A stretch of DNA of 64,000 nucleotides from Parabacteroides hominis (lineage in GTDB: Bacteria > Bacteroidota > Bacteroidia > Bacteroidales > Tannerellaceae), in the NCBI RefSeq assembly GCF_014287585.1, contig NZ_JACOOJ010000024.1:1-64000 (forward strand), written 5' to 3'. A program made the translations under genes and the position numbers. Numbering within the stretch: position 1 is the stretch's first letter; every line of letters starts with the position of its first letter. A model generated the notes under the pieces. That model saw only the letters and a list, made by a program, of their open reading frames with translations. It searched no databases and was not told the origin of the DNA. Shown piece after piece: positions 1 through 64,000 of the stretch.

Positions 1-329
1 AATGATTTTGTCCATATTTTTTGTTTGCACTTATAATATAGACTTTTATTTTTTAAGCTGTGCTCTTTTATTAATCAAATACACTAAAAGCAGCCATACA
101 GCAAATGTGAACAAGACCCATTTGAATTAGAAGGGGTAGAAAATCGAATTAGATGCGGTAGTAGTTTCGATCCGAACCAATGGCTTTTTTATAAATGTGA
201 CAATAAGGGGTGAAAAAGGCAAGAAATCAGTCGCAGCCGCCCTGACCGTTTTTATCTCCGAAAGATATTGCCTATTTTTGTAACGGTTATCGAAATAGTT
301 ATTTATTCATATATAAACCAGGAAAAAGA
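1..329. other. Intergenic region upstream of the M3 peptidase
   Basis: No convincing coding frame is visible here. The stretch is AT-rich at its left end. A Bacteroidetes-type -7 element TATTTTTG lies at 273-280 on the plus strand, about 50 bases before the peptidase start, and is the likely promoter of that gene. The -33 position holds only a T-rich stretch and no clear TTTG. Confidence 0.5.
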
Positions 330-2441
330 ATGAAGAGAACATTTATTGCTGCCGGTTTGGCCGTTATGTTGAGCGCATGCGGTTCGACCGACAAGAACGA
401 AAAAACAACAGAGAACCCTTTTATGACAGAGTTCACCACTCCGTTTGGCGTCCCTCCGTTCGACAAGATTACGTTAGCCGATTACAAGCCTGCTTTTTTG
501 CAAGGTATGGAAGAACAGAAACAGGAGATCGATGCGATCGTGAAACAGCGTTCCATGCCTGATTTTGAAAATACAATTGTCGCGCTCGACCAGAGCGGAA
601 AGTTGCTGAAAAGGGTGAGTTCCGTGTTTTATGGCCAGAACAGCGTAAATACGAATGACGAAATGCAGGCGCTCAGCCGCGAACTCTCTCCGCTGCTTTC
701 TAAACATAGTGACGATATCAGCCTGAATCCGGCCCTTTTTGACCGTGTGAAGTCCGTTTATGACAACCAAGCCAAATTCAATCTGGACAAGGAGCAGAAG
801 AAACTGCTGGAAGAAACCTATAAGGATTTTGTTCGTGGCGGAGCCAATCTGCCTGCCGACAAACAGGAGAAGTTGCGTGAGCTGAACAGCAGCATTTCCA
901 TGCTTCAGCTTACTTTCGGCCAGAACATGCTGAAGGAAACAAACGATTTTCAGTTGGTGGTCGATAAAAAGGAAGACCTTTCCGGCCTGCCCGAAAGCCT
1001 GGTTGCGAATGCGGCCAAAGCAGCTAAAGCAGCCGGGATGGAGGGGAAATGGCTTTTCACGTTGCATAATCCGAGTGTGATGCCTTTCCTGCAATATGCG
1101 GATAACCGCGCTTTGCGTGAGAAAATCTTCAACGGCTACATCAACCGGGGCAATAACGGCAATGAGGCCGACAATAAGAAAGTCGTCCGCGATCTGATCA
1201 CCCTGCGCCTCGAAAAGGCGAAACTGATGGGATATGACGATTATGCTTCCTTCGTCCTGGAAGATCGCATGGCGAAATCTTCGGATAAAGTATATGCCTT
1301 GCTGAACGAAGTCTGGACACCTGCTCTCGCTAAGGCCAAAGAGGAGCTGGCCGATATCAATGCCGAAATCAGGAAAGAAGGCGGTAACTTCGAGGCGGAA
1401 GGCTGGGACTGGCGTTATTATTTTGAAAAAGCGAAAAAAGCGAAGTTCGATCTGGACGAGAACCAGGTGCGTCCTTACCTGAAATTGGATAATGTCCGCG
1501 ACGGCGCTTTCTATGTCGCCAATAAATTGTACGGTATCACTTTTACACCGGTCCGGAATATCCCGTTGCCCCATCCCGAAGCGCAGGCTTTCGAATGCAA
1601 GGATCAGGACGGTACGCATTTAGGAATCTTGTATTTCGATTTCTTCCCGCGTGCAAGCAAAAGGGGAGGCGCCTGGTGCGGAACCTATCGTTCGCAGACC
1701 TATAAGGATGGCAAGCGGCTGGCCCCGGTTGTTACGATCGTATGCAACTTTACCCAGCCGGCGGAAGGGCAACCTGCCTTGTTGAGCGCCGACGAAGCGG
1801 AGACGTTGTTCCATGAGTTCGGTCACGGCCTGCATAATCTTTTCAAAGATGTTCATTATTACGGAGTGTCGGGTGTCCCACGCGATTTTGTCGAGCTGCC
1901 GTCTCAGATTATGGAACATTGGGTATTCGAACCGGAAGTGTTGAAAGTGTACGCAAAGCATTACCAGACGGGCGAAGTCATTCCGGCTGCCCTGATCGGG
2001 AAACTGGATAAGAGCGGCAAATACGGACAGGGCTTCGCAACGACCGAATATCTGGCTGCTTCCTTGCTCGATATGGATTTTCATATCCTGAAAGAAGTAC
2101 ACGACGGCGCTGATGTCATGATGTTTGAAAAGGCGGTCTTGGGTGACCGGGGTTTGCTGGAACAAATTCCTCCCCGCTACCGGACGACTTATTTCAACCA
2201 TACGATGGGCGGCGGCTATACAGCCGGCTACTACAGTTATATCTGGGCGGAAGTGCTGGATGCCGACGCTTACGAAGCATTCAAGGAAACTGGCGATATC
2301 TTCAATCCTGAAATGGCAGCCAAATTCCGTACGTATGTCCTGACACCGGGCGGAATCGACGATGCGATGGATATGTACAAGAACTTCCGCGGCAAGGAGC
2401 CGGGCACGGAACCTTTATTGAAGAACAGAGGTCTTAAATAA
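330..2441 (+). CDS. dcp: M3 family metallopeptidase (peptidyl-dipeptidase Dcp type), lipoprotein
   Basis: A 703-residue zinc peptidase of the M3 (thimet oligopeptidase/Dcp) family. It removes C-terminal dipeptides or cuts short oligopeptides. The N-terminus is a lipoprotein signal (MKRTFIAAGLAVMLSACGS, lipobox LSAC), so it is probably anchored in the envelope facing the periplasm. The catalytic HExxH motif is seen as LFHEFGHGLHNLF near residue 496, with the downstream Glu region (DFVELPSQIMEHW) typical of M3. The length fits bacterial Dcp (about 680-700). ATG at 330 follows an AGGAAAAAG stretch that can act as a ribosome site. A probable rhamnose mutarotase gene follows 23 bases later on the same strand and may be co-transcribed. 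The family call is firm; the exact substrate is unknown. Confidence 0.93.
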   Translation: MKRTFIAAGLAVMLSACGSTDKNEKTTENPFMTEFTTPFGVPPFDKITLADYKPAFLQGMEEQKQEIDAIVKQRSMPDFENTIVALDQSGKLLKRVSSVFYGQNSVNTNDEMQALSRELSPLLSKHSDDISLNPALFDRVKSVYDNQAKFNLDKEQKKLLEETYKDFVRGGANLPADKQEKLRELNSSISMLQLTFGQNMLKETNDFQLVVDKKEDLSGLPESLVANAAKAAKAAGMEGKWLFTLHNPSVMPFLQYADNRALREKIFNGYINRGNNGNEADNKKVVRDLITLRLEKAKLMGYDDYASFVLEDRMAKSSDKVYALLNEVWTPALAKAKEELADINAEIRKEGGNFEAEGWDWRYYFEKAKKAKFDLDENQVRPYLKLDNVRDGAFYVANKLYGITFTPVRNIPLPHPEAQAFECKDQDGTHLGILYFDFFPRASKRGGAWCGTYRSQTYKDGKRLAPVVTIVCNFTQPAEGQPALLSADEAETLFHEFGHGLHNLFKDVHYYGVSGVPRDFVELPSQIMEHWVFEPEVLKVYAKHYQTGEVIPAALIGKLDKSGKYGQGFATTEYLAASLLDMDFHILKEVHDGADVMMFEKAVLGDRGLLEQIPPRYRTTYFNHTMGGGYTAGYYSYIWAEVLDADAYEAFKETGDIFNPEMAAKFRTYVLTPGGIDDAMDMYKNFRGKEPGTEPLLKNRGLK

Positions 2442-2464
2442 ATCCCATAATCAGATTTGAGAAG

Positions 2465-2845
2465 ATGAAACAGACTGGATATAAAACGAAGGAGTACGGC
2501 GTACCGACAAAACGGTATTGCCAGACATTGGATCTGAAAGATGATCCCGAACTGATCGCCGAATACCGGAAACGGCATACGGAGAACGAGGCGTGGCCGG
2601 AGGTTCTGCAAGGTATACGGAGTGTCGGCATTTTGGAAATGGAGATTTATATCCTGGGTAACCGTCTTTTTATGATTGTGGAGACTCCGCTTGATTTTGA
2701 CTGGGACGAGGCTTTTGCACGGTTGGCTGCTTTGCCTCGCCAGGAGGAGTGGGAGACGTATATGTCCATCTTCCAGGTTGCTCGTCCGGGGGCAACCTCT
2801 GCCGAGAAATGGCGGATGATGGAGCGGATGTTCCATCTATATTGA
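2465..2845 (+). CDS. L-rhamnose mutarotase-like protein (RhaM/DUF718 family)
   Basis: A 126-residue protein of the ferredoxin-like RhaM family (L-rhamnose or L-fucose mutarotase), which interconverts alpha and beta anomers of a 6-deoxyhexose. Family features seen are the early CQTLDLKDDPELIAEYRKRH segment, the central GIRSVGILEMEIYILGNRLFM strand pair, and the late YMSIFQ...W motif. There is no signal peptide, so it is cytoplasmic. It follows the M3 peptidase with a 23-base gap, and no rhamnose catabolic gene is adjacent. Which sugar it serves cannot be told from context. A long hairpin lies just downstream. Confidence 0.82.
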   Translation: MKQTGYKTKEYGVPTKRYCQTLDLKDDPELIAEYRKRHTENEAWPEVLQGIRSVGILEMEIYILGNRLFMIVETPLDFDWDEAFARLAALPRQEEWETYMSIFQVARPGATSAEKWRMMERMFHLY

Positions 2846-2916
2846 TCCCGAAATCATAAGCCTCACATTTATTCTGTCAATCGAATAATCCCTGATTTGA
2901 ACAGGCTCGAAACTAC

Positions 2917-2975
2917 AAATCCCCTTGTTCCTGCGCTTGACGACTATGGCATAAAGCGTGGGGACAAGGGGATTT
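2917..2975. terminator. Long inverted repeat between convergent genes, probable bidirectional terminator
   Basis: The arm at 2917-2931 (AAATCCCCTTGTTCC) pairs with the arm ending at 2975 (GGGACAAGGGGATTT), with one wobble. An inner CGCTT/AAGCG pairing extends the structure. It lies between the convergent mutarotase-like gene and tyrA. Both arms end in short A/T runs, so it can end transcription from either side, although neither side has a long T tract. Confidence 0.6.
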
Positions 2976-3004
2976 TGACATACCTCCGGTCAGGATGAAG
3001 ACGT

Positions 3005-3778
3005 TTATTCGATATTCTTCCTGATCTTTGTCAGGTATTCCTTCATCCCTTCCGAATCTTTGTCTTTGATGATTCCCTGCAAGATGTCCAGTTCTTCCTG
3101 GATACGTGCAATCTGATGAGGCGTGCGCGGGTTGAAAAGGATTTCCGTCAATAGGTAATCGTCTTCGGAAAGCAGGCCTCTGGCAATCTTCATGTGACGT
3201 TTGAAGGTCGTACCCGGAGCATCCTGGTGCTTCATCGTGGCAGCGAATACCATGGTGGATGCAAACGGAATGCCGAGCGAGTAAGCCACGACTTTGTCAT
3301 GTTCCTCGAAAGTATATTCGCAGATATGCAGGCGCAGGCTGGAATAGATATCTTTGAAGAATATTTTCCCCAGATGATCCCCTTCGGAGATAATGATCGT
3401 ATTTTCTTTTTCCAGTTGCCCTAAGTTGGCGAATGTCGGGCCGAACATCGGGTGGGTGGAAACATACGGGAAACCGCATGTCTCGTAGAATTCTTTCAGA
3501 TGCGTCTTGACCGATGCGATATCCGAAATGATGCAATATGGTTGCAGGTAAGGCATGACACTCTTGAACGCTTCGATCGTATAGCTTAGTGTCACGCAGT
3601 TGATGACTAATTCAGGTTTGAACTCGGCTACTTCTTCCGGCTTCTGCAGGCGAAGGGCGTTATAAATGAAGCGCATCCGTTTCGGATCGTTTTCCAGCAC
3701 AGCCACTTCATGTTCAAAGCTAAGCAAATCGGTGAAGAAAGATCCCATCTTCCCTGCACCCAATATCAGTATTTTCAT
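3005..3778 (-). CDS. tyrA: Prephenate dehydrogenase, tyrosine biosynthesis
   Basis: Oxidative decarboxylation of prephenate to 4-hydroxyphenylpyruvate in tyrosine synthesis. The protein opens with a Rossmann NAD(P)-binding motif (MKILILGAGKMGSFF), followed by the TyrA helical domain with conserved STHPMFGP. I place the start at the ATG at 3778, right before the Rossmann motif and 13 bases after the stop of the upstream gene. A longer reading from ATG 3802 would add eight residues (MNNNNLPI) and overlap that gene by 11 bases. At about 257 residues it is short and has no chorismate mutase or ACT domain of its own; the mutase is fused to the preceding DAHP synthase. It is the last gene of the attenuated Phe/Tyr operon. 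Confidence 0.9.
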   Translation of the reverse strand: MKILILGAGKMGSFFTDLLSFEHEVAVLENDPKRMRFIYNALRLQKPEEVAEFKPELVINCVTLSYTIEAFKSVMPYLQPYCIISDIASVKTHLKEFYETCGFPYVSTHPMFGPTFANLGQLEKENTIIISEGDHLGKIFFKDIYSSLRLHICEYTFEEHDKVVAYSLGIPFASTMVFAATMKHQDAPGTTFKRHMKIARGLLSEDDYLLTEILFNPRTPHQIARIQEELDILQGIIKDKDSEGMKEYLTKIRKNIE

Positions 3779-3791
3779 TATTGGCAAATTA

Positions 3792-4862
3792 TTATTGTTC
3801 ATTCATGATGATCATCTGTTGGCGGACGGATTCTTCATGAATTTCTTTCAGGATTTCTTTGACAAAGTCCGTGTTCAGTTCCATCTGTTCACCCATGTTG
3901 GAACGCTTTTCCAAAATCTCGCTGTAGCGTGGTGATTGCAGGATCGGCATATTGTGTTCTTTCTTATAGACACCGATCTCGCGGGAAATGCGCATGCGTT
4001 TAGCCAACAGTTCCAACATCTGTTCGTCGATACCGTCGATCTGGCGGCGGAGTTCGGCCAGGTTTTCCGTTGTCTGGTTGGAGTCGCGGATGACCAATAA
4101 ATTCAGGACGTAATCCAATACATCCGGCGTGATCTGCTGTGAAGCGTCGCTCCAGGCACAATCCGGGTTGCAATGCGATTCGATGATCAAACCGTCGAAA
4201 CTCAAGTCCATAGCCTGCTGGCAGAGGGGAGCGACCAGTTCGCGTTTACCTCCGATATGGCTCGGATCGCAGAAGATCGGCAGGTTCGGCATACGGCGGC
4301 GCAGTTCGATAGGAATATGCCAGAGCGGGAGGTTGCGGTACATCTTCTTATCATAAGAGCTGAAACCGCGGTGGATAGCACCCAGGCGGCGGATACCGGC
4401 TCCATAGAGACGTTGGAAAGCGCCGATCCACAACTCCAAATCCGGATTGACCGGGTTCTTGATCAAGACAGGAACATCCACACCTTTCAGGGCGTCGGCA
4501 ATTTCCTGTACGGCGAACGGGTTAACCGTTGTACGGGCGCCGATCCACAACACGTCGATCCCTGCTTTCAAGGCTTCGAACACATGGTCTTTCGTTGCCA
4601 CTTCGGTAGTCACGTACATACCCGTTTCCTTTTTTACCCGTTTCAACCATTGCAGGCCTTCTGCACCGATTCCTTCGAATCCGCCCGGTTTGGTACGAGG
4701 TTTCCAGATTCCTGCTCGGAACAGCTTGATGCCTTTGTCGGCGATTCCTTTTGCTGTTTCCATTACTTGCTCTTCTGTCTCTGCGCTACACGGACCGGCG
4801 ATTACGACAGGGCGTTGCGGGTCTATACCGGGTAACATGATCGATTCTAATTCCATTTCCAT
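3792..4862 (-). CDS. Bifunctional DAHP synthase / chorismate mutase (type II)
   Basis: A 356-residue fusion. Residues about 10-265 are a class I-beta (KDO8P-synthase-like) 3-deoxy-7-phosphoheptulonate synthase, with the GPCSAE motif and KPRTKPGGFEG. Residues about 270-350 are an AroQ-type chorismate mutase (LAELRRQIDGIDEQMLELLAKR...ISREIGVYKKEH). It thus catalyses the first step of the shikimate pathway and the branch step from chorismate to prephenate. In related fusions the mutase domain also gives prephenate or chorismate feedback control. It lies between the aminotransferase (21-base gap upstream) and tyrA in one minus-strand operon, so all steps specific to Phe and Tyr are together. Confidence 0.93.
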   Translation of the reverse strand: MEMELESIMLPGIDPQRPVVIAGPCSAETEEQVMETAKGIADKGIKLFRAGIWKPRTKPGGFEGIGAEGLQWLKRVKKETGMYVTTEVATKDHVFEALKAGIDVLWIGARTTVNPFAVQEIADALKGVDVPVLIKNPVNPDLELWIGAFQRLYGAGIRRLGAIHRGFSSYDKKMYRNLPLWHIPIELRRRMPNLPIFCDPSHIGGKRELVAPLCQQAMDLSFDGLIIESHCNPDCAWSDASQQITPDVLDYVLNLLVIRDSNQTTENLAELRRQIDGIDEQMLELLAKRMRISREIGVYKKEHNMPILQSPRYSEILEKRSNMGEQMELNTDFVKEILKEIHEESVRQQMIIMNEQ

Positions 4863-4883
4863 ATGAATAATGATTTTAATTTG

Positions 4884-6080
4884 TCAATATGCTAATGTGC
4901 CAATGTTTTCAATTCTCTTCAGTGCTTCTTCCAAAGTCTCGTTTTTACAACAGAGCGAGATGCGGATGTAACGTTCGCCCTGGCTGCCGAAGATGAATCC
5001 CGGTGTCAGGAATACATTAGCTTCGTACAAGACTTTGTCGGCTATCGCTTCGCTGCCTTTTGCCTCGGCGGGGATTTTTCCCCAGAGGAACATGCCCACC
5101 TGCTTTTCGTCGTATTCGCATCCTAACGTGTGCATGATCTGTCCCGCCAGGTCACGTCGGCTGCGGTAGACGCGGTTCATATTGTCGTACCATTCTTTCG
5201 GGGCGCTCAGTGCTTCGACGGCTGCGTGTTGCATCGGCTTGAACTGTCCGGAGTCGATATTGCTTTTCACTTTCAGGACCCACTGTACGAACTGTGCGTT
5301 GGAAGCGAGCATTGCCATACGCCAACCCGGCATATTGTGCGCCTTGCTCATGGAGTTCATTTCGATACAGATGTCTTTCGCTCCCGGCACGGACAGGATG
5401 CTTAACGGATGTTCGTTCAGGATGAAGCTGTATGGGTTGTCGTTGCAGATGATAATCCCGTGTTCCTTTCCGAAAGCGACCAGCTTTTCGTAGAGTTCCA
5501 TGCTGGCATTGGCTCCTGTCGGCATATTCGGGTAGTTGGTCCACATCAGCTTGACGTTCGAAAGGTCCATCTTTTCCAGCTCTTCGAAGTCCGGTTGCCA
5601 GCCCAGTTCCTCTTTCAGCTCGTAAGAGATCAGATTGGCCTCGACCAGTTTGCTTACCGAACTGTAGGTCGGATAACCCGGATTGGGAACCAGCACGCCG
5701 TCGCCCGGATTCAGGAATGCCAGCGAGATGTGCAGGATTCCCTCTTTGGAACCGATCAACGGTTGGATTTCCGTTTTCGGGTCGAGATCCACGTCATACC
5801 ATTTTTTATACCAGTCGGCAAAACCTTTACGCAGTTCGGGAATACCGACATACGGCTGATAACCGTGTTCGTTCGGCTGATGAGCATGTTCGCACAATGT
5901 CTCGATTGTCCGTTCCGAAGGAGGAAGGTCGGGACTGCCTACGCCGAGGTTGATCACGTTTTTACCTGCGGCATTCATTTCGGCTACTTCTTTCAGTTTC
6001 CTGGAAAAGTAGTATTCCTGTACGCTACCTACACGGTCAGCGGGTGTAATTGTTTTACACACTTTGTTTTCCTTCTGCAT
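4884..6080 (-). CDS. PLP-dependent class I/II aminotransferase, probably aromatic or aspartate type
   Basis: A 398-residue fold-type I aminotransferase. The PLP lysine is in NSMSKAHNMPGWRMAM, the substrate carboxylate arginine in RYIRISLC, and the nucleotide-pocket segment is VGSPDLPPS. The start at 6080 overlaps the end of pheA by 26 bases, which suggests translational coupling. Its place between prephenate dehydratase and DAHP synthase/chorismate mutase argues that it transaminates phenylpyruvate and 4-hydroxyphenylpyruvate to Phe and Tyr. Sequence alone cannot exclude aspartate or LL-diaminopimelate aminotransferase activity. Confidence 0.88.
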   Translation of the reverse strand: MQKENKVCKTITPADRVGSVQEYYFSRKLKEVAEMNAAGKNVINLGVGSPDLPPSERTIETLCEHAHQPNEHGYQPYVGIPELRKGFADWYKKWYDVDLDPKTEIQPLIGSKEGILHISLAFLNPGDGVLVPNPGYPTYSSVSKLVEANLISYELKEELGWQPDFEELEKMDLSNVKLMWTNYPNMPTGANASMELYEKLVAFGKEHGIIICNDNPYSFILNEHPLSILSVPGAKDICIEMNSMSKAHNMPGWRMAMLASNAQFVQWVLKVKSNIDSGQFKPMQHAAVEALSAPKEWYDNMNRVYRSRRDLAGQIMHTLGCEYDEKQVGMFLWGKIPAEAKGSEAIADKVLYEANVFLTPGFIFGSQGERYIRISLCCKNETLEEALKRIENIGTLAY

Positions 6081-6900
6081 ATTCGCCTAATATTTTTAAG
6101 TCTTTTGTCAACGGTCTGATAGCATCCAATGCCTGTTTGTAGCGCAGGTAATCCGTGAATGTCAGATTGATATAGAACAGATATTCCCATTCGCGGCCGA
6201 TGATCGGCAAGGATTGTATTTTGGAAAGATTCATGTCGTAGAAAGAGAGGACGGAGAGTACTTTGGAGAGGCTGCCGGCTGTGTGGGGGAGAGCGAAAAC
6301 GACGGACGCTTTGTTTTTGTCTTCACCTTTGAGCATCTCGTCTGCCGTCCATCGGTCGGCTATTGCCAGGAAGCGGGTGAAGTTGCGTTTGTTTGTCTCG
6401 ATCCCTTCGGCAAGGACTTCCATATTGTAGATCTGGGCGGCCAGTTTCCCGCAGATGGCGGCGTGTCCTTTCAGTTGGTTTTCCGAAATCCACCGGGCAC
6501 TCATGGCGGTGTCTTCCTTCTCGACCACTTTCGCGTTGGGCAGCGTATCGAGGAAGTCGGTACATTGCATCAGGGCGATCGGGTGGGAGTTGACCTCTTT
6601 GACATCGTGTATATTGGTTCCCGGAAGTGCAACCAGCGAGTGGGAGATACGCAGTTTGTATTCGCCGATAACCTGCAAGCCGCTTTCACGGATCAACTCA
6701 TGGTTCTGCAACAAGCTGCCTGCGATTGTATTTTCGATCGCCATCATTCCTAAAATGGAAGGATCTTTCTTGATGGTCGAAATAACGTCTCTGAATGTAT
6801 TGCAACCGATAATTTCAATCTCTTCGCCTTCGAAATAATTACGGGCGGCTATGTCGTGATACGAACCGGCTATTCCCTGGATTGCTACTTTCTTTTTCAT
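6055..6900 (-). CDS. pheA: Prephenate dehydratase with C-terminal ACT domain
   Basis: Converts prephenate to phenylpyruvate. The periplasmic-binding-like catalytic domain (residues about 1-180) has the family's TRF motif in NFTRFLAI. An ACT domain follows (TAGSLSKVLSVLSFYDMNLSKIQSLP...), which in this family binds phenylalanine. The usual ESRP signature of that domain reads QSLP here, so feedback sensitivity may differ. It is a monofunctional dehydratase of 281 residues with no fused mutase, which is instead on the DAHP synthase. It is the first structural gene of the operon, preceded by an attenuator and a Phe/Tyr-rich leader gene. ATG 6900 follows AAAGAGAAG. Confidence 0.95.
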   Translation of the reverse strand: MKKKVAIQGIAGSYHDIAARNYFEGEEIEIIGCNTFRDVISTIKKDPSILGMMAIENTIAGSLLQNHELIRESGLQVIGEYKLRISHSLVALPGTNIHDVKEVNSHPIALMQCTDFLDTLPNAKVVEKEDTAMSARWISENQLKGHAAICGKLAAQIYNMEVLAEGIETNKRNFTRFLAIADRWTADEMLKGEDKNKASVVFALPHTAGSLSKVLSVLSFYDMNLSKIQSLPIIGREWEYLFYINLTFTDYLRYKQALDAIRPLTKDLKILGEYAEGKQSV

Positions 6901-6962
6901 CTTCTCTTTATATTTTCTTTAAATTGTCAACTGTCAACTGTCAATTTTCAATTGTCCGTTAC

Positions 6963-6993
6963 AAAAAAAGTCCCACCGAAACCGGCAGGACTT
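6963..6993 (-). terminator. Attenuator terminator of the Phe/Tyr operon
   Basis: On the minus strand an 11-bp stem (AAGUCCUGCCG with CGGUGGGACUU, two G-U pairs) closes a GUUU loop and is followed at once by seven U. It stands between the leader gene and pheA, where only an attenuator makes sense. Its 5' arm can pair instead with the 3' part of the leader gene: 7036-7052 with 6984-7000, 16 of 17 positions including G-U pairs, core GGCAGGA with UCCUGCC. This gives a mutually exclusive antiterminator. Confidence 0.9.
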
Positions 6994-7033
6994 CATATAT
7001 TGTTATTGATATATACATTCATTCATCAACGCT

Positions 7034-7108
7034 TTACATACAAACTCCTGCCTTCACTCTGCTAAAGTAAAAGTAATAAAAGTAATATGTAAAGCTAAAT
7101 CGATTCAT
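7034..7108 (-). CDS. Phe/Tyr-rich leader peptide (attenuation control)
   Basis: A 24-residue gene, beginning MNRFSFTYYFYYFYFSRV and ending VKAGVCM before TAA. Twelve residues (4 to 15) contain five Phe and five Tyr. ATG 7108 follows AAAGAGAC, a plausible ribosome site. The codons after the aromatic run (GCA GGA) are the strand that forms the antiterminator with the downstream terminator arm. Ribosomes stalled for lack of charged tRNA-Phe or tRNA-Tyr would leave it free and allow read-through into pheA. Ribosomes that finish the peptide would cover it, and the terminator would form. The architecture is seen directly; the regulation is inferred from known proteobacterial phe and his leaders. 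Confidence 0.9.
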   Translation of the reverse strand: MNRFSFTYYFYYFYFSRVKAGVCM

Positions 7109-7135
7109 TTTGTCTCTTTGTTTTTAAATACGCAG

Positions 7136-7165
7136 CAAAAGTAACGCTTTTTTGGAAACTACAAG
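7136..7165 (-). promoter_or_regulatory. Promoter of the Phe/Tyr operon
   Basis: On the minus strand the Bacteroidetes -7 element TACTTTTG (7136-7143) lies 27 bases before the leader ATG. An imperfect -33 element, CTTG (7162-7165), lies 18 bases further upstream. Transcription would begin near 7129, giving a short leader of about 20 bases before the leader gene. Confidence 0.6.
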
Positions 7166-7210
7166 CATAAAGTGATAATTTTTTTCATTACATCCGAAAT
7201 ATTTATTCCG

Positions 7211-7675
7211 TCAGGGTTGTCTTCTTAGCCAGATAGACATGAATCGGTCGTATATCATGTATCCTTTTGCCGACTTGTAGGCAATCTCTCTATCAATCAG
7301 TTTTGCTAATGCCGTGTTCACGCTGCTGGCGGCTTTCAGCTTGTATTTCGAGATGAATTTTCCGGAGTTTATTTCGGCTACGGTTCCCTCTTTCGCTATC
7401 GCTTTCATTAATTTGGCCGCCACTCCGGAATAGGCTGCTATCAGATTTTGGTATCCATAGACACCTTCGTCCGTCAGTTCCTGTATGGCGCGATTGGTGA
7501 ATGTTTTGTCTGCTATATCTGTGTCATAACCGTATAATCTGTTTATCAGTGCCTGCATATACCTGGTATGTCCTTCAAACTCGTCATACATATAATAGAA
7601 CGTGCCACTGTCGAATTTTCGGTTTACCTCTTGGAAGGAATGTTTTCTTGAAACTATTGGGATGATTTCGGGCAG
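7211..7675 (-). pseudogene. C-terminal remnant of an AAA-type ATPase
   Basis: The readable part (MYDEFEGHTRYMQALINRLYG...) is the C-terminal region of the large Bacteroidetes/archaeal-type ATPase family: the FEGHT...YMQ...NRLYG motif, then a winged-helix end with INSGKFISKYKLKAASSVNTAL. The frame stays open upstream of ATG 7591 back to a stop at 7676 (reading ...KHSFQEVNRKFDSGTFYYM). There is no N-terminal Walker A region, no start codon with a ribosome site, and the family is normally near 380 residues. I read it as a decayed 5'-truncated gene. Nearby bases at 7676-7846 hold no recognisable rest of the protein. Confidence 0.7.
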
Positions 7676-7846
7676 TTATACTGATGATTGCTGAAAATGA
7701 TTTAGATCATTGGAGGAAAGTGGTTCGAGAAAACGAAAAAGTTGTCCTGTCTTTCTTGGATAATATGTTTTCAAGCAGTTTTTTAAGGTTGAAACCTTCT
7801 ACACTTGCATGACAAAGAAAAGGCAGTTGTTTTATCATTTTGTAAA

Positions 7847-8260
7847 TTACTTCTCCTTTTGCGGTTTGGAGACTGTGAATTTGGAATACTTTTCATATTG
7901 GCTTCCTCGGCTGAAGACATCCGGCAAATGTTTGGCGGCGAACCGTAATTTTTCTTCATCTGTATGGAAGTCTTCCCCTTCGCAATATCTTTCTATGGTT
8001 GCGGCTGCCCCAATAAGAGCGTTCTTTTGAGATTCTGTCACGATCGGCAGTTCGGCGAAGTCCGTCTCAATCACGTTTTGGGGATTTACAGGCGCAATTA
8101 TAAAGATTTTTTCGTCACATTCTCCTTCTTTCAACCGGAATAGCCGGTACTGTTCATCTGTAAGTTCAAGGAAATCTTTTTCCTGAGGAATAAATCCCAA
8201 TTGGAATATAGCCTGGAGCGCTTGCCCTCCCAAACCGAATAATAAATCAAAAACATCCAT
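7847..8260 (-). CDS. Hypothetical protein, 137 residues
   Basis: I do not recognise the family. The product is acidic, apparently cytoplasmic, with a glycine/leucine-rich start (MDVFDLLFGLGGQALQAIFQLGF), a central beta-rich part (EKIFIIAPVNPQNVIETDF) and a charged C-terminus ending KPQKEK. It has no signal peptide or membrane segment. It stands alone between the ATPase remnant and oxyR on the same strand. A small immunity or accessory protein is possible but not supported by any motif. Confidence 0.6.
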   Translation of the reverse strand: MDVFDLLFGLGGQALQAIFQLGFIPQEKDFLELTDEQYRLFRLKEGECDEKIFIIAPVNPQNVIETDFAELPIVTESQKNALIGAAATIERYCEGEDFHTDEEKLRFAAKHLPDVFSRGSQYEKYSKFTVSKPQKEK

Positions 8261-8318
8261 AGTGTAAATTTTTATTATAGTCTATTAGAAAATCCGATGA
8301 TAAACAAGGTGGTCTTTT

Positions 8319-9245
8319 TCAGACCACTTTCAATCCCGCTTGCAGCGTACGCATCTCTTTTGGAACAGATTTCTTGATGCTTTCGATCAGAATACCTGCG
8401 ACCGAATGCCGGATAAAATCTTTGCGGGTTACCCAAACGATTTCACGTGCCGGTTTGGGGATGGCAAACGGGCGTACCAGTTCTTTTTGTTGTTCGCTTA
8501 ACTGATAGGTTGCCAGCTCCGGAATGAAAGTGACGCCGTTGCCGCTTTCTACCATACGCATAAAAGTTTCCAGACTTCCTAAACGGTAAGCAGCCTGACG
8601 GAGTTTGACCTTTTCCATCTGGCAGAAACGCATCAACTGATCGCGGAAACAATGTCCTTCATCTAATAGCCAAAGACGTTCGTCGCTGATATCGGCGGAA
8701 CGGACCATCTCTTTTTTGAACACGCTTTCGTTGCGGGCTACATAAGCATAAAACTGTTCGTAGTATAGAATGTCTCCCTGTATCTGCATCTCTGTCGGTT
8801 GGTTTGCGATGATGGCAGCGTCTATCTCGCCGTTCAGGAGGGCTTTCATTGTAGGGGCCGTTTGCATTTCCAGGATGCGGATATCCAGATCGGGGTGCTT
8901 CTCCGATACTTGCTGGAAAAAGCGGGGGAGCAGATAAGGAGCGATTGTCGGTAACACTGCGAGGCGGAACGTCCCTTTCAAAGACTGTTCTTCTTCGTTT
9001 ACAATATCTTTAATGAGAGAAGTCTGGTAGAGGACGACACGTGCCTGGTCGATCACCTTACGGCCGGCAGGGGTAGGGCAGACCGGCTGGATATTGCGGT
9101 CGAAAAGTTTCACGCCCAATTCATCTTCCAGTTTCTGGATCATCATGCTTAATGTGGGTTGAGTTACACGGCAATGTTCTGCAGCTTTGGCAAAATGGCG
9201 GTAGGTGTCTACAGCCAGGATGTATTCGAGTTGTTGTATGTTCAT
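8319..9245 (-). CDS. oxyR: OxyR-type LysR-family peroxide sensor and regulator
   Basis: A 308-residue LysR regulator. The N-terminal winged helix (MNIQQLEYILAVDTYRHFAKAAEHCRVTQPTLSMM...) is followed by the effector domain with the OxyR redox pair: Cys199 in DEGHCFRDQ and Cys208 in MRFCQMEK, the same numbers as in Escherichia coli OxyR. Oxidation by peroxide forms a disulfide that activates transcription of defence genes; dps, some 22 kb away in this window, is a usual target in Bacteroides. The gene starts only five bases after the hybrid sensor gene ends on the same strand, so it may be read from the sensor transcript as well. Confidence 0.93.
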   Translation of the reverse strand: MNIQQLEYILAVDTYRHFAKAAEHCRVTQPTLSMMIQKLEDELGVKLFDRNIQPVCPTPAGRKVIDQARVVLYQTSLIKDIVNEEEQSLKGTFRLAVLPTIAPYLLPRFFQQVSEKHPDLDIRILEMQTAPTMKALLNGEIDAAIIANQPTEMQIQGDILYYEQFYAYVARNESVFKKEMVRSADISDERLWLLDEGHCFRDQLMRFCQMEKVKLRQAAYRLGSLETFMRMVESGNGVTFIPELATYQLSEQQKELVRPFAIPKPAREIVWVTRKDFIRHSVAGILIESIKKSVPKEMRTLQAGLKVV

Positions 9246-9250
9246 AATCG

Positions 9251-12200
9251 TTATTCAATTGTTTTGTTTATAAATTCTTTTGGCAGCATTCCAAATTGTT
9301 TCTGGAAACATTTGGAAAAATAAGAGGGATTGGTAAATCCCACCTGATAGCAAATCTCGTTAACTCTGTATTTTCGGGTAGCCAACAGTTGGGCTGCCTT
9401 CTTTAGACGGACGACTTGTATCAGTTCGTTCGGAGTCATTCCGACCAGATTCTTAATCTTTGTAAAAAGGCCGGAACGGCTGATTCCCAACTCTTCTGCA
9501 AGTTGGTTTATTGAAAAATCCATGTTTGAAAAGTTTTTCTCTATACATTCGTCCAACTTCGCAAGAAAATCTTTATCTGCATCGTTGCCGGCGATGCTGT
9601 CTAACTGGACAAAAGGCATCTCTGAAAATTTTTTCCGGAGTTCTTTGCGTGATTCAATCAAATTTTCGACTTGCGCACGCAAGACTTGCAACGAAAAAGG
9701 TTTTTCCAGATAGGCATCCGCCTTATTACGGATGCCGGATAATTTGGAAAAATTGTCTGTTTTTGCCGTTAATAAGACTAAGGGTATATGGCTATATGAA
9801 AGATTGGACTTAATCTCTCTGCAGAATGCGATACCATCCATTACCGGCATCATGACGTCACTTATGATCAAGTCTACCGGATGGCTTTTCAGTATATCCA
9901 AGCCCACTTGCCCGTTTTCTGCAGCTAAAATATGGTACGAAGATACGAAACTGTCTTGTAAAAACATACGTAAATCGGAATTGTCTTCTACGATAAGTAG
10001 TGTAGGAGAAGAAATCTGGTTCGTTTTTTCGGTTTCTTCAGGAATGGTTATTTTTTCCGGAAGTACATCGGATGGCAGATCGATTCGGCTGGCATTTTTG
10101 TCCTGTTCTTGCCGGATTGGGAGCGTCAGGATAAAAGTTGTATATTCGTTTGCGACGCTCTCTACTTCGATCATTCCATGATGGGCATCCGTGAGCAGTT
10201 TGGCTAACGAAAGCCCCAGGCCTGTGCCGGGCTTGCTGTTCTGGGATATCTGGTAGAACGGCAGGAAAATGTTTTTCTGTTCTTGTTCGGAAATACCCCG
10301 ACCGTTATCGGTCACTTTGATTGTTAGCAGCTTGTCTGTAGAGCTACATTCGATTACGATCTTATCTTTGGTATACTTGAGCGCGTTTGTCAGGAGGTTA
10401 CTGATGATCTTCGTCACGGCTTCCGCATCCACGTCGGCTGTCACAGTCTTGCCTTCCATTAGTATTGAGATGGTTATGCCGCTTTGTTCCGCCATCGGTT
10501 TGAAACGAATATACAGGTTTTGCAACAGTTCGGCGATGTTCTGTTTGGAGAAACGGATAATGAATGCGTTTTGTTCCGCTTTCCTGAAATCCAACAACTG
10601 GTTGATGAGCGACAAAAGTCGTTGGCTGTTTCTGTCTATGATTTTCAGATTGTTCTGTAGAGCAGGGGGCAAAGTTTTCAGATTGTCCATGATTTTCTCC
10701 AACGGGCCGATGATTAGAGATACCGGTGTTCGGATTTCGTGGGCGATAAGCGTGAAGAAGTTGATTTTAGCATCGTGCAGTTCTTTTTCTTTTTCTGTCC
10801 GAAGTTGCCGGATTCGTGCATTTTGGCGGCGTTCGGTTCGCTTGCGGTTCAAATAGATCAGGCTCCCCGTCAGACTAAACAACAGGAGTATGTAGACAAT
10901 GTAGGCGGCTGTTGTTTTCCAGAAAGGAGGATGGATCATGATCGTTAATGAAGTCCCTTCTTCATTCCAGTTGCCATCGTTATTGGATGCTTTTATTTTT
11001 AAGGTGTATGTGCCGGCTGGCAGGTTGGTGTAGGTCGCTTTGCGCTGGTTACCGACAATGTTCCAGTCTTTGTCGAAACCCTCCAGTATGTATTGGTATT
11101 GGTTTTTGACCGGTACGCAGTAACTGAGGGCGGCATATTCCACGCTGAAAACATTCTGGTAATGAGACAACTCTATCTTATTGGTGTGGCTAATCGATTT
11201 CCGCAGGACGCCTTTAGACCGGATTGTTTCGTCTTGATTGAATATTTGGAGATTAGTAATGACTACCGGTGGAATATAGTTGTTTTCGAATGCTACAGTC
11301 GGATTCAGGATGCTGAATCCGTTGATTGTCCCAAGATACAGTAATCCGGATGAAGCCAAAAGCCCGGCTTTCATATTGAACTGGTCGCTTTGCAATCCGT
11401 CACTCTTGAAGAATACACGGTTTTCATTCGTTTCGGGCAGATAGGTGATAAGTCCGTTGGCCGTTGTTATCCATAAATAATTACGCTCAGAGATGATGGT
11501 TCGGATCGAAACGTTGGGAGCTTTCAAGTGCACAGGAATGAATCCTTTTCGTTCTGGGTCGTAGAGGCATAACCCGTCGTCTGTCCCGACCCACAATCTC
11601 TTTTGTGTATCCAAGCAAAAGCAGTTCACTTGATTGCTCGGTAGTGCATACAGCGCGGACCGGTCATATACGAAATGTTCCCATTCATTCGTTTTCGGAT
11701 CAAAGCGGAACAGGCCTTTTCCCCAAGTGGCGAACCAGAGGAAGCCGTCGTCGTCTTGTATGATGTCACTTGTAGTCGTTTGTATGGTCTTTAGGTGTGT
11801 AAAGTTGTCCTGTTCAGGGTTATACAGTGAAATGCCATACATGCTTCCCAGCCATATTTGTCCGTCCCGGTCTTTGAAGATGGAATAGATACTGTTTCCA
11901 TCGATCGAATTGGGATCATTGGGATCGGCAATGTACAGTTTAAATTTTCCTGTTTTTAGGTCCAGTATGTTTAATCCGCCGGAGTAAGTCCCGATCCACA
12001 GTTTGTCTCTGTCCAGGAAAAGTGCATGTATATTATGGTAAGAAAGGCTGTTTTTACCGGTTTCAGGTATGTAGTTGGTGAACGTTTTGGTTCGGGTATT
12101 GAAATGGCTGAGTCCGCCGTCGTCCGTGCCTATCCATATATTCCCATCCCGGTCTTCACAGAAGCGACTGATGATATTCCCGTTAACTGAATTACTGTAA

Positions 12201-13282
12201 ATAGAATGTTTGTAGCCTTCCACATGTTTTTTCTGTGGAGATGAATAGTTGATACCGCCGTAATAAGTCCCGACCCACAATCCTCCTTCCCGGTCTTTAT
12301 ATATCGGATAGGCGAACTTGTTAGACAGGCTTTCATCGTTAAATTCTGTAGCAGTCATAAGGGTTGTTTCCTGTGTTTGTGTGTTGAAAGCAGTCAGACC
12401 GTCATCGGAACTAACTATCAGGATGTCGGGTTGATAGAAGCAGAGAGCATGTACGTGCAGGATGCCGCCATGTGTACCGGGTGCGATATAGGATGTTAGT
12501 TCGTGGGTTTGGAGGTCTATTTTGCAGATTCCGTTGTCCCATGTTCCAAGCCACAGGGAACCGTTGTCGTCTCCTGTTACGGCATAAATGGACAGGTTTT
12601 CGGTTATTTTGTCGGACCCTTTCACCGGAAAAGGTTCGAATGTCTGTCCGTTGTATCTGTTCAGATGTCCTCCCGTAGCTGGCGACATGGCCCATAGAGT
12701 CCCCGTCTTGTCGATATAGAGGCTACTGATCGAATTGGAACATAGGGTGTTCGATTGGTCTGCAGTATGCTGTACCAGTTCGTTCGTTCGATGGTTGAAT
12801 ACAAAAATTCCCTGTCCGAGCGTAGCAAACCAAATATTTCCTTCGCCATCTTCTTGTATGCAACTGATTTGGCTCCTTATCATTTCACCCTCGGATGTCT
12901 GTCTGTCGAAGAATGAGAAAGTCTCCATCTCCGGATCGTATAGATATGCTCCTTCATCAGATCCTACCCAGAAAGAATTACGGCTATCTTCCAGCAATGC
13001 GTAAATATAGTTGTTCCCAAGGCTGGTCGAATCTCCCGGGTTTGTTTGGAATACTTTGAATGTGTAACCATCGAACCGGGAGAGTCCGTTTTCTGTCCCG
13101 AACCACATAAAACCACGACTGTCTTGTGTGATACAACGAACTGTATTGGATGGTAATCCGTCTTCTACTTCGTACTGGATAAAACGGAAAGGTAAAGCTT
13201 GTACCTCTTTTGAAATGAAAGGTAAGAGAAAATAAAAAAGAATGGCGAAAGCGACTTTCTTTATGTCAGACTGTGTTCTCAT
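9251..13282 (-). CDS. Hybrid two-component system sensor-regulator (HTCS) of the neighbouring PUL
   Basis: A 1343-residue one-protein signalling system. It has an N-terminal export signal, then a periplasmic sensor of two beta-propellers built of repeated WxG segments (residues about 25-690) and a Y_Y_Y domain to about 785. One membrane helix (about 791-811, AAYIVYILLLFSLTGSLIYL) follows. Next come a histidine kinase with His848 in AHEIRTPVS and an ATPase domain (NLLTNALKY...DNGRGI...GTGLGLSL), a receiver with Asp1142 in IISDVMMPVMDG, and a C-terminal AraC-type helix-turn-helix (LAEELGISRSGLFTKIKN). It is divergent from susC and should activate that locus on binding an oligosaccharide or glycopeptide in the periplasm. 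Confidence 0.96.
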   Translation of the reverse strand: MRTQSDIKKVAFAILFYFLLPFISKEVQALPFRFIQYEVEDGLPSNTVRCITQDSRGFMWFGTENGLSRFDGYTFKVFQTNPGDSTSLGNNYIYALLEDSRNSFWVGSDEGAYLYDPEMETFSFFDRQTSEGEMIRSQISCIQEDGEGNIWFATLGQGIFVFNHRTNELVQHTADQSNTLCSNSISSLYIDKTGTLWAMSPATGGHLNRYNGQTFEPFPVKGSDKITENLSIYAVTGDDNGSLWLGTWDNGICKIDLQTHELTSYIAPGTHGGILHVHALCFYQPDILIVSSDDGLTAFNTQTQETTLMTATEFNDESLSNKFAYPIYKDREGGLWVGTYYGGINYSSPQKKHVEGYKHSIYSNSVNGNIISRFCEDRDGNIWIGTDDGGLSHFNTRTKTFTNYIPETGKNSLSYHNIHALFLDRDKLWIGTYSGGLNILDLKTGKFKLYIADPNDPNSIDGNSIYSIFKDRDGQIWLGSMYGISLYNPEQDNFTHLKTIQTTTSDIIQDDDGFLWFATWGKGLFRFDPKTNEWEHFVYDRSALYALPSNQVNCFCLDTQKRLWVGTDDGLCLYDPERKGFIPVHLKAPNVSIRTIISERNYLWITTANGLITYLPETNENRVFFKSDGLQSDQFNMKAGLLASSGLLYLGTINGFSILNPTVAFENNYIPPVVITNLQIFNQDETIRSKGVLRKSISHTNKIELSHYQNVFSVEYAALSYCVPVKNQYQYILEGFDKDWNIVGNQRKATYTNLPAGTYTLKIKASNNDGNWNEEGTSLTIMIHPPFWKTTAAYIVYILLLFSLTGSLIYLNRKRTERRQNARIRQLRTEKEKELHDAKINFFTLIAHEIRTPVSLIIGPLEKIMDNLKTLPPALQNNLKIIDRNSQRLLSLINQLLDFRKAEQNAFIIRFSKQNIAELLQNLYIRFKPMAEQSGITISILMEGKTVTADVDAEAVTKIISNLLTNALKYTKDKIVIECSSTDKLLTIKVTDNGRGISEQEQKNIFLPFYQISQNSKPGTGLGLSLAKLLTDAHHGMIEVESVANEYTTFILTLPIRQEQDKNASRIDLPSDVLPEKITIPEETEKTNQISSPTLLIVEDNSDLRMFLQDSFVSSYHILAAENGQVGLDILKSHPVDLIISDVMMPVMDGIAFCREIKSNLSYSHIPLVLLTAKTDNFSKLSGIRNKADAYLEKPFSLQVLRAQVENLIESRKELRKKFSEMPFVQLDSIAGNDADKDFLAKLDECIEKNFSNMDFSINQLAEELGISRSGLFTKIKNLVGMTPNELIQVVRLKKAAQLLATRKYRVNEICYQVGFTNPSYFSKCFQKQFGMLPKEFINKTIE

Positions 13283-13303
13283 ACTGCTTTAAACATATTA
13301 TGA

Positions 13304-13311
13304 CAAAGGTA
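13304..13311 (-). promoter_or_regulatory. Probable HTCS promoter -7 element
   Basis: TACCTTTG on the minus strand, 22 bases before the HTCS start. No good -33 TTTG is seen at the expected distance. The 263-base space to the susC start must also hold the HTCS binding site and the susC promoter; I could not single these out by eye. Confidence 0.45.
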
Positions 13312-13545
13312 GAAAATATATGTTACATTCAGTCTCTAAGAATACAAATAGTGTCTATATAAATGATAAAATCGTCCATGGCTGCAATCTAATATGCTGT
13401 ATATTATTATTATACCGGAAATATTAAGGCTGCTGCCGATTGGACTATTTTTTATTTAGATTGCATTATTTTTCTATAACAAATGTTGAATATCCTTTTC
13501 CTTTGCAAAAACGGACAGGTTATACGATCTAATAATCTATTGTAT

Positions 13546-16500
13546 ATGAAAAAGAGTAAAAAGAACAAATCGCAATGTTTGCGTTCCGATGGAGGCCGAA
13601 GTGCTTTTTTCGGAAACAAGTCCATGCTGGCAGCAATTGGGATGTTGTGTTTATCACCTGTATTTTCTGTAGCGTTCGCTACAGGATCTGATGCTTTGCA
13701 TCAGATGGGTGGTTCTACACAGGTAAAGGAGAGTTTACAACAGCAGAAAAGAGTTACCGGGACTATTGTCGACCAACACGGCGTTTCGATACCCGGCGCC
13801 TCTGTGCAGGTAAAGGGGGTGGTTGTCGGGACTGTGACCGATATTGACGGCAAGTTTGAACTGGAAGTTCCATCGGGTGCCGTTCTTATCGTGTCTTATA
13901 TAGGTATGCAATCCCAAGAAATTTATGTTGGCGACAAAACCGTTTTCGACATAGTATTGCAGGAAAGCAATATCGGTTTGGATGAGGTTGTGGTTGTCGG
14001 TTACGGTACACAAAAGAAAGCGACACTGACTGGTTCCATTTCTACAGTCGGAGGGGAAGATCTGAAAAAGATCGCAGCCGTTAACCTTAGTAATACACTG
14101 GCTGGTAAGACTGCCGGTGTGATTGCTAATACACGTTCGGGTGAACCGGGCGAAGATGGGGCGACTATCCAGATACGTGGCCAGGGTACATTCGGAAGTA
14201 CCAGTCCGCTGATTGTGGTGGACGGTATCGCTGATCGTAGTTTCAGCCGTCTGAATCCGGAAGACATCGAGTCTATCTCTGTGTTGAAAGATGCTTCTGC
14301 AGCCATTTACGGTGCACGTGCCGCCAATGGTGTCATCCTGGTAACGACCAAACGAGGCAAAGAGGGAAGAACTTCCCTGACGTATAACGGTCGTGTCGGT
14401 TTCTCACAGCCTACGCGAGTGCCGAAGATGTTGAATTCTTATCAATATATGACTTATATTAATGAGTACCAGACTGGGCATGGGGCAACACCTACATTTA
14501 CAGATGATGAGGAATCGGGGATTATGCAGCTAACTTGGGCACAGAATGGAGATAATCCCTATCAGTATGCGAACACAAACTGGTGGGATACTGTTGCTAA
14601 AAACTGGGCAACACAGACCGAACACAGTGTCTCTGTTAATGGTGGAAACGATAAGATATCGTTTTATACTTCTGCGCAATATATGTGGCAAGATGCTATT
14701 TATAAAAAAGCAGCTCAGGATTACGGTCAGTATCAATTGACTTCTAATATCGATGCGAAAGTCGGCAAATGGATCAAAATAGGTCTGGATATTCGGGGGC
14801 GTCAGGAAAAACGTACACGTGGCGTGTTTTCCACGAACTATTTGTTTGACTTTCTTATGAAGTGTAAGCCGATTTATGGCGCTTATTCTCCTGACGGGCA
14901 GTATCCACTGGTTGGTATGGAATATGCTTCAACCAACCCGGCGGTGATGGTAACCAGAGATCCGGGAGAAACTAAATATGTATATAATTACTTGAATCTG
15001 AAACCGACTATACGCGTGGATTTGGATTTCCTTACGAAAGGGTTGTATCTGGAAGGATATGCAGCTATGGACTTTATGTTTCGGAACGGAAAAACCATTA
15101 ATCATCCGTATGATGTGTATGAATATGTATCTTCGGGACAGGAAAAGGATAAAGTGTGGGGTGATTATGTGAATCGCCGTGATCAGACCGGAGCAATCAG
15201 TGTCAATCAATGGTCGGACAATTCCACCAGTGTGACTTTGAATGCCCGTTTGGGATATAGCCGTACTTTCGCAGATGATCATAAGGTAGATGCTTTCGTC
15301 GCTTACGAACAGAATAAATATGATTTCGGTAGTGTAGGCGCATACCGGACAAATTATTTGTCAACGACAATACCGGAAATCAATGCCGGTAGTGATAATC
15401 CGGAAGATCAATCAAATAGCGGTTATTCAACCAAAACGGCCCGTCAAAACGTATTTGGGCGTATCAATTATGGATATAAGGATAAATATCTGGCCGAAGT
15501 AACGATGCGTTATGATGGTTCCATGAACTTTGCTCCCGGCCATCGTTGGGGATTGTTCCCAGGTTTCTCTTTAGGCTGGGTAATGTCTGAAGAAACGTTT
15601 TGGGAAAATTTGAAACCAACGATCAATTTCTTTAAATTAAAAGGCTCATGGGGAAAGATGGGTAATGATAATATTACGGCCTTTCAATATTTGTCTCAAT
15701 ATTTATTTAATGAGAGCAGCATACAACTTGGTTCTGTAAATAAGGCCATGTATTTGTCTCGTACAGCAAACCCGGAGGTTACTTGGGAAACTGCCCGCAC
15801 GACAAACCTTGGTTTTTCTTCCCAATTTTTGAATGGTAAGTTTAGTTTAGATGTCGATTATTTCTTCTCTAAGCGTAGTGATATTTTGGCATATCGGAAT
15901 GCTTCCATCCCAAGTTATTCCGGCTTGTCGTTGCCTGCAGAAAATATAGGCAAGATGAATAATAAAGGTATAGAATTTGTCGCTTCTTATCAGGATAAGT
16001 ATGATGAATTTTCCTGGGGAATAACCGGAAACTTTACATTTGCCAAAAATAAGGTTGTTTATCAAGATGAAGCAACGAATAAAGCTGAGTGGCGAATGGT
16101 GACCGGTCATGCTTATGGTGGTATGGAACTGTATCATGCTTTGGGAATTTACCAGACACAGGACCAAATTGATAATTCACCCCATTTGGCTGGAACCCAG
16201 ATTGGAGATTTGCAATATGAAGATCTCAATAAAGACAATGAAATCACGTCTGACGATATGCAATATTATGAAAACTATTCTCCTATACCTAAAATTATTT
16301 ATGGATTTACATTAAATGGTGATTGGAAAGGTATCGATCTGAATATCTTTTTCCAAGGACAGGCCATGGGGCATCAGTTGATTACGCCGACCATGAATAT
16401 GTTGACTGATTTTTATGATGGACGGTGGATCTCAACTAATTCGGCAGAAGAAAATGTTGCAGCCCGTTGGCCACGTGCTTGTATAAATGATTCCGGTTAT

Positions 16501-16797
16501 ATGGATTCCGTCAACGGAGTTTCTTCTACCTGGTGGTTGAGGAATGCTGCATTCCTTCGTCTGAAATCGGTTGAAATCGGTTATACATTGCCTAAAAATG
16601 TTTTGCAGAATATAGGAATAGAACGGGCACGTGTATATCTGAATGCGAATAACCTCTTTACATTAGATCAGATTAAAGTATGTGATCCGGAAGTGGCAAG
16701 TTATTATAATGATGATGGCTATCTGGTTTCTTCCGGAGGTATTTTGGGCTACCCGTTGCAGCGGACTATAAACTTTGGCGTAAGTGTAACATTTTAA
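13546..16797 (+). CDS. SusC/RagA-like TonB-dependent outer-membrane transporter
   Basis: A 1083-residue importer for oligosaccharides or glycopeptides. A long basic signal region (MKKSKKNKSQ... to SVAFA) is followed by a carboxypeptidase-regulatory-like domain (VTGTIVDQHGVSIPGASVQVKG), a plug domain (residues about 125-240, SVLKDASAAIYGARAANGVI) and a 22-strand barrel ending in FGVSVTF, with a C-terminal Phe as in outer-membrane proteins. I choose ATG 13546 because the upstream in-frame ATG 13483 adds residues that do not look like a signal peptide. It is divergent from the HTCS and 13 bases before susD. The substrate is not readable from the barrel; context suggests arabinose-bearing plant glycoprotein. 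Confidence 0.95.
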   Translation: MKKSKKNKSQCLRSDGGRSAFFGNKSMLAAIGMLCLSPVFSVAFATGSDALHQMGGSTQVKESLQQQKRVTGTIVDQHGVSIPGASVQVKGVVVGTVTDIDGKFELEVPSGAVLIVSYIGMQSQEIYVGDKTVFDIVLQESNIGLDEVVVVGYGTQKKATLTGSISTVGGEDLKKIAAVNLSNTLAGKTAGVIANTRSGEPGEDGATIQIRGQGTFGSTSPLIVVDGIADRSFSRLNPEDIESISVLKDASAAIYGARAANGVILVTTKRGKEGRTSLTYNGRVGFSQPTRVPKMLNSYQYMTYINEYQTGHGATPTFTDDEESGIMQLTWAQNGDNPYQYANTNWWDTVAKNWATQTEHSVSVNGGNDKISFYTSAQYMWQDAIYKKAAQDYGQYQLTSNIDAKVGKWIKIGLDIRGRQEKRTRGVFSTNYLFDFLMKCKPIYGAYSPDGQYPLVGMEYASTNPAVMVTRDPGETKYVYNYLNLKPTIRVDLDFLTKGLYLEGYAAMDFMFRNGKTINHPYDVYEYVSSGQEKDKVWGDYVNRRDQTGAISVNQWSDNSTSVTLNARLGYSRTFADDHKVDAFVAYEQNKYDFGSVGAYRTNYLSTTIPEINAGSDNPEDQSNSGYSTKTARQNVFGRINYGYKDKYLAEVTMRYDGSMNFAPGHRWGLFPGFSLGWVMSEETFWENLKPTINFFKLKGSWGKMGNDNITAFQYLSQYLFNESSIQLGSVNKAMYLSRTANPEVTWETARTTNLGFSSQFLNGKFSLDVDYFFSKRSDILAYRNASIPSYSGLSLPAENIGKMNNKGIEFVASYQDKYDEFSWGITGNFTFAKNKVVYQDEATNKAEWRMVTGHAYGGMELYHALGIYQTQDQIDNSPHLAGTQIGDLQYEDLNKDNEITSDDMQYYENYSPIPKIIYGFTLNGDWKGIDLNIFFQGQAMGHQLITPTMNMLTDFYDGRWISTNSAEENVAARWPRACINDSGYMDSVNGVSSTWWLRNAAFLRLKSVEIGYTLPKNVLQNIGIERARVYLNANNLFTLDQIKVCDPEVASYYNDDGYLVSSGGILGYPLQRTINFGVSVTF

Positions 16798-16810
16798 TTA
16801 GTTGGAAATT

Positions 16811-18502
16811 ATGAAGATGAAGAAATATATATTGAGTATGGCTTTTGCCGGCGCATTGATCGGAATATCTTCTTGCGACGTGTTGGACGTTGCTCCGACG
16901 GATTCGTTTACGGACGAGGCTGTTTGGGGAGATTTGGCATTGGCTGAAACCTATTTGAACAATTGTTATTTAAGTGTAGAATCTGAAAGCGCTGAAATTT
17001 CTCGCTTTTCAAGTTTGACGGACGAAGTACATCAGATGCATACCTATTGGACGGAACATGCTTTGGATGGAACTTTGGGACCGGATTATCCTTATTTTGC
17101 GATTGGCTATGGTTCTGGTAAATATGATATGTGGAGCTATTATTATGGAGCGATTAAGAATGTGAATTATTTTCTTGAACACATAGATGACGTTCCGGCC
17201 GAAACGGAAGAGTTTATGAAATGGAGGTCTGATTTGAAGGGGCAAGGGTATTTCCTTCGGGCTTATTTCTACCATATGCTGTATGCTCTATATGGACGTG
17301 TTGTACTGGTTAATCACACGCATGAATTGGATTCCGAATTTACGGAAACCCGTGCAGATTTGGATGAAGTAGGTAATTATATCGTTTCTCAATGCGACAG
17401 TGCTGCGATGTATTTACCAGCAGTTTATAGTTCGGAAGATGATTTGGGGCGTGCGACGAAAGGAGCTGCATTGGCATTGAAGGGACGTGTTCTCTTGTAT
17501 ATGGCAAGTCCATTGTTTGGTTCGCCTTCTTCTGAAAAATGGCAGAAAGCGGCTGATGCGAATAAAGCGGTCATCGATCTGGGGGTTTATTCTTTGCAAG
17601 CTGTTTCAAGCTCGGATGATTATGCCAATTTATTCCTTGATCCTAAAAATCCGGAAGTGATATTCGAAAGGTTGTATGACACGCAATATAAAGTCACAGC
17701 TAACAACCTTTCATTCTTGATGCAGGCTCCATGTGGAACCGGTAGCGGTTTTGGTGGTTGGTGCGCGATGGTTCCGACATTGGAATTGGTAGACCGTTTC
17801 CAATGTGCCGATGGTACGGATTATGAAATAGGGGCAGCGAATGAAATTCCTTGGAATGATCGGGAGATCCGGCTGAAAGCCAATGTCCTGTTGGATGGAG
17901 AACAGTGGGGATATGGAGCGGATAGGCGCAATGTTGAATATTTTCTGCCTGCTGAAGACGGCGTTGTCGCTGGTTTGGACAGTCGTTATGGACCTGCTTA
18001 TTGGAACGCGACTTTGACGGGCTTCTGTATGCGTAAATTCTTGGATCCGAATTATGATACCAATGGTACGCAATCGAATAATACTCCATGGTTTATACTT
18101 CGATTGGCAGAAGTTTACTTGAATTATGCCGAATGCCAACTCGAGTTAGGCAATACAGCCGAGGCTTTAAAATATATTAATATGACACGTGAGCGTGCTT
18201 TGTTGCCCCCTGCTGTCGGAAAAGATATTCGGGCGGAATATGAACAGGAACGTTTGATCGAACTTTGTTTCGAAGGACAACGCTGGTTCGATTTGCGTCG
18301 TTGGAAAAAATTGGAAGAGGTTTACAGTCATCCCCGTTATAGCATGACGATTTGGAAATATAAGGATGGTTCGAAGCTGTATGTAAGAGAAACAGAGCCG
18401 ATCCGGACTATGACGTTTGCCGGAGAGAAAAATTATTGGATGCCGGTTCCTCGTACAGAAAACGAAAAGGCTCCTCAAATCGATTTGCTTCCATACGAAT
18501 AA
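16811..18502 (+). CDS. SusD/RagB-like surface glycan-binding lipoprotein
   Basis: The partner lid of the SusC transporter. The lipoprotein signal (MKMKKYILSMAFAGALIGISSCDV) has its lipobox Cys about 21 residues in. A SusD-like N-terminal TPR domain follows (LALAETYLNNCYLSVE...), then the RagB/SusD C-terminal part (LRLAEVYLNYAECQLELGNTAEAL, RLIELCFEGQRWFDLRRW). ATG 16811 is preferred to the in-frame TTG at 16802. It follows susC by 13 bases. The protein is about 563 residues, a normal length. Confidence 0.95.
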   Translation: MKMKKYILSMAFAGALIGISSCDVLDVAPTDSFTDEAVWGDLALAETYLNNCYLSVESESAEISRFSSLTDEVHQMHTYWTEHALDGTLGPDYPYFAIGYGSGKYDMWSYYYGAIKNVNYFLEHIDDVPAETEEFMKWRSDLKGQGYFLRAYFYHMLYALYGRVVLVNHTHELDSEFTETRADLDEVGNYIVSQCDSAAMYLPAVYSSEDDLGRATKGAALALKGRVLLYMASPLFGSPSSEKWQKAADANKAVIDLGVYSLQAVSSSDDYANLFLDPKNPEVIFERLYDTQYKVTANNLSFLMQAPCGTGSGFGGWCAMVPTLELVDRFQCADGTDYEIGAANEIPWNDREIRLKANVLLDGEQWGYGADRRNVEYFLPAEDGVVAGLDSRYGPAYWNATLTGFCMRKFLDPNYDTNGTQSNNTPWFILRLAEVYLNYAECQLELGNTAEALKYINMTRERALLPPAVGKDIRAEYEQERLIELCFEGQRWFDLRRWKKLEEVYSHPRYSMTIWKYKDGSKLYVRETEPIRTMTFAGEKNYWMPVPRTENEKAPQIDLLPYE

Positions 18503-18530
18503 TTAGATGTTCAATTTGTAAATAACAAAT

Positions 18531-18568
18531 AAGGAGATGTGGCAAATTCCATATTGGTACATCTCCTT
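18531..18568 (+). terminator. Hairpin after susD
   Basis: Perfect 10-bp arms, AAGGAGATGT (18531-18540) and ACATCTCCTT (18559-18568), 28 bases after the susD stop. No U tract follows, so it may weaken rather than stop transcription, or protect the susCD mRNA 3' end. A second inverted repeat, AGCCCAA...TTGGGCT, lies at 18607-18636. The 293-base gap to the next gene has no coding frame. Confidence 0.5.
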
Positions 18569-18795
18569 AAATCTAACACTAAATAAAATAATCCGGTAAG
18601 CATCCGAGCCCAAATGGATGAGCATGGAATTGGGCTTATATGCCTATGCTATAAAAAAGCCTCCTGTATTCCCGTGAAGATTAGGACTTTCGGAAAATAA
18701 AAATAATAGTTTTGAGGTTCATGGTAATATGTTATTATTTAGATAATTATGGATGTGTGAACCTGAATTGTAAAAAATGAAAGAAGATAAATGTT

Positions 18796-20163
18796 ATGAC
18801 AATATCCAAATATATCAAATACGTTCCGGTTGTAACTATGTTGTTGTTTTGCGCCTGCTCATGCAGCAAAAGTGAAGGTAGTGAGGACAGTGGTGTTTCG
18901 GAAGGTAAACTGCCTGAGGGTAAATCCCTTTACCGACCGGAAGAATTTTCAGGTCAAAACTGGTGGAAGGACGATTTCGATTATTCCTATAAGCGAATGG
19001 CCTGTACTGACAATCTGGTGATTTATTGGCAGAAAGGATTCGGAGATGATTTGGCTAATCCGCCGGCATTGGAAGGAAAGTCGATGCAGGTCGATCTCAA
19101 TAACCTGAAGGAAAAGCTGGAAGAGTTTTATACCTATTATCGTGACAAACTTAAGTTTGTGAAGCCTGGTTCCGAAAGCGAGAAATACCGGATGATGGTG
19201 ATGATTATGTATTCACTGGAAGGAACGGCCTATGGCGGGACGTATGACAACAAGATCGGTGCTTTCTGGGCTGCTCCTAACCGTCTACAGGATAAAAAAT
19301 TGAATGCTGTGGCACATGAACTCGGCCACAGTTTCCAGTTGCAGATCATAGCCGACGGACAGGGAGCCGCTTGGGGCGGAAACGGTATTTATGAGATGGC
19401 TTCCCAATGGATGCTCTGGCAGGTAAATCCGGACTGGATGAAAGACGAAAATTATCATTGGATAGCTTTCAAGGATCTGACACATAAGGCATTTCTTCAT
19501 GTTGATAATATATATCATTCGCCTTATGTCCTCGAATATTGGGGTGATAAGCACGGCTTGCCTTTTATAGCGGAAATGTTTCGGCAAGGATTGGAGGGTG
19601 AAGATCCGGTCATGACCTACAAAAGGATGACGGGTATGACACAGGAACAGTTTAACGATGAAATGATGGATGTCTATTTGCATTTGGTTAATCTCGATTA
19701 CGATCGAGTGTATGACGAGACTCGGCAATGGGCGAACTCGTTCGCCTCTTTTAAGACGAATCTGAAAGACGATGGCAATGGCTGGTTACAGGTCGCAAAA
19801 GAAGTTTGTCCAGAAAACTACGGATTCAATGTTCTTCGGTTGGACGTGCCGGAAGCCGGACAAACAGTAACAGTTGATTTTAAGGGTTTGCCGGATGTAA
19901 CCGGCTATGATCTGATCCATGCCGATAAGGCAGGTTGGCGGTATGGTTTTGTTGGCGTTACGGCAGCGGGTAAATCGCTGTTGGGCACTGTCGGGCGTGA
20001 TGCCGAAGGAAAGATATCTTTCACCACTCCTGCAGATGCCAAATTGTCTTATCTCTGGTTGGTAGTGATGGGTGCGCCGGTAGAACACTGGATGAACGGC
20101 TCTACTGACAAAGATGCGCAATGGCCTTATAAGATTAAGATAACGGGAAGCAAGGTTGATTGA
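18796..20163 (+). CDS. DUF6055-type lipoprotein with metallopeptidase HELGH motif
   Basis: A 455-residue lipoprotein (signal MTISKYIKYVPVVTMLLFCAC...). The middle carries HELGH at His174-Glu175-His178 in NAVAHELGHSFQLQ, followed by GNGIYEMASQW, whose Glu could be the third zinc ligand. This resembles gluzincin-type peptidases, and I match it to the DUF6055 family. The C-terminal about 110 residues look like a beta-sandwich. In a SusC/SusD locus it should sit on the cell surface or in the periplasm and trim or bind a protein part of the substrate. Proteolysis is inferred from the motif only. Confidence 0.75.
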   Translation: MTISKYIKYVPVVTMLLFCACSCSKSEGSEDSGVSEGKLPEGKSLYRPEEFSGQNWWKDDFDYSYKRMACTDNLVIYWQKGFGDDLANPPALEGKSMQVDLNNLKEKLEEFYTYYRDKLKFVKPGSESEKYRMMVMIMYSLEGTAYGGTYDNKIGAFWAAPNRLQDKKLNAVAHELGHSFQLQIIADGQGAAWGGNGIYEMASQWMLWQVNPDWMKDENYHWIAFKDLTHKAFLHVDNIYHSPYVLEYWGDKHGLPFIAEMFRQGLEGEDPVMTYKRMTGMTQEQFNDEMMDVYLHLVNLDYDRVYDETRQWANSFASFKTNLKDDGNGWLQVAKEVCPENYGFNVLRLDVPEAGQTVTVDFKGLPDVTGYDLIHADKAGWRYGFVGVTAAGKSLLGTVGRDAEGKISFTTPADAKLSYLWLVVMGAPVEHWMNGSTDKDAQWPYKIKITGSKVD

Positions 20164-20196
20164 AAATTGAAAGTTGAGAACTGAAAAATAAGGATT

Positions 20197-22194
20197 ATGA
20201 TAAGGGAAGTTTGGATTGGGTTGTTTTTGATGGTTGCGAGTTGCGCGTTCGCGACAGGAGAGAAAGTGTTTAGGTTGGGATCGCCGGACGGAAAGCTGGA
20301 GGTGGCGGTTTCTGTCGGTCGACAGGTTACCTATACATTGACACGTGATGGGCGAGTATTGCTGGACAAAAGCGCCGTTGGCCTGGTGCTTGGAGGAACG
20401 GAAAATAAAATATTCGGACATGATTCGCGCTTTATCCGAAAGAAAATGCGGTCGGGTACGGAAAAAATTATATCACCATTTTATCGCTGTCCTTCGTTTA
20501 CAGTGGAGTATAACGAGATGAGCTTATCTTTCAAGGAATCTTTCACTCTTGTTTTTCGTTCATATAACGAAGGGGTCGCTTACAGGTTCGTGACCGCTGT
20601 TCGCGATTCTTTGACGATCCAGAATGAGGTGGCGGAGTTCAATTTCGACCGGGATTATAAAACCTGTTTGGCGTGGTCGACTGCCGCAGAGGGCAAAGAT
20701 CCGTATGCGATGGCTTTCCAGAATGTATATGAGAAACAGACGTTGACCGGACTGGATACAGGAAAGGTTGCCTTTCTTCCGTTTGTGGTGGATTATGGCG
20801 ATGGGGTGAAACTGACGGTGACGGAAGCTGATCTTGAAGGTTATCCGGGTATGCACATAAAAGCCGGTGGGCAAAAAAAACAATTGAAAGGCGTCTTTGC
20901 CGGCTATCCTGCGCAAATGGCTTATCACCCGTGGCGGCACATGACCTATGTGGCTGAACGTAGTAATTATATCGCACGGACGGAAGGAACGAAAAGTTTC
21001 CCGTGGCGTGTGTTGGCTGTTTCAAGTAAAGATACGGAGATGCCGGTGAATAATTTAGTCTATGCTTTGGCATCCTCGAACCGTATTGGTGACTATTCCT
21101 GGGTAAAAACAGGGAAGGTAGCCTGGGATTGGTGGAATGATTGGGGAATTTCCGGTGTCGATTTCAAAGCTGGAATTAATACTCAAACGTATAAGTATTA
21201 TATTGATTTCGCATCTGAAAACGGAATACCTTTTATCGTGTTGGATGAAGGTTGGTATGATCCTTATAAAGGAGATATGATGACGGTTGTACCGGACGTG
21301 GATTTGCCCGAACTGGTCCGTTATGGAAAGGAAAAACAGGTGGATCTGATTCTCTGGACGGTGTTCAATGTGCTCGACGAACAGTTGGAGGCAGCTTGCA
21401 GGAAATATGCAGAGATGGGCATCAGCGGCTTCAAAGTCGATTTTCTGGACCGGGACGACCAGACTGCCGTCGAGATGGTTTACCGGATTGCTGAGGCTTG
21501 CGCGCGGCATAAACTGTCGCTCGACCTGCATGGTATTTATAAACCTACGGGGTTGAATCGAACTTATCCGAACGTGATCAATTTCGAAAGCGTTTTTGGA
21601 ATGGAAGAGATGAAATGGAGCACGGTGGAGAAGGATATGATGCAGTATGATGTCGAGATGCCTTATATCCGTATGATGGCAGGGCCGGTAGATTACACGC
21701 CTGGAGCGATGCGCAACGCTTCGAAGAAAGATTTCAAAGATATTTATTATAATCCGATGAGCCAAGGGACTCGTTGCCATCAACTGGTAGCCTATGTGGT
21801 GCATGACTCACCACTGACAATGCTGGCCGATAACCCGACAGTCTATCGGAAAGAACAGGAATGCACGGACTTTATCGTGAAAATACCGAACACAGGATTT
21901 GATGAAACACGTATCCTTCAAGGAGAAATGGGTACATATATCGTGACGGCCCGTCGTCTGGGTGATGATTGGTTCTTGGGTGGAATGACTAATTGGGATG
22001 CGCGTGATGTTTGTCTGGATTTCTCTTACTTGGGTGAAGGTAATTATAAAGCGGTTCTTTTCAAAGATGGCGTGAATGCAGAGAAACAGGCCACGGACTA
22101 TAAAAAAGAAGAACTGACGGTGACTGGGCAGAGTCGGCTGAAGATCCGGATGGCTCCAGGAGGTGGTTTCGTTATTTCCATCACTAAAAAGTAA
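20197..22194 (+). CDS. Glycoside hydrolase family 97, retaining alpha-galactosidase type
   Basis: A 665-residue GH97 enzyme with an N-terminal beta-sandwich, a TIM barrel (residues about 295-560) and a C-terminal beta domain, with a cleavable signal peptide (to SCAFA). GH97 has inverting alpha-glucosidases (SusB type) and retaining alpha-galactosidases. Here Asp415 in GFKVDFLDRDD stands at the nucleophile place of the retaining group, and Glu470 in GMEEMKW at the acid/base place, so alpha-galactosidase or the related beta-L-arabinopyranosidase activity is favoured over alpha-glucosidase. It is 33 bases after the DUF6055 gene and 4 bases before the M61 peptidase gene. Confidence 0.88.
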   Translation: MIREVWIGLFLMVASCAFATGEKVFRLGSPDGKLEVAVSVGRQVTYTLTRDGRVLLDKSAVGLVLGGTENKIFGHDSRFIRKKMRSGTEKIISPFYRCPSFTVEYNEMSLSFKESFTLVFRSYNEGVAYRFVTAVRDSLTIQNEVAEFNFDRDYKTCLAWSTAAEGKDPYAMAFQNVYEKQTLTGLDTGKVAFLPFVVDYGDGVKLTVTEADLEGYPGMHIKAGGQKKQLKGVFAGYPAQMAYHPWRHMTYVAERSNYIARTEGTKSFPWRVLAVSSKDTEMPVNNLVYALASSNRIGDYSWVKTGKVAWDWWNDWGISGVDFKAGINTQTYKYYIDFASENGIPFIVLDEGWYDPYKGDMMTVVPDVDLPELVRYGKEKQVDLILWTVFNVLDEQLEAACRKYAEMGISGFKVDFLDRDDQTAVEMVYRIAEACARHKLSLDLHGIYKPTGLNRTYPNVINFESVFGMEEMKWSTVEKDMMQYDVEMPYIRMMAGPVDYTPGAMRNASKKDFKDIYYNPMSQGTRCHQLVAYVVHDSPLTMLADNPTVYRKEQECTDFIVKIPNTGFDETRILQGEMGTYIVTARRLGDDWFLGGMTNWDARDVCLDFSYLGEGNYKAVLFKDGVNAEKQATDYKKEELTVTGQSRLKIRMAPGGGFVISITKK

Positions 22195-22198
22195 AAGT

Positions 22199-23692
22199 AT
22201 GGTACAACGGATTTGTCTTTTCCTTGTCTTTGGGCTATTTAGTCATGGACTGTTTGCTACGGATTTGTTTTACCGAGTCTCCTTTGAACCGGTAGAACAT
22301 TATATTCAAGTCGAACTCTCGGCTTCAGAATTGCAGGGTGACTGCACATTATTGAAAATGCCGGTCTGGGCTCCCGGTTATTACTTGATTGTCGATTATC
22401 CTAAGAATTTGGTTGGCTTTGCCGCAACTGATCTGCAAGGAAGGTCTTTGTCCTGGGAGAAGCAGGGCAAGAGTGGTTGGTTGGTGAAGCATAGTGATAC
22501 AAAAGAGTTCCGTGTTTCCTACCGGATCTATGCGAATGCACAAAGTGTGGCAGAGTCGATGGTAACCGTCGATAAGGCTTTTGTTGTTCCAAATGGCGTC
22601 TTTATGTATGTGGAGGGAGAGAAACAGCAACCGGTGACGGTTGCATTCAGGCCTGATGCTTCTTGGAAGAAGGTGTCGACGGGGCTTGAACCTGTGGCTG
22701 GAGAGCTTTTTATGTTTAGGGCTTCCGATATAGATAATCTTTATGATTGTCCTGTGTACATCGGAAATCATAGGACGATTGATTTCGAGTTGGATGGACG
22801 GTCTTACCAGTTGGCGTTGGAGACACCCGAAGGATTGGAAAAGACGACTTTCGTGGAAGATCTGAAGAAGGTGATCACGACATCAACGGCTATCTTCGGC
22901 GATGTTCCCTACCAGCATTACTGCTTTATTCTGATGGGAGCGGGTGGAGGAGGATTGGAACATCTCAACTCACAGGCCTGTTTTACGAGCGGGTCGTTTA
23001 TTTTTAAGGATCGGGTCACTTATATCAATTTTCTGTCTTTCATCACACATGAGTTTTTCCATCTGTATAATGTGAAGAGCATCCGTCCTGTTGAGTTCGG
23101 ACCTTTCGATTATGAACGAGAGGTGTTTACGCCATCGCTTTGGATATCAGAAGGCTTTACGGTTTATTATGAAACCGTGCTACTTCGCCGGGCGAAAATT
23201 ATTGATAGCGAGGTGGTACTGGATTATCTGAGTAATTATATTCGAACAGTCGAGAGCGCTGAAGGCCGAAAGTATATGAGTTTACGGCAGAGTAGTTACG
23301 ATATCTGGCTGAACTTCTTCAACCGGAATGCCAACGGAAAGGAAACGCGGATATCTTATTACGACAAGGGTCCGATTCTTGGCCTTCTGATGGATATTGA
23401 AATACGCAGGTTGACAAACAACCGGAAAAGTTTGGACGATGTGATGTATATGCTTTATCATTCCTGTTTTCGGGAAAAAGGATGTGGATTCACTGAAGCG
23501 GAATTTTGGAAAGTATGTGAAACGATTGCCGGCTCTCCATTGGAAGAGATAAGAAAGTATGTCGATACGACTTGCGAAATAGACTATCTTAAATACTTAG
23601 GATATGCCGGACTGGTACTTGGATCGGACTGGCAACTTCAGAAAAAAGAGTGTACAGGCATTCAAAAGGTAATACAAGATTCTATTTTATGA
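22199..23692 (+). CDS. M61 family (glycyl aminopeptidase-like) metallopeptidase, short form
   Basis: About 497 residues with a signal peptide (MVQRICLFLVFGLFSHGLFA). The N-terminal beta domain is followed by a zinc site HEFFH (His284-Glu285-His288) in THEFFHLYNVKSIRP, GGGGLEHLNS before it, and WISEGFTVYYE with the third ligand Glu. Full M61 proteins carry a C-terminal PDZ domain; this one ends where the PDZ should begin (YLGYAGLVLGSDWQLQKKE...), so it is a short form or has lost the domain. ATG 22199 is chosen, 4 bases after the GH97 stop; the longer frame from 22163 lies inside GH97. It is expected to act on peptides in the periplasm. Confidence 0.85.
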   Translation: MVQRICLFLVFGLFSHGLFATDLFYRVSFEPVEHYIQVELSASELQGDCTLLKMPVWAPGYYLIVDYPKNLVGFAATDLQGRSLSWEKQGKSGWLVKHSDTKEFRVSYRIYANAQSVAESMVTVDKAFVVPNGVFMYVEGEKQQPVTVAFRPDASWKKVSTGLEPVAGELFMFRASDIDNLYDCPVYIGNHRTIDFELDGRSYQLALETPEGLEKTTFVEDLKKVITTSTAIFGDVPYQHYCFILMGAGGGGLEHLNSQACFTSGSFIFKDRVTYINFLSFITHEFFHLYNVKSIRPVEFGPFDYEREVFTPSLWISEGFTVYYETVLLRRAKIIDSEVVLDYLSNYIRTVESAEGRKYMSLRQSSYDIWLNFFNRNANGKETRISYYDKGPILGLLMDIEIRRLTNNRKSLDDVMYMLYHSCFREKGCGFTEAEFWKVCETIAGSPLEEIRKYVDTTCEIDYLKYLGYAGLVLGSDWQLQKKECTGIQKVIQDSIL

Positions 23693-23836
23693 TAAAGAGC
23701 TGCGTTTTTTTATTGATTTATCATTTTATTGTATGATAGTTATATTGTTTTACACTTATTTTTGGTTCTTTTGTAATCAGTATACAATTGCGGAAATGAA
23801 ACTTAATTATTAATAGTCATAAAAACATTTACTATC

Positions 23837-26296
23837 ATGTTAAAACAAATAGTATTGCTATCGGTTATCGGACTTGGATTCGTCGCTTGTAGCGATCACG
23901 GAGATCAGGGATATGTCTCAACGGAACCGATCGTGGAGGTCCCTTTTACAGGAGTGCATCTGACTGATTATTTCTGGGCTCCTCGTATTGAAGTGAACCG
24001 GACGGTTTCTATTCCTTCCGCTTTCAGGCAGTGTGAAATAAACGGTCGTTTTGACAATTTTGCTCTGGCGGGAGGATTGATAAAAGGTGAACATAAAGGG
24101 GATTTCCCATTTGACGATACCGATCCGTATAAGATTATCGAAGGAGCATCCTATTCACTTGCCGTTGAATATGATCCGAAGTTGGATGCTTATCTGGATA
24201 GTGTCATTACGCTGATTGGGGCGGCGCAGGAACCAGATGGTTATCTGACTACTTGTGTGACGAATAAATGTGAACGATTGAACCGCTGGTGGGGAACTCA
24301 TCGTTGGGAGAAACTGAATAGCCATGAGCTTTATAACAGTGGCCATTTATATGAAGCGGCTGTCGCTCACTATCAGGCAACGGGGAAACGGAGCCTGCTC
24401 GATGTCGCAATCAAAAATGCCAATCTGGTTTGCAAAGATTTTGGTCCGGGTGAAGGACAGAAACATGTTCCTTCCGGTCATCCGATCATCGAAATGGGGT
24501 TGGCTAAGATGTACAAGGTTACTGGCGACAGAAAATACTTGGATATGGCCAAATATTTTGTGGAGGAAACTGGACGTGGAACGGACGGGCATAGACTGAG
24601 TGCTTATAGCCAGGATCATAAGCCGATTCTGGATCAGGAAGAAATTGTTGGACATGCCGTCCGGGCGGGATATTTGTATTCTGGTGTGGCGGATGTCGCT
24701 GCTTTGACGAAAGATTCGGCTTACTTCAATGCAATTTGTCGGATATGGGATAATATGGCGACAAAAAAGCTGTATATCACGGGAGGAATCGGGTCGCGTG
24801 CCCAAGGAGAAGGCTTCGGGCCGGAATATGAGTTGCATAACCATAGTGCATACTGCGAGACTTGCGCATCTATTGCCAATGTGTATTGGAACCAGCGTAT
24901 GTTCCTTGCGACCGGGGATGCCAAATATATAGATGTATTGGAACGTGCCTTATATAATGGCGTCATTTCAGGAGTTTCGTTGAGTGGTGACAAGTTTTTC
25001 TATGATAATCCGCTTGAATCGATGGGGCAACACGAGCGGGCTCCTTGGTTTGGTTGTGCCTGTTGTCCGGGCAATGTCACTCGTTTTATAGCATCCATCC
25101 CTAAATATATGTATGCAACACAGGGAAATAATATTTATGTCAATTTGTATGCAGGCAGTAGTAGCAAGGTCGTTGTGGCCAATGATACGGTAGCTTTGGT
25201 CCAGAAAACTGAATATCCTTGGGACGGTATTGTCAAACTGACAGTTTCACCTCAGAAACCTACCTCTTTTAATTTGAGACTTCGTATTCCTGCTTGGACG
25301 GGTGATGAACCTATTCCTGGCAGCGACCTGTATACATATACTAAAAGAAACCGGCAACCCTATGCAGTTTTTATTAACGGAAAACCTTTGAAAGATAAGA
25401 CTTATCGAGGATATGTTGTTATTGATCGCGAATGGCAGGCAGGAGATGTCGTCGAACTCCGTATACCGATGGAGGTACGCCGGATCAAGGCACACGATAA
25501 AGTGCATGCTGACGAAGGATTGCTGACTGTCGAACGTGGGCCGGTGATATATTGCCTGGAAGGCATTGATATGCCAGACCGACATGTGTTCAACAAATAT
25601 CTACCGGAAGATGCTGCTTTTACTTGCCAATACGAGAAAGATAAATTGAATGGAATTATGGAATTGTCGACAGTTGTCAAGGAATTGGATCGTGACAAGG
25701 AAAGCGGTATCGTTTCTGAAAAAGAATACCCTGTCAAGTTGATTCCTTATTCTACTTGGAATAATCGTGGCAATGCTGAGATGGCTGTTTGGATTCCGGC
25801 TTCGGCTGCTTATGCCAAACCGACTCCCGAACCGAGCATTGCTTCCCGTGCACAATCCTTTACGCTCGTGAGTGCTCCGATCCAGAAAGACGGCATTGCG
25901 CATGAACGCCGTGAATGGTGCTACGGTGTGAACGACCAGTGGGATCCGAAAAGCTCGGATGATATGTCGAAGCCTTATTGGTATTTTTGGTTGAAAGAGG
26001 GGACGCAGGAATCGATCGAATATGTGTTCGACAAACCGGAGACTGTACGCAATGTACAAGTCTATTGGCTCGACTTTGATCATTATGACGGTAACTTCCG
26101 TGTTCCGAGCAGTTGGAAAATTCAGTATCGAACCGGCAACGATTGGAAGGATGTGGCAGCTCAAAGCGAGTATGGTTGCAAGAAGGATTGCTATAATTCT
26201 GTAGACTTCATGCCTGTCGAAACTAATGGATTGAAACTGGTGATCCAGTTGCAGAAAGGCGAGTCGGGCGGTGTAATTGAATGGAAAGTGAATTGA
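23837..26296 (+). CDS. GH127 beta-L-arabinofuranosidase (DUF1680), copy 1
   Basis: An 819-residue lipoprotein (lipobox VACSD). The (alpha/alpha)6 barrel holds the GH127 zinc-cysteine active site: Glu325 (QGEGFG) matches the acid/base of the Bifidobacterium enzyme HypBA1, and Glu341, Cys343 (YCETC), Cys409 and Cys410 (FGCACCPGN) match the zinc ligands and nucleophile. These enzymes remove beta-L-arabinofuranose, classically from hydroxyproline-linked arabinooligosaccharides. The C-terminal part after about residue 690 looks like an extra discoidin-like beta domain (VRNVQVYWLDFDHYDGNFRVPSSWKIQYR). It is a paralogue of the next gene, with a 144-base gap after M61. Confidence 0.92.
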   Translation: MLKQIVLLSVIGLGFVACSDHGDQGYVSTEPIVEVPFTGVHLTDYFWAPRIEVNRTVSIPSAFRQCEINGRFDNFALAGGLIKGEHKGDFPFDDTDPYKIIEGASYSLAVEYDPKLDAYLDSVITLIGAAQEPDGYLTTCVTNKCERLNRWWGTHRWEKLNSHELYNSGHLYEAAVAHYQATGKRSLLDVAIKNANLVCKDFGPGEGQKHVPSGHPIIEMGLAKMYKVTGDRKYLDMAKYFVEETGRGTDGHRLSAYSQDHKPILDQEEIVGHAVRAGYLYSGVADVAALTKDSAYFNAICRIWDNMATKKLYITGGIGSRAQGEGFGPEYELHNHSAYCETCASIANVYWNQRMFLATGDAKYIDVLERALYNGVISGVSLSGDKFFYDNPLESMGQHERAPWFGCACCPGNVTRFIASIPKYMYATQGNNIYVNLYAGSSSKVVVANDTVALVQKTEYPWDGIVKLTVSPQKPTSFNLRLRIPAWTGDEPIPGSDLYTYTKRNRQPYAVFINGKPLKDKTYRGYVVIDREWQAGDVVELRIPMEVRRIKAHDKVHADEGLLTVERGPVIYCLEGIDMPDRHVFNKYLPEDAAFTCQYEKDKLNGIMELSTVVKELDRDKESGIVSEKEYPVKLIPYSTWNNRGNAEMAVWIPASAAYAKPTPEPSIASRAQSFTLVSAPIQKDGIAHERREWCYGVNDQWDPKSSDDMSKPYWYFWLKEGTQESIEYVFDKPETVRNVQVYWLDFDHYDGNFRVPSSWKIQYRTGNDWKDVAAQSEYGCKKDCYNSVDFMPVETNGLKLVIQLQKGESGGVIEWKVN

Positions 26297-26443
26297 TCCA
26301 TACTTTTGAAAAATAGACTTTTATAGACACATTTTTATTAAGTATTTGAATTGTGAAAAGAGGCTTGGCGTGAGCCATTGCCTCTTTTATAGTTTGAGAC
26401 GGAAAAACTTATGAAATAATCGGAAACATAATCCTAAATAAAT

Positions 26444-28840
26444 ATGAAACGAATAGTATTGATAGCACTTGTCGGTATAAGTTTGGCGGGCAATGCGCAA
26501 ACACATGATGGTGGATATCCGATCACCCCTGTCCCTTTTACTTCCGTTAAGGTAACGGATTGTTTTTGGGGGCAACGGTTGAAGGCAAGTCGTGAAGTTA
26601 CTATCCCGCTCGCATTTAGCAAATGCGAGGAAACGGGGCGTTATGAGAACTTCGTAAAAGCGGCTCATCCAAGTAGCGAATACAAGGTAGAAGGATATTC
26701 GTTCGATGATACGGATGTCTATAAGACGATAGAAGGAGCAAGCTATTCAATGCAGACCTATCCGGATAAGAGGCTGGGGCGTTATGTCGACAGTATTCTG
26801 ACAATCGTGGCTTCAGCACAGGAAGAGGACGGCTATTTGTATACGGCCCGTACCATGAATCCGCAACATCCGCATGAATGGGCGGGAAGCAAGCGTTGGG
26901 AAAAGGTGGAAGACTTGAGCCATGAGTTTTACAACCTCGGACACATGATTGAAGGTGCTGTCGCTCACTACCAGGCGACGGGGAAAAGAACATTTCTGGA
27001 TATTGCGATTCGGTATGCCGACTGTGTGGAAAAGGCGATAGGTGATAAGCAGGGACAGCTTGTCCGCGTGCCTGGACATCAGATTTCCGAGATGGCGCTT
27101 TGTAAGCTTTATCTGGTAACAGGGCAGAAGAAGTATCTTGATCTGGCTAAGTTTTTTCTGGATAAACGAGGTTATACAGAACGCCGGGATGCTTATAGTC
27201 AGGCACATAAACCAGTGCTGGAACAAGATGAAGCTGTCGGACATGCCGTACGGGCAGCTTATATGTATTCTGGAATGGCTGACGTAGCTGCCTTAACGAG
27301 TGACACGGGTTACATCCGTGCCATCGATCGTATCTGGGACAATGTGGTGACGAAGAAATTGTATATTACAGGAGGCATTGGTGCTACTAATAACGGAGAG
27401 GCTTTCGGTGAAAACTATGAATTGCCCAATATGTCGGCTTATTGTGAAACTTGCGCTGCGATTGGAAATGTGTATTGGAATTACCGGCTATTCCTGTTAC
27501 ATGGCGAATCAAAATATTATGATGTGTTGGAACGTACTTTATATAACGGTTTGATTTCGGGGGTGTCGCTGGATGGCGGTGGCTTCTTTTATCCCAATCC
27601 GCTGGAGTCTATTGGACAGCATCAACGCCGGCCGTGGTTCGGATGTGCTTGTTGCCCGTCCAATATCTGCCGTTTTATACCTTCGTTGCCAGGTTATGTA
27701 TATGCTGTGCACGATAAAGATGTGTATGTCAATCTCTTTATGAGTAATACATCCGAATTGAATGTGAACGGTAAACATTTGAAACTGGTTCAAACGACTG
27801 AATATCCCTGGAACGGCGATATTCGACTGGATGTAATGCCCAAAGATAAACAAGATTTTATTTTGAAGATACGTGTTCCGGGGTGGGTGAAGGGTGAAGT
27901 TGTACCCAGTAATTTGTATACATTCTCCGACCGTAAACAATTGAGCTATTCTGTAAAAGTGAATGGTGAACCTGTGGAGAGTGATTTGGACAAAGGCTAT
28001 TTTTCTATTTCCCGTTCGTGGAAAAAAGGGGATGTCGTGGAGGTGCATTTCGATATGGAACCGCGTACGGTTAAAGCAAATACAAAGGTTGAGGCTGATC
28101 GGGGACGTGTCGCAGTGGAGCGGGGACCGGTGGTTTATTGTGCAGAGTGGCCGGATAATGATTTCAGTGTTTTGAGTGTGTTGATGAACCAGAAACCAGA
28201 ATTCACGGTTGAACGCAAATCTGATCTTTTATGTGGTATCGATGAAATCAAGACGGTGGCGCAGGCTTTGAGCTATGATGAAAAGGGATGTTTGGCTGTT
28301 AGAAATGTGATGCTGACTCTGATTCCTTATTATGCTTGGGCACATCGTGGCGCAGGCGAAATGGCGGTTTGGTTGCCTCAGGAGATGAACGCTACCCGTC
28401 CGACTTTGCCTCCGACGATTGCATCTTCTTCCAAGATTATTGCATCCCATTCGTCCAAATCGATTTCAGCTATCAACGACCGCTTGGTTCCGAAAGATGA
28501 AAATGACCGGACAATTCCCTATTTCCACTGGTGGCCGGAAGAAGGCACGACGGAGTGGATCGTTTATGAGTTCGAAAAGCCTCAAACAGTTTCGACTGGT
28601 ACGGTTTATTGGTATGACGATTCACCTTGGGGCGGTTGCCGTGTTCCGGCAAGTTGGAAGTTGTATTATCGGGATTTGGAGGGAAACTGGAAATCTGTCA
28701 CGAACAGTACGGCTTACGGAGTGGAAAAAGGGAATGGCAATACCGTCACTTTTGCACCTGTCACGACAAATGCTTTAAAATTGGAAGTCGTGCAACCGGA
28801 AAAGAGTTCATCCGGCCTATTTGAGTGGTCTGTCGAATGA
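26444..28840 (+). CDS. GH127 beta-L-arabinofuranosidase (DUF1680), copy 2
   Basis: A 798-residue paralogue of the gene upstream, with a cleavable signal (MKRIVLIALVGISLAGNAQ) rather than a lipobox, so probably periplasmic while copy 1 is membrane-anchored. Active-site residues are complete: Glu319 (NNGEAFG), Glu335, Cys337 (YCETC), Cys403 and Cys404 (FGCACCPSN). The spacing of 16 between acid/base and zinc Glu equals that of copy 1. It ends in the same type of C-terminal beta domain (GTVYWYDDSPWGGCRVPASWKLYYR). Two copies may split the linkages (beta-1,2 chain versus core sugar on hydroxyproline) or the place of action. Confidence 0.92.
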   Translation: MKRIVLIALVGISLAGNAQTHDGGYPITPVPFTSVKVTDCFWGQRLKASREVTIPLAFSKCEETGRYENFVKAAHPSSEYKVEGYSFDDTDVYKTIEGASYSMQTYPDKRLGRYVDSILTIVASAQEEDGYLYTARTMNPQHPHEWAGSKRWEKVEDLSHEFYNLGHMIEGAVAHYQATGKRTFLDIAIRYADCVEKAIGDKQGQLVRVPGHQISEMALCKLYLVTGQKKYLDLAKFFLDKRGYTERRDAYSQAHKPVLEQDEAVGHAVRAAYMYSGMADVAALTSDTGYIRAIDRIWDNVVTKKLYITGGIGATNNGEAFGENYELPNMSAYCETCAAIGNVYWNYRLFLLHGESKYYDVLERTLYNGLISGVSLDGGGFFYPNPLESIGQHQRRPWFGCACCPSNICRFIPSLPGYVYAVHDKDVYVNLFMSNTSELNVNGKHLKLVQTTEYPWNGDIRLDVMPKDKQDFILKIRVPGWVKGEVVPSNLYTFSDRKQLSYSVKVNGEPVESDLDKGYFSISRSWKKGDVVEVHFDMEPRTVKANTKVEADRGRVAVERGPVVYCAEWPDNDFSVLSVLMNQKPEFTVERKSDLLCGIDEIKTVAQALSYDEKGCLAVRNVMLTLIPYYAWAHRGAGEMAVWLPQEMNATRPTLPPTIASSSKIIASHSSKSISAINDRLVPKDENDRTIPYFHWWPEEGTTEWIVYEFEKPQTVSTGTVYWYDDSPWGGCRVPASWKLYYRDLEGNWKSVTNSTAYGVEKGNGNTVTFAPVTTNALKLEVVQPEKSSSGLFEWSVE

Positions 28841-28878
28841 GTTTTCATAAATAGAAATTAATAAATCATAAAGTATAG

Positions 28879-30990
28879 ATGAAACGAAATTTAGTATTAA
28901 TATTGTTAGGAGCCAGCTTGTCGGGCTCCTTTTTGTATGGACAAGGCACGGTGGAAGATTATTCCCGCGCTTTTTCTTTGCCGGAGAAGTATAAGAATAC
29001 GGTTTTTTATTCGGATGTAAATCCGCGATGGATAGGTGATACTCATAGTTTCTGGTATATACGTCATACTCCTGAAGGTGACCGCTATGTAATTGTTGAT
29101 GCCGAAAAACGAGAGCGTGTGGCTATGCCCGACACGATGAAACAGCGTATATTGTCAGAAAAACCCCGCCGGTGGTGGGGTGAAGGTCGCTATTGGGCGG
29201 AGACAGATGAGGAACGTGTGGGCGACAGTATCCCTTCACCGGACAGGAAACAGGTCGCTTTCATCAAAAACAACAATGTATATGTAAAGGATGTTGCTAC
29301 TGGTGTGGAAAAAGCGTTGAGCATGGATGGTGCGCCAGGCGAATATTACTCAGCCTATATCCGATGGTCGCCCGATTCTCGTAAAGTCGCAACCATGAAG
29401 ATACGTCCGGCGGAAAAAAGGTATATCTATTTTATTGAATCATCTCCGAAAGATCAGTTGCAGCCGAAGTTGCATAAACGTGAATATGCAAAGCCGGGCG
29501 ATGCGTTGCCTTTCCGTATTCCTCATATTTTCCATATAGAGACGGGAGAGATGAGCAAGCCTTCTTCCACAGAACTTTTTGCTTCCCAATTCGATGTGCA
29601 TGGCTTGGATTGGGCGGCAGACAGCAACAGTCTCCTTTTTGAATACAACCAGCGTGGACATCAGGTCTACAGGGTGCTGGAACTGGCTGCTGAGAGTGGG
29701 CTTGTTCGTACGGTGATAGAAGAGACCAGCGATACATTTGTCAATTATACCCGTTATTTCCGTCGTGATTTAAAGAATGGAAAAGAAATTATATGGATGA
29801 GTGAACGCGACAATTGGAACCACCTTTATCTCTACGATCGGCAGACGGGAAAGGTAAAGCAGCAGATAACCAAAGGTGAATGGTATGTGCGTGACGTATT
29901 GGATGTCGACGAGGCAAATCGAGTAGTTTATTTTTCTGCCAACGGTATGGTAAAAGAAGAAGATCCTTATTTAATCCGTTATTACCGGATCAATATGGAT
30001 GGAAGTGGCCTGACTTGTCTCACGCCGGAAGAAGGAACGCATACGGCTTGGTTTTCGACAGATAGAAAATATCTGGTGGATGTCTATTCGAAGGTGAATG
30101 TCGCTCCTAAAGCCGTTTTGCGTAGCGCGAAAGACGGAAAAATCGTGATGCCATTGGAAGAGGCGGATATTAAGGCTCTCGAAAAAACCGGCTGGCAGGC
30201 TCCTGAGCCATTCGTTGCTAAAGGGCGTGACGGGAAAACGGATATCTGGGGCGTAATCTTCCGTCCTTCCAATTTTGATCCGTCGAAAAAATATCCAGTG
30301 CTGGAATATGTGTATGCCGGACCGGGAAGCGCATATACCCCGAAGGCTTTCCGCCAGTTGCACTGGTATCATCAGGTGACGGCGGAGCTTGGGTTTATCG
30401 TTGTGCAGAGCGATGGTATGGGAACCTCATTCCGTAGTAAGGCGTTTGAAAGTATCATCTATAAAAATTTGAAAGATGCAGGTTTCGAGGATCGTATTGC
30501 TTGGATAAAAGCTGCCGGTAAGAAATATCCTTATATGGATACGGACCGTGTCGGCATTTTCGGTGGTTCGGCTGGTGGACAGGAGGCGATGGCTGCCGTT
30601 CTCTTTCATCCTGATTTCTATAAAGCGGCTTATGCCGGTTGTGGTTGTCATGATAACCGGATGGATAAAATCTGGTGGAACGAACAGTGGATGGGGTATC
30701 CGGTAGATAGCAGTTATGTGGCTTGCAGCAATGTTGAGAATGCCCATTTGCTAACCCGACCTTTAATGCTGATGGTGGGTGAAATAGACGACAATGTTGA
30801 CCCGGCTAGCACCATGCAAGTGGTGAATGCCTTGATTAAAGCGAAAAAGGAGTTTGAACTGGTGGTCGTCCCCGGTAGCAACCATACGTTAGGGGGAGAT
30901 TATGGTGATCGGAAAAGGTTCGACTTCTTTGTCCGGAATCTGCTGGGGGTGACTCCGCCGGATTGGAATACGTGGAATTGGAATCGGTAA
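28879..30990 (+). CDS. S9 family prolyl peptidase (dipeptidyl peptidase IV-like)
   Basis: A 703-residue serine peptidase with a signal peptide (to SFLYG), a beta-propeller of DPP IV type and an alpha/beta-hydrolase domain. The catalytic triad is Ser564 in GGSAGGQEA, Asp637 or Asp638 in IDDNVDP, and His669 in PGSNHTLGG. S9B enzymes release X-Pro dipeptides, which would suit proline/hydroxyproline-rich chains left after sugar removal. It lies 38 bases after the second GH127 gene on the same strand, so it is probably the last gene of the locus. A DPP IV-like call is firm; its tolerance for hydroxyproline is not known. Confidence 0.9.
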   Translation: MKRNLVLILLGASLSGSFLYGQGTVEDYSRAFSLPEKYKNTVFYSDVNPRWIGDTHSFWYIRHTPEGDRYVIVDAEKRERVAMPDTMKQRILSEKPRRWWGEGRYWAETDEERVGDSIPSPDRKQVAFIKNNNVYVKDVATGVEKALSMDGAPGEYYSAYIRWSPDSRKVATMKIRPAEKRYIYFIESSPKDQLQPKLHKREYAKPGDALPFRIPHIFHIETGEMSKPSSTELFASQFDVHGLDWAADSNSLLFEYNQRGHQVYRVLELAAESGLVRTVIEETSDTFVNYTRYFRRDLKNGKEIIWMSERDNWNHLYLYDRQTGKVKQQITKGEWYVRDVLDVDEANRVVYFSANGMVKEEDPYLIRYYRINMDGSGLTCLTPEEGTHTAWFSTDRKYLVDVYSKVNVAPKAVLRSAKDGKIVMPLEEADIKALEKTGWQAPEPFVAKGRDGKTDIWGVIFRPSNFDPSKKYPVLEYVYAGPGSAYTPKAFRQLHWYHQVTAELGFIVVQSDGMGTSFRSKAFESIIYKNLKDAGFEDRIAWIKAAGKKYPYMDTDRVGIFGGSAGGQEAMAAVLFHPDFYKAAYAGCGCHDNRMDKIWWNEQWMGYPVDSSYVACSNVENAHLLTRPLMLMVGEIDDNVDPASTMQVVNALIKAKKEFELVVVPGSNHTLGGDYGDRKRFDFFVRNLLGVTPPDWNTWNWNR

Positions 30991-31045
30991 CAGCTTCGGT
31001 TTGAATGCTGATAGAATATGTCTATTCGTATATAGAAATTATCTG

Positions 31046-31077
31046 TTTGACAGGCACTTATATCTGATGTATCTTTG
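31046..31077 (+). promoter_or_regulatory. dps promoter
   Basis: A textbook Bacteroidetes promoter: -33 TTTG (31046-31049), 20-base spacer, -7 TATCTTTG (31070-31077). Transcription should begin near 31084, about 40 bases before the dps ATG. An OxyR site may overlap it, but I cannot define one by eye. Confidence 0.8.
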
Positions 31078-31123
31078 CAGTACAAGAAAAACGAAAAGTA
31101 TAACAATTAAAAAGTAAAGTATT

Positions 31124-31612
31124 ATGAAGACATTAGATTATATCCATTTGGATGCAGTTGCAGCAGGTAAAGTAGTTGAAGCATTACAACAGTTATTGGC
31201 CGATTATCAGGTATTCTATACAAACCTTCGTGGTTTCCACTGGAACATCAAGGGACACGGTTTCTTTGTTCTTCACAGCAAATTTGAAGATATGTATAAT
31301 GATGCTGCCGAAAAGGTGGACGAACTGGCTGAACGTATCCTGATGTTGGGCGGTGTTCCGGTTAATAAGTTCAGTGAATATCTGAAAGTTGCCAAAGTAA
31401 AGGAAGTCTCGGACGTATCTTGTGCAGACGAAGCGTTGGAAAACATTCTGAACACTTACGGCCAGTTTATTGCCGAAGAACGTAAATTGCTTTCTCTGGC
31501 TTCCGAATCCGGAGACGAGGCAACAGTTGCGCTGATGAGCGATTACCTGAAGGAACAGGAAAAATTGGTTTGGATGTTAGTGGCTTACTCTTCTTGCGAC
31601 TGTAAGAAATAA
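31124..31612 (+). CDS. dps: Dps-type DNA-binding ferritin-like protein
   Basis: A 162-residue Dps/mini-ferritin that stores iron as ferric oxide by using peroxide, and so protects DNA. The ferroxidase ligands are in the Dps motif FYTNLRGFHWNIKGHGFFVLHSKFEDMYNDAAEKVDELAERI, which supplies the intersubunit His/Asp/Glu site. The gene is monocistronic, with its own strong promoter and a strong terminator. It is likely controlled by OxyR, as in Bacteroides fragilis; the oxyR gene is in the same window. Confidence 0.95.
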   Translation: MKTLDYIHLDAVAAGKVVEALQQLLADYQVFYTNLRGFHWNIKGHGFFVLHSKFEDMYNDAAEKVDELAERILMLGGVPVNKFSEYLKVAKVKEVSDVSCADEALENILNTYGQFIAEERKLLSLASESGDEATVALMSDYLKEQEKLVWMLVAYSSCDCKK

Positions 31613-31652
31613 TAAGTGTGTAAGTAATTAATAATTTATTCGTTGCGTTTGG

Positions 31653-31685
31653 AAAAGGCGGTCTCCTCACGAGACCGCCTTTTTG
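31653..31685 (+). terminator. Strong intrinsic terminator of dps
   Basis: The arms AAAAGGCGGTCTC and GAGACCGCCTTTT close a CTCAC loop and run into TTTTT. The A run on the left means it can also work in reverse. Confidence 0.92.
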
Positions 31686-31982
31686 ATTTGTGCCCGAACC
31701 ATGCGGAAGTGCGTTTTTGGGCAAGTATCATTTTGTTATCTTTATTGTGCTAAAGCATGACCGATTGATTTGTTAAAAAATATTACCTGCAATAGTGATT
31801 CCAAAAACATGCACTACTAATCTGATTTACATAGGGTAGTAGTGACATTTTGATAATCTTGCATTCGTATTCCTTTATCATGTCGGGTGTGTTTTAGAAA
31901 AGCAAGAGTGTTTAAATGAAAGAACCGTGGGCCAAATATAGGAAGACCTTGAAGTGATGAGGGTTTTGTCCGTTTTTCTGTT
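31686..31982. other. Non-coding intergenic stretch
   Basis: AT-rich, with no open frame of interest on either strand and no obvious structured RNA. Only the promoter of the next gene is seen at its right end. Confidence 0.5.
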
Positions 31983-31990
31983 TATATTTG
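31983..31990 (+). promoter_or_regulatory. Probable -7 promoter element of the DUF6493-like gene
   Basis: TATATTTG, 22 bases before ATG 32012. It covers the in-frame TTG at 31988, which therefore is unlikely to be translated; this fixes the start at 32012. Confidence 0.6.
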
Positions 31991-32011
31991 TCCGAAAATA
32001 AGATCAGAATT

Positions 32012-33568
32012 ATGGACAGGATGGAAAAAGAACCGCTTATACAGGAAGGCAGACGTCTTCCGGATGTGGCGGATGTAAACGGTTTGGTTTCTTTTATGGG
32101 CCGGTTGATGGATGGTCAGGAGAGTTTTTATCTTGATTTGCTGTTGGCTTCTCTGGTCCGTTTGCACCCGTTTATAAAACCGGATGATGCGGAACGTATG
32201 ATGCCGGTTTTCGAATGGGCCGGAACTGTAATGGAGATGCCGGAAAACGAGATAGGAGGGTTGGATATGCTTACCGCCTCTTTTCTGCTTGATTATGCCG
32301 AAATGCTTTCCGGATCGGAAAAACGTGCCAAAAGCTCGAAACAACAACCTTACCAGGACTATAAGCCATATCTGGATCTTGTAAAATTGGCTTTTAACCG
32401 GATAAAAGATCATAATACGTTGCCTTTGCTCTCGACACCGACCCACCGTCCGGCCTGGGTCGATCCGGTCGTGCTTGTCTCCCGGCTGTCGGAATATCAG
32501 AAAAAGGGGGTGAAGCCGGACAATCTGGACTTTCAAATTGCAGTTTCGCGTGTGGCATTGGATGATACGGACGAGGCTGTCCGGTTAGTCGAACAAGAGA
32601 TGGCGGGCGAATATCGCGAGTTGTTGCTTTTCCTGTTCAAACCGGAAGCACGTCCTAAGGGGCCTTTTACGTCTCAGGCCGTTTGGATGACTGCTGCTTT
32701 GGTCAAAAGTCCTGATACCGTCTATGACGAGTTTAAGGATTTTCCTTATTCTGCAGTGAACCGGGCTTATTTGACAGGGGATATTCCCAGTGACGTGTTC
32801 ACGTTTGAAAAACCGTTTGGGAAAGTCGATCGTATCTTGCAGTTGATTCCTCCGGCAAGCAAGAATGTCGCGGTAAAATGGAGGTTTGGAGGTTATGCTT
32901 TATACATGACTTATCGGCCTTGTTCCCGCATTCCGCTTTTAGTGGAGACTTTTTGGAAAATACCTTTGCGGGAGAAGGATCTGAAGAGGTTCTTGTTGCT
33001 TTCTCCGAATGCACCTCGGATTTGGTTGGCTTTATTGGTGCGGGATCGCGTAAGGGATGCTTATTGGAACGATTTGGAACTGGCAAGGCTTAACCTGGTT
33101 GCCCTTGAGACCTTGCGCGAACTTGATTTGGAGTGGAGAGGGGGGATGGCTTTGACATACCTGGCGGTGTGCCTGTTGAGCATCGATCGTCCTGTTCGTT
33201 TGTGTGCGGCGGATCTTTGGGGGGAACTTGTGGAAAAAGACCTGATAGACAATGTGGCTTTAGGCCGGGTATTGGGTAAGATCCAATCATTGGAATGGGC
33301 TCCTGCGCAGAGAATTTCAGGTTTGGTTGTCGAAATGTTGATAAATAGATCATCTTTTCATAACAAAGAACTGTCTGTGCTGTTTGTCTCTTTTTTGTCT
33401 TGCCTGCCGGAAAATCCGGTGAAGGATTTAAAGCGGTTATTGGAAGTTTTTGCGGAACTTCAGACTGTTAATAACTGGCCGAAGGTGAAATATGCCCCAC
33501 TTCTTTCTTTGCTTGAGACGTGGAAGAAAAACAGCAAATTGACAGAGGTGATAGAATCTTTGTATTAA
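32012..33568 (+). CDS. DUF6493-like helical repeat protein
   Basis: About 518 residues, soluble, leucine-rich, and probably an alpha-solenoid of HEAT-like repeats. The segment LPLLSTPTHRPAWVDPVVLVSRLSEYQ recalls the C-terminal half of Bacteroidetes DUF6493 proteins, which I remember as about 900 residues; if so, this copy lacks the N-terminal half. It has its own promoter just upstream, so it is not simply a broken tail. No enzymatic motif is seen and its function is unknown. It is followed 48 bases later by aguA, which has its own -7 element (TATATTTG at 33588-33595). Confidence 0.6.
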   Translation: MDRMEKEPLIQEGRRLPDVADVNGLVSFMGRLMDGQESFYLDLLLASLVRLHPFIKPDDAERMMPVFEWAGTVMEMPENEIGGLDMLTASFLLDYAEMLSGSEKRAKSSKQQPYQDYKPYLDLVKLAFNRIKDHNTLPLLSTPTHRPAWVDPVVLVSRLSEYQKKGVKPDNLDFQIAVSRVALDDTDEAVRLVEQEMAGEYRELLLFLFKPEARPKGPFTSQAVWMTAALVKSPDTVYDEFKDFPYSAVNRAYLTGDIPSDVFTFEKPFGKVDRILQLIPPASKNVAVKWRFGGYALYMTYRPCSRIPLLVETFWKIPLREKDLKRFLLLSPNAPRIWLALLVRDRVRDAYWNDLELARLNLVALETLRELDLEWRGGMALTYLAVCLLSIDRPVRLCAADLWGELVEKDLIDNVALGRVLGKIQSLEWAPAQRISGLVVEMLINRSSFHNKELSVLFVSFLSCLPENPVKDLKRLLEVFAELQTVNNWPKVKYAPLLSLLETWKKNSKLTEVIESLY

Positions 33569-33616
33569 GAATGATGGAAAATAAGCCTATATTTGTGCTG
33601 TAAATTTTAAACGCAG

Positions 33617-34645
33617 ATGGAAGATAAAATCATATTACCGGCGGAATGGTATCCACAAAGTGCCGTCCAGTTGACATGGCCGCATGAGGAAACGGATTGG
33701 GCGCCTATACTGGACGAGGTGATTCCTTGTTTCGTGTCGATCGCCAAAGAAGTGATCAAACACGAGAAGCTCTTGATCGTCTGTCCCGACGAACAGGAAG
33801 TACGCGGACAATTGGGCGATGTGGATTACAGCCGGATCATTTTCCGGGAGATGGCGACGAATGACACCTGGGCACGTGATCATGGTGGCATTACGGTATT
33901 CGACCAGGGAGAACCGGTCGTGTATGACTTTGTGTTCAACGGTTGGGGGATGAAGTTCGCGGCGAACCTGGACAACCTGGTTACGCGTAACCTGTCGGTA
34001 CAGGGAACATTTGCCGACGGGGTTCCGCTCATCAATATGCAACCGTTTGTCCTGGAAGGCGGCAGTATCGAATCGGATGGCAAGGGGACACTGTTGACGA
34101 CAGTCGAATGCCTTTCGTCCCTGAACCGGAACGAATACCTGCAAAAGGAAGAACTGGAAGCCTATCTGAAGGATGTCTTCGGCTTTGAACGCATCTTATG
34201 GCTGGAAAACGGTTACCTGGCCGGTGATGATACGGACAGCCATGTCGACACGTTGGCACGGTTCTGTAGCGAAGATACGATTGCGTATGTCCAGTGTACG
34301 GATGAGTCGGATGAACATTTCGAGGAACTGCAAGCGATGGAACAGGAATTGCTGGCTTTCAAACAGGCTGACGGCAAACCTTACCGGCTGATCGCCCTGC
34401 CGATGGCGGACCCGGTGGTATGGGAGGGCGAACGTCTCCCGGCCACTTATGCCAATTTTTTGATTATCAACGGAGCTGTGTTGTTGCCCTATTATAATTC
34501 TCCGAAGGACGAACTGGCGAAGGATGCTTTGCAACAGGCTTTTCCGGATCGGGAGGTGATAGGAATCAATTGTTTGCCGTTGATTAAACAACATGGTTCG
34601 CTGCATTGCGTGACGATGCAGTACCCGGAGGGAGTTATTAGTTGA
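33617..34645 (+). CDS. aguA: Agmatine deiminase
   Basis: Hydrolyses agmatine to N-carbamoylputrescine and ammonia, in polyamine synthesis from arginine. A 342-residue pentein-fold enzyme with the family motifs TNDTWARDHGGIT, EGGSIESDGKGTLLTT and GDDTDSHVDTLARF, and the catalytic Cys near the end in QHGSLHCVTMQYP. The partner amidohydrolase follows 26 bases later. A probable -7 promoter element TATATTTG is at 33588-33595. Confidence 0.95.
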   Translation: MEDKIILPAEWYPQSAVQLTWPHEETDWAPILDEVIPCFVSIAKEVIKHEKLLIVCPDEQEVRGQLGDVDYSRIIFREMATNDTWARDHGGITVFDQGEPVVYDFVFNGWGMKFAANLDNLVTRNLSVQGTFADGVPLINMQPFVLEGGSIESDGKGTLLTTVECLSSLNRNEYLQKEELEAYLKDVFGFERILWLENGYLAGDDTDSHVDTLARFCSEDTIAYVQCTDESDEHFEELQAMEQELLAFKQADGKPYRLIALPMADPVVWEGERLPATYANFLIINGAVLLPYYNSPKDELAKDALQQAFPDREVIGINCLPLIKQHGSLHCVTMQYPEGVIS

Positions 34646-34671
34646 AAGTTGAGAGTTGAAAATTGAAAGTT

Positions 34672-35562
34672 ATGATGGAAGATATGTTAAAAGTTGGGCT
34701 GGTGCAGCAGGCGAATACGGGGAATCGGGCTGCTAATATTGAGAAACTGGAACAAAATATACGAGCTTGTGCTTTGCAAGGTGCTGAATTGGTCGTTTTG
34801 CAGGAATTGCATAACGGGCTTTATTTTTGCCAGACGGAGAATACCGAAGTGTTCGACCAGGCTGAACCGGTTCCGGGACCTTCTACGGAAGTATTCGGAG
34901 CATTGGCAAAGGAGTTGGGCGTCGTGCTGGTTCTTTCTTTGTTTGAGAAACGGGCTCCCGGTTTGTATCATAATACGGCTGTCGTAATTGAGAAAGACGG
35001 TACTATTGCCGGGAAATACCGTAAAATGCATATTCCGGATGATCCGGCCTATTATGAGAAGTTCTATTTTACTCCCGGTGACCTCGGATTTGAGCCGATT
35101 CAGACTTCAGTTGGTAAATTGGGCGTATTGGTTTGCTGGGATCAGTGGTATCCCGAAGCTGCCCGCCTGATGGCGATGAAAGGAGCGGAACTACTGATTT
35201 ATCCGACCGCCATCGGTTGGGAAAGCAGTGACGCGGAGGATGAGAAACAACGCCAATTGGATGCTTGGATCACCGTACAGCGGGGACATGCCGTGGCAAA
35301 CGGCATTCCGGTTGTTGCAGTGAACCGTGTCGGACATGAAGACGATCCGTCCGGTCAAACGAACGGTATTCAGTTCTGGGGGAATAGCTTTGTGGCCGGT
35401 CCGCAGGGTGAATTATTGGTTGAATTTTCCAATGGAATGGATGAAGTGGGAGTCCTGACGGTCGACAAGACCCGTAGCGAGAATGTCCGCCGTTGGTGGC
35501 CTTTCTTCCGGGATCGCCGTATCGATGCTTTTGGGGGGTTGACCGAACGTTTTCTGATATGA
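34672..35562 (+). CDS. aguB: N-carbamoylputrescine amidohydrolase
   Basis: Second step of putrescine synthesis: N-carbamoylputrescine to putrescine, carbon dioxide and ammonia. A nitrilase-superfamily protein with the Glu-Lys-Cys triad in VVLQELHNG, GKYRKMHIPDD and GVLVCWDQWYPEAAR. ATG 34672 is used; the longer frame begins at a TTG (34663) with no support. Its stop overlaps the start of the pabB gene as ATGA. Confidence 0.95.
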   Translation: MMEDMLKVGLVQQANTGNRAANIEKLEQNIRACALQGAELVVLQELHNGLYFCQTENTEVFDQAEPVPGPSTEVFGALAKELGVVLVLSLFEKRAPGLYHNTAVVIEKDGTIAGKYRKMHIPDDPAYYEKFYFTPGDLGFEPIQTSVGKLGVLVCWDQWYPEAARLMAMKGAELLIYPTAIGWESSDAEDEKQRQLDAWITVQRGHAVANGIPVVAVNRVGHEDDPSGQTNGIQFWGNSFVAGPQGELLVEFSNGMDEVGVLTVDKTRSENVRRWWPFFRDRRIDAFGGLTERFLI

Positions 35563-36560
35563 AATTTTATAATCGTATAGAGGCCGTCTGCCGTATGAAC
35601 CGATTGGGTGCGGAAAGGCGGCCTTTCCTGTTTGTGATCGATTACAAGCAAGACCAGGTGATTGTGGAAGAGCCGGATCAGGTCGATCCGGAGGTGTTGC
35701 TTTACGACCTGGATGGTGTGACGAATGCCGCGGCTGTAAGCCGTATGAATGACCGGGAGAATCCGGCTTCTGCAATCCGATGGGAAACATTCCCTATGAC
35801 ACAAGAGGCCTATGCAGACTCGTTTCATAAAGTTGTCGGACATATCCGGGCCGGAAACTCTTACCTGGCCAATCTGACTTGCGCCACTCCTGTCCGGACC
35901 GATCTGAGTTTAAAGGATGTTTTTGTCCGTTCGGAAGCCCGGTATAAGCTCTGGATGAAAGACCGTTTTGTCGTTTTCTCCCCTGAGATATTCGTGAAGA
36001 TACGGGATGAACATATCTATTCTTTTCCGATGAAGGGAACGATCGATGCCACGCTGCCGGATGCCCGCAGGCGGATATTGGACGATCCGAAGGAAATGGC
36101 CGAACATGCTACGATTGTCGACCTGATCCGCAATGACCTGAGTATGGTGGCTACCGAGGTGATGGTGGCCCGTTATCGGTATATAGACGAGCTGCCGACA
36201 CATAAAGGCGCTTTGTTGCAGGTAAGTTCGGAGATCCGGGGCCGTCTTGCCGGGAACTGGCAGGCAGAGACAGGGGAATTGCTATTCCGTCTCCTTCCGG
36301 CAGGTTCCATTACCGGGGCGCCCAAAAAGAAGACAATGGAGATTATAGCGGAAGCCGAGACATACGAAAGAGGGTTCTATACGGGCGTCATGGGCTATTT
36401 TGACGGGAATAGCCTGGACAGTGCCGTCATGATCCGCTTTTTGGAACGACAAGCGGATGGCTCTTTGATCTTTAAGAGTGGAGGAGGCATCACCTCCCGA
36501 AGTGATTTGGCAAGCGAGTATGACGAAATGAAACAGAAAGTCTATGTCCCCATTTATTGA
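35559..36560 (+). CDS. pabB: Aminodeoxychorismate synthase component I
   Basis: A chorismate-binding enzyme (anthranilate synthase/PabB superfamily) making 4-amino-4-deoxychorismate for folate. About 333 residues, shorter than full PabB; the N-terminal part is reduced, as in many Bacteroidetes. The conserved C-terminal motifs GSITGAPKKKTMEII, GVMGYFDGNSLDSAVMIR and FKSGGGITSRSD are present. The start ATG 35559 overlaps the aguB stop (ATGA), so translation is coupled to the polyamine genes; upstream in-frame ATG 35493 lies inside aguB and is rejected. It overlaps pabC by 17 bases. Confidence 0.9.
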   Translation: MKFYNRIEAVCRMNRLGAERRPFLFVIDYKQDQVIVEEPDQVDPEVLLYDLDGVTNAAAVSRMNDRENPASAIRWETFPMTQEAYADSFHKVVGHIRAGNSYLANLTCATPVRTDLSLKDVFVRSEARYKLWMKDRFVVFSPEIFVKIRDEHIYSFPMKGTIDATLPDARRRILDDPKEMAEHATIVDLIRNDLSMVATEVMVARYRYIDELPTHKGALLQVSSEIRGRLAGNWQAETGELLFRLLPAGSITGAPKKKTMEIIAEAETYERGFYTGVMGYFDGNSLDSAVMIRFLERQADGSLIFKSGGGITSRSDLASEYDEMKQKVYVPIY

Positions 36561-37134
36561 AACAATCCGGATCGAGGACGGGCGGATTCATAACTTGCCC
36601 TATCATAACCGGCGTATGGACGAGACACGCCGGAGCGTGTTGCATCAAACCGGTACGCTTGATTTGAGTGACTACATCCGACCTGGAAACTACCGGGAAC
36701 GGACAAAGTGCCGCGTTGAATATGATAAAGATATCCTGAAAGTGGAGTATGCCGCCTATCACATCCGTCCGGTATCTTCTTTGCGGCTGGTCGCCGATGA
36801 CGAAGCCGCTTATCGGTATAAAAGTACGGACCGGAGTGTGCTGGACCGTTTGTTCGCATGTCGCGAAACGGAAGACGATGTGCTGATCGTCCGGAAAGGA
36901 TTGTTGACCGACACCTCTATTTGCAACATTGCGCTCTGGAACGGGAAACAATGGATTACCCCCTCCGTGCCGTTGCTGGCAGGAACGAAAAGAGCCTCTT
37001 TGCTGGATCAGGGAGGGATTGTTGCAGGTGATATCCGTCCGGAGGATTTGCCGGGTTATTCCCGTATCAGGCTGTTCAATGCGATGATCGAGTTTGGAGA
37101 AATCGATCTTCCGGTAGATAAGATCGTGCTTTGA
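36544..37134 (+). CDS. pabC: Aminotransferase class IV, probable 4-amino-4-deoxychorismate lyase
   Basis: A 196-residue fold-type IV PLP protein, short for the family (about 270). The start (SPFIETIRIEDGRIHNLPYHNRRMDETRR) and the middle (VRKGLLTDTSICNIALWNGKQWITP) match PabC-like lyases that release pyruvate from aminodeoxychorismate to give para-aminobenzoate. The position directly after pabB, overlapping by 17 bases, supports the call. Its last 79 bases overlap the 3' end of the convergent L,D-transpeptidase-like gene. Confidence 0.85.
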   Translation: MSPFIETIRIEDGRIHNLPYHNRRMDETRRSVLHQTGTLDLSDYIRPGNYRERTKCRVEYDKDILKVEYAAYHIRPVSSLRLVADDEAAYRYKSTDRSVLDRLFACRETEDDVLIVRKGLLTDTSICNIALWNGKQWITPSVPLLAGTKRASLLDQGGIVAGDIRPEDLPGYSRIRLFNAMIEFGEIDLPVDKIVL

Positions 37135-37802
37135 CTCAAATAGTTCTTGTCGTTGGCATAGATGTAGAGCAAGGTTCCGTTCTTGATGGTGTTGATGATC
37201 GGCTTGGCGAGCGACTGGGGCAGGGCGGGACAACCGAAACTTCTTCCTAAGCGGCCTGCCGATGCTGCAACAGACGGGTTGCAATAATTAGCCCCGTGCA
37301 CCACGATCGCCCGTTCTTTTGCCCGGTCGTTAATACCTTTTTCCAAACCGTTGAGGACTAAGGAATAGCCGTTTTTACCCTGATAAGTATTCTCCGTAAC
37401 GAAAAATCCCAATGAACTTTTGTAAGAATTGACTTTGTTGGAGAAAGAAGTGGCGTAATTTCCTCCGCTGTTTTTCCCGTGCGAGACGAGAGATGAGAAC
37501 AGGAGTTTCTTATGCCGGATATCCAGGACGTAAAGTCGCTCTTCCGTGGAAGGTTTCGTGAAGTCGATCAGGGTAATGATATCCTTGTTACGCCGTTCGA
37601 TCGCCTGCGCTCCGGTTATCGCCTGTTCGAAGGCTGTATAGTCTACCATATTGTCCAGTTGCATATCCGTATAGAGCTGCCGGCATACCGAAGACATGGC
37701 CGCCGCAGGATCAGCCGGGATTAGGGGAGACGAACTTCTGGTAGCCGTGTAATTAGCCGGAAGAAATAATAAAACCAAATATAAACAGATGCGCAATAAC
37801 AT
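37056..37802 (-). CDS. YkuD_2-type murein L,D-transpeptidase-family protein
   Basis: 248 residues with an N-terminal export signal (MLLRICLYLVLLFLPANYTA). The catalytic part has the His and Cys motifs of the YkuD-related family: VVHGANYCNP and RLGRSFGCPALPQSLAK. It is expected in the periplasm acting on peptidoglycan cross-links or anchoring. It is in tandem with another YkuD protein upstream (33-base gap on the same strand). The 3' end overlaps pabC by 79 bases in convergent orientation. Confidence 0.85.
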   Translation of the reverse strand: MLLRICLYLVLLFLPANYTATRSSSPLIPADPAAAMSSVCRQLYTDMQLDNMVDYTAFEQAITGAQAIERRNKDIITLIDFTKPSTEERLYVLDIRHKKLLFSSLVSHGKNSGGNYATSFSNKVNSYKSSLGFFVTENTYQGKNGYSLVLNGLEKGINDRAKERAIVVHGANYCNPSVAASAGRLGRSFGCPALPQSLAKPIINTIKNGTLLYIYANDKNYLSQSTILSTGRSISPNSIIALNSLIRE

Positions 37803-37835
37803 AAGATTGAATAATGTCGCACAAAGATAAGATTT

Positions 37836-38846
37836 TTAATCAAAAACGAAAACAATTGTCTCATTTACAGGCGCCCAATCATAAACGAACTTGGCGTGAG
37901 AGGTTGCATTACGGACGCACATGTGGGAGCGTGGAGTCGTCCCAAGCGTTGGACTGTATTCGATCAGCGACTTGCGCGGTGCGTTTACCGGGACCCCGTG
38001 GATATAGCCTCCGTTGGTGAACCGGCTGGCATAAGGAGCGAATCCGCCTGTCTCTTTGCTGCCGTCTACCAGGTAAATCATCCTTGCCTTCTTTTCCTGG
38101 ACGACAAATATGCCTAATGGCGTTTCCTGCGCGTATGGAGGGCGGTGTTGCCCGGTCGTTGCCGGATTCATGCTTCTGACAAGCCATTTGGAACCTGCAT
38201 GTTCGAGTGTCGCTATGTTCTGGTTGGTGACATCGACGAATATGGCCTTGTCGAATGTGACGCTATCGGCTATCGGTTTGACATATTTTCCGGGAACCAG
38301 CCATTCCCCGTTTGTATAGATCGTTTGGATGCGGAAAAGGCGGTCGCTGTCGTCCAGCAATTTCACAAGGGCCCCGTCACGGCCATAGCGTTCGGCTGTC
38401 AGCGTGTCTTCCGGCAGATATAGCGGGACAGACTGGTAACGTTCGATACCCAAGGTGTCGGAAACCCGTTTGTAAGCATCGCGATGAAAATTCCGGACCA
38501 GCGGGGCTTCCCCGTTCTTGTTCCTGTAGTTTTGAAAGATCGCCCAACGGGACGGCTTTTGCTGGATCGAATCGAGCAGACGGAGACCGGCACGGATCTT
38601 ATCCCATTGGAATTCCCGCGTCGTATCTTTATATGGGTAGGTATCGGCCAACGTATGCTGGTCGTAAAGCAGTTCCTTTTCTATAACGGTCTCGATAGGG
38701 GGAGGGACTGCCGCCGTTTCCGGCTTTGTTTCGGTAACCAGAGTGTCTTGTACGGGTGAACCGGATTCCTGTGGCTCTCCCGGCTTTGTCGTACAGAAAC
38801 TCAGTGTGGAAAAGCTAAGCAGTAAGAGTATGGGAACTATCTTCAT
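37836..38846 (-). CDS. L,D-transpeptidase (YkuD domain) lipoprotein
   Basis: About 336 residues with a signal MKIVPILLLLSFSTLSFCTT, whose Cys can be a lipid anchor, then a Pro/Thr/Glu-rich linker to about residue 60. The C-terminal YkuD domain (about 200-336) has HG in GGYIHGVPVNAP and the catalytic Cys in SHMCVRNATSHAKFVYDW. I chose ATG 38846 just before the hydrophobic signal; an in-frame ATG 38867 adds seven residues. With its neighbour it forms a small cell-wall pair. Confidence 0.88.
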   Translation of the reverse strand: MKIVPILLLLSFSTLSFCTTKPGEPQESGSPVQDTLVTETKPETAAVPPPIETVIEKELLYDQHTLADTYPYKDTTREFQWDKIRAGLRLLDSIQQKPSRWAIFQNYRNKNGEAPLVRNFHRDAYKRVSDTLGIERYQSVPLYLPEDTLTAERYGRDGALVKLLDDSDRLFRIQTIYTNGEWLVPGKYVKPIADSVTFDKAIFVDVTNQNIATLEHAGSKWLVRSMNPATTGQHRPPYAQETPLGIFVVQEKKARMIYLVDGSKETGGFAPYASRFTNGGYIHGVPVNAPRKSLIEYSPTLGTTPRSHMCVRNATSHAKFVYDWAPVNETIVFVFD

Positions 38847-38914
38847 TGTATCTATTATTCTATTCATTATGTAAATATAAACAAAAGAGTAGAATGATTG
38901 TTTGTTTCTCTTTT

Positions 38915-40744
38915 TTATTCTTTTTTAGGTAAACGAAGGACAAAGCGGATCAGGGCGACGAATATCTTTCCGTATTTGTCCAGCTTGAGCTGTCCGACAC
39001 CTCGTATTTCGCTGAACTCGTCGAGCGTGACCGGTTTCTTCTGGACCATATCTTCGAGGGCGTCATCCGAAAAGAGGATATAAGCCGGGGTATGTTCGCG
39101 TTCGGCAATCTGCTTGCGGAGTTGTTGCAGGGAGTCGAGCAGCGTTTCATCCACGGAGGCGGATTCGATCGGGCGGATCGGACGGTATTTGTAGCCGCCT
39201 TTCTTGGTCGGCAGGGCAAAATCTTTTGTCTTTTGATAAATGGTCATGAGCGCCTGTTGTTCGCCGAAGAGGACTTTACGTCCTAATGGAGTCACTTTCA
39301 GGTGACCGGCCGACATATAGTCGATTTCGATATAACCGAGCTGAAGCATCTGATATAAATATTCTTTCCACTCTTTGTAGCTGAGGTCTTTGCCAACACC
39401 GTAGGTTTTTAGTTTGTCGTACCCTTTTTCTGTCAGCTCTTCCTTTTCGGCTCCCCGGAGTATATCGATCAACAGGTGCATATTAGCCGTTTGCCCGGTA
39501 CGGAAAATGCCGCTCAAGGCCTTCTGGACCAAGATGCTCCCGTCGAAACGCCGGGGAGGGTTCTTGCAGACGTCGCAGTTCCCGCAATCCTTGTCCGTCT
39601 CTTCTCCGAAATAGCTCAGCAAGATACGGCGCCGGCAGATGTCCGCCTCACAATACCGGCGCATCCGGTTCAACTTCTGCAGACTGACGTCTTTCTGCCC
39701 GCTTTCCTCCGCAAAACGGCGGAGGAGCAGGATATCGCCCACGGAATAGAAAAGAAGCGTGTCGCTTTTCATCCCGTCCCGTCCGGCACGGCCTATTTCC
39801 TGGTAATAGTTCTCGATGCTTGCCGGCATATTATAATGAATGACCCAGCGGACATTGCTTTTGTCTATTCCCATCCCGAACGCGACCGTTGCGCATACCA
39901 CGTTGACACGGTCGTTGATGAAATCGTCCTGTGCTTTCTCGCGTTTGTCGGGGCTGAGCCCGGCATGATAGGCGACTGCACGGATGCTATATTCGGACAG
40001 TTCTTCGACCAAAGACTCCGTACTGTTGCGGCTCATGCAGTAGATGATGCCGCTCTGCCGGTGGTGTCGGTTGATGAAATGGACAATCGCAGCGATCTTT
40101 TCCTTTTTACTCAGTCCGCGACGGATAGTGAGCGACAGGTTCGGGCGGTCGAAAGACGAGATGAATGTTTTAGGATCACGCAGTTTCAATTGATTCAGGA
40201 TGTCCGTCCGGGTGATTTTGTCTGCCGTAGCCGTCAGGGCGACGATCGGTACTTTCGGGAAATTCTCTTTCAGAACGGACAACTGGGTATATTCGGGACG
40301 GAAATCATGCCCCCAATGCGAGATACAATGCGCTTCGTCGATAGCGATCAGCGAAATGTCGATGCGGGGCAGGAGCCAGTGCAGTTCACTTATGATCCCT
40401 TCGGGCGAGATGTAGAGCAGTTTCACTTTTCCCTGTATGCAGAGTTGCCGTACCCGGTGGCGTTCTTCCTCCGGCATCATGCTGTTGAGTGCTGCCGCGG
40501 GGATGCCGTTGGCGATCAGTCCTTCGACCTGGTCCTTCATCAAAGCGATAAGGGGAGACACTACGATGGCAGTTCCCGGCATATAGATCGCCGGAAGTTG
40601 GAAGCAGATCGATTTTCCGCCACCCGTAGGCATCAGGACCAACGAATCTTCTTTCTGCAAGATGCGCTGTATGATTTCGGCCTGTAAAGGGCGAAATGAA
40701 GTGTATCCGAAGAACCGTTTGAGTAGTAACAATAATTCTTTCAT
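38915..40744 (-). CDS. recQ: ATP-dependent DNA helicase RecQ
   Basis: About 609 residues. Helicase motifs include FRPLQAEII, Walker A LMPTGGGKSICFQLP, DEAH in IAIDEAHCISHWGHDFRPEY, and QEIGRAGRDG. The RQC zinc-binding cysteines follow (ILLSYFGE...CGNCDVC), then a winged helix and a C-terminal HRDC domain (LQQLRKQIAEREHTPAYILFSDDALEDM). It acts in recombination repair and replication-fork rescue. Start ATG 40744 (MKELLLLLKRFFGY) fits the family better than ATG 40780. It is divergent from the DEAD-box gene. Confidence 0.95.
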   Translation of the reverse strand: MKELLLLLKRFFGYTSFRPLQAEIIQRILQKEDSLVLMPTGGGKSICFQLPAIYMPGTAIVVSPLIALMKDQVEGLIANGIPAAALNSMMPEEERHRVRQLCIQGKVKLLYISPEGIISELHWLLPRIDISLIAIDEAHCISHWGHDFRPEYTQLSVLKENFPKVPIVALTATADKITRTDILNQLKLRDPKTFISSFDRPNLSLTIRRGLSKKEKIAAIVHFINRHHRQSGIIYCMSRNSTESLVEELSEYSIRAVAYHAGLSPDKREKAQDDFINDRVNVVCATVAFGMGIDKSNVRWVIHYNMPASIENYYQEIGRAGRDGMKSDTLLFYSVGDILLLRRFAEESGQKDVSLQKLNRMRRYCEADICRRRILLSYFGEETDKDCGNCDVCKNPPRRFDGSILVQKALSGIFRTGQTANMHLLIDILRGAEKEELTEKGYDKLKTYGVGKDLSYKEWKEYLYQMLQLGYIEIDYMSAGHLKVTPLGRKVLFGEQQALMTIYQKTKDFALPTKKGGYKYRPIRPIESASVDETLLDSLQQLRKQIAEREHTPAYILFSDDALEDMVQKKPVTLDEFSEIRGVGQLKLDKYGKIFVALIRFVLRLPKKE

Positions 40745-40821
40745 GAGAATTAAAAAGAACTGAATGTTTTTAAAAAGCACGCAAATATAGCAAATAATTG
40801 CAGAGATGCCGGATTTTTGTG

Positions 40822-40863
40822 TATCTTTGTCACCATTATTTATTTAACGAGCCGCGACGGCTC
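40822..40863 (+). promoter_or_regulatory. Promoter and 5'UTR hairpin of the DEAD-box helicase gene
   Basis: A -7 element TATCTTTG (40822-40829) is followed in the leader by a perfect 6-bp hairpin GAGCCG-CGA-CGGCTC (40849-40863) that ends 11 bases before the ATG, just at the ribosome landing site. It can slow initiation until unwound. Confidence 0.55.
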
Positions 40864-40874
40864 ATACTTATTAT

Positions 40875-42134
40875 ATGACATTTGAACAATTAGAACTGAT
40901 CGAGCCGATACACAAGGCTCTCAAAAAAGAAAAGTATACAACTCCCACTCCCATACAAGCCGAAGCCATTCCCGTAGTATTGGACGGATCTGATTTATTA
41001 GGTTGCGCACAGACCGGAACCGGCAAGACGGCAGCTTTCTCCATCCCTATCATCCAAAAGATCGAAGAACAGATTTTAAGTGGACGTAAACCGGGTGTCA
41101 AAGCCTTGATCCTGACTCCGACACGCGAATTGGCGATCCAGATTGGCGAAAGCTTTGCGGCTTACGGGCGTTATACTCACGTAGAACATACCGTTATTTT
41201 CGGTGGCGTGGGACAGAAGCCGCAGACGGATGCATTGGAACGGGGCGTGGATGTATTGATTGCAACTCCCGGCCGTTTGCTGGATTTGATCAATCAGGGT
41301 TTTATCCGCCTGAACACATTGGAATATTTTGTTTTGGACGAAGCGGACCGGATGCTGGATATGGGATTTATCCATGATATCAAACGCATCCTGCCTTTGC
41401 TGCCCAAAAAGCGCCAGTCCCTGTTCTTCTCTGCAACGATGCCGCCGGAGATCGAGCGCCTGGCCGGAACGATCCTTCACGAACCTGAAAAAGTAGAGGT
41501 GACTCCTGCTTCTTCCACCGTCGATACGATCGACCAGTCTGTCTATTTTGTAGAGAAAGTGGAAAAGATCAACCTGCTGAAGGGCCTGCTGGAAGACCGT
41601 TCGCTGGAATCCGTCTTGGTTTTTACCCGTACGAAGCACGGAGCCGATAAGGTTGCCCGTGTCCTGAACAAATCCGGGATCGGCGCGGAAGCCATTCATG
41701 GAAACAAAGGACAGAACGCCCGCCAGCGTGCCTTGTCCAGCTTTAAGGATCATACGCTCCGTGTCCTGATCGCGACCGATATCGCCGCCCGCGGTATCGA
41801 TGTCGACCATCTTTCGCACGTCATCAACTATGATTTGCCGAATGTGCCGGAAACGTATGTGCACCGTATCGGCCGTACCGGTCGTGCCGGCTGTAGCGGG
41901 ATCGCTTTCTCTTTTTGCGATGTGGAGGAAGTTCCGTATCTGAAAGATATCCAGAAGCTGATCGGCAAAGAAGTGCCGGTTGCCGGAGGACATATGTTCG
42001 AGACTGCCGAGGTAAAAGAAGCGGTGGCCGAAAAGAAAAAAGCGATAAAAGAAGAGTCCAAACGCCGGAATATGTTCGGTAGCAAACGCGATGGAAGTTT
42101 TTGGCGGAATAAGAAAAGAGCGGCAAATAAATAA
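40875..42134 (+). CDS. DEAD-box ATP-dependent RNA helicase (RhlE type)
   Basis: 419 residues. All DEAD-box motifs are visible: Q motif [11 protein letters not shown], Walker [25 protein letters not shown] written [14 protein letters not shown], and [11 protein letters not shown] short basic tail ([24 protein letters not shown]) can bind RNA. The lineage resembles RhlE. Likely roles are ribosome assembly and RNA remodelling, often cold-induced. Confidence 0.94.
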
Positions 42135-42149
42135 AACTGCCATTTATCC

Positions 42150-42180
42150 TTTGAAATATTCATAGATTATTATAAATTTG
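42150..42180 (+). promoter_or_regulatory. Promoter of the GH109 gene
   Basis: -33 TTTG (42150-42153), 19-base spacer, -7 TAAATTTG (42173-42180), 31 bases before the ATG. Confidence 0.75.
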
Positions 42181-42210
42181 CCCACTTAACATAAAATTCT
42201 AAATTGAAAA

Positions 42211-43626
42211 ATGGAAAACACTCGTCGTTCATTCCTGAAAAAGATGACCGCTGCCGGAATCGGTACAGCTGGTCTTGCATTAAGTAGTAACGCCGCTGCT
42301 GCTACAGTTACAACAGAAACAAGTGCGGAAAAGAAAAAGAAACCTGCCGGCAAAGACGATGGCAAGTTGCGCTTCGGTTTTATCGGTACAGGTTCCCGTT
42401 GTCACGAACATATCAACAACGTATTGTCTATCCCCGGAAACAAGATCGTGGCTATCTGCGATATCCAGGCTGGTCCGATCCAGCGTACACTGGATCATAT
42501 CGCCAAGTTCAATGTTCCGGCTCCGAAGGTATATACAGGTAGCGAACGTGAATTTGAAAAGATGTTGAACAACGAAGAATTCGATTGTGTCATCATCGCC
42601 AGCCCGTGGGAATGGCACGTGCCGATGTCGGTTGCAGCCATGAAAGCAGGTGTTCCTTATGTCGGCGTGGAAGTGTCCGCTGCCAATACGCTGGAAGAAT
42701 GCTGGGATCTGGTCAACGTATCGGAAGCTACGGGAAGCCATCTGAACATCATGGAAAACGTTTGCTATCGTCGCGATTGTATGGCTGCTTTGAATATGGT
42801 TCGTCAGGGCCTGTTCGGTGAATTGCTGCATGCGACTTGCGGTTATGAACATGACTTGCGCGAAGTGAAATTCAATGACGGACAGCACTACAACTATGTA
42901 CCGGGAAGTGGCGACTTGCGTATGGGCCCGACTGCTTTTGCTGAAGCTCAGTGGCGTACGAATCATTCCGTACACCGTAATGGCGATATCTATCCGACTC
43001 ACGGCATCGGTCCGGTTGCAAACTGTTTGGATATTAACCGTGGTAACCGTTTTATGTCTTTGTCTGCAATGGCAACTCAGCCGCGTGGCCTGCATAAGTT
43101 CATTGTTGACAATGGCGGTGCAAACCATCCGTTGGCAAAGGTTAACTTCAACCTGGGCGATATCGTAACTTCCATGATTAAATGTTCTAATGGACAGACA
43201 GTCATCGTGACTCATGATACGAATTCTCCTCGTCCTTATTCTCTGGGCTTCCGTATTCAGGGTACTGAAGGTTTGTGGATGAACGATGGCGACCATGTAT
43301 ATGTTCAGGGCAAATCCAAACCTCACCGTTGGGATGATTCAGAAGAATGGTTCAAGAAATACGATCATACTTTGTGGTCTAAACACGAGGCCGAAGCTGC
43401 TCAGGCCGGACACGGTGGTATGGACTACGTGATGATGTTCGACTTGATCAATGCCATCCATAATAAGAAACCGGCTCCTATGGACTGTTACGATGCTGCT
43501 GCATGGAGTGCTATTTCCGGTTTGTCTGAAATGTCTATCGCCCGTGGCGGCGCATTGGTTGACTTCCCCGACTTTACTCGTGGACAGTGGATTCACCGTA
43601 AACCGGCATTTGCTTTGTCTGAATAA
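42211..43626 (+). CDS. GH109 glycosidase / Gfo-Idh-MocA oxidoreductase-fold protein
   Basis: 471 residues. The N-terminus is a twin-arginine-like signal (MENTRRSFLKKMTAAGIGTAG), so it is probably exported folded with its cofactor. A Rossmann NAD site (FGFIGTGSRCHEHI) and the GH109 central part (WRTNHSVHRNGDIYPTHGIGPVANCLDINRGN) follow. GH109 enzymes remove alpha-linked N-acetylgalactosamine (for example blood group A antigen, mucin) by an NAD-dependent mechanism. The gene stands alone with its own promoter and terminator. The GH20 gene at 49.6-51.2 kb may act on related host glycans. Another activity within the oxidoreductase superfamily is possible. Confidence 0.87.
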   Translation: MENTRRSFLKKMTAAGIGTAGLALSSNAAAATVTTETSAEKKKKPAGKDDGKLRFGFIGTGSRCHEHINNVLSIPGNKIVAICDIQAGPIQRTLDHIAKFNVPAPKVYTGSEREFEKMLNNEEFDCVIIASPWEWHVPMSVAAMKAGVPYVGVEVSAANTLEECWDLVNVSEATGSHLNIMENVCYRRDCMAALNMVRQGLFGELLHATCGYEHDLREVKFNDGQHYNYVPGSGDLRMGPTAFAEAQWRTNHSVHRNGDIYPTHGIGPVANCLDINRGNRFMSLSAMATQPRGLHKFIVDNGGANHPLAKVNFNLGDIVTSMIKCSNGQTVIVTHDTNSPRPYSLGFRIQGTEGLWMNDGDHVYVQGKSKPHRWDDSEEWFKKYDHTLWSKHEAEAAQAGHGGMDYVMMFDLINAIHNKKPAPMDCYDAAAWSAISGLSEMSIARGGALVDFPDFTRGQWIHRKPAFALSE

Positions 43627-43650
43627 GAAAAACTGAAATATCTATTAAAA

Positions 43651-43678
43651 GGCTATCGGGTTCCGGTAGCCTTTTTTT
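43651..43678 (+). terminator. Intrinsic terminator of the GH109 gene
   Basis: A 9-bp stem GGCTATCGG / CCGGTAGCC (one G-T pair) with a GTT loop, flanked by AAAA on the left and seven T on the right. Confidence 0.92.
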
Positions 43679-43820
43679 GTGTTCGCCCAGCACGAACGTA
43701 TTCTGACAGGTGTGTAGTCTCTTTGATCCACCATTATCTGAATGCCGGAGTAATGTTAGGCCATAAGTTTAGTATTTTCTTTTCGAAACACCTATGTTTT
43801 CAAAACGAAGATACTTTCCA

Positions 43821-44996
43821 TTAATGATGGAACAAACGTACGCCTGTGAATGCCATTGCGATGCCGTATTTGTCACACGTGTCGATCACATGGTCGTCAC
43901 GGACGGAACCGCCTGCCTGTGCGATATAATCTACGCCGCTCTTATGTGCCCGTTCGATATTGTCACCGAAGGGGAAGAATGCGTCGGAACCCAATGAAAC
44001 GCCTTTCAACGTGTCCAGCCAGGCACGTTTTTCTTCACGTGTCAGGATTTCAGGCTTTTCAGTGAAGAACTGCTGCCAGATACCGTCGGCCAAAACATCT
44101 TCGTGATCGTCGCTGATGTAGACGTCGATCGTGTTGTCGCGGTCTGCACGGCGAATCTTCTCGATCCAAGGCAGGTTCATTACTTTCGGATGCTGGCGCA
44201 AGTACCAGATATCCGCTTTATTGCCTGCCAGGCGGGTACAGTGGATACGGCTTTGTTGGCCGGCTCCGATACCGATTGCCTGTCCGTCCTTGACGTAGCA
44301 GACTGAGTTGCTTTGTGTATATTTCAGCGTGATAAGGGCGATGATCAGGTCGCGCTTCGCTTCGTCCGGGAAGTTTTTGTTGTGGGTCGGGATGTTGGTC
44401 AGCAGGCTTTCGTCCAGCTTGATCTCGTTACGTCCCTGTTCGAATGTGATGCCGAAAACATCTTTGTGCTCGATGGAGGCAGGGCGGTAGGCCGGATCGA
44501 TTTTGATGACATTGTAAGTGCCTTTCCGTTTGTTCTTCAGGATTTCAAGTGCCTCCGGCGTATAGTCGGGAGCAATGACGCCGTCGGAAACTTCGCGGTT
44601 GATAAGGCGTGCAGTCGCTTCGTCGCATGTGTCGCTGAGTGCGATGAAGTCGCCGTAAGACGACATGCGGTCGGCACCGCGGGCGCGGGCATAGGCGGTT
44701 GCAAGCGGAGTAAGCGGAAGGTCATCCACAAAATAGATCTTTTTCAACGTATCGCTCATCTCTATTCCCACGGCGGCTCCTGCCGGGCTTACGTGTTTGA
44801 AGGAAGCGGCGGCAGGCAGCCCGGTTACTTCTTTCAGTTCTTTTACTAATTGCCAACTGTTGAAGGCATCCAGGAAGTTGATATATCCGGGACGTCCGTT
44901 CAGGACTTTTATGGGCAATTCCCCTTGTTGCATGAAAATGCGCGACGGCTTCTGGTTGGGGTTGCAGCCGTACTTGAGTTCTAATTCTTTTGCCAT
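43821..44996 (-). CDS. Stand-alone AICAR transformylase
   Basis: A 391-residue protein matching only the formyltransferase half of PurH (5-aminoimidazole-4-carboxamide ribonucleotide to FAICAR, purine synthesis). Motifs are KYGCNPNQKPS, SFKHVSPAGAA and SYGDFIALSD; the final part GSDAFFPFGDNIERAHKSGVDYIAQAGGSVRDD is typical. The IMP cyclohydrolase half is absent, and a full PurH is about 500 residues. So the cyclohydrolase must come from another gene, or this is a second copy beside a normal purH. The NUDIX gene is 26 bases upstream on the same strand. Confidence 0.9.
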   Translation of the reverse strand: MAKELELKYGCNPNQKPSRIFMQQGELPIKVLNGRPGYINFLDAFNSWQLVKELKEVTGLPAAASFKHVSPAGAAVGIEMSDTLKKIYFVDDLPLTPLATAYARARGADRMSSYGDFIALSDTCDEATARLINREVSDGVIAPDYTPEALEILKNKRKGTYNVIKIDPAYRPASIEHKDVFGITFEQGRNEIKLDESLLTNIPTHNKNFPDEAKRDLIIALITLKYTQSNSVCYVKDGQAIGIGAGQQSRIHCTRLAGNKADIWYLRQHPKVMNLPWIEKIRRADRDNTIDVYISDDHEDVLADGIWQQFFTEKPEILTREEKRAWLDTLKGVSLGSDAFFPFGDNIERAHKSGVDYIAQAGGSVRDDHVIDTCDKYGIAMAFTGVRLFHH

Positions 44997-45022
44997 TGTT
45001 TATGCTTTAGTGTTTTTGCAGT

Positions 45023-45514
45023 TTACATGAATAGCCGTTTATATTCCCCTTCGAAGTTGGGTGTGAAAACTCCTTTCCCTATATTTTCGAGGATTTCGGC
45101 AGGGGACCAGAAACGTCCGCCGTCCAGTTCGGAAGGGTCGGGGGTGACCGGACCCTCGTAAGTGGTGCGGTAGGTGTTGACCAACTCTTTTTCTATAGCC
45201 GATTCGAATACATAACGGGTGATGAATTGCGGGATGAAATCTGTTATCCCCAATTCTTCCCGTACTTCCCGGCGAAGGGCTTCTTCGACCGTCTCTCCGT
45301 AGTCGATATGGCCTCCCACGGCCGTATCCCATTTACCGGGTTGGATATCTTTGTTCATCGAACGCTTTTGCAGGTAGAGGTCGCCTGCCTCATTGAAAAT
45401 ATGCAGGTGCACTACCGGATGTAACATCTTCGATCCGCTATGACACTCCTTGCGGGTAGCTTTTCCTATTGTCTCCCCTTCCTCATTAACCAAAGGGAAC
45501 CATTCTTCTTTCAT
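45023..45514 (-). CDS. NUDIX hydrolase
   Basis: 163 residues with a complete Nudix box, GGHIDYGETVEEALRREVREELGI, and the N-terminal part of the YfcD/isopentenyl-diphosphate-isomerase-like subgroup (NEEGETIGKATRKECHSGSKMLHPVVHLHIFN). It hydrolyses a nucleoside-diphosphate-linked compound; the substrate is not known. A -7 element TATATTTG on the minus strand (45533-45540) gives its promoter. AICAR transformylase follows on the same strand. Confidence 0.88.
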   Translation of the reverse strand: MKEEWFPLVNEEGETIGKATRKECHSGSKMLHPVVHLHIFNEAGDLYLQKRSMNKDIQPGKWDTAVGGHIDYGETVEEALRREVREELGITDFIPQFITRYVFESAIEKELVNTYRTTYEGPVTPDPSELDGGRFWSPAEILENIGKGVFTPNFEGEYKRLFM

Positions 45515-45586
45515 AAATCAATAATTAATGAACAAATATAGGGAAACTTTTAAGATTCGTCTTGAAATCGTAACCAATTTAATTGT

Positions 45587-45594
45587 TACTTTTG
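45587..45594 (+). promoter_or_regulatory. -7 element before the antitoxin gene
   Basis: TACTTTTG, 29 bases before the ATG. A CTTG 22 bases upstream is a weak -33. The ribosome site AGGAG (45612-45616) sits six bases before ATG 45623 and fixes that start over the in-frame TTG. Confidence 0.5.
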
Positions 45595-45622
45595 TCAGAT
45601 ACAAAATAAAGAGGAGTTGACT

Positions 45623-45844
45623 ATGACGAAATCAACAATGGCTATGGAAGCTGAAAAAGCGGAATTGGCAAGAATCATATTGGCTCTGGATGATATGGAA
45701 CTAGTAAAGAAAGTGGAAGCATCCATCAAACGTATTACCACTTCAAAAGAAGATCCTTTCTTTACCAATCCTGCGAATCTTGCTCATTTTCATAAATCTG
45801 TGAAGCAGAGGGAGAATGGAGAGCGGTCGAGGATGACAAAATGA
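45623..45844 (+). CDS. Antitoxin-like small protein, C-terminus altered
   Basis: A 73-residue product shaped like the antitoxin of a type II toxin-antitoxin pair. An N-terminal helix pattern (EAEKAELARIILALDDMELVKKVEASIKRI) is followed by DPFFTNPANLAHFHKSVKQRENGE, as in antitoxins whose toxin is of YoeB/RelE type. The last residues (RSRMTK) do not look like the family end, and right there another frame reads the tail of a toxin. I infer that a deletion joined the two genes, leaving the antitoxin nearly whole. Confidence 0.6.
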   Translation: MTKSTMAMEAEKAELARIILALDDMELVKKVEASIKRITTSKEDPFFTNPANLAHFHKSVKQRENGERSRMTK

Positions 45845-45885
45845 TTGCGGTGGTACAAGCAAAAGATCACTACGGTGACAGATAA
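45796..45885 (+). pseudogene. C-terminal remnant of a YoeB/RelE-type toxin
   Basis: In the frame two bases off the antitoxin frame the sequence reads EWRAVEDDKMIAVVQAKDHY then GDR and stop. The motif (V...A-K-x-H-Y-G-D at the C-terminus) is that of YoeB-like mRNA interferases, whose C-terminal His-Tyr is catalytic. The first about 60 residues of a normal 85-residue toxin are missing, so it is inactive. The match is short and judged by eye. Confidence 0.5.
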
Positions 45886-45893
45886 AGATGCTC

Positions 45894-47963
45894 TTACTGT
45901 TTGCTAATAACCTTGACCAACTCCTCGTCCGATAATCCTTCCCCATAAGTGGCATAGTCCATGCGGAAAGTACAACCACTCTTATATTCGGAACAGCCGT
46001 AAGCTGTTTTACCACGCAGGATGCTGCCTTTCTTGCAGATCGGGCATATCGGCTTCGCGGGAACGTTTTTTTCTTCCGGTTGACTGGCTGTCTTTTCCTT
46101 TTTGGCACGCGGCTTGCGCGGTTTCTTTTCTTTCGGCTCTTTTTCGGATTGGGGCTTTTCCGGGGCGGCCTGCTCGATCGTGATGGTGCGTCCCGTCTGG
46201 TCGGAGAGGACGTTGATCACTACCTGGTGGACCATCTGCTTAAGCTCTTCGAGGAAAGTACGGGCCTCGTAAGTGCCCCGTTCGATCTGGCGGAGTTTCT
46301 TTTCCCAGAGACCGGTCAGTTCGGCGCTTTTCAACAGCTCTTCCTGTATCGTACCGATGAGCTCCACACCGGTAGCCGTAGGGAACAGGTTCTTGCGTTC
46401 CTTGCGGATATAATTGCGTTTGAACAACGTCTCGATGATGGCGGCGCGGGTGGAAGGACGACCTATGCCGTTTTCCTTTAATGCGTCTCGCAATTCGTCG
46501 TTGTCAACAAGTTTACCTGCGGTTTCCATGGCGCGGAGCAACGTCGCTTCGGTGTAGGGTTTGGGCGGCTGTGTCCATTTTTCGCCTAATGTCGGTTTGT
46601 GGGGGCCGCTTTCTCCTTTTACGAAATCCGGCAATACGCCTTCTTCGTCTGACAGTTCGGCATCCGGGTCCTTCTGCTCTGCTCCGAACACGACGCGCCA
46701 TCCCGGTTTCAGTATTTGTTTGCCTGTTACCTTGAAATCCACTTTGCCGACTTTGCCCAATACCGTAGTAGTCGAGATTTCGCAGTCCGGATAGAAAGCC
46801 GCGATGAAACGGCGGGCGACCAGGTCGTACACCTTCCGTTCGTTGTCTGTCAGGTTACGTGCCGGTACGCCGGTCGGGATGATGGCATGGTGGTCCGTCA
46901 CCTTCGAGTTGTCGAATACACGTTTGTCTTTCCGTATCTTCGCTTTCAGCAGCGGGGCTGTCAGGTCGGCGTAGTCGACCAGGCCGCTTAGCGTGTTGGG
47001 GACTTTCGGATAGATGTCGTCACTCAGGAAAGTGGTATCGACACGCGGATAAGTCGTCACTTTCTTTTCGTATAGTGATTGGATCAACTTCAACGTATCG
47101 TCTGCCGTGAAAGCAAATTTTTTATTGCATTCCACCTGTAGCGAAGTCAGGTCGAAGAGGCGGGGAGCATATTCCTTGCCTTTCTTTTCAGATATGTCGG
47201 TGACGGTGAAATCCTCTTGCCGGGCTATTTCCAGGAAGGCTTCCCCTTCTTCCTTCTTCGTGAATTTGCCTTTGGTGGCCGAGAAGGTCGTATTCCGGTA
47301 GACTGTTTTCAGTTCCCAATAGGGTTCCGGCTTGAAGTTGTCTATTTCGGCCTGCCGGTTTACGATCAGTGCAAGGGTAGGCGTTTGTACCCGTCCGATG
47401 GAGAGCACTTGCCGGTTCTGCCCGTAGCGGAGCGTGTAGAGGCGCGTCGCATTCATCCCTAACAGCCAGTCGCCGATGGCACGGGAAAGGCCGGCCTCAT
47501 ACAACTTGGTGAAATCGGACTGTTCTTTCAGGTGTTGGAAACCTTCGCGGATCGCTTCTTCTGTCAACGAGGATATCCACAGGCGGTAGACCGGACATTT
47601 GCAGCCGGCCTTTTGCATCACCCAACGCTGGATCAGTTCTCCTTCCTGGCCGGCATCCCCGCAGTTGATGACCATTTCGGCGTTCTGCATCAACTCTTCG
47701 ATTGTTTTGAATTGCTGTTCGTATGTCGGGTTGCTGATCAGCTTGATTCCGAACCGGGGCGGGATCATCGGAAGGGAAGCCAGGCTCCATCGTTTCCAGT
47801 TGTCCGAATAATCGTTGGGTTCTTTAAGAGTGCACAGATGTCCGAAAGTCCAGGTTACTTGATACCCGTTTCCTTCAATATACCCGTTCATCCTTTTGGT
47901 CGCCCCGAGTACTTCTGCAATTTCGCGCGCTACACTGGGCTTTTCAGCTATACATACCTTCAT
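45894..47963 (-). CDS. topB: DNA topoisomerase III (chromosomal)
   Basis: A 689-residue type IA topoisomerase. The TOPRIM start is MKVCIAEKPSVAREIAEVLGATKR with the acidic site NCGDAGQEGEL, and the catalytic Tyr is in TTYPRVDTTFLSDD. The C-terminus has a Lys/Pro-rich linker (about 600-640) and a four-Cys zinc ribbon (CPICKKGSILRGKTAYGCSEYKSGC). It unlinks replication or recombination intermediates, often with RecQ (the recQ gene is 5 kb away). A second topoisomerase III is on the ICE at 56.5 kb. Confidence 0.94.
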   Translation of the reverse strand: MKVCIAEKPSVAREIAEVLGATKRMNGYIEGNGYQVTWTFGHLCTLKEPNDYSDNWKRWSLASLPMIPPRFGIKLISNPTYEQQFKTIEELMQNAEMVINCGDAGQEGELIQRWVMQKAGCKCPVYRLWISSLTEEAIREGFQHLKEQSDFTKLYEAGLSRAIGDWLLGMNATRLYTLRYGQNRQVLSIGRVQTPTLALIVNRQAEIDNFKPEPYWELKTVYRNTTFSATKGKFTKKEEGEAFLEIARQEDFTVTDISEKKGKEYAPRLFDLTSLQVECNKKFAFTADDTLKLIQSLYEKKVTTYPRVDTTFLSDDIYPKVPNTLSGLVDYADLTAPLLKAKIRKDKRVFDNSKVTDHHAIIPTGVPARNLTDNERKVYDLVARRFIAAFYPDCEISTTTVLGKVGKVDFKVTGKQILKPGWRVVFGAEQKDPDAELSDEEGVLPDFVKGESGPHKPTLGEKWTQPPKPYTEATLLRAMETAGKLVDNDELRDALKENGIGRPSTRAAIIETLFKRNYIRKERKNLFPTATGVELIGTIQEELLKSAELTGLWEKKLRQIERGTYEARTFLEELKQMVHQVVINVLSDQTGRTITIEQAAPEKPQSEKEPKEKKPRKPRAKKEKTASQPEEKNVPAKPICPICKKGSILRGKTAYGCSEYKSGCTFRMDYATYGEGLSDEELVKVISKQ

Positions 47964-48139
47964 CCGTAAAACACTCTTTTTTTAAATAAACATACAAAAA
48001 TACGTTTTCCCGATGACTTTCCGAAATCATATGTATGATTTTGCCTTATCTTCGTTATCATCTTTGGTCTCGTATCCGGCCTGCCGACCGGATGCGGGAA
48101 GAACTTGGCGATAATTTGACCCGTATGAAGGAAAAAGAA

Positions 48140-48168
48140 CAGCGGGAACCTGAGATGGTTTCCCGCTG
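48140..48168 (-). terminator. Hairpin between the DUF4861 gene and topB
   Basis: Arms CAGCGGGAA and TTCCCGCTG with an 11-base loop, no T tract. The 281-base gap 47964-48244 otherwise holds only topB promoter-like AT-rich sequence. It lies downstream of the DUF4861 gene and upstream of topB, both on the minus strand. Confidence 0.45.
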
Positions 48169-48244
48169 ATGGTAAGATTATATGAAGATATGATTTGTAA
48201 GGAGGTGTGTCGTAACTGCCCTGTTCATTTTATTTGATTCAGAT

Positions 48245-49453
48245 TTATTTTATCGTTACAACCAGCGGCTCTTTCAGATTTTGTGCGAATTTCTGTACAT
48301 AATCGAACCATTTGCCGGAATTTTCAAAACCCCATTTGCTCCAACCGGCACCACTGTAATATGTATAGCTGCTACCGGGATTGTAGGTGCTGTAAGCCAA
48401 AACATGCCCGTCTGCACCGCGTTCCGCCTTTTCTTTGTCGGAGAATGTAACAGCTTTAGCTTCATTGACTTTTTCCGGGAATACGGCTGCTACATAAATT
48501 TGTCCGTTTGCAGGATCAACAGGGTCGGCATAGGCGATGTAACCTTTCTCAGCGTCGGCCTGGTAGTCTTCGCTCGGCTCGTGCAAAACGATACCGGTCA
48601 CAACCGGAGTCGATTCAGTCAGATTATCGTAAGTGATTGTGAATTTATTCATCTGGGAACCAGCGTCGAGAGAGATCACACGGGTTTCGATTACATTATT
48701 GTTCCCTTTTACGGTCAAGGGATTGTAAACCAGCTTGACTGTGAAACGCAGGGGGCCATTGTCCAGAATCTGGTAGTCTTTGTAACAATACGGATAAACG
48801 ATTGAGTCGTTTGCCAGCAAGGCAGAGGTTCCGGCACCTAAGGTCGGGCCTACCTTATAGTAATCCAATCCGTTACCATGATCGATATGATAGGAAACAG
48901 ATTCGGCCAACTGCTGTGCAGCTTTCGGATCGGTCTTGCGCAGTTCTGCAATCTTAGCTCTTGTTTCCGGATCAAGTTCGGTTTTGTAACGCATGTCGAC
49001 GATCGGTTCGGATACACATTTTACCCAGATATCGCAACCATAAGCTTTCTCGCCGGTAGCCTGCAAAGCCGGACCGTAGGTGCGGAAGGCGATGCGGTCG
49101 TTTTCCCAGGCAACATCGTCCACACGTTCGGGATATTGTTTACCACAGGCGATTGTCTTGAACGCTTCGGGTGTTCCAGGTGCGATCTTGTAGGTCACAT
49201 TTTCGCCGGCCTTAACGGAAACAGGGAAAATGATCTTGTTGTCATACGTTACCTGATAGGGTACTTGCGAACCAGTATTGTCAGAAATGACGAATGTCTC
49301 ACCTTTCATTTTGTCAATAGCGTCCGAAGTGATTTCGGTGATTTCGTTCGTGCGGTCCGTGGCAGACGGATTGCTGATGGTTATCTCGACCACTTTCTCC
49401 TGCGTGCACGCAAACGCGGAGGCCGCTAATAATAAACTGAAAATCTTTTTCAT
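48245..49453 (-). CDS. DUF4861 lipoprotein
   Basis: 402 residues. The lipoprotein signal (MKKIFSLLLAASAFACTQE) gives a lipid-anchored Cys16. The rest is beta-rich, with the DUF4861 pattern (NPSATDRTNEIT..., AYGCDIWVKC, GLDYYKVGPTLGAGTSALLANDSIVYPYCYKDYQILDNGPLRF). DUF4861 proteins occur in glycan-use loci, some with uronic-acid or pectin enzymes, but no catalytic role is established from this sequence. It is next to GH20 on the same strand (183-base gap). Confidence 0.82.
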   Translation of the reverse strand: MKKIFSLLLAASAFACTQEKVVEITISNPSATDRTNEITEITSDAIDKMKGETFVISDNTGSQVPYQVTYDNKIIFPVSVKAGENVTYKIAPGTPEAFKTIACGKQYPERVDDVAWENDRIAFRTYGPALQATGEKAYGCDIWVKCVSEPIVDMRYKTELDPETRAKIAELRKTDPKAAQQLAESVSYHIDHGNGLDYYKVGPTLGAGTSALLANDSIVYPYCYKDYQILDNGPLRFTVKLVYNPLTVKGNNNVIETRVISLDAGSQMNKFTITYDNLTESTPVVTGIVLHEPSEDYQADAEKGYIAYADPVDPANGQIYVAAVFPEKVNEAKAVTFSDKEKAERGADGHVLAYSTYNPGSSYTYYSGAGWSKWGFENSGKWFDYVQKFAQNLKEPLVVTIK

Positions 49454-49636
49454 AAATTTGTTATGTGTTTAATTTTAATATATTCGTTGATGCCGGTTTC
49501 TCAAAATCCGGTTGTAAAAGTAGGGAATATTCGTTAAGTTTTCAAAAGTAACCATCAGTTTGTTGAGTCGATTTCGGAAATTATCCGCCTGAATGAAGAA
49601 ATTCGTTCCGGAAACTGGAATCTTTTCCTCATTCTT

Positions 49637-51232
49637 TTATTTCTTTTGCGGATAACGGACGATCTCGAACGGTACTCGAACGGAAACGCCGCGCTTCATC
49701 AGTTCCGACAGGTTCGGGTACATACGTTTCTTGAATGATTCCCAGTCGCGATGTTCCATCTGTGTCCATCCGGCTTCGGCAAGTGCCAGACCGCGAGGAT
49801 ACGTCATATAGGTGACGCGGTTGATGTCAGGCATCGCTTCTGCCCACAATGTACCGTTTACACCTGCGATATGAGCTTGTTGGCTGGCGGGCAGACCGTA
49901 GCCTGGGTCGAACTGGTAAGTGGTTTCCAGCGTAGTGACCGGCATTCCCCAGTTGTTGAACTCCGGAAAATCGTTCTTATATTGCGGATAATCGAGGTAC
50001 GTGTATTCTCCCGGTGCCATAATCAGTGTATTTCCGTGACGCGCGGTCAGTTCCGTACATAGCGGTGTCAGGCCGTAACGCCAGGTTATCAGGACTGCGT
50101 CTTTCGGATAGTCGAACAGATATTCGTGCGCCGGCATGCGGATATTGTCCAGTTCACACCATAACATCGGTTTTTTACCGTTTTCGCGTACGACAGGCAG
50201 AATCTTGCCGAAGAAGTAGTTCATTAACTCGGTCGGTTTCGTATAACCCAACTGTTTCATAAGCGAACGGCAGTGTTCGCATTTGCCCCAGTTCGCATCG
50301 ATAATCGCTTCATCTCCTCCTAAATGGATATAGGGGGCAGGGAAGATGGAGGCTACTTCTGTCAGGATATCCTTATATAAGGTATATACATTGTCGTTAT
50401 TGGCACAAAGCATCAGGTTGACGGTCTCGCCGACAATCTTGGGAATGGTGTCGGTATGGCTGCAACCCAATTCGGGATAAGCGGCCAGTACGGCTACCGT
50501 ATGTCCGGGAATATCCAGCTCAGGAATGATCTGAACATTCCGTTCGGCTGCATAATGCACCAAATCCTTTAATTCTTCCTGCGTATAAAATTCCCCTTTC
50601 CCGGTCAGCCGGGGATGTTTCTTTATTTCGATACGCCAGCCTTGGTCGTCTGTCAGGTGTAGTTGCAATACATTATATTTATATCGTATCATCTGGTCGA
50701 TATAGAACTTCACATCTTCGACCGGCAGGAAATGACGTGCCGGATCCAACATCAGCGAACGGTAACCGAAACGGGGTTGATCGTCGATTTCGACCGGTGC
50801 GATCTTTCCTGATAAAGTCCGGCATACATCTCCCAGCAGAATCTGATCCAGGGTCATAAGCCCGTACAGGATGGCGCCCTGTGTTGCTCCTTTAATGGCA
50901 ACGGTTCCCTCAGATACGGATAGCTGGTAGTGTTCATCCCCTTTGACCGAAGGATCCAGCATGAGGCGAATGACGGAGCTACCGGATCCGGAAGAGGATA
51001 GGGCAAGCGTTTTCCCTGTTCTTTCCCGCAGGATATCTTTTAGCTCTGCAATGCAAAAGGCATCCTCCGGCAGATTCGTTTGTATGGTTGTCTTACCGCT
51101 TATGACGAAATCTTTCTTACCCTCGATTTGTTTGACCTGGTTCGGCATAGGAAGTAATGCCGACAAATTGTTCTGTGCCGACAAACACCCGGCAAACAGC
51201 AACATACATGTGATGAGTTTGTACTTTTTCAT
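49637..51232 (-). CDS. GH20 beta-N-acetylhexosaminidase
   Basis: 531 residues with a signal peptide (to LSAQ). An N-terminal GH20b domain (about 25-145) is followed by the TIM barrel with the catalytic pair Asp307-Glu308 in HLGGDEAII. Substrate-assisted enzymes of this family remove terminal beta-GlcNAc/GalNAc from host or dietary glycans. The promoter region is the chromosomal side of the ICE junction: the -7 element TAACTTTG lies within the attachment core. About 25 bases separate core and ATG. Confidence 0.93.
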   Translation of the reverse strand: MKKYKLITCMLLFAGCLSAQNNLSALLPMPNQVKQIEGKKDFVISGKTTIQTNLPEDAFCIAELKDILRERTGKTLALSSSGSGSSVIRLMLDPSVKGDEHYQLSVSEGTVAIKGATQGAILYGLMTLDQILLGDVCRTLSGKIAPVEIDDQPRFGYRSLMLDPARHFLPVEDVKFYIDQMIRYKYNVLQLHLTDDQGWRIEIKKHPRLTGKGEFYTQEELKDLVHYAAERNVQIIPELDIPGHTVAVLAAYPELGCSHTDTIPKIVGETVNLMLCANNDNVYTLYKDILTEVASIFPAPYIHLGGDEAIIDANWGKCEHCRSLMKQLGYTKPTELMNYFFGKILPVVRENGKKPMLWCELDNIRMPAHEYLFDYPKDAVLITWRYGLTPLCTELTARHGNTLIMAPGEYTYLDYPQYKNDFPEFNNWGMPVTTLETTYQFDPGYGLPASQQAHIAGVNGTLWAEAMPDINRVTYMTYPRGLALAEAGWTQMEHRDWESFKKRMYPNLSELMKRGVSVRVPFEIVRYPQKK

Positions 51233-51256
51233 GGATTTATTTTTGACATTTGCAAT

Positions 51257-51266
51257 GCAAAGTTAC
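51257..51266 (-). promoter_or_regulatory. ICE attachment core (GTAnnTTTGC) overlapping the GH20 promoter
   Basis: On the minus strand GTAACTTTGC matches the ten-base core GTAnnTTTGC shared by CTnDOT-family elements and their target sites. It lies 320 bases before an IntDOT-type integrase gene and at the change from moderate to high GC. The inner eight bases (TAACTTTG) are also a perfect -7 promoter element for the GH20 gene. The exact crossover and the other junction are not visible. Confidence 0.75.
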
Positions 51267-51585
51267 TACAAAAAAGTGAAATGCGGAAAGATATAGTGAT
51301 AGAATTGAGTTACAAGGGTTTTGGTTGAAGTGGCGATAATCCGTGAAGCCATTACAATCCCTGCCGAAGCCAAATCCTGACGCCGCTACGTTACTTGTTC
51401 GTAACCATGCCCGAAAATGCGACAAACGGGTACGAATAGCGAAACAAGGCTCTAAGGAATAGTGAGTTATCCATAACTCATGCGAAAAATCAGGTTACGG
51501 AAAAAGATTGCGCCGTTCCTCCCCGTTTTGCGTACCAACACCGGACTCTTCACCAACTAATTTTGAAACCCAAAAATTAAGGACA
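51267..51585. other. ICE end region upstream of int: candidate arm sites and promoter
   Basis: No coding frame. Two inverted repeats stand out: GTTAC-TTGTTC-GTAAC (51390-51405) and TGAGTTA-TCCA-TAACTCA (51463-51480). They are candidates for integrase arm sites or excisionase/regulator sites. A -7 element TAATTTTG (51558-51565) lies 20 bases before the int ATG, with TTTG at 51527-51530 but a 27-base spacing, so the int promoter is plausible, not firm. Confidence 0.55.
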
Positions 51586-52821
51586 ATGAAGAGTACATTT
51601 TCAGTAATCTACTACCTCAAGCGTCAGGTAGTGAAAAAGGACGGGACAGTTCCCGTCATGGGACGCATCACGGTGGACGGCAGCCAGACACAGTTCAGCT
51701 GCAAACTGACTGTCGATCCGAAACTGTGGGACACCAAAGGTGGACGTGTCACGGGCAGAAGCACGGCGGCACTCGAAACGAACCGTATGCTTGACAAGAT
51801 GCGGGTACGCATCAACAGGCATTATCAGGAAATCATGGAGCGTGACAACTTCGTCACGGCGGAGAAGGTGAAGAACGCCTTTCTCGGACTGGAACACCGC
51901 TACCACACGCTGATGCAGGTGTTCCGCCAGCACAACGAGGACTACGAGAAGCAGGTGGAGGCAGGCATGAAAGCCAAAGGCACGCTGCTGAAGTACCGCA
52001 CCGTTTACAAGCACATGCAAGAGTTCCTCGACATCCGCTACCATGTGAAGGACATCGCCCTAAAAGAGCTTACCCCGGCTTTCATCTCCGACTTCGAGAT
52101 GTTCCTGCGCACGGACAAGCACTGCTGCACCAATACCGTGTGGCTGTACGTCTGCCCGTTACGGACGATGGTATTCATCGCCATCAACAACGAGTGGCTG
52201 ACGCGCGACCCGTTCCGCGAGTATGAAATCAAGAAGGAGGAAACAACACGCAGTTTCCTGACCAAAGATGAGATCCGCCTGCTGATGGAGGGGAAACTGA
52301 AAAACGCCAAACAGGAATTGTACCGCGACCTCTACCTGTTCTGCGCCTTCACGGGGCTGTCGTTCGCGGATATGCGCAACCTTACGGAAGAGAATATCCG
52401 CACCTACTTCGACGAACACGAGTGGATAAACATCAACCGCCAGAAAACGGGCGTGGTGTCCAACATCCGCCTGCTCGACATCGCCAACCGCATAATCGGC
52501 AAATACCGGGGACTGTGCGGGGACGGCAGGATATTTCCCGTTCCGCATTATAACACGTGCCTTGCCGGTATCCGTGCCGTCGCCAAGCGTTGCGGCATCA
52601 CCAAGCATATCACGTGGCATCAGAGCCGCCACACGGCAGCCACGACGATATTCCTCTCCAACGGTGTTCCCATCGAAACGGTCAGCTCCATGCTCGGACA
52701 CAAGAGCATAAAGACGACGCAGATTTACGCAAAGATAACCAAAGAGAAGCTCAATCAGGACATGGAGAACCTTGCCGCAAGATTGAACGGCGTCGAGGAA
52801 TTTGCAGGTTGCACCATCTAA
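51586..52821 (+). CDS. int: IntDOT-type tyrosine recombinase (ICE integrase)
   Basis: 411 residues from ATG 51586, the length of IntDOT. Arm-binding (1 to about 95), core-binding (about 105-210) and catalytic domains are seen. Catalytic residues fall at IntDOT numbers: Ser259 in FTGLSFADM where most tyrosine recombinases have the first Arg, Lys287 in RQKTG, His345 and Arg348 in WHQSRHT, His372 in LGHKS, Tyr381 in QIYAKI. It integrates and excises the element with tolerance for mismatches in the crossover region. An in-frame start at 51508 lies in the non-coding end region and is rejected. Confidence 0.96.
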   Translation: MKSTFSVIYYLKRQVVKKDGTVPVMGRITVDGSQTQFSCKLTVDPKLWDTKGGRVTGRSTAALETNRMLDKMRVRINRHYQEIMERDNFVTAEKVKNAFLGLEHRYHTLMQVFRQHNEDYEKQVEAGMKAKGTLLKYRTVYKHMQEFLDIRYHVKDIALKELTPAFISDFEMFLRTDKHCCTNTVWLYVCPLRTMVFIAINNEWLTRDPFREYEIKKEETTRSFLTKDEIRLLMEGKLKNAKQELYRDLYLFCAFTGLSFADMRNLTEENIRTYFDEHEWININRQKTGVVSNIRLLDIANRIIGKYRGLCGDGRIFPVPHYNTCLAGIRAVAKRCGITKHITWHQSRHTAATTIFLSNGVPIETVSSMLGHKSIKTTQIYAKITKEKLNQDMENLAARLNGVEEFAGCTI

Positions 52822-52832
52822 AAAGAAAAGCC

Positions 52833-53195
52833 ATGAAACGTGACACAATCATCATCGAGGACAAGGCAGTCAGCGTAACCGGTAACGACGTGTGGATGAC
52901 CGCCACCGAAATAGCCGGATTGTTCCATACGACCGTCCCGGCAGTGAACGCCGCCATCAGAGCCGTCCGCAAGTCGGACGTGCTGAACGACTACGAGGTG
53001 TGCCGCTACATGCAGCTTGAAAACGGGCTGCACGCGGACGTGTACGCCCTTGAAATCATCATCCCGGTCGCTTTCAGGGTGAATACCTACAACACCCACC
53101 TGTTCCGCACATGGCTGGTGGGAAAGGCACTCTCACAAGAGAAACGGCAGACATACGTGATGTTCATACAGAACGGAAAAGCCGGGTATTGCTGA
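52833..53195 (+). CDS. RhuM-like small DNA-binding protein
   Basis: 120 residues. The segment WMTATEIAGLFHTTVPAVNAAIRAVRKSDVLND is a winged or helix-turn-helix type region. ENGLHADVYALEIIIPVAFRVNTYNTHLFRTWLVGKAL recalls the N-terminal domain of RhuM/virulence-type proteins (ALxxIIxVGYRVNSxxxxxFRxW). It is 11 bases after int, so co-transcribed, and ended by a strong terminator. A regulatory or accessory role in recombination is inferred. Confidence 0.65.
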   Translation: MKRDTIIIEDKAVSVTGNDVWMTATEIAGLFHTTVPAVNAAIRAVRKSDVLNDYEVCRYMQLENGLHADVYALEIIIPVAFRVNTYNTHLFRTWLVGKALSQEKRQTYVMFIQNGKAGYC

Positions 53196-53215
53196 TTGCA
53201 CATACCCCATAAGAC

Positions 53216-53260
53216 AAGTAAACGGGTAGCACCACAAAAGGTGTCACCCGTTTACTTTTT
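53216..53260. terminator. Strong terminator between convergent ICE genes
   Basis: 12-bp perfect arms AAGTAAACGGGT (53216-53227) and ACCCGTTTACTT (53246-53257), an inner CACC/GGTG pairing, then TTTTT on the plus side. It ends the int transcript; on the minus side it has no T tract. Confidence 0.9.
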
Positions 53261-53272
53261 CATGAAACCGCC

Positions 53273-53578
53273 TCACTCCAGCGGCTTGCGGTAGTTCGCT
53301 TCCAGTACCCCGCGCAGCCCCGTTTCCGGGTAAAGCACCTTCCCTCCCAAAAGTATGAAGGGCAACACGCGGTTGTTGCGGTATTCCTGCAAGGTGCGCC
53401 GGCTCACACGGAGCAGTTCCGACACCTCGCCGTCCGTCAGGTAACGTTCCCCGTCCAGCGGAGGACGGTAGCTTTCCAGAAATGCGGACAGCCATTTCGA
53501 GCCTTTGCGCATATCCTGCACCACAGAGGCTATCGGCTCGTCTTCCATCGTAAAAACATCGTTGTTCTCGTTCATCAT
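53273..53578 (-). CDS. Helix-turn-helix (excisionase-like) protein
   Basis: About 101 residues from ATG 53578. A MerR/excisionase-type motif is in the middle (YLTDGEVSELLRVSRRTLQEYRNNRVLPFILLGGKVLYP). The N-terminus is acidic. It lies 31 bases after a similar minus-strand gene (53610-53909); both belong to the small HTH group seen at the excision end of CTnDOT-type elements (orf2a/orf2b position). Role is inferred: regulator or recombination directionality factor. Confidence 0.8.
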   Translation of the reverse strand: MMNENNDVFTMEDEPIASVVQDMRKGSKWLSAFLESYRPPLDGERYLTDGEVSELLRVSRRTLQEYRNNRVLPFILLGGKVLYPETGLRGVLEANYRKPLE

Positions 53579-53609
53579 AACTTCGGATTCAGTGGGTGAA
53601 TAAATCAAA

Positions 53610-53909
53610 TCATCTGCCGTGCGGATAGAGCGTGCCGACAAGCGGTATCAGCCGCTTCACCTCCTCTGGCTTGTAATAGAACCTGCGGTTTATCTGCGAG
53701 TAGCCGATAAGCCGCCTGTCACGCAGCGTCTGCAACGTGCGCGGGCTTATTCTCAACTGCCCGCAGACCTCCTCGCCCGTGAGCCATCTTTCCATGCGCC
53801 CCGTGTCGCTTTTGCGCCTCAGGGCGGCGACCTTCTCCGAGAGTGCGCCGAATGCCGCCACCATCATCTCGAAAGTCTTTTTCTCGATAGATACTATTTC
53901 CATATTCAT
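53610..53909 (-). CDS. Helix-turn-helix (excisionase-like) protein
   Basis: About 99 residues from ATG 53909 (MNMEIVSIEKKTFEMM). A coiled N-terminal half is followed by the DNA-binding part RWLTGEEVCGQLRISPRTLQTLRDRRLIGYSQINRRFYYKPEEV. The -7 element TACCTTTG on the minus strand is just upstream (53934-53941). It is divergent from the xis2c-like gene across a 200-base space with a palindromic site. Probable first gene of a two-gene minus-strand unit. Confidence 0.82.
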   Translation of the reverse strand: MNMEIVSIEKKTFEMMVAAFGALSEKVAALRRKSDTGRMERWLTGEEVCGQLRISPRTLQTLRDRRLIGYSQINRRFYYKPEEVKRLIPLVGTLYPHGR

Positions 53910-54027
53910 GTCATTTAGAGTTTGCCGCAAAGGTAACGAAACGGCATACAAGACGTATCGTTTTCCGCTGAAAGGCTGCCTGTTGCGCCGTTTGACCGGG
54001 TTACGGAGCCATCTTCCGCAAAAATCT

Positions 54028-54042
54028 TACGTGAGTCACGTA
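54028..54042. promoter_or_regulatory. Palindromic operator candidate between divergent HTH genes
   Basis: TACGTGA-G-TCACGTA, a perfect 7+1+7 palindrome; GTGAGT (54031-54036) is repeated at 54043-54048. It lies 68 bases before the xis2c-like start. No T tract, so it is a protein site rather than a terminator. Confidence 0.6.
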
Positions 54043-54110
54043 GTGAGTTGTTAAAGCCCCTTTTGTTTATTGCCGAATTTTGTCGCAGAAACAAAAAGAA
54101 AGGACTGAAC

Positions 54111-54473
54111 ATGAAAGTGATAACAATGGAAAGTTCCGCCTACAAGGAGATGATGGCGCAGATTGCGAACATCGCAGGGTACATCCGCGAGGCAAGGGAC
54201 GAGAAGAAACGGAAGCGGGAAACCGAAGACAAGCTGCTTGACACGGCACAGGCGGCGAAGATGCTCAACGTGAGCAAGCGCACCATGCAGCGTATGCGCA
54301 CCGACCACCGTATCGAGTATGTGGTGGTACGCGGAAGCTGCCGCTACCGCCTTTCCGAGATACTGCGGCTATTGGAGGACAACACAGTAAGGAACGAGGA
54401 AGGGACAATAGACACCCTGTTCCACAACCACACGCTGCGCACGGGCGGCAAACCAAAAGGAAGGAGGACATAG
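54111..54473 (+). CDS. xis2c: Xis2c-like helix-turn-helix excision protein
   Basis: 120 residues from ATG 54111 (MKVITMESSAYKEMM). A helical start with a run of Lys/Arg (REARDEKKRKRETEDK) is followed by the HTH LLDTAQAAKMLNVSKRTMQRMRTDHRIEYVVVRGSCRYRLSEI. It is the first gene of the plus-strand block xis2c-xis2d-orf3-exc that in CTnDOT directs excision by IntDOT. The name rests on domain type and order; ATG 54111 is preferred to the longer frame from 54048, which begins in the regulatory region. Confidence 0.78.
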   Translation: MKVITMESSAYKEMMAQIANIAGYIREARDEKKRKRETEDKLLDTAQAAKMLNVSKRTMQRMRTDHRIEYVVVRGSCRYRLSEILRLLEDNTVRNEEGTIDTLFHNHTLRTGGKPKGRRT

Positions 54474-54476
54474 GTC

Positions 54477-54827
54477 ATGGAACTGCTCACACGAAACAAC
54501 TTCGAGGGCTGGATGCAGAAGCTGATGGAACGGCTCGACCGTCAGGACGAACTGCTGCTGGCGATGAAGGCTGAGGGGAAACAGCCCACTATCACGGAAA
54601 GCATCCGCCTTTTCGACAATCAGGATTTGTGCATGTTGCTCCAGATAAGCAAACGCACCCTCCAACGCTACCGCAGCGTAGGCGCATTGCCCTACAAGAC
54701 GCTGGGCAAGAAGACCTATTACAGCGAGGAGGACGTGCTGACATTCCTTTCCAACCATATCAAGGACTTCAAAAAGGAAGATATAGCCTTCTACAAGGCT
54801 CGTATCCATAATTTCTTTCATAAATAA
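54477..54827 (+). CDS. xis2d: Xis2d-like helix-turn-helix excision protein
   Basis: 116 residues, three bases after xis2c, so translationally coupled. The HTH part is IRLFDNQDLCMLLQISKRTLQRYRSVGALPYKTLGKKTYYSEEDVLTFL, of the same type as the three HTH proteins before it. With Xis2c it is expected to bind near the attachment site and drive excision with the integrase. Confidence 0.78.
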   Translation: MELLTRNNFEGWMQKLMERLDRQDELLLAMKAEGKQPTITESIRLFDNQDLCMLLQISKRTLQRYRSVGALPYKTLGKKTYYSEEDVLTFLSNHIKDFKKEDIAFYKARIHNFFHK

Positions 54828-54847
54828 CCCATTAAAACATTTTTCAG

Positions 54848-56419
54848 ATGGCAAAGAAAAAAGACGAAAAGGACGTGCTGGTAGTCCGTGACGAGAAGAC
54901 AGGCGAGATCAGCGTGGTAGCCGGGCTGAACGCGGACGGCACACCCAAGCGCACCCCCGCAAAAGCGGAGAACGCGCAGAGTTTCCTGCAATTCGACCGA
55001 CATGGCGACGTGCTGGACAACTTCTTCAAGAACTTCTTCCGGCAGTGCAAGGAACCCAGCCGCTTCGGTTTCTACCGCATTGCGGCAGACCAAGCTGAAA
55101 ATCTCTTAGAGGTGATGAAGCAACTGCTGAAAGACCCCGAAGCGAACAAGGAGCTGCTCGCCCCTCACAAGGTGGACACCTCCGACTATGAGAAGAAGGT
55201 GCAGGAAGAGATGGCAGCACAACAGACAGAGAAACAAGAACCTCAAAAACAGGAGAACATGGAACAACGGAAAGAACAGCAACAGGACAAATCCGAACAG
55301 ATGCAGGGCAAACGTGGCTACCAGCCCATCGACGAGAGTAAAATCAACTGGCAGGAGCTGGAGGACAGATGGGGCGTAAAGCGGGACAACCTTGAAAAGT
55401 CCGGCGACCTTACGAAGATGCTCAACTATGGCAAGTCCGACTTGGTAAAGGTCAAACCGACCTTCGGCGGCGAATCATTCGAGCTGGACGCCCGCCTCTC
55501 CTTCAAGAAGGACGGTGAGGGAAACATCAGCCTCGTGCCGCACTTCATCCGCAAGGAGCAGAAGCTGGATGAGTACAAGGAACACAAATTCTCCGACAAT
55601 GACCGGAAGAACCTCCGCGAAACGGGCAATCTCGGTAGGGTCGTGGACATTGTGGACAGGGAAACGGGCGAGATCATCCCCTCCTACATCAGCATCGACC
55701 GCAAGACGAATGAAATCACGGACATTCCGGCAAGCAGGGTGCGCATCCCGGAGCGCATCGGCAAGACGGAAATCACCACGCAGGAGCGGGACATGCTCCG
55801 CGCCGGACTGCCCGTACGCGACAAGCTCATCGAGCGCAACGACGGCAGAAAGTTCGTCACCACCCTGCAAGTGAACGTGGAGCAGCGCGGCGTGGAGTTC
55901 GTGCCGGGAACCGGCAAGTCGCCCCGTACCGCACAGACACAGGAAACCAAAGGCGACACATCGAAAAGTCAGGCGCAGGGCGGGGAAAATGCCGCACAGA
56001 CCAAGAAGGAGCAACGCCGCAACACGTGGACGAACGAGGACGGCAGCATCCGCCCCATCAGCAAATGGAGCGGCGTGAGCTTCACCGACCAGCAGAAAGC
56101 CGACTATGTGGCGGGTAAAGCCGTGAAGCTGGAGAACGTGACCGACAAGCAGGGCTTCCATGCCACGATGTATATCAAGTTCAACCCGGAGAAGGGACGC
56201 CCGTACCGCTACGACACGAACCCTGACAATGCACAGCAGGTTGCTCCGTCCAACGAGAGCCGCACGCAGGTGGCGGTGAACAACGATGGCAAGACCAACG
56301 AGGCTACAAAGAATCTGAGAGAGCCGTTGCAGAAAGGTCAGACCAACCCGAAGGACGCCCGCCAGCAACAGCAGCAGGAGAAGCCGCAGAAGAAAACGGG
56401 CAAGGGCATGAAAATGTAA
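54848..56419 (+). CDS. Orf3-like DUF4099/DUF3945 protein of the excision operon
   Basis: 523 residues, very polar. The N-terminal part (LQFDRHGDVLDNFFKNFFRQCKEPSRFGFYRI) is followed by a Gln/Glu-rich low-complexity stretch (about 115-155), a DUF4099 region (YQPIDESKINWQELEDRWGVKRDNLEKSGDL) and DUF3945 segments (INWQ...FTDQQKADYVAGKAVKLENVTDKQGFHATMYIKFN). The Gln-rich tail ends GKGMKM. It is the gene between xis2d and exc in CTnDOT-type elements; its biochemical role is not known, DNA binding is plausible. Confidence 0.85.
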   Translation: MAKKKDEKDVLVVRDEKTGEISVVAGLNADGTPKRTPAKAENAQSFLQFDRHGDVLDNFFKNFFRQCKEPSRFGFYRIAADQAENLLEVMKQLLKDPEANKELLAPHKVDTSDYEKKVQEEMAAQQTEKQEPQKQENMEQRKEQQQDKSEQMQGKRGYQPIDESKINWQELEDRWGVKRDNLEKSGDLTKMLNYGKSDLVKVKPTFGGESFELDARLSFKKDGEGNISLVPHFIRKEQKLDEYKEHKFSDNDRKNLRETGNLGRVVDIVDRETGEIIPSYISIDRKTNEITDIPASRVRIPERIGKTEITTQERDMLRAGLPVRDKLIERNDGRKFVTTLQVNVEQRGVEFVPGTGKSPRTAQTQETKGDTSKSQAQGGENAAQTKKEQRRNTWTNEDGSIRPISKWSGVSFTDQQKADYVAGKAVKLENVTDKQGFHATMYIKFNPEKGRPYRYDTNPDNAQQVAPSNESRTQVAVNNDGKTNEATKNLREPLQKGQTNPKDARQQQQQEKPQKKTGKGMKM

Positions 56420-56479
56420 TCCCGTGTCCGCCACTGAATCCAAAATAAAATCCAAAGTATCAACAAAAAAGAAGAAGAC

Positions 56480-58567
56480 ATGAAGACAATCATTGCAGAA
56501 AAGCCCTCCGTGGCACGTGAAATCGCCCGCATCGTGGGCGCGACAAAGAGAGAGGAAGGATATTTCGAGGGAGGCGGTTATGCCGTGACATGGGCATTCG
56601 GACACCTCGTTCAGCTTGCCATGCCCGACGGCTACGGCGTGCGCGGATTTGTCCGTGACAACCTCCCGATTATTCCCGACACATTCACGCTCGTCCCCCG
56701 TCAGGTCAGGACGGAGAAAGGTTACAAGCCCGACAGCGGCGTGGTGTCGCAGATAAAAGTCATCAAAAGACTGTTCGACACAAGCGAACATATCATCGTG
56801 GCGACCGATGCCGGACGCGAGGGAGAGCTTATCTTCCGCTACCTCTACCACTATACGGGTTGCACCACTCCTTTCGTGCGCCTGTGGATCAGCTCTCTCA
56901 CCGACAAAGCTATCCGCGAGGGACTGCGGAAACTCGAAGACGGCAGCAAATACGACAACCTCTACCTCGCCGCCAAAGCGCGGAGCGAATCCGACTGGCT
57001 CGTGGGCATCAACGGCACACAGGCGTTATCCATCGCCGCCGGACACGGCACGTATTCCGTGGGGCGGGTGCAGACACCAACGTTGGCTATGGTATGTGAA
57101 CGCTACTGGGAGAACCGCCGCTTTACGTCCGAAGCATTCTGGCAGCTCCATATCGCAACGGACGGTTGCGACGGCGAAGTCGTGAAATTCTCATCCTCCG
57201 AGAAATGGAAAGAGAAAGAACCGGCGATGGAACTATATAATAAGGTAAAGGCGGCAGGTTGCGCCACTGTCACGAAAGCCGAGCGCAAGGAGAAGACGGA
57301 GGAAACTCCCTTGCTCTACGACCTGACCACGCTCCAGAAAGAAGCCAACGCCAAGCACGGCTTCACGGCGGAACAGACGCTTGAAATCGCGCAGAAACTC
57401 TACGAAAAGAAGTTGATAACCTATCCGAGAACGGGAAGCCGCTACATCCCCGAAGACGTGTTTGCCGAAATTCCCAAACTGCTCGCTTTCATCGGCACAC
57501 AGCCCGAATGGAAAGACAAGGTGCGGGCAAAAGCCGCCCCGACACGCCGCAGCGTGGACGACGGCAAGGTGACAGACCACCATGCCCTGCTCGTCACGGG
57601 TGAGAAACCGCTCTTCCTCTCCAAAGAGGACAATACCATCTATCAGATGATTGCCGGGCGCATGGTCGAGGCATTCTCTGAGAAATGCGTCAAGGATGTG
57701 ACCACTGTCACGGCGGAATGTGCCGGAGTGGAGTTTACCGTAAAAGGCAGCGTCGTGAAGCAAACCGGATGGCGTGCCGTCTATGGCGAGGAAAAAGAGG
57801 AAATTACCATCCCCGGCTGGCAGGAAGGCGACACGCTGACACCGAAAGGCTCGTCCATTACCGAAGGAAAGACCAAACCCAAGCCGCTGCATACCGAAGC
57901 CACCCTGCTCTCGGCAATGGAAACGGCGGGCAAGGAAATTGAGGACGACGCACTGCGGCAGGCGATGAAGGACTGTGGCATCGGTACTCCCGCCACACGC
58001 GCCTCCATCATCGAAACGCTTTTCAAGCGCGGTTACATGGAACGCTGCAAGAAGTCGCTTGTTCCCACCGAAAAAGGACTTGCCCTCAATTCCGTCGTCA
58101 AGACGATGCGCATCGCCGATGTTGCCATGACGGGCGAATGGGAAAAGGAGCTGGCGCGTATCGAGCGCGGGGAACTGTCCGACGACACCTTCCGCAAGGA
58201 GATAGAGGCGTACACACGTGAGATAACCTCCGAACTGATCTCGTGCGACAAGCTCTTCGGCAGCCGTGACTCCGGCTGCGCGTGTCCCAAGTGTGGCACG
58301 GGCAGGATGCGGTTCTACGGCAAGGTGGTACGCTGCGACAACACGGAGTGCGGACTGCCCGTGTTCCGGCTGAAAGCGGGACGCACCCTGTCCGACGATG
58401 AAATCAAAGACCTGCTCACCGAAGGGCATACCAAGCTGCTCAAAGGGTTCAAGAGCAAACAGGGCAAGAGTTTCGATGCTGTTGTCGCCTTTGACGGGGA
58501 ATATAACACGACTTTTGTGTTCCCGGAGGCTAAAAAGGACAAGAAATTTTCAGGACGGAAGAAATAG
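56480..58567 (+). CDS. exc: Exc-type DNA topoisomerase III of the ICE
   Basis: A 695-residue type IA topoisomerase. TOPRIM start MKTIIAEKPSVAREIARIVGATKR, acidic site ATDAGREGELIFRYLYHY, catalytic Tyr in ITYPRTGSRYIPEDVF, and a C-terminal zinc ribbon (CPKCGTGRMRFYGKVVRCDNTEC). It is the counterpart of CTnDOT Exc, needed for excision in vivo. The N-terminal part is close to the host topB in this window, but the C-terminal linker differs. A 60-base gap separates it from the orf3-like gene. Confidence 0.93.
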   Translation: MKTIIAEKPSVAREIARIVGATKREEGYFEGGGYAVTWAFGHLVQLAMPDGYGVRGFVRDNLPIIPDTFTLVPRQVRTEKGYKPDSGVVSQIKVIKRLFDTSEHIIVATDAGREGELIFRYLYHYTGCTTPFVRLWISSLTDKAIREGLRKLEDGSKYDNLYLAAKARSESDWLVGINGTQALSIAAGHGTYSVGRVQTPTLAMVCERYWENRRFTSEAFWQLHIATDGCDGEVVKFSSSEKWKEKEPAMELYNKVKAAGCATVTKAERKEKTEETPLLYDLTTLQKEANAKHGFTAEQTLEIAQKLYEKKLITYPRTGSRYIPEDVFAEIPKLLAFIGTQPEWKDKVRAKAAPTRRSVDDGKVTDHHALLVTGEKPLFLSKEDNTIYQMIAGRMVEAFSEKCVKDVTTVTAECAGVEFTVKGSVVKQTGWRAVYGEEKEEITIPGWQEGDTLTPKGSSITEGKTKPKPLHTEATLLSAMETAGKEIEDDALRQAMKDCGIGTPATRASIIETLFKRGYMERCKKSLVPTEKGLALNSVVKTMRIADVAMTGEWEKELARIERGELSDDTFRKEIEAYTREITSELISCDKLFGSRDSGCACPKCGTGRMRFYGKVVRCDNTECGLPVFRLKAGRTLSDDEIKDLLTEGHTKLLKGFKSKQGKSFDAVVAFDGEYNTTFVFPEAKKDKKFSGRKK

Positions 58568-58570
58568 TAT

Positions 58571-58727
58571 TAACTTTGCCACTTGTTCAGAGTAATGAAT
58601 TGTTCTTCGATACCGGATTACACTCATACTTTGGATTTAGTGGTGGCACTCGGAGGGATACCGAGTGCCTTTTTCTTCCTTTTTCCAACCGATTATCCCG
58701 TTAATTATCAATCCGCTAAATCCAAAG
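58571..58727 (+). promoter_or_regulatory. Promoter and terminator-bearing leader of the DUF1896-helicase unit
   Basis: -7 element TAACTTTG (58571-58578), four bases after exc; TTTT at the -33 place with a 20-base spacer. In the leader, a perfect 9-bp terminator stem GGCACTCGG / CCGAGTGCC (58645-58669) runs into TTTTT. It is enclosed by a 12-bp perfect inverted repeat, CTTTGGATTTAG (58629-58640) and CTAAATCCAAAG (58716-58727), whose right arm ends two bases before the ATG and covers the ribosome site. This looks like an attenuator or riboregulator. Confidence 0.7.
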
Positions 58728-58729
58728 TA

Positions 58730-59182
58730 ATGAACAACAAGAAGAAAAACGAGGGTCAGACCGACTTTTCCTATTACGGTCTGTACCTGCTGGACTATCT
58801 CCGCACGAACAAGTTTGAACAGGCTGACGACACCGCTTTCATACGGGAACGGGCCGACCGTGCCGCCGAAACGTATGAGAGGGCACGGCTTGAAGGCTAT
58901 CCCGCCGATGGTGCGCAGGAACTGGCGATGGACACGCTGCTGCGCGGGCTGCATTATTCCCGTTACGCCATCCTCCGCGAAGTCGTGGAAAACGAGTTTG
59001 CCGATGAAGTGCCGGAAGAGAAGCGTGAAGCCTTTGTCCTGAAACTGCTGCCGCTTGTCGGCAACGTGTTCTCCGTCTATGACCTCTCGGATGACAATTT
59101 CGCCCTGTCTTCCGATTACGACCTGCTCTACACGGAGCTGACGGGAGCAACCGTCCTTTACTTAGACGAATATGGCGTTTAA
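58730..59182 (+). CDS. DUF1896 family protein
   Basis: 150 residues from ATG 58730 ([29 protein letters not shown]). It matches the DUF1896 family found in Bacteroidales ICEs, acidic and helical ([38 protein letters not shown]). The frame is open further upstream (to 58583) through the leader terminator, but I take ATG 58730 as start. It overlaps the next gene by 11 bases, so the two are coupled. Function unknown. Confidence 0.82.
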
Positions 59183-62100
59183 CCGCAAACAGAAACTGCG
59201 GGACAACATCGAGGCGATACGGACGGCATTCATCCTTGACAGGGAAAATAGGACAGCGACAACCGAAGAGCGTGCCATACTTCAAAGGTACTGCGGTTTC
59301 GGCGGTCTGAAATGTATCCTCAACCCTGCAAAGGAACTGACGGATGCCGTCCGGTGGGCGAAATCCGACCTCGAACTGTTCGCCCCGACGGTGGAGCTGC
59401 ACAGGCTTATCCGTGAGAACAGCAAGGACGAAACAGAGTACAAGCGGTTTGTGGATTCGCTGAAAGCGTCCGTGCTGACCGCTTTCTACACCCCCAAAGA
59501 GATAACCGACACCATCGCGGACGTGCTGGCAGATTACAGCGTCCGCCCCGCCCGTATGCTCGAACCGTCGGCAGGTGTCGGCGTGTTCGTGGATTCCATG
59601 CTGCGGCACAGCCCCAATGCGGATGTGATGGCTTTCGAGAAGGATCTGCTCACGGGTACAATCTTGAGGCATCTCTATCCCGACCAGAAAATGCGCACCT
59701 GCGGTTTTGAGAAAATCGAAAGACCGTTCAACAATTATTTCGACTTGGCGGTGTCCAACATTCCGTTCGGTGACATTGCCGTGTTCGACGCGGAGTTTCA
59801 GCGGAGCGACTCTTTCGGCAGACGCTCCGCCCAGAAAACCATCCACAACTATTTCTTTCTCAAAGGACTGGATGCCGTGCGTGACGGCGGTATCGTGGCG
59901 TTCATCACCTCGCAAGGGGTATTGAATAGCACCAAGACCTCCGTGCGTAACGAGCTGTTCAGTCAGGCCAATCTGGTATCCGCGATACGCCTGCCCAACA
60001 ACCTGTTCACGGACAACGCGGGCACGGAGGTGGGCAGTGACCTGATTGTCCTGCAAAAGAACCTCAGCAAGAAGGAAATGTCGCAGGACGAGCGGCTGAT
60101 GACCGTGATACAGACGGACACGAAAACCGCCCTGACCGACAACGCCTATTTCATCCACCACCCGGAACGCATCGTGCATACGATGGCGAAACTTGACACA
60201 GACCCCTACGGGAAGCCCGCTATGGTTTATCTGCACGAGGGCAAGGCAGCAGGCATCGCCGGGGATTTGCGCCGTATGCTCGACGAGGATTTCCATTACA
60301 GGCTTGCCATGCGCTTGTATTCGGGTTCAATCCGGCAGGCAGGAACGGAAGAAAAAGTTGCCGTTCAAAATAAAGTAGAGCGTCCTGCCATAAAATTGGA
60401 AACAGTATCCTCGGCGCAGACGGTGGAAACTCCGACAGAAAAGCCGCAACCCGCAGATGAAAAGCCGGAGATAGAACCGCGCCCGCAATATTCCGCAGGC
60501 GTGCAGCTCACCCTGCTTGACCTCTGGGGGATGACGGAAGAGGTCAGCCAACCGAAAACCTCCAAAAAGAAAAAGACGGTGAAAAAGGCAGTTACGGCAA
60601 AGTCCACTCCGCCCAAACCGAAAGTCACGGTTACACCGACAGCTCCAACTGCAAAACCCGCAATGGAGAATAAGGAGGTGAAAGCGGAGAACACCGCCAA
60701 GCCTGCCGACCCGGACGACATCTATGCCACACTGGACTGGGATACCAATCCTCCCATCAACGGTTTCTATGAAATGATGATGGGTTTGACGCCGGAGCGT
60801 AGGAAAGAACTTCGGGAACTGGCAAGGCAGCATAACGAGAAACAAGTGGCGGAAAAGACGGAAGTGAAAGCCGTGCCGGAAACTTCCCGTGAGCAGCCAC
60901 GACAGGAGGAAACACAGCCGGAGGCAGTCGCCGCACCTGCCGTTACAGATACCCCATCGGAAGCGGTGGGGACTTTCCTTTTCCCCGACATCGAAGCGGA
61001 AAAGCCGAAGGAGGAAGTCGTGGACCTTTCTCCGCGTGCCTACCACCGCACGCCGGAGATGCACCTGCGCGAAGGGTCGCTGGTGGCTGACCGGGGGCGT
61101 CATAACATCGGCTACCTGAAAGACATCACGCCATACGGGGCGACATTCCAGCCGCTCGACCTGAAAGGATACCAGAAGGAAAAGGCGTTGTTGTATGTGT
61201 CGCTGCGTGACGCCTACGAGCGTCTGTACCGTTATGAATCGCTCCGGCGCGAGGCAAATGTTCCGTGGCGAGAGCATCTGAATACCTGTTACGATGAGTT
61301 TGTCATGCGCTACGGCAACCTCAACGCCAAGCAGAACGTGAAGTTAGTGATGATGGATGCGGGCGGGCGCGACATCCTTTCGCTGGAACGGATGGAAAAC
61401 GGAAAGTTCGTCAAGGCGGACATCTTCGAGCATCCTGTTTCCTTCGCGGTGGAGAGCCATGCCAACGTAGGCTCTCCCGAAGAAGCCCTGTCTGCGTCGC
61501 TCAACAAATATGGTACGGTCAATCTCGACTATATGCGGGAGATAACCGACAGCACGGCGGAGGATTTGCTCACTGCCCTGCAAGGGCGCATCTACTACAA
61601 TCCGCTCGTGACCGGTTACGAAATCAAAGACCGTTTCATCGCCGGAAATGTCATAGAGAAAGCGGAACGCATAGAGGCATGGATGGGTGACAATCCCGAA
61701 AATGAGCGTATGCCGGAGGTGAAGCAGGCGTTGGAGGCTCTGAAAGATGCCGAGCCGCAGCGCATCGCCTTCGAGGATCTGGACTTCAATTTCGGGGAAC
61801 GCTGGATTCCGACGGGTGTCTATGCCGCCTACATGAGCCGGCTGTTCGACACGGAGGTGAAAATCGCCTATTCCGCAAGCATGGACGAGTTTTCGGTGGT
61901 GTGCGGCTACCGCACCATGAAAATCACGGACGAGTTTCTGGTGAAGGGGTATTACCGGAACTATGACGGTATGCACCTCCTAAAACACGCCCTGCACAAC
62001 ACCTGCCCTGACATGATGAAGTCCATCGGCAAGGACGAGCATGGCAACGACATCAAGATGCGCGACAGCGAGGGAATACAACTCGCCAACGCCAAGATTG

Positions 62101-64000
62101 ACGAGATACGAAACGGCTTCTCCGAATGGCTCGAAGAGCAGTCGCCGCAGTTCAAGGAGCGGCTTGTGACGATGTATAACCGCAAGTTCAACTGTTTCGT
62201 GCGCCCGCGCTACGACGGCTCCCATCAGACCTTTCCCGACCTCAACCTGAAAGGGCTGGCAAGCCGGGGTATCAAGAGCGTCTATCCCTCACAGATGGAT
62301 TGCGTCTGGATGTTGAAACAGAACGGCGGCGGAATTTGCGACCACGAGGTGGGAACCGGTAAGACGCTGATAATGTGCATCGCCGCGCATGAGATGAAGC
62401 GTCTGAATTTGGCACACAAGCCGATGATTATCGGGCTGAAAGCCAACGTTGCGGAGATTGCAGCCACCTATCAGGCGGCATATCCCAACGCACGTATTCT
62501 GTACGCTTCGGAGAAGGACTTTTCGACCGCCAACCGTGTGCGCTTCTTCAATAATATAAAGAACAACGACTACGATTGCGTCATCATGTCGCACGACCAG
62601 TTCGGCAAGATACCGCAGTCGCCGGAATTGCAGCAGCGCATCCTGCAAGCAGAGCTTGACACGGTGGAGGAAAACCTCGAAGTGCTACGGCAGCAGGGAA
62701 AGAACGTGTCGCGGGCGATGCTGAAAGGATTGGAGAAGCGCAAGCACAACCTTGAAGCGAAGCTGGAGAAGGTGGAACACGCCATAAAGTCACGCACGGA
62801 CGACGTGGTGGATTTCAAGCAGATGGGCATCGACCACATCTTCATAGATGAGAGCCACCAGTTCAAGAATCTGACTTTCAACACGCGCCACGACCGTGTG
62901 GCGGGATTGGGAAACAGCGAGGGAAGCCAGAAGGCACTTAACATGCTCTTTGCCATACGCACCATACAGGAGCGCACAGGAAAAGACTTGGGTGCGACCT
63001 TCCTCTCCGGCACGACTATCAGCAACTCACTGACTGAATTGTACCTGCTGTTCAAGTACCTGCGCCCGAAGGAGCTGGAACGGCAGGACATAAGGTGTTT
63101 CGACGCTTGGGCGGCGATATTTGCCAAGAAGACGACGGATTTTGAATTTAACGTGACGAACAATGTGGTCCAGAAGGAGCGTTTCCGCTACTTCATCAAA
63201 GTGCCGGAGCTTGCCGCCTTCTATAATGAAATCACGGACTACCGCACGGCGGAGGATGTGGGCGTTGACCGTCCTGCCAAGAACGAGATACTGCACCATA
63301 TACCGCCCACGCCGGAACAGGAGGACTTCATACAGAAACTGATGCAGTTCGCCAAGACGGGCGATGCCACCTTGTTGGGCAGGCTGCCGCTTTCGGAAAC
63401 GGAAGAAAAGGCGAAGATGCTCATCGCCACGGACTATGCCCGGAAAATGGCACTCGACATGCGCATGATAGACCCGAATTACGAAGATCATCCCGACAAC
63501 AAAGCGAGTCACTGTGCCAAGATGATCGCGGAGTATTATCAAAAATACGACGCCCAGAAAGGCACGCAGTTCGTTTTCTCTGATTTGGGGACATACCAGC
63601 CGGGCGACGGGTGGAACGTCTATTCGGAAATCAAGCGCAAACTGACGGAGGACTACGGTATACCGCCAAGCGAGGTGCGCTTCATTCAGGAGTGCAAGAC
63701 CGACAAGGCGCGGAAGGCGGTGATAGACGCCATGAACGCCGGGACGGTGCGTGTGCTGTTCGGCTCTACCTCTATGCTCGGAACGGGTGTGAACGCCCAG
63801 AAACGGTGTGTGGCTATCCATCATCTCGATACGCCGTGGCGACCGTCCGACTTGCAACAGCGTGACGGACGCGGAGTTAGGGCAGGTAATGAGATTGCCA
63901 AACATTTCGCCGGGAACAACGTGGATGTAATCATCTACGCGGTGGAGAAGTCACTGGACAGCTACAAGTTCAACCTCCTGCACTGCAAGCAGACTTTCAT
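59172..64000 (+). CDS. Giant N6-adenine methylase-like/SNF2-type helicase of the ICE (partial, runs off the window)
   Basis: The frame is open from ATG 59172 to the end, 1609 codons with no stop. Domains in order: an N-terminal conserved start ([19 protein letters not shown]); a methylase-like domain, about residues 95-300, with AdoMet site [14 protein letters not shown] and catalytic-type motif SNIPF; a Pro/Lys/Thr-rich linker (about 400-600); and an SNF2-type helicase with Walker [13 protein letters not shown] (about residue 1057), [11 protein letters not shown] (about 1223), and a C-terminal helicase part with [12 protein letters not shown]. Such proteins are carried by many Bacteroidales ICEs. 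Protection of element DNA or replication help is proposed; the biochemical role is open. Confidence 0.88.

Follow-up and report, generated by a model that had tools for sequence, protein, structure and literature searches.

Operon and leader architecture

The window, a stretch of 64,000 nucleotides from Parabacteroides hominis (contig NZ_JACOOJ010000024.1), carries on its minus strand four genes of aromatic amino acid synthesis. These are pheA, encoding prephenate dehydratase (6055–6900; PF00800), a class I/II aminotransferase gene (4884–6080; PF00155), a gene for a DAHP synthase fused to chorismate mutase (3792–4862; PF00793 and PF01817) and tyrA, encoding prephenate dehydrogenase (3005–3802; PF02153). 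The Pfam identities agree with the operon content given in an earlier note, which had proposed from the sequence alone that a Phe/Tyr leader peptide and an attenuator precede pheA. Read along the minus strand from 7164 to 6963, a promoter, a leader frame and a terminator follow one another, and pheA (6900–6055) comes next. Just behind tyrA, the last gene of the operon, and between convergent frames, a stable hairpin (2895–2985, minus strand; z = −4.8) is found, possibly the operon end or another element.

The putative promoter (7136–7164, minus strand) combines a TTG at 7164–7162 in the −33 region, a spacer of 18 nt and the sequence TACTTTTG at 7143–7136, which matches TAnnTTTG, the −7 box motif of Bacteroidota. 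The RNA would then start about 7 nt downstream of this box, near 7130. A generic sigma-70 scan is uninformative here and not above chance (two sites found versus 2.6 in shuffles). Upstream of the leader, at 7211–7591 on the minus strand, lies a 126-codon open frame with no Pfam match at E ≤ 1. Its reading is broken by stops just upstream and a similar stretch occurs in only two of 80 pheA loci (L002 and L003), so that it may be a decaying gene.

The leader frame (7034–7108, minus strand) begins with ATG, ends with TAA (7036–7034) and has 24 codons. Its predicted product, MNRFSFTYYFYYFYFSRVKAGVCM, matches nothing in Pfam or NCBIfam at E ≤ 1. Annotated records of one P. distasonis and one B. finegoldii, with an incomplete gene table, list pheA and nothing at the leader. 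Codons 4–15 (7064–7099) contain five Phe and five Tyr codons, which confirms the ten aromatic codons counted before, and this sensing run forms the 5′ part of RNA segment 1. The fold and the comparison of relatives place the aromatic codons opposite the end of the frame in a protector hairpin 1:2 (7025–7104). Segment 2 (7036–7052), the 5′ strand of the antiterminator as defined by comparison of pairing, finds its alternative partner in segment 3 (6984–7000), whose 3′ part doubles as the terminator's 5′ arm. The 16 of 17 pairing positions that the earlier note had assigned to these two segments can be read directly off 7052–7036 and 7000–6984 if G–U is counted. The intrinsic terminator (6963–6994) has a stem of 12 bp by folding (6994–6967) that extends into the beginning of the U7 tract (6969–6963); the 11 bp claimed previously differ from this only as a matter of counting. 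The fold of the leader RNA has an energy of −48.1 kcal/mol compared with a shuffle mean of −29.8 kcal/mol (z = −5.3), and none of 200 shuffles is as stable. Between the terminator and pheA, at 6925–6951 on the minus strand, stepwise TTGACAG/TTGACAA repeats are present, a 13-mer of which (with up to two mismatches) has seven matches in the window versus 1.4 expected.

Conservation in close relatives

The close set comprised 80 pheA loci, mostly from Parabacteroides, Tannerella and other Tannerellaceae, with some from Dysgonomonadaceae and Bacteroides. The leader frame is found in 73 of them. Five of the remaining seven cannot be judged, four being cut by contig ends (L015, L030, L066 and L078) and one having a stretch of N's inside the frame (L053); L068 and L071 have their full upstream DNA and no leader. 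Of the 70 relatives tested, 69 have TAnnTTTG no more than 80 nt ahead of the leader ATG, compared with 3.7% of shuffled segments, and in 66 of these 69 the distance to the ATG is 26–40 nt.

In an alignment of 70 sequences, 552 of the 560 codons at positions 8–15 encode Phe or Tyr, the third base is T or C in all 560, and Phe and Tyr exchange with one another at codons 9, 10 and 11. Taken together, these three features constitute a coding signature. Conservation of the frame and of its aromatic codons, with silent third-base changes, had been predicted for such an alignment, as had compensatory changes in the stems. The latter were sought in each helix, using as a control a shift by one to three alignment columns. 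In helix 1:2, 87.9% of the cells are paired versus 46–53% when slid, and 14 of 33 pairs show changes on both sides, a count confined to the close relatives; its outermost part of six pairs is weakly kept (70% of cells), as is a 2 bp inner helix (63%). The antiterminator helix 2:3 is paired in 95.0% of cells (34–54% slid) and five of its 12 pairs have changed on both sides, although these changes amount to only six cells, the pairing being nearly constant among close relatives. For the terminator helix 3:4 the corresponding value is 97.9% (37–63% slid), again with some pairs changed on both sides. Three loci (L055, L062 and L070) have their stop codon ahead of segment 2 and still retain the nucleotides of segment 2 and of the hairpin base, which argues that these nucleotides are maintained for pairing and not for a peptide tail.

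A covariance model of the 70-sequence alignment has exactly one match in every one of the 35 genus genomes; in G005 the codon run is present on two contigs, and the model reports one of them, cut by the contig end. The bare pattern (TWY)7 was dropped as a marker because it is as frequent as its reversed control. Preceded by TTYACN, it occurs once in each of the 35 genus genomes with no control match, and in 24 other genomes it gives one match and one control match. The genes upstream of the element belong to 31 families in 63 loci (the largest family having 25), which indicates that the element travels with pheA and not with an upstream gene.

Distribution across the class Bacteroidia

For the wider survey, a leader was called when a frame of 8–50 codons with at least six Phe, Tyr or Trp codons in 12, followed by a terminator, was found within 420 nt upstream of pheA. 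The unselected set was drawn evenly from genomes of the order and the class and holds 97 pheA loci (L081–L177). A leader was called in 74, none in 20, and three cannot be judged, giving 74 of 94 judgeable pheA genes; one of the 20 loci without a call, L111, has an aromatic frame without a called terminator. The background of the caller is eight in 840 random windows and one in 492 dinucleotide shuffles. A phylum-wide sample of 19 further loci yielded 14 with a leader, 12 of them from the class (three already in the unselected set) and two from outside it; the five loci without a leader are all from outside the class. Among 20 chosen pheA loci outside the class, 18 have no leader, and the other two, from the same two genomes as in the phylum-wide sample, have one before a multi-gene operon.

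A terminator was found with 145 of 148 leaders in a set that includes the close relatives. The 5′ arm of the terminator has an upstream partner at p ≤ 0.05 relative to shuffles in 136 of these 145, and in nine the partner is not better than in shuffles. For 71 class-wide loci, a locus's own partner averages −14.6 kcal/mol versus −9.8 kcal/mol for partners swapped between loci, and ranks among the best 5% in 32 and among the best 10% in 42. The 5′ arm still finds its partner although the peptide, the terminator stem and segment 2 vary widely across the class. Judged by these sequence features, the predicted Phe/Tyr leader device is widespread in the class Bacteroidia.

Leader codons and downstream genes

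The relation between leader and operon was studied in longer DNA of 140 class loci, 123 of which have a leader. This set is partly chosen: 80 loci come from 99 matching genomes of the unselected draw, of which 19 were left out, 12 of these being loci without a leader (L114–L117, L121, L122, L124, L136, L137, L152, L176 and L177), and the other 60 were hand-picked from 184 matching genomes, with families having a stand-alone pheA enriched on purpose. The fraction 123/140 therefore overstates leader frequency, for which 74/94 is the unselected figure, and the set was used for codon content only. An operon was called multi-gene if pheA is followed by at least one gene for an aminotransferase, DAHP synthase, chorismate mutase or prephenate dehydrogenase (tyrA), and pheA was called stand-alone if 3500 nt or more of DNA contain none of these. 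No judgement was made for L291; L286, with a Phe run and only pheA seen in less than 3500 nt of downstream DNA, was assigned to neither group. Seven full or partial operons and nine loci with only pheA seen have no leader in this partly chosen set.

Every one of the 115 leaders in front of multi-gene operons has a run with Phe as well as Tyr; Tyr falls to a minimum of one residue in L245 and L230. All seven leaders of stand-alone pheA genes are Phe runs; five lack Tyr altogether, and L219 and L285 have one Tyr each, near the peptide start and outside the Phe run. The split into mixed and Phe-run leaders by gene content has a Fisher p of 1e-7, a value to be read with the relatedness of the loci in mind, as they are not independent and the seven stand-alone leaders, from four families, represent few independent events. 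The caller selects aromatic frames and cannot on its own create a division between Phe runs and mixed runs. Enough DNA was available for 15 stand-alone pheA loci; seven have a leader and eight none, two of the latter (L281 and L284) having Phe-rich frames below the threshold.

Genomes in which the pathway is split provide an internal comparison. Twelve genomes with only pheA at the locus were searched for a second locus, and both leaders are readable in four (G053, G063, G406 and G567); G521 has a leader only at tyrA, and in the rest, the sequence runs into the end of a contig or locus or shows no leader. In all four readable cases a Phe-run leader stands at pheA and a mixed leader at the other operon. 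In G053 the pheA leader is MTRFFTHFFFFFTQQ, compared with MNNTFGYYAFYYYFFYNN before tyrA–DAHP synthase/chorismate mutase–aroB. In G063 it begins MRRNSFRFFFFFAFFFCNG, compared with MIKNISVFAYFYYYFYFSKK before aminotransferase–DAHP synthase/chorismate mutase–tyrA, with near twins in G406 of the same genus. In G567 it is MTPVLNSNFFFFFFGNPKKGL, compared with MALAHTYFTSNFFFFYFSNKRGRTM before tyrA–DAHP synthase/chorismate mutase; two overlapping frames qualify at L366 of this genome, and the one with more aromatic codons was taken. The tyrA, aroB and aminotransferase genes of the split genomes were identified by Pfam (six of these and related proteins). Two genomes with a stand-alone pheA, G134 (L362 and L369) and G440 (L360 and L370), have a pair of long DAHP synthase/chorismate mutase matches each, and the second copy (L369 and L370) has no leader.

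Among the loci compared, then, the codon content of the leader follows what the downstream genes make, which fits what is required of a sensor of tRNA charge. In 25 of the 115 operon leaders a Trp codon lies inside the run or at most two residues away from it. Trp makes up 14 of 202 interrupting residues versus 22 of 1345 flanking ones, an excess that is only suggestive because the leader windows were chosen by their Phe, Tyr and Trp content. A tentative extension, which we hold to be possible but doubtful, is that the attenuator has been re-tuned within the Bacteroidia, to Phe at stand-alone pheA genes, to Phe and Tyr at operons with DAHP synthase/chorismate mutase or tyrA, and in about one fifth of operon leaders also to Trp, so that it would sense all three aromatic amino acids that are fed by the shared DAHP synthase.

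Proposed mechanism and alternative readings

Ribosome-mediated attenuation is a textbook mechanism that has long been known, and the region in front of pheA has the same classical design. Clustered codons for the pathway products, an intrinsic terminator, an antiterminator that excludes it and a protector hairpin 1:2 are all found here. Comparison of the sequences establishes these parts, their order and conservation, the mutually exclusive pairing and the dependence of codon content on gene content. In our view the region is almost certainly a ribosome-mediated transcription attenuator. The fuller statement, that its sensor reads two amino acids and that Tyr is among its inputs, is made with good but lesser confidence.

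Transcription, translation, stalling and a response to Phe or Tyr are predicted to proceed as follows. RNA polymerase would start near 7130 and a ribosome would translate the 24-codon leader. With charged tRNA-Phe and tRNA-Tyr plentiful, the ribosome would reach the stop codon (7036–7034) and cover segment 2, leaving segment 3 to fold into the terminator, and transcription would end near 6963. If Phe or Tyr is short, the ribosome would stall in codons 4–15, with its front edge short of segment 2 and hairpin 1:2 blocked; segment 2 would then pair with segment 3 and allow read-through into pheA, the aminotransferase gene, the DAHP synthase/chorismate mutase gene and tyrA. In the absence of a ribosome, hairpin 1:2 would form and the terminator would win. 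The aromatic operon would probably run only when Phe/Tyr is scarce. Distances along the RNA are compatible with such a scheme. In the window, segment 2 lies 14 nt from the first base of the final aromatic codon. The median of this distance is 13 nt for 119 leaders across the class, 111 of which have at least 9 nt and 75 at least 12 nt; four of the 123 leaders were left out because their pairing was weak or the stretch too short. If a ribosome of the assumed footprint has the stop codon in its A site, it covers half or more of segment 2 in 99 of the 119.

The reading that deserves most attention beside this one is that the attenuator answers in practice to Phe only, as E. coli pheL does and C. 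glutamicum AroR reportedly does, the Tyr codons being tolerated since UAU and UAC serve the RNA pairing like UUU and UUC. The exchange of Phe and Tyr at codons 9–11 and the location of these codons in hairpin 1:2 speak for it, as does the report that AroR, with its Phe-Tyr-Phe motif, shows no Tyr response (PMC11802643). Under free drift, however, Tyr-free operon leaders would be expected too, whereas both residues are present in every one of the 115 operon leaders, Phe runs stand at stand-alone pheA genes and the split genomes separate the two kinds. In the leader studied here the Tyr codons also equal the Phe codons in number, unlike in AroR as described. We consider a Phe-only response unlikely. 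The earlier suggestion of one leader for both end products is strengthened by codon content that follows the operon and by the unlike leaders of split operons; sensing of Tyr itself is a prediction, against which the Phe-only behaviour described for AroR (PMC11802643) has to be set.

Two other explanations were rejected. The tail RVKAGVCM is conserved in the Tannerellaceae, as might be expected if the frame encoded a working small protein or a TnaC-like arrest peptide that binds a free amino acid and does not report tRNA charge. This tail is, however, explained by RNA pairing, because the letters of segment 2 outlast the stop codon in the three loci that terminate before it, and across the class both tails and residue order differ, while the aromatic content stays; the explanation is highly improbable. 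That the terminator merely belongs to an upstream gene, with an accidental frame and no regulation, might be suggested by the remnant at 7591–7211 on the same strand. A promoter box nevertheless lies between that gene and the leader, the upstream neighbours are of many families, and leaders are called at pheA at a rate far above that in random windows (74/94 versus 8/840), so that the probability left to this explanation is negligible. The two-amino-acid attenuator is the reading that we retain.

Relation to known systems

The window has no match to any Rfam family, riboswitches and T-boxes included, at the gathering score. The Phe_leader model (RF01859) gives 18.7 bits at the pheA leader (E = 1), below its cut-off of 55, and Bacteroid-trp (RF01692) is absent from the eight matches at E ≤ 10 in 6900–7250. 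The pheL leader contains Phe codons. The pheL/pheA attenuator of enterobacteria (RF01859) likewise has a leader upstream of prephenate dehydratase and is described as regulated by Phe-charged tRNA (PMC11802643), and differs from the present case, in which both Phe and Tyr codons and four genes are involved. AroR of C. glutamicum is closer in being a mixed leader, Phe-Tyr-Phe, upstream of a DAHP synthase (aroF) operon, where ribosome stalling is reported to answer to limitation of Phe and not of Tyr (Neshat 2014, as cited in PMC11802643); it has three such residues and belongs to another phylum, compared with the five Phe and five Tyr codons found here before an operon with pheA and tyrA.

Within the genus itself, a leader attenuator of another operon, for another amino acid, is represented by Bacteroid-trp (RF01692), which was found in 20 of 31 relatives, 17 of them above the cut-off. 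Leaders encoded by the Bacteroid-trp elements of the genus (L389–L391, near position 1520 of the strand matched by the Rfam model) include MRTIIVNTYWWWRSLQLIRS, and in the three loci read, three Trp codons stand in a row (WWW). Leaders for several amino acids of a branched pathway are exemplified by E. coli ilvGMEDA (Ile, Val and Leu) and thrABC (Thr and Ile), which concern other amino acids and another phylum.

A structured 5′ element in front of pheA has been reported in Flavobacterium psychrophilum and further Flavobacteriaceae, together with clues to leader-peptide attenuation upstream of amino acid operons in general (PMC9723704). The element concerns the same gene in the same class; its description there, as far as consulted, gives no Phe/Tyr leader or pairing. 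In B. thetaiotaomicron, small frames reminiscent of leader peptides are described (PMC7366714). Our literature search found no Phe/Tyr leader described for Bacteroidota, although a prediction for Bacteroidetes in earlier surveys of attenuation is possible. The novelty claimed in the earlier note survives in this narrower form, given the trp leaders of RF01692 in the genus and the pheA 5′ element of flavobacteria (PMC9723704). As far as the compared sequences indicate, what is new is the dense putative Phe/Tyr sensor, widespread in the class, and the way in which its codon content tracks that of the operon; the mechanism itself is known.

Biological implications

The literature search found little on the control of aromatic amino acid synthesis in Bacteroidota, which are major gut bacteria. 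The predicted attenuator offers one concrete switch for this pathway, at 74 of 94 judgeable unselected pheA genes. The rule that leader codons follow operon output would let a frame of about 20 codons reveal the product of an operon. The leader is also a candidate for a single ribosome-reading device with two inputs, where the experimentally known mixed leader AroR reportedly takes one (PMC11802643).
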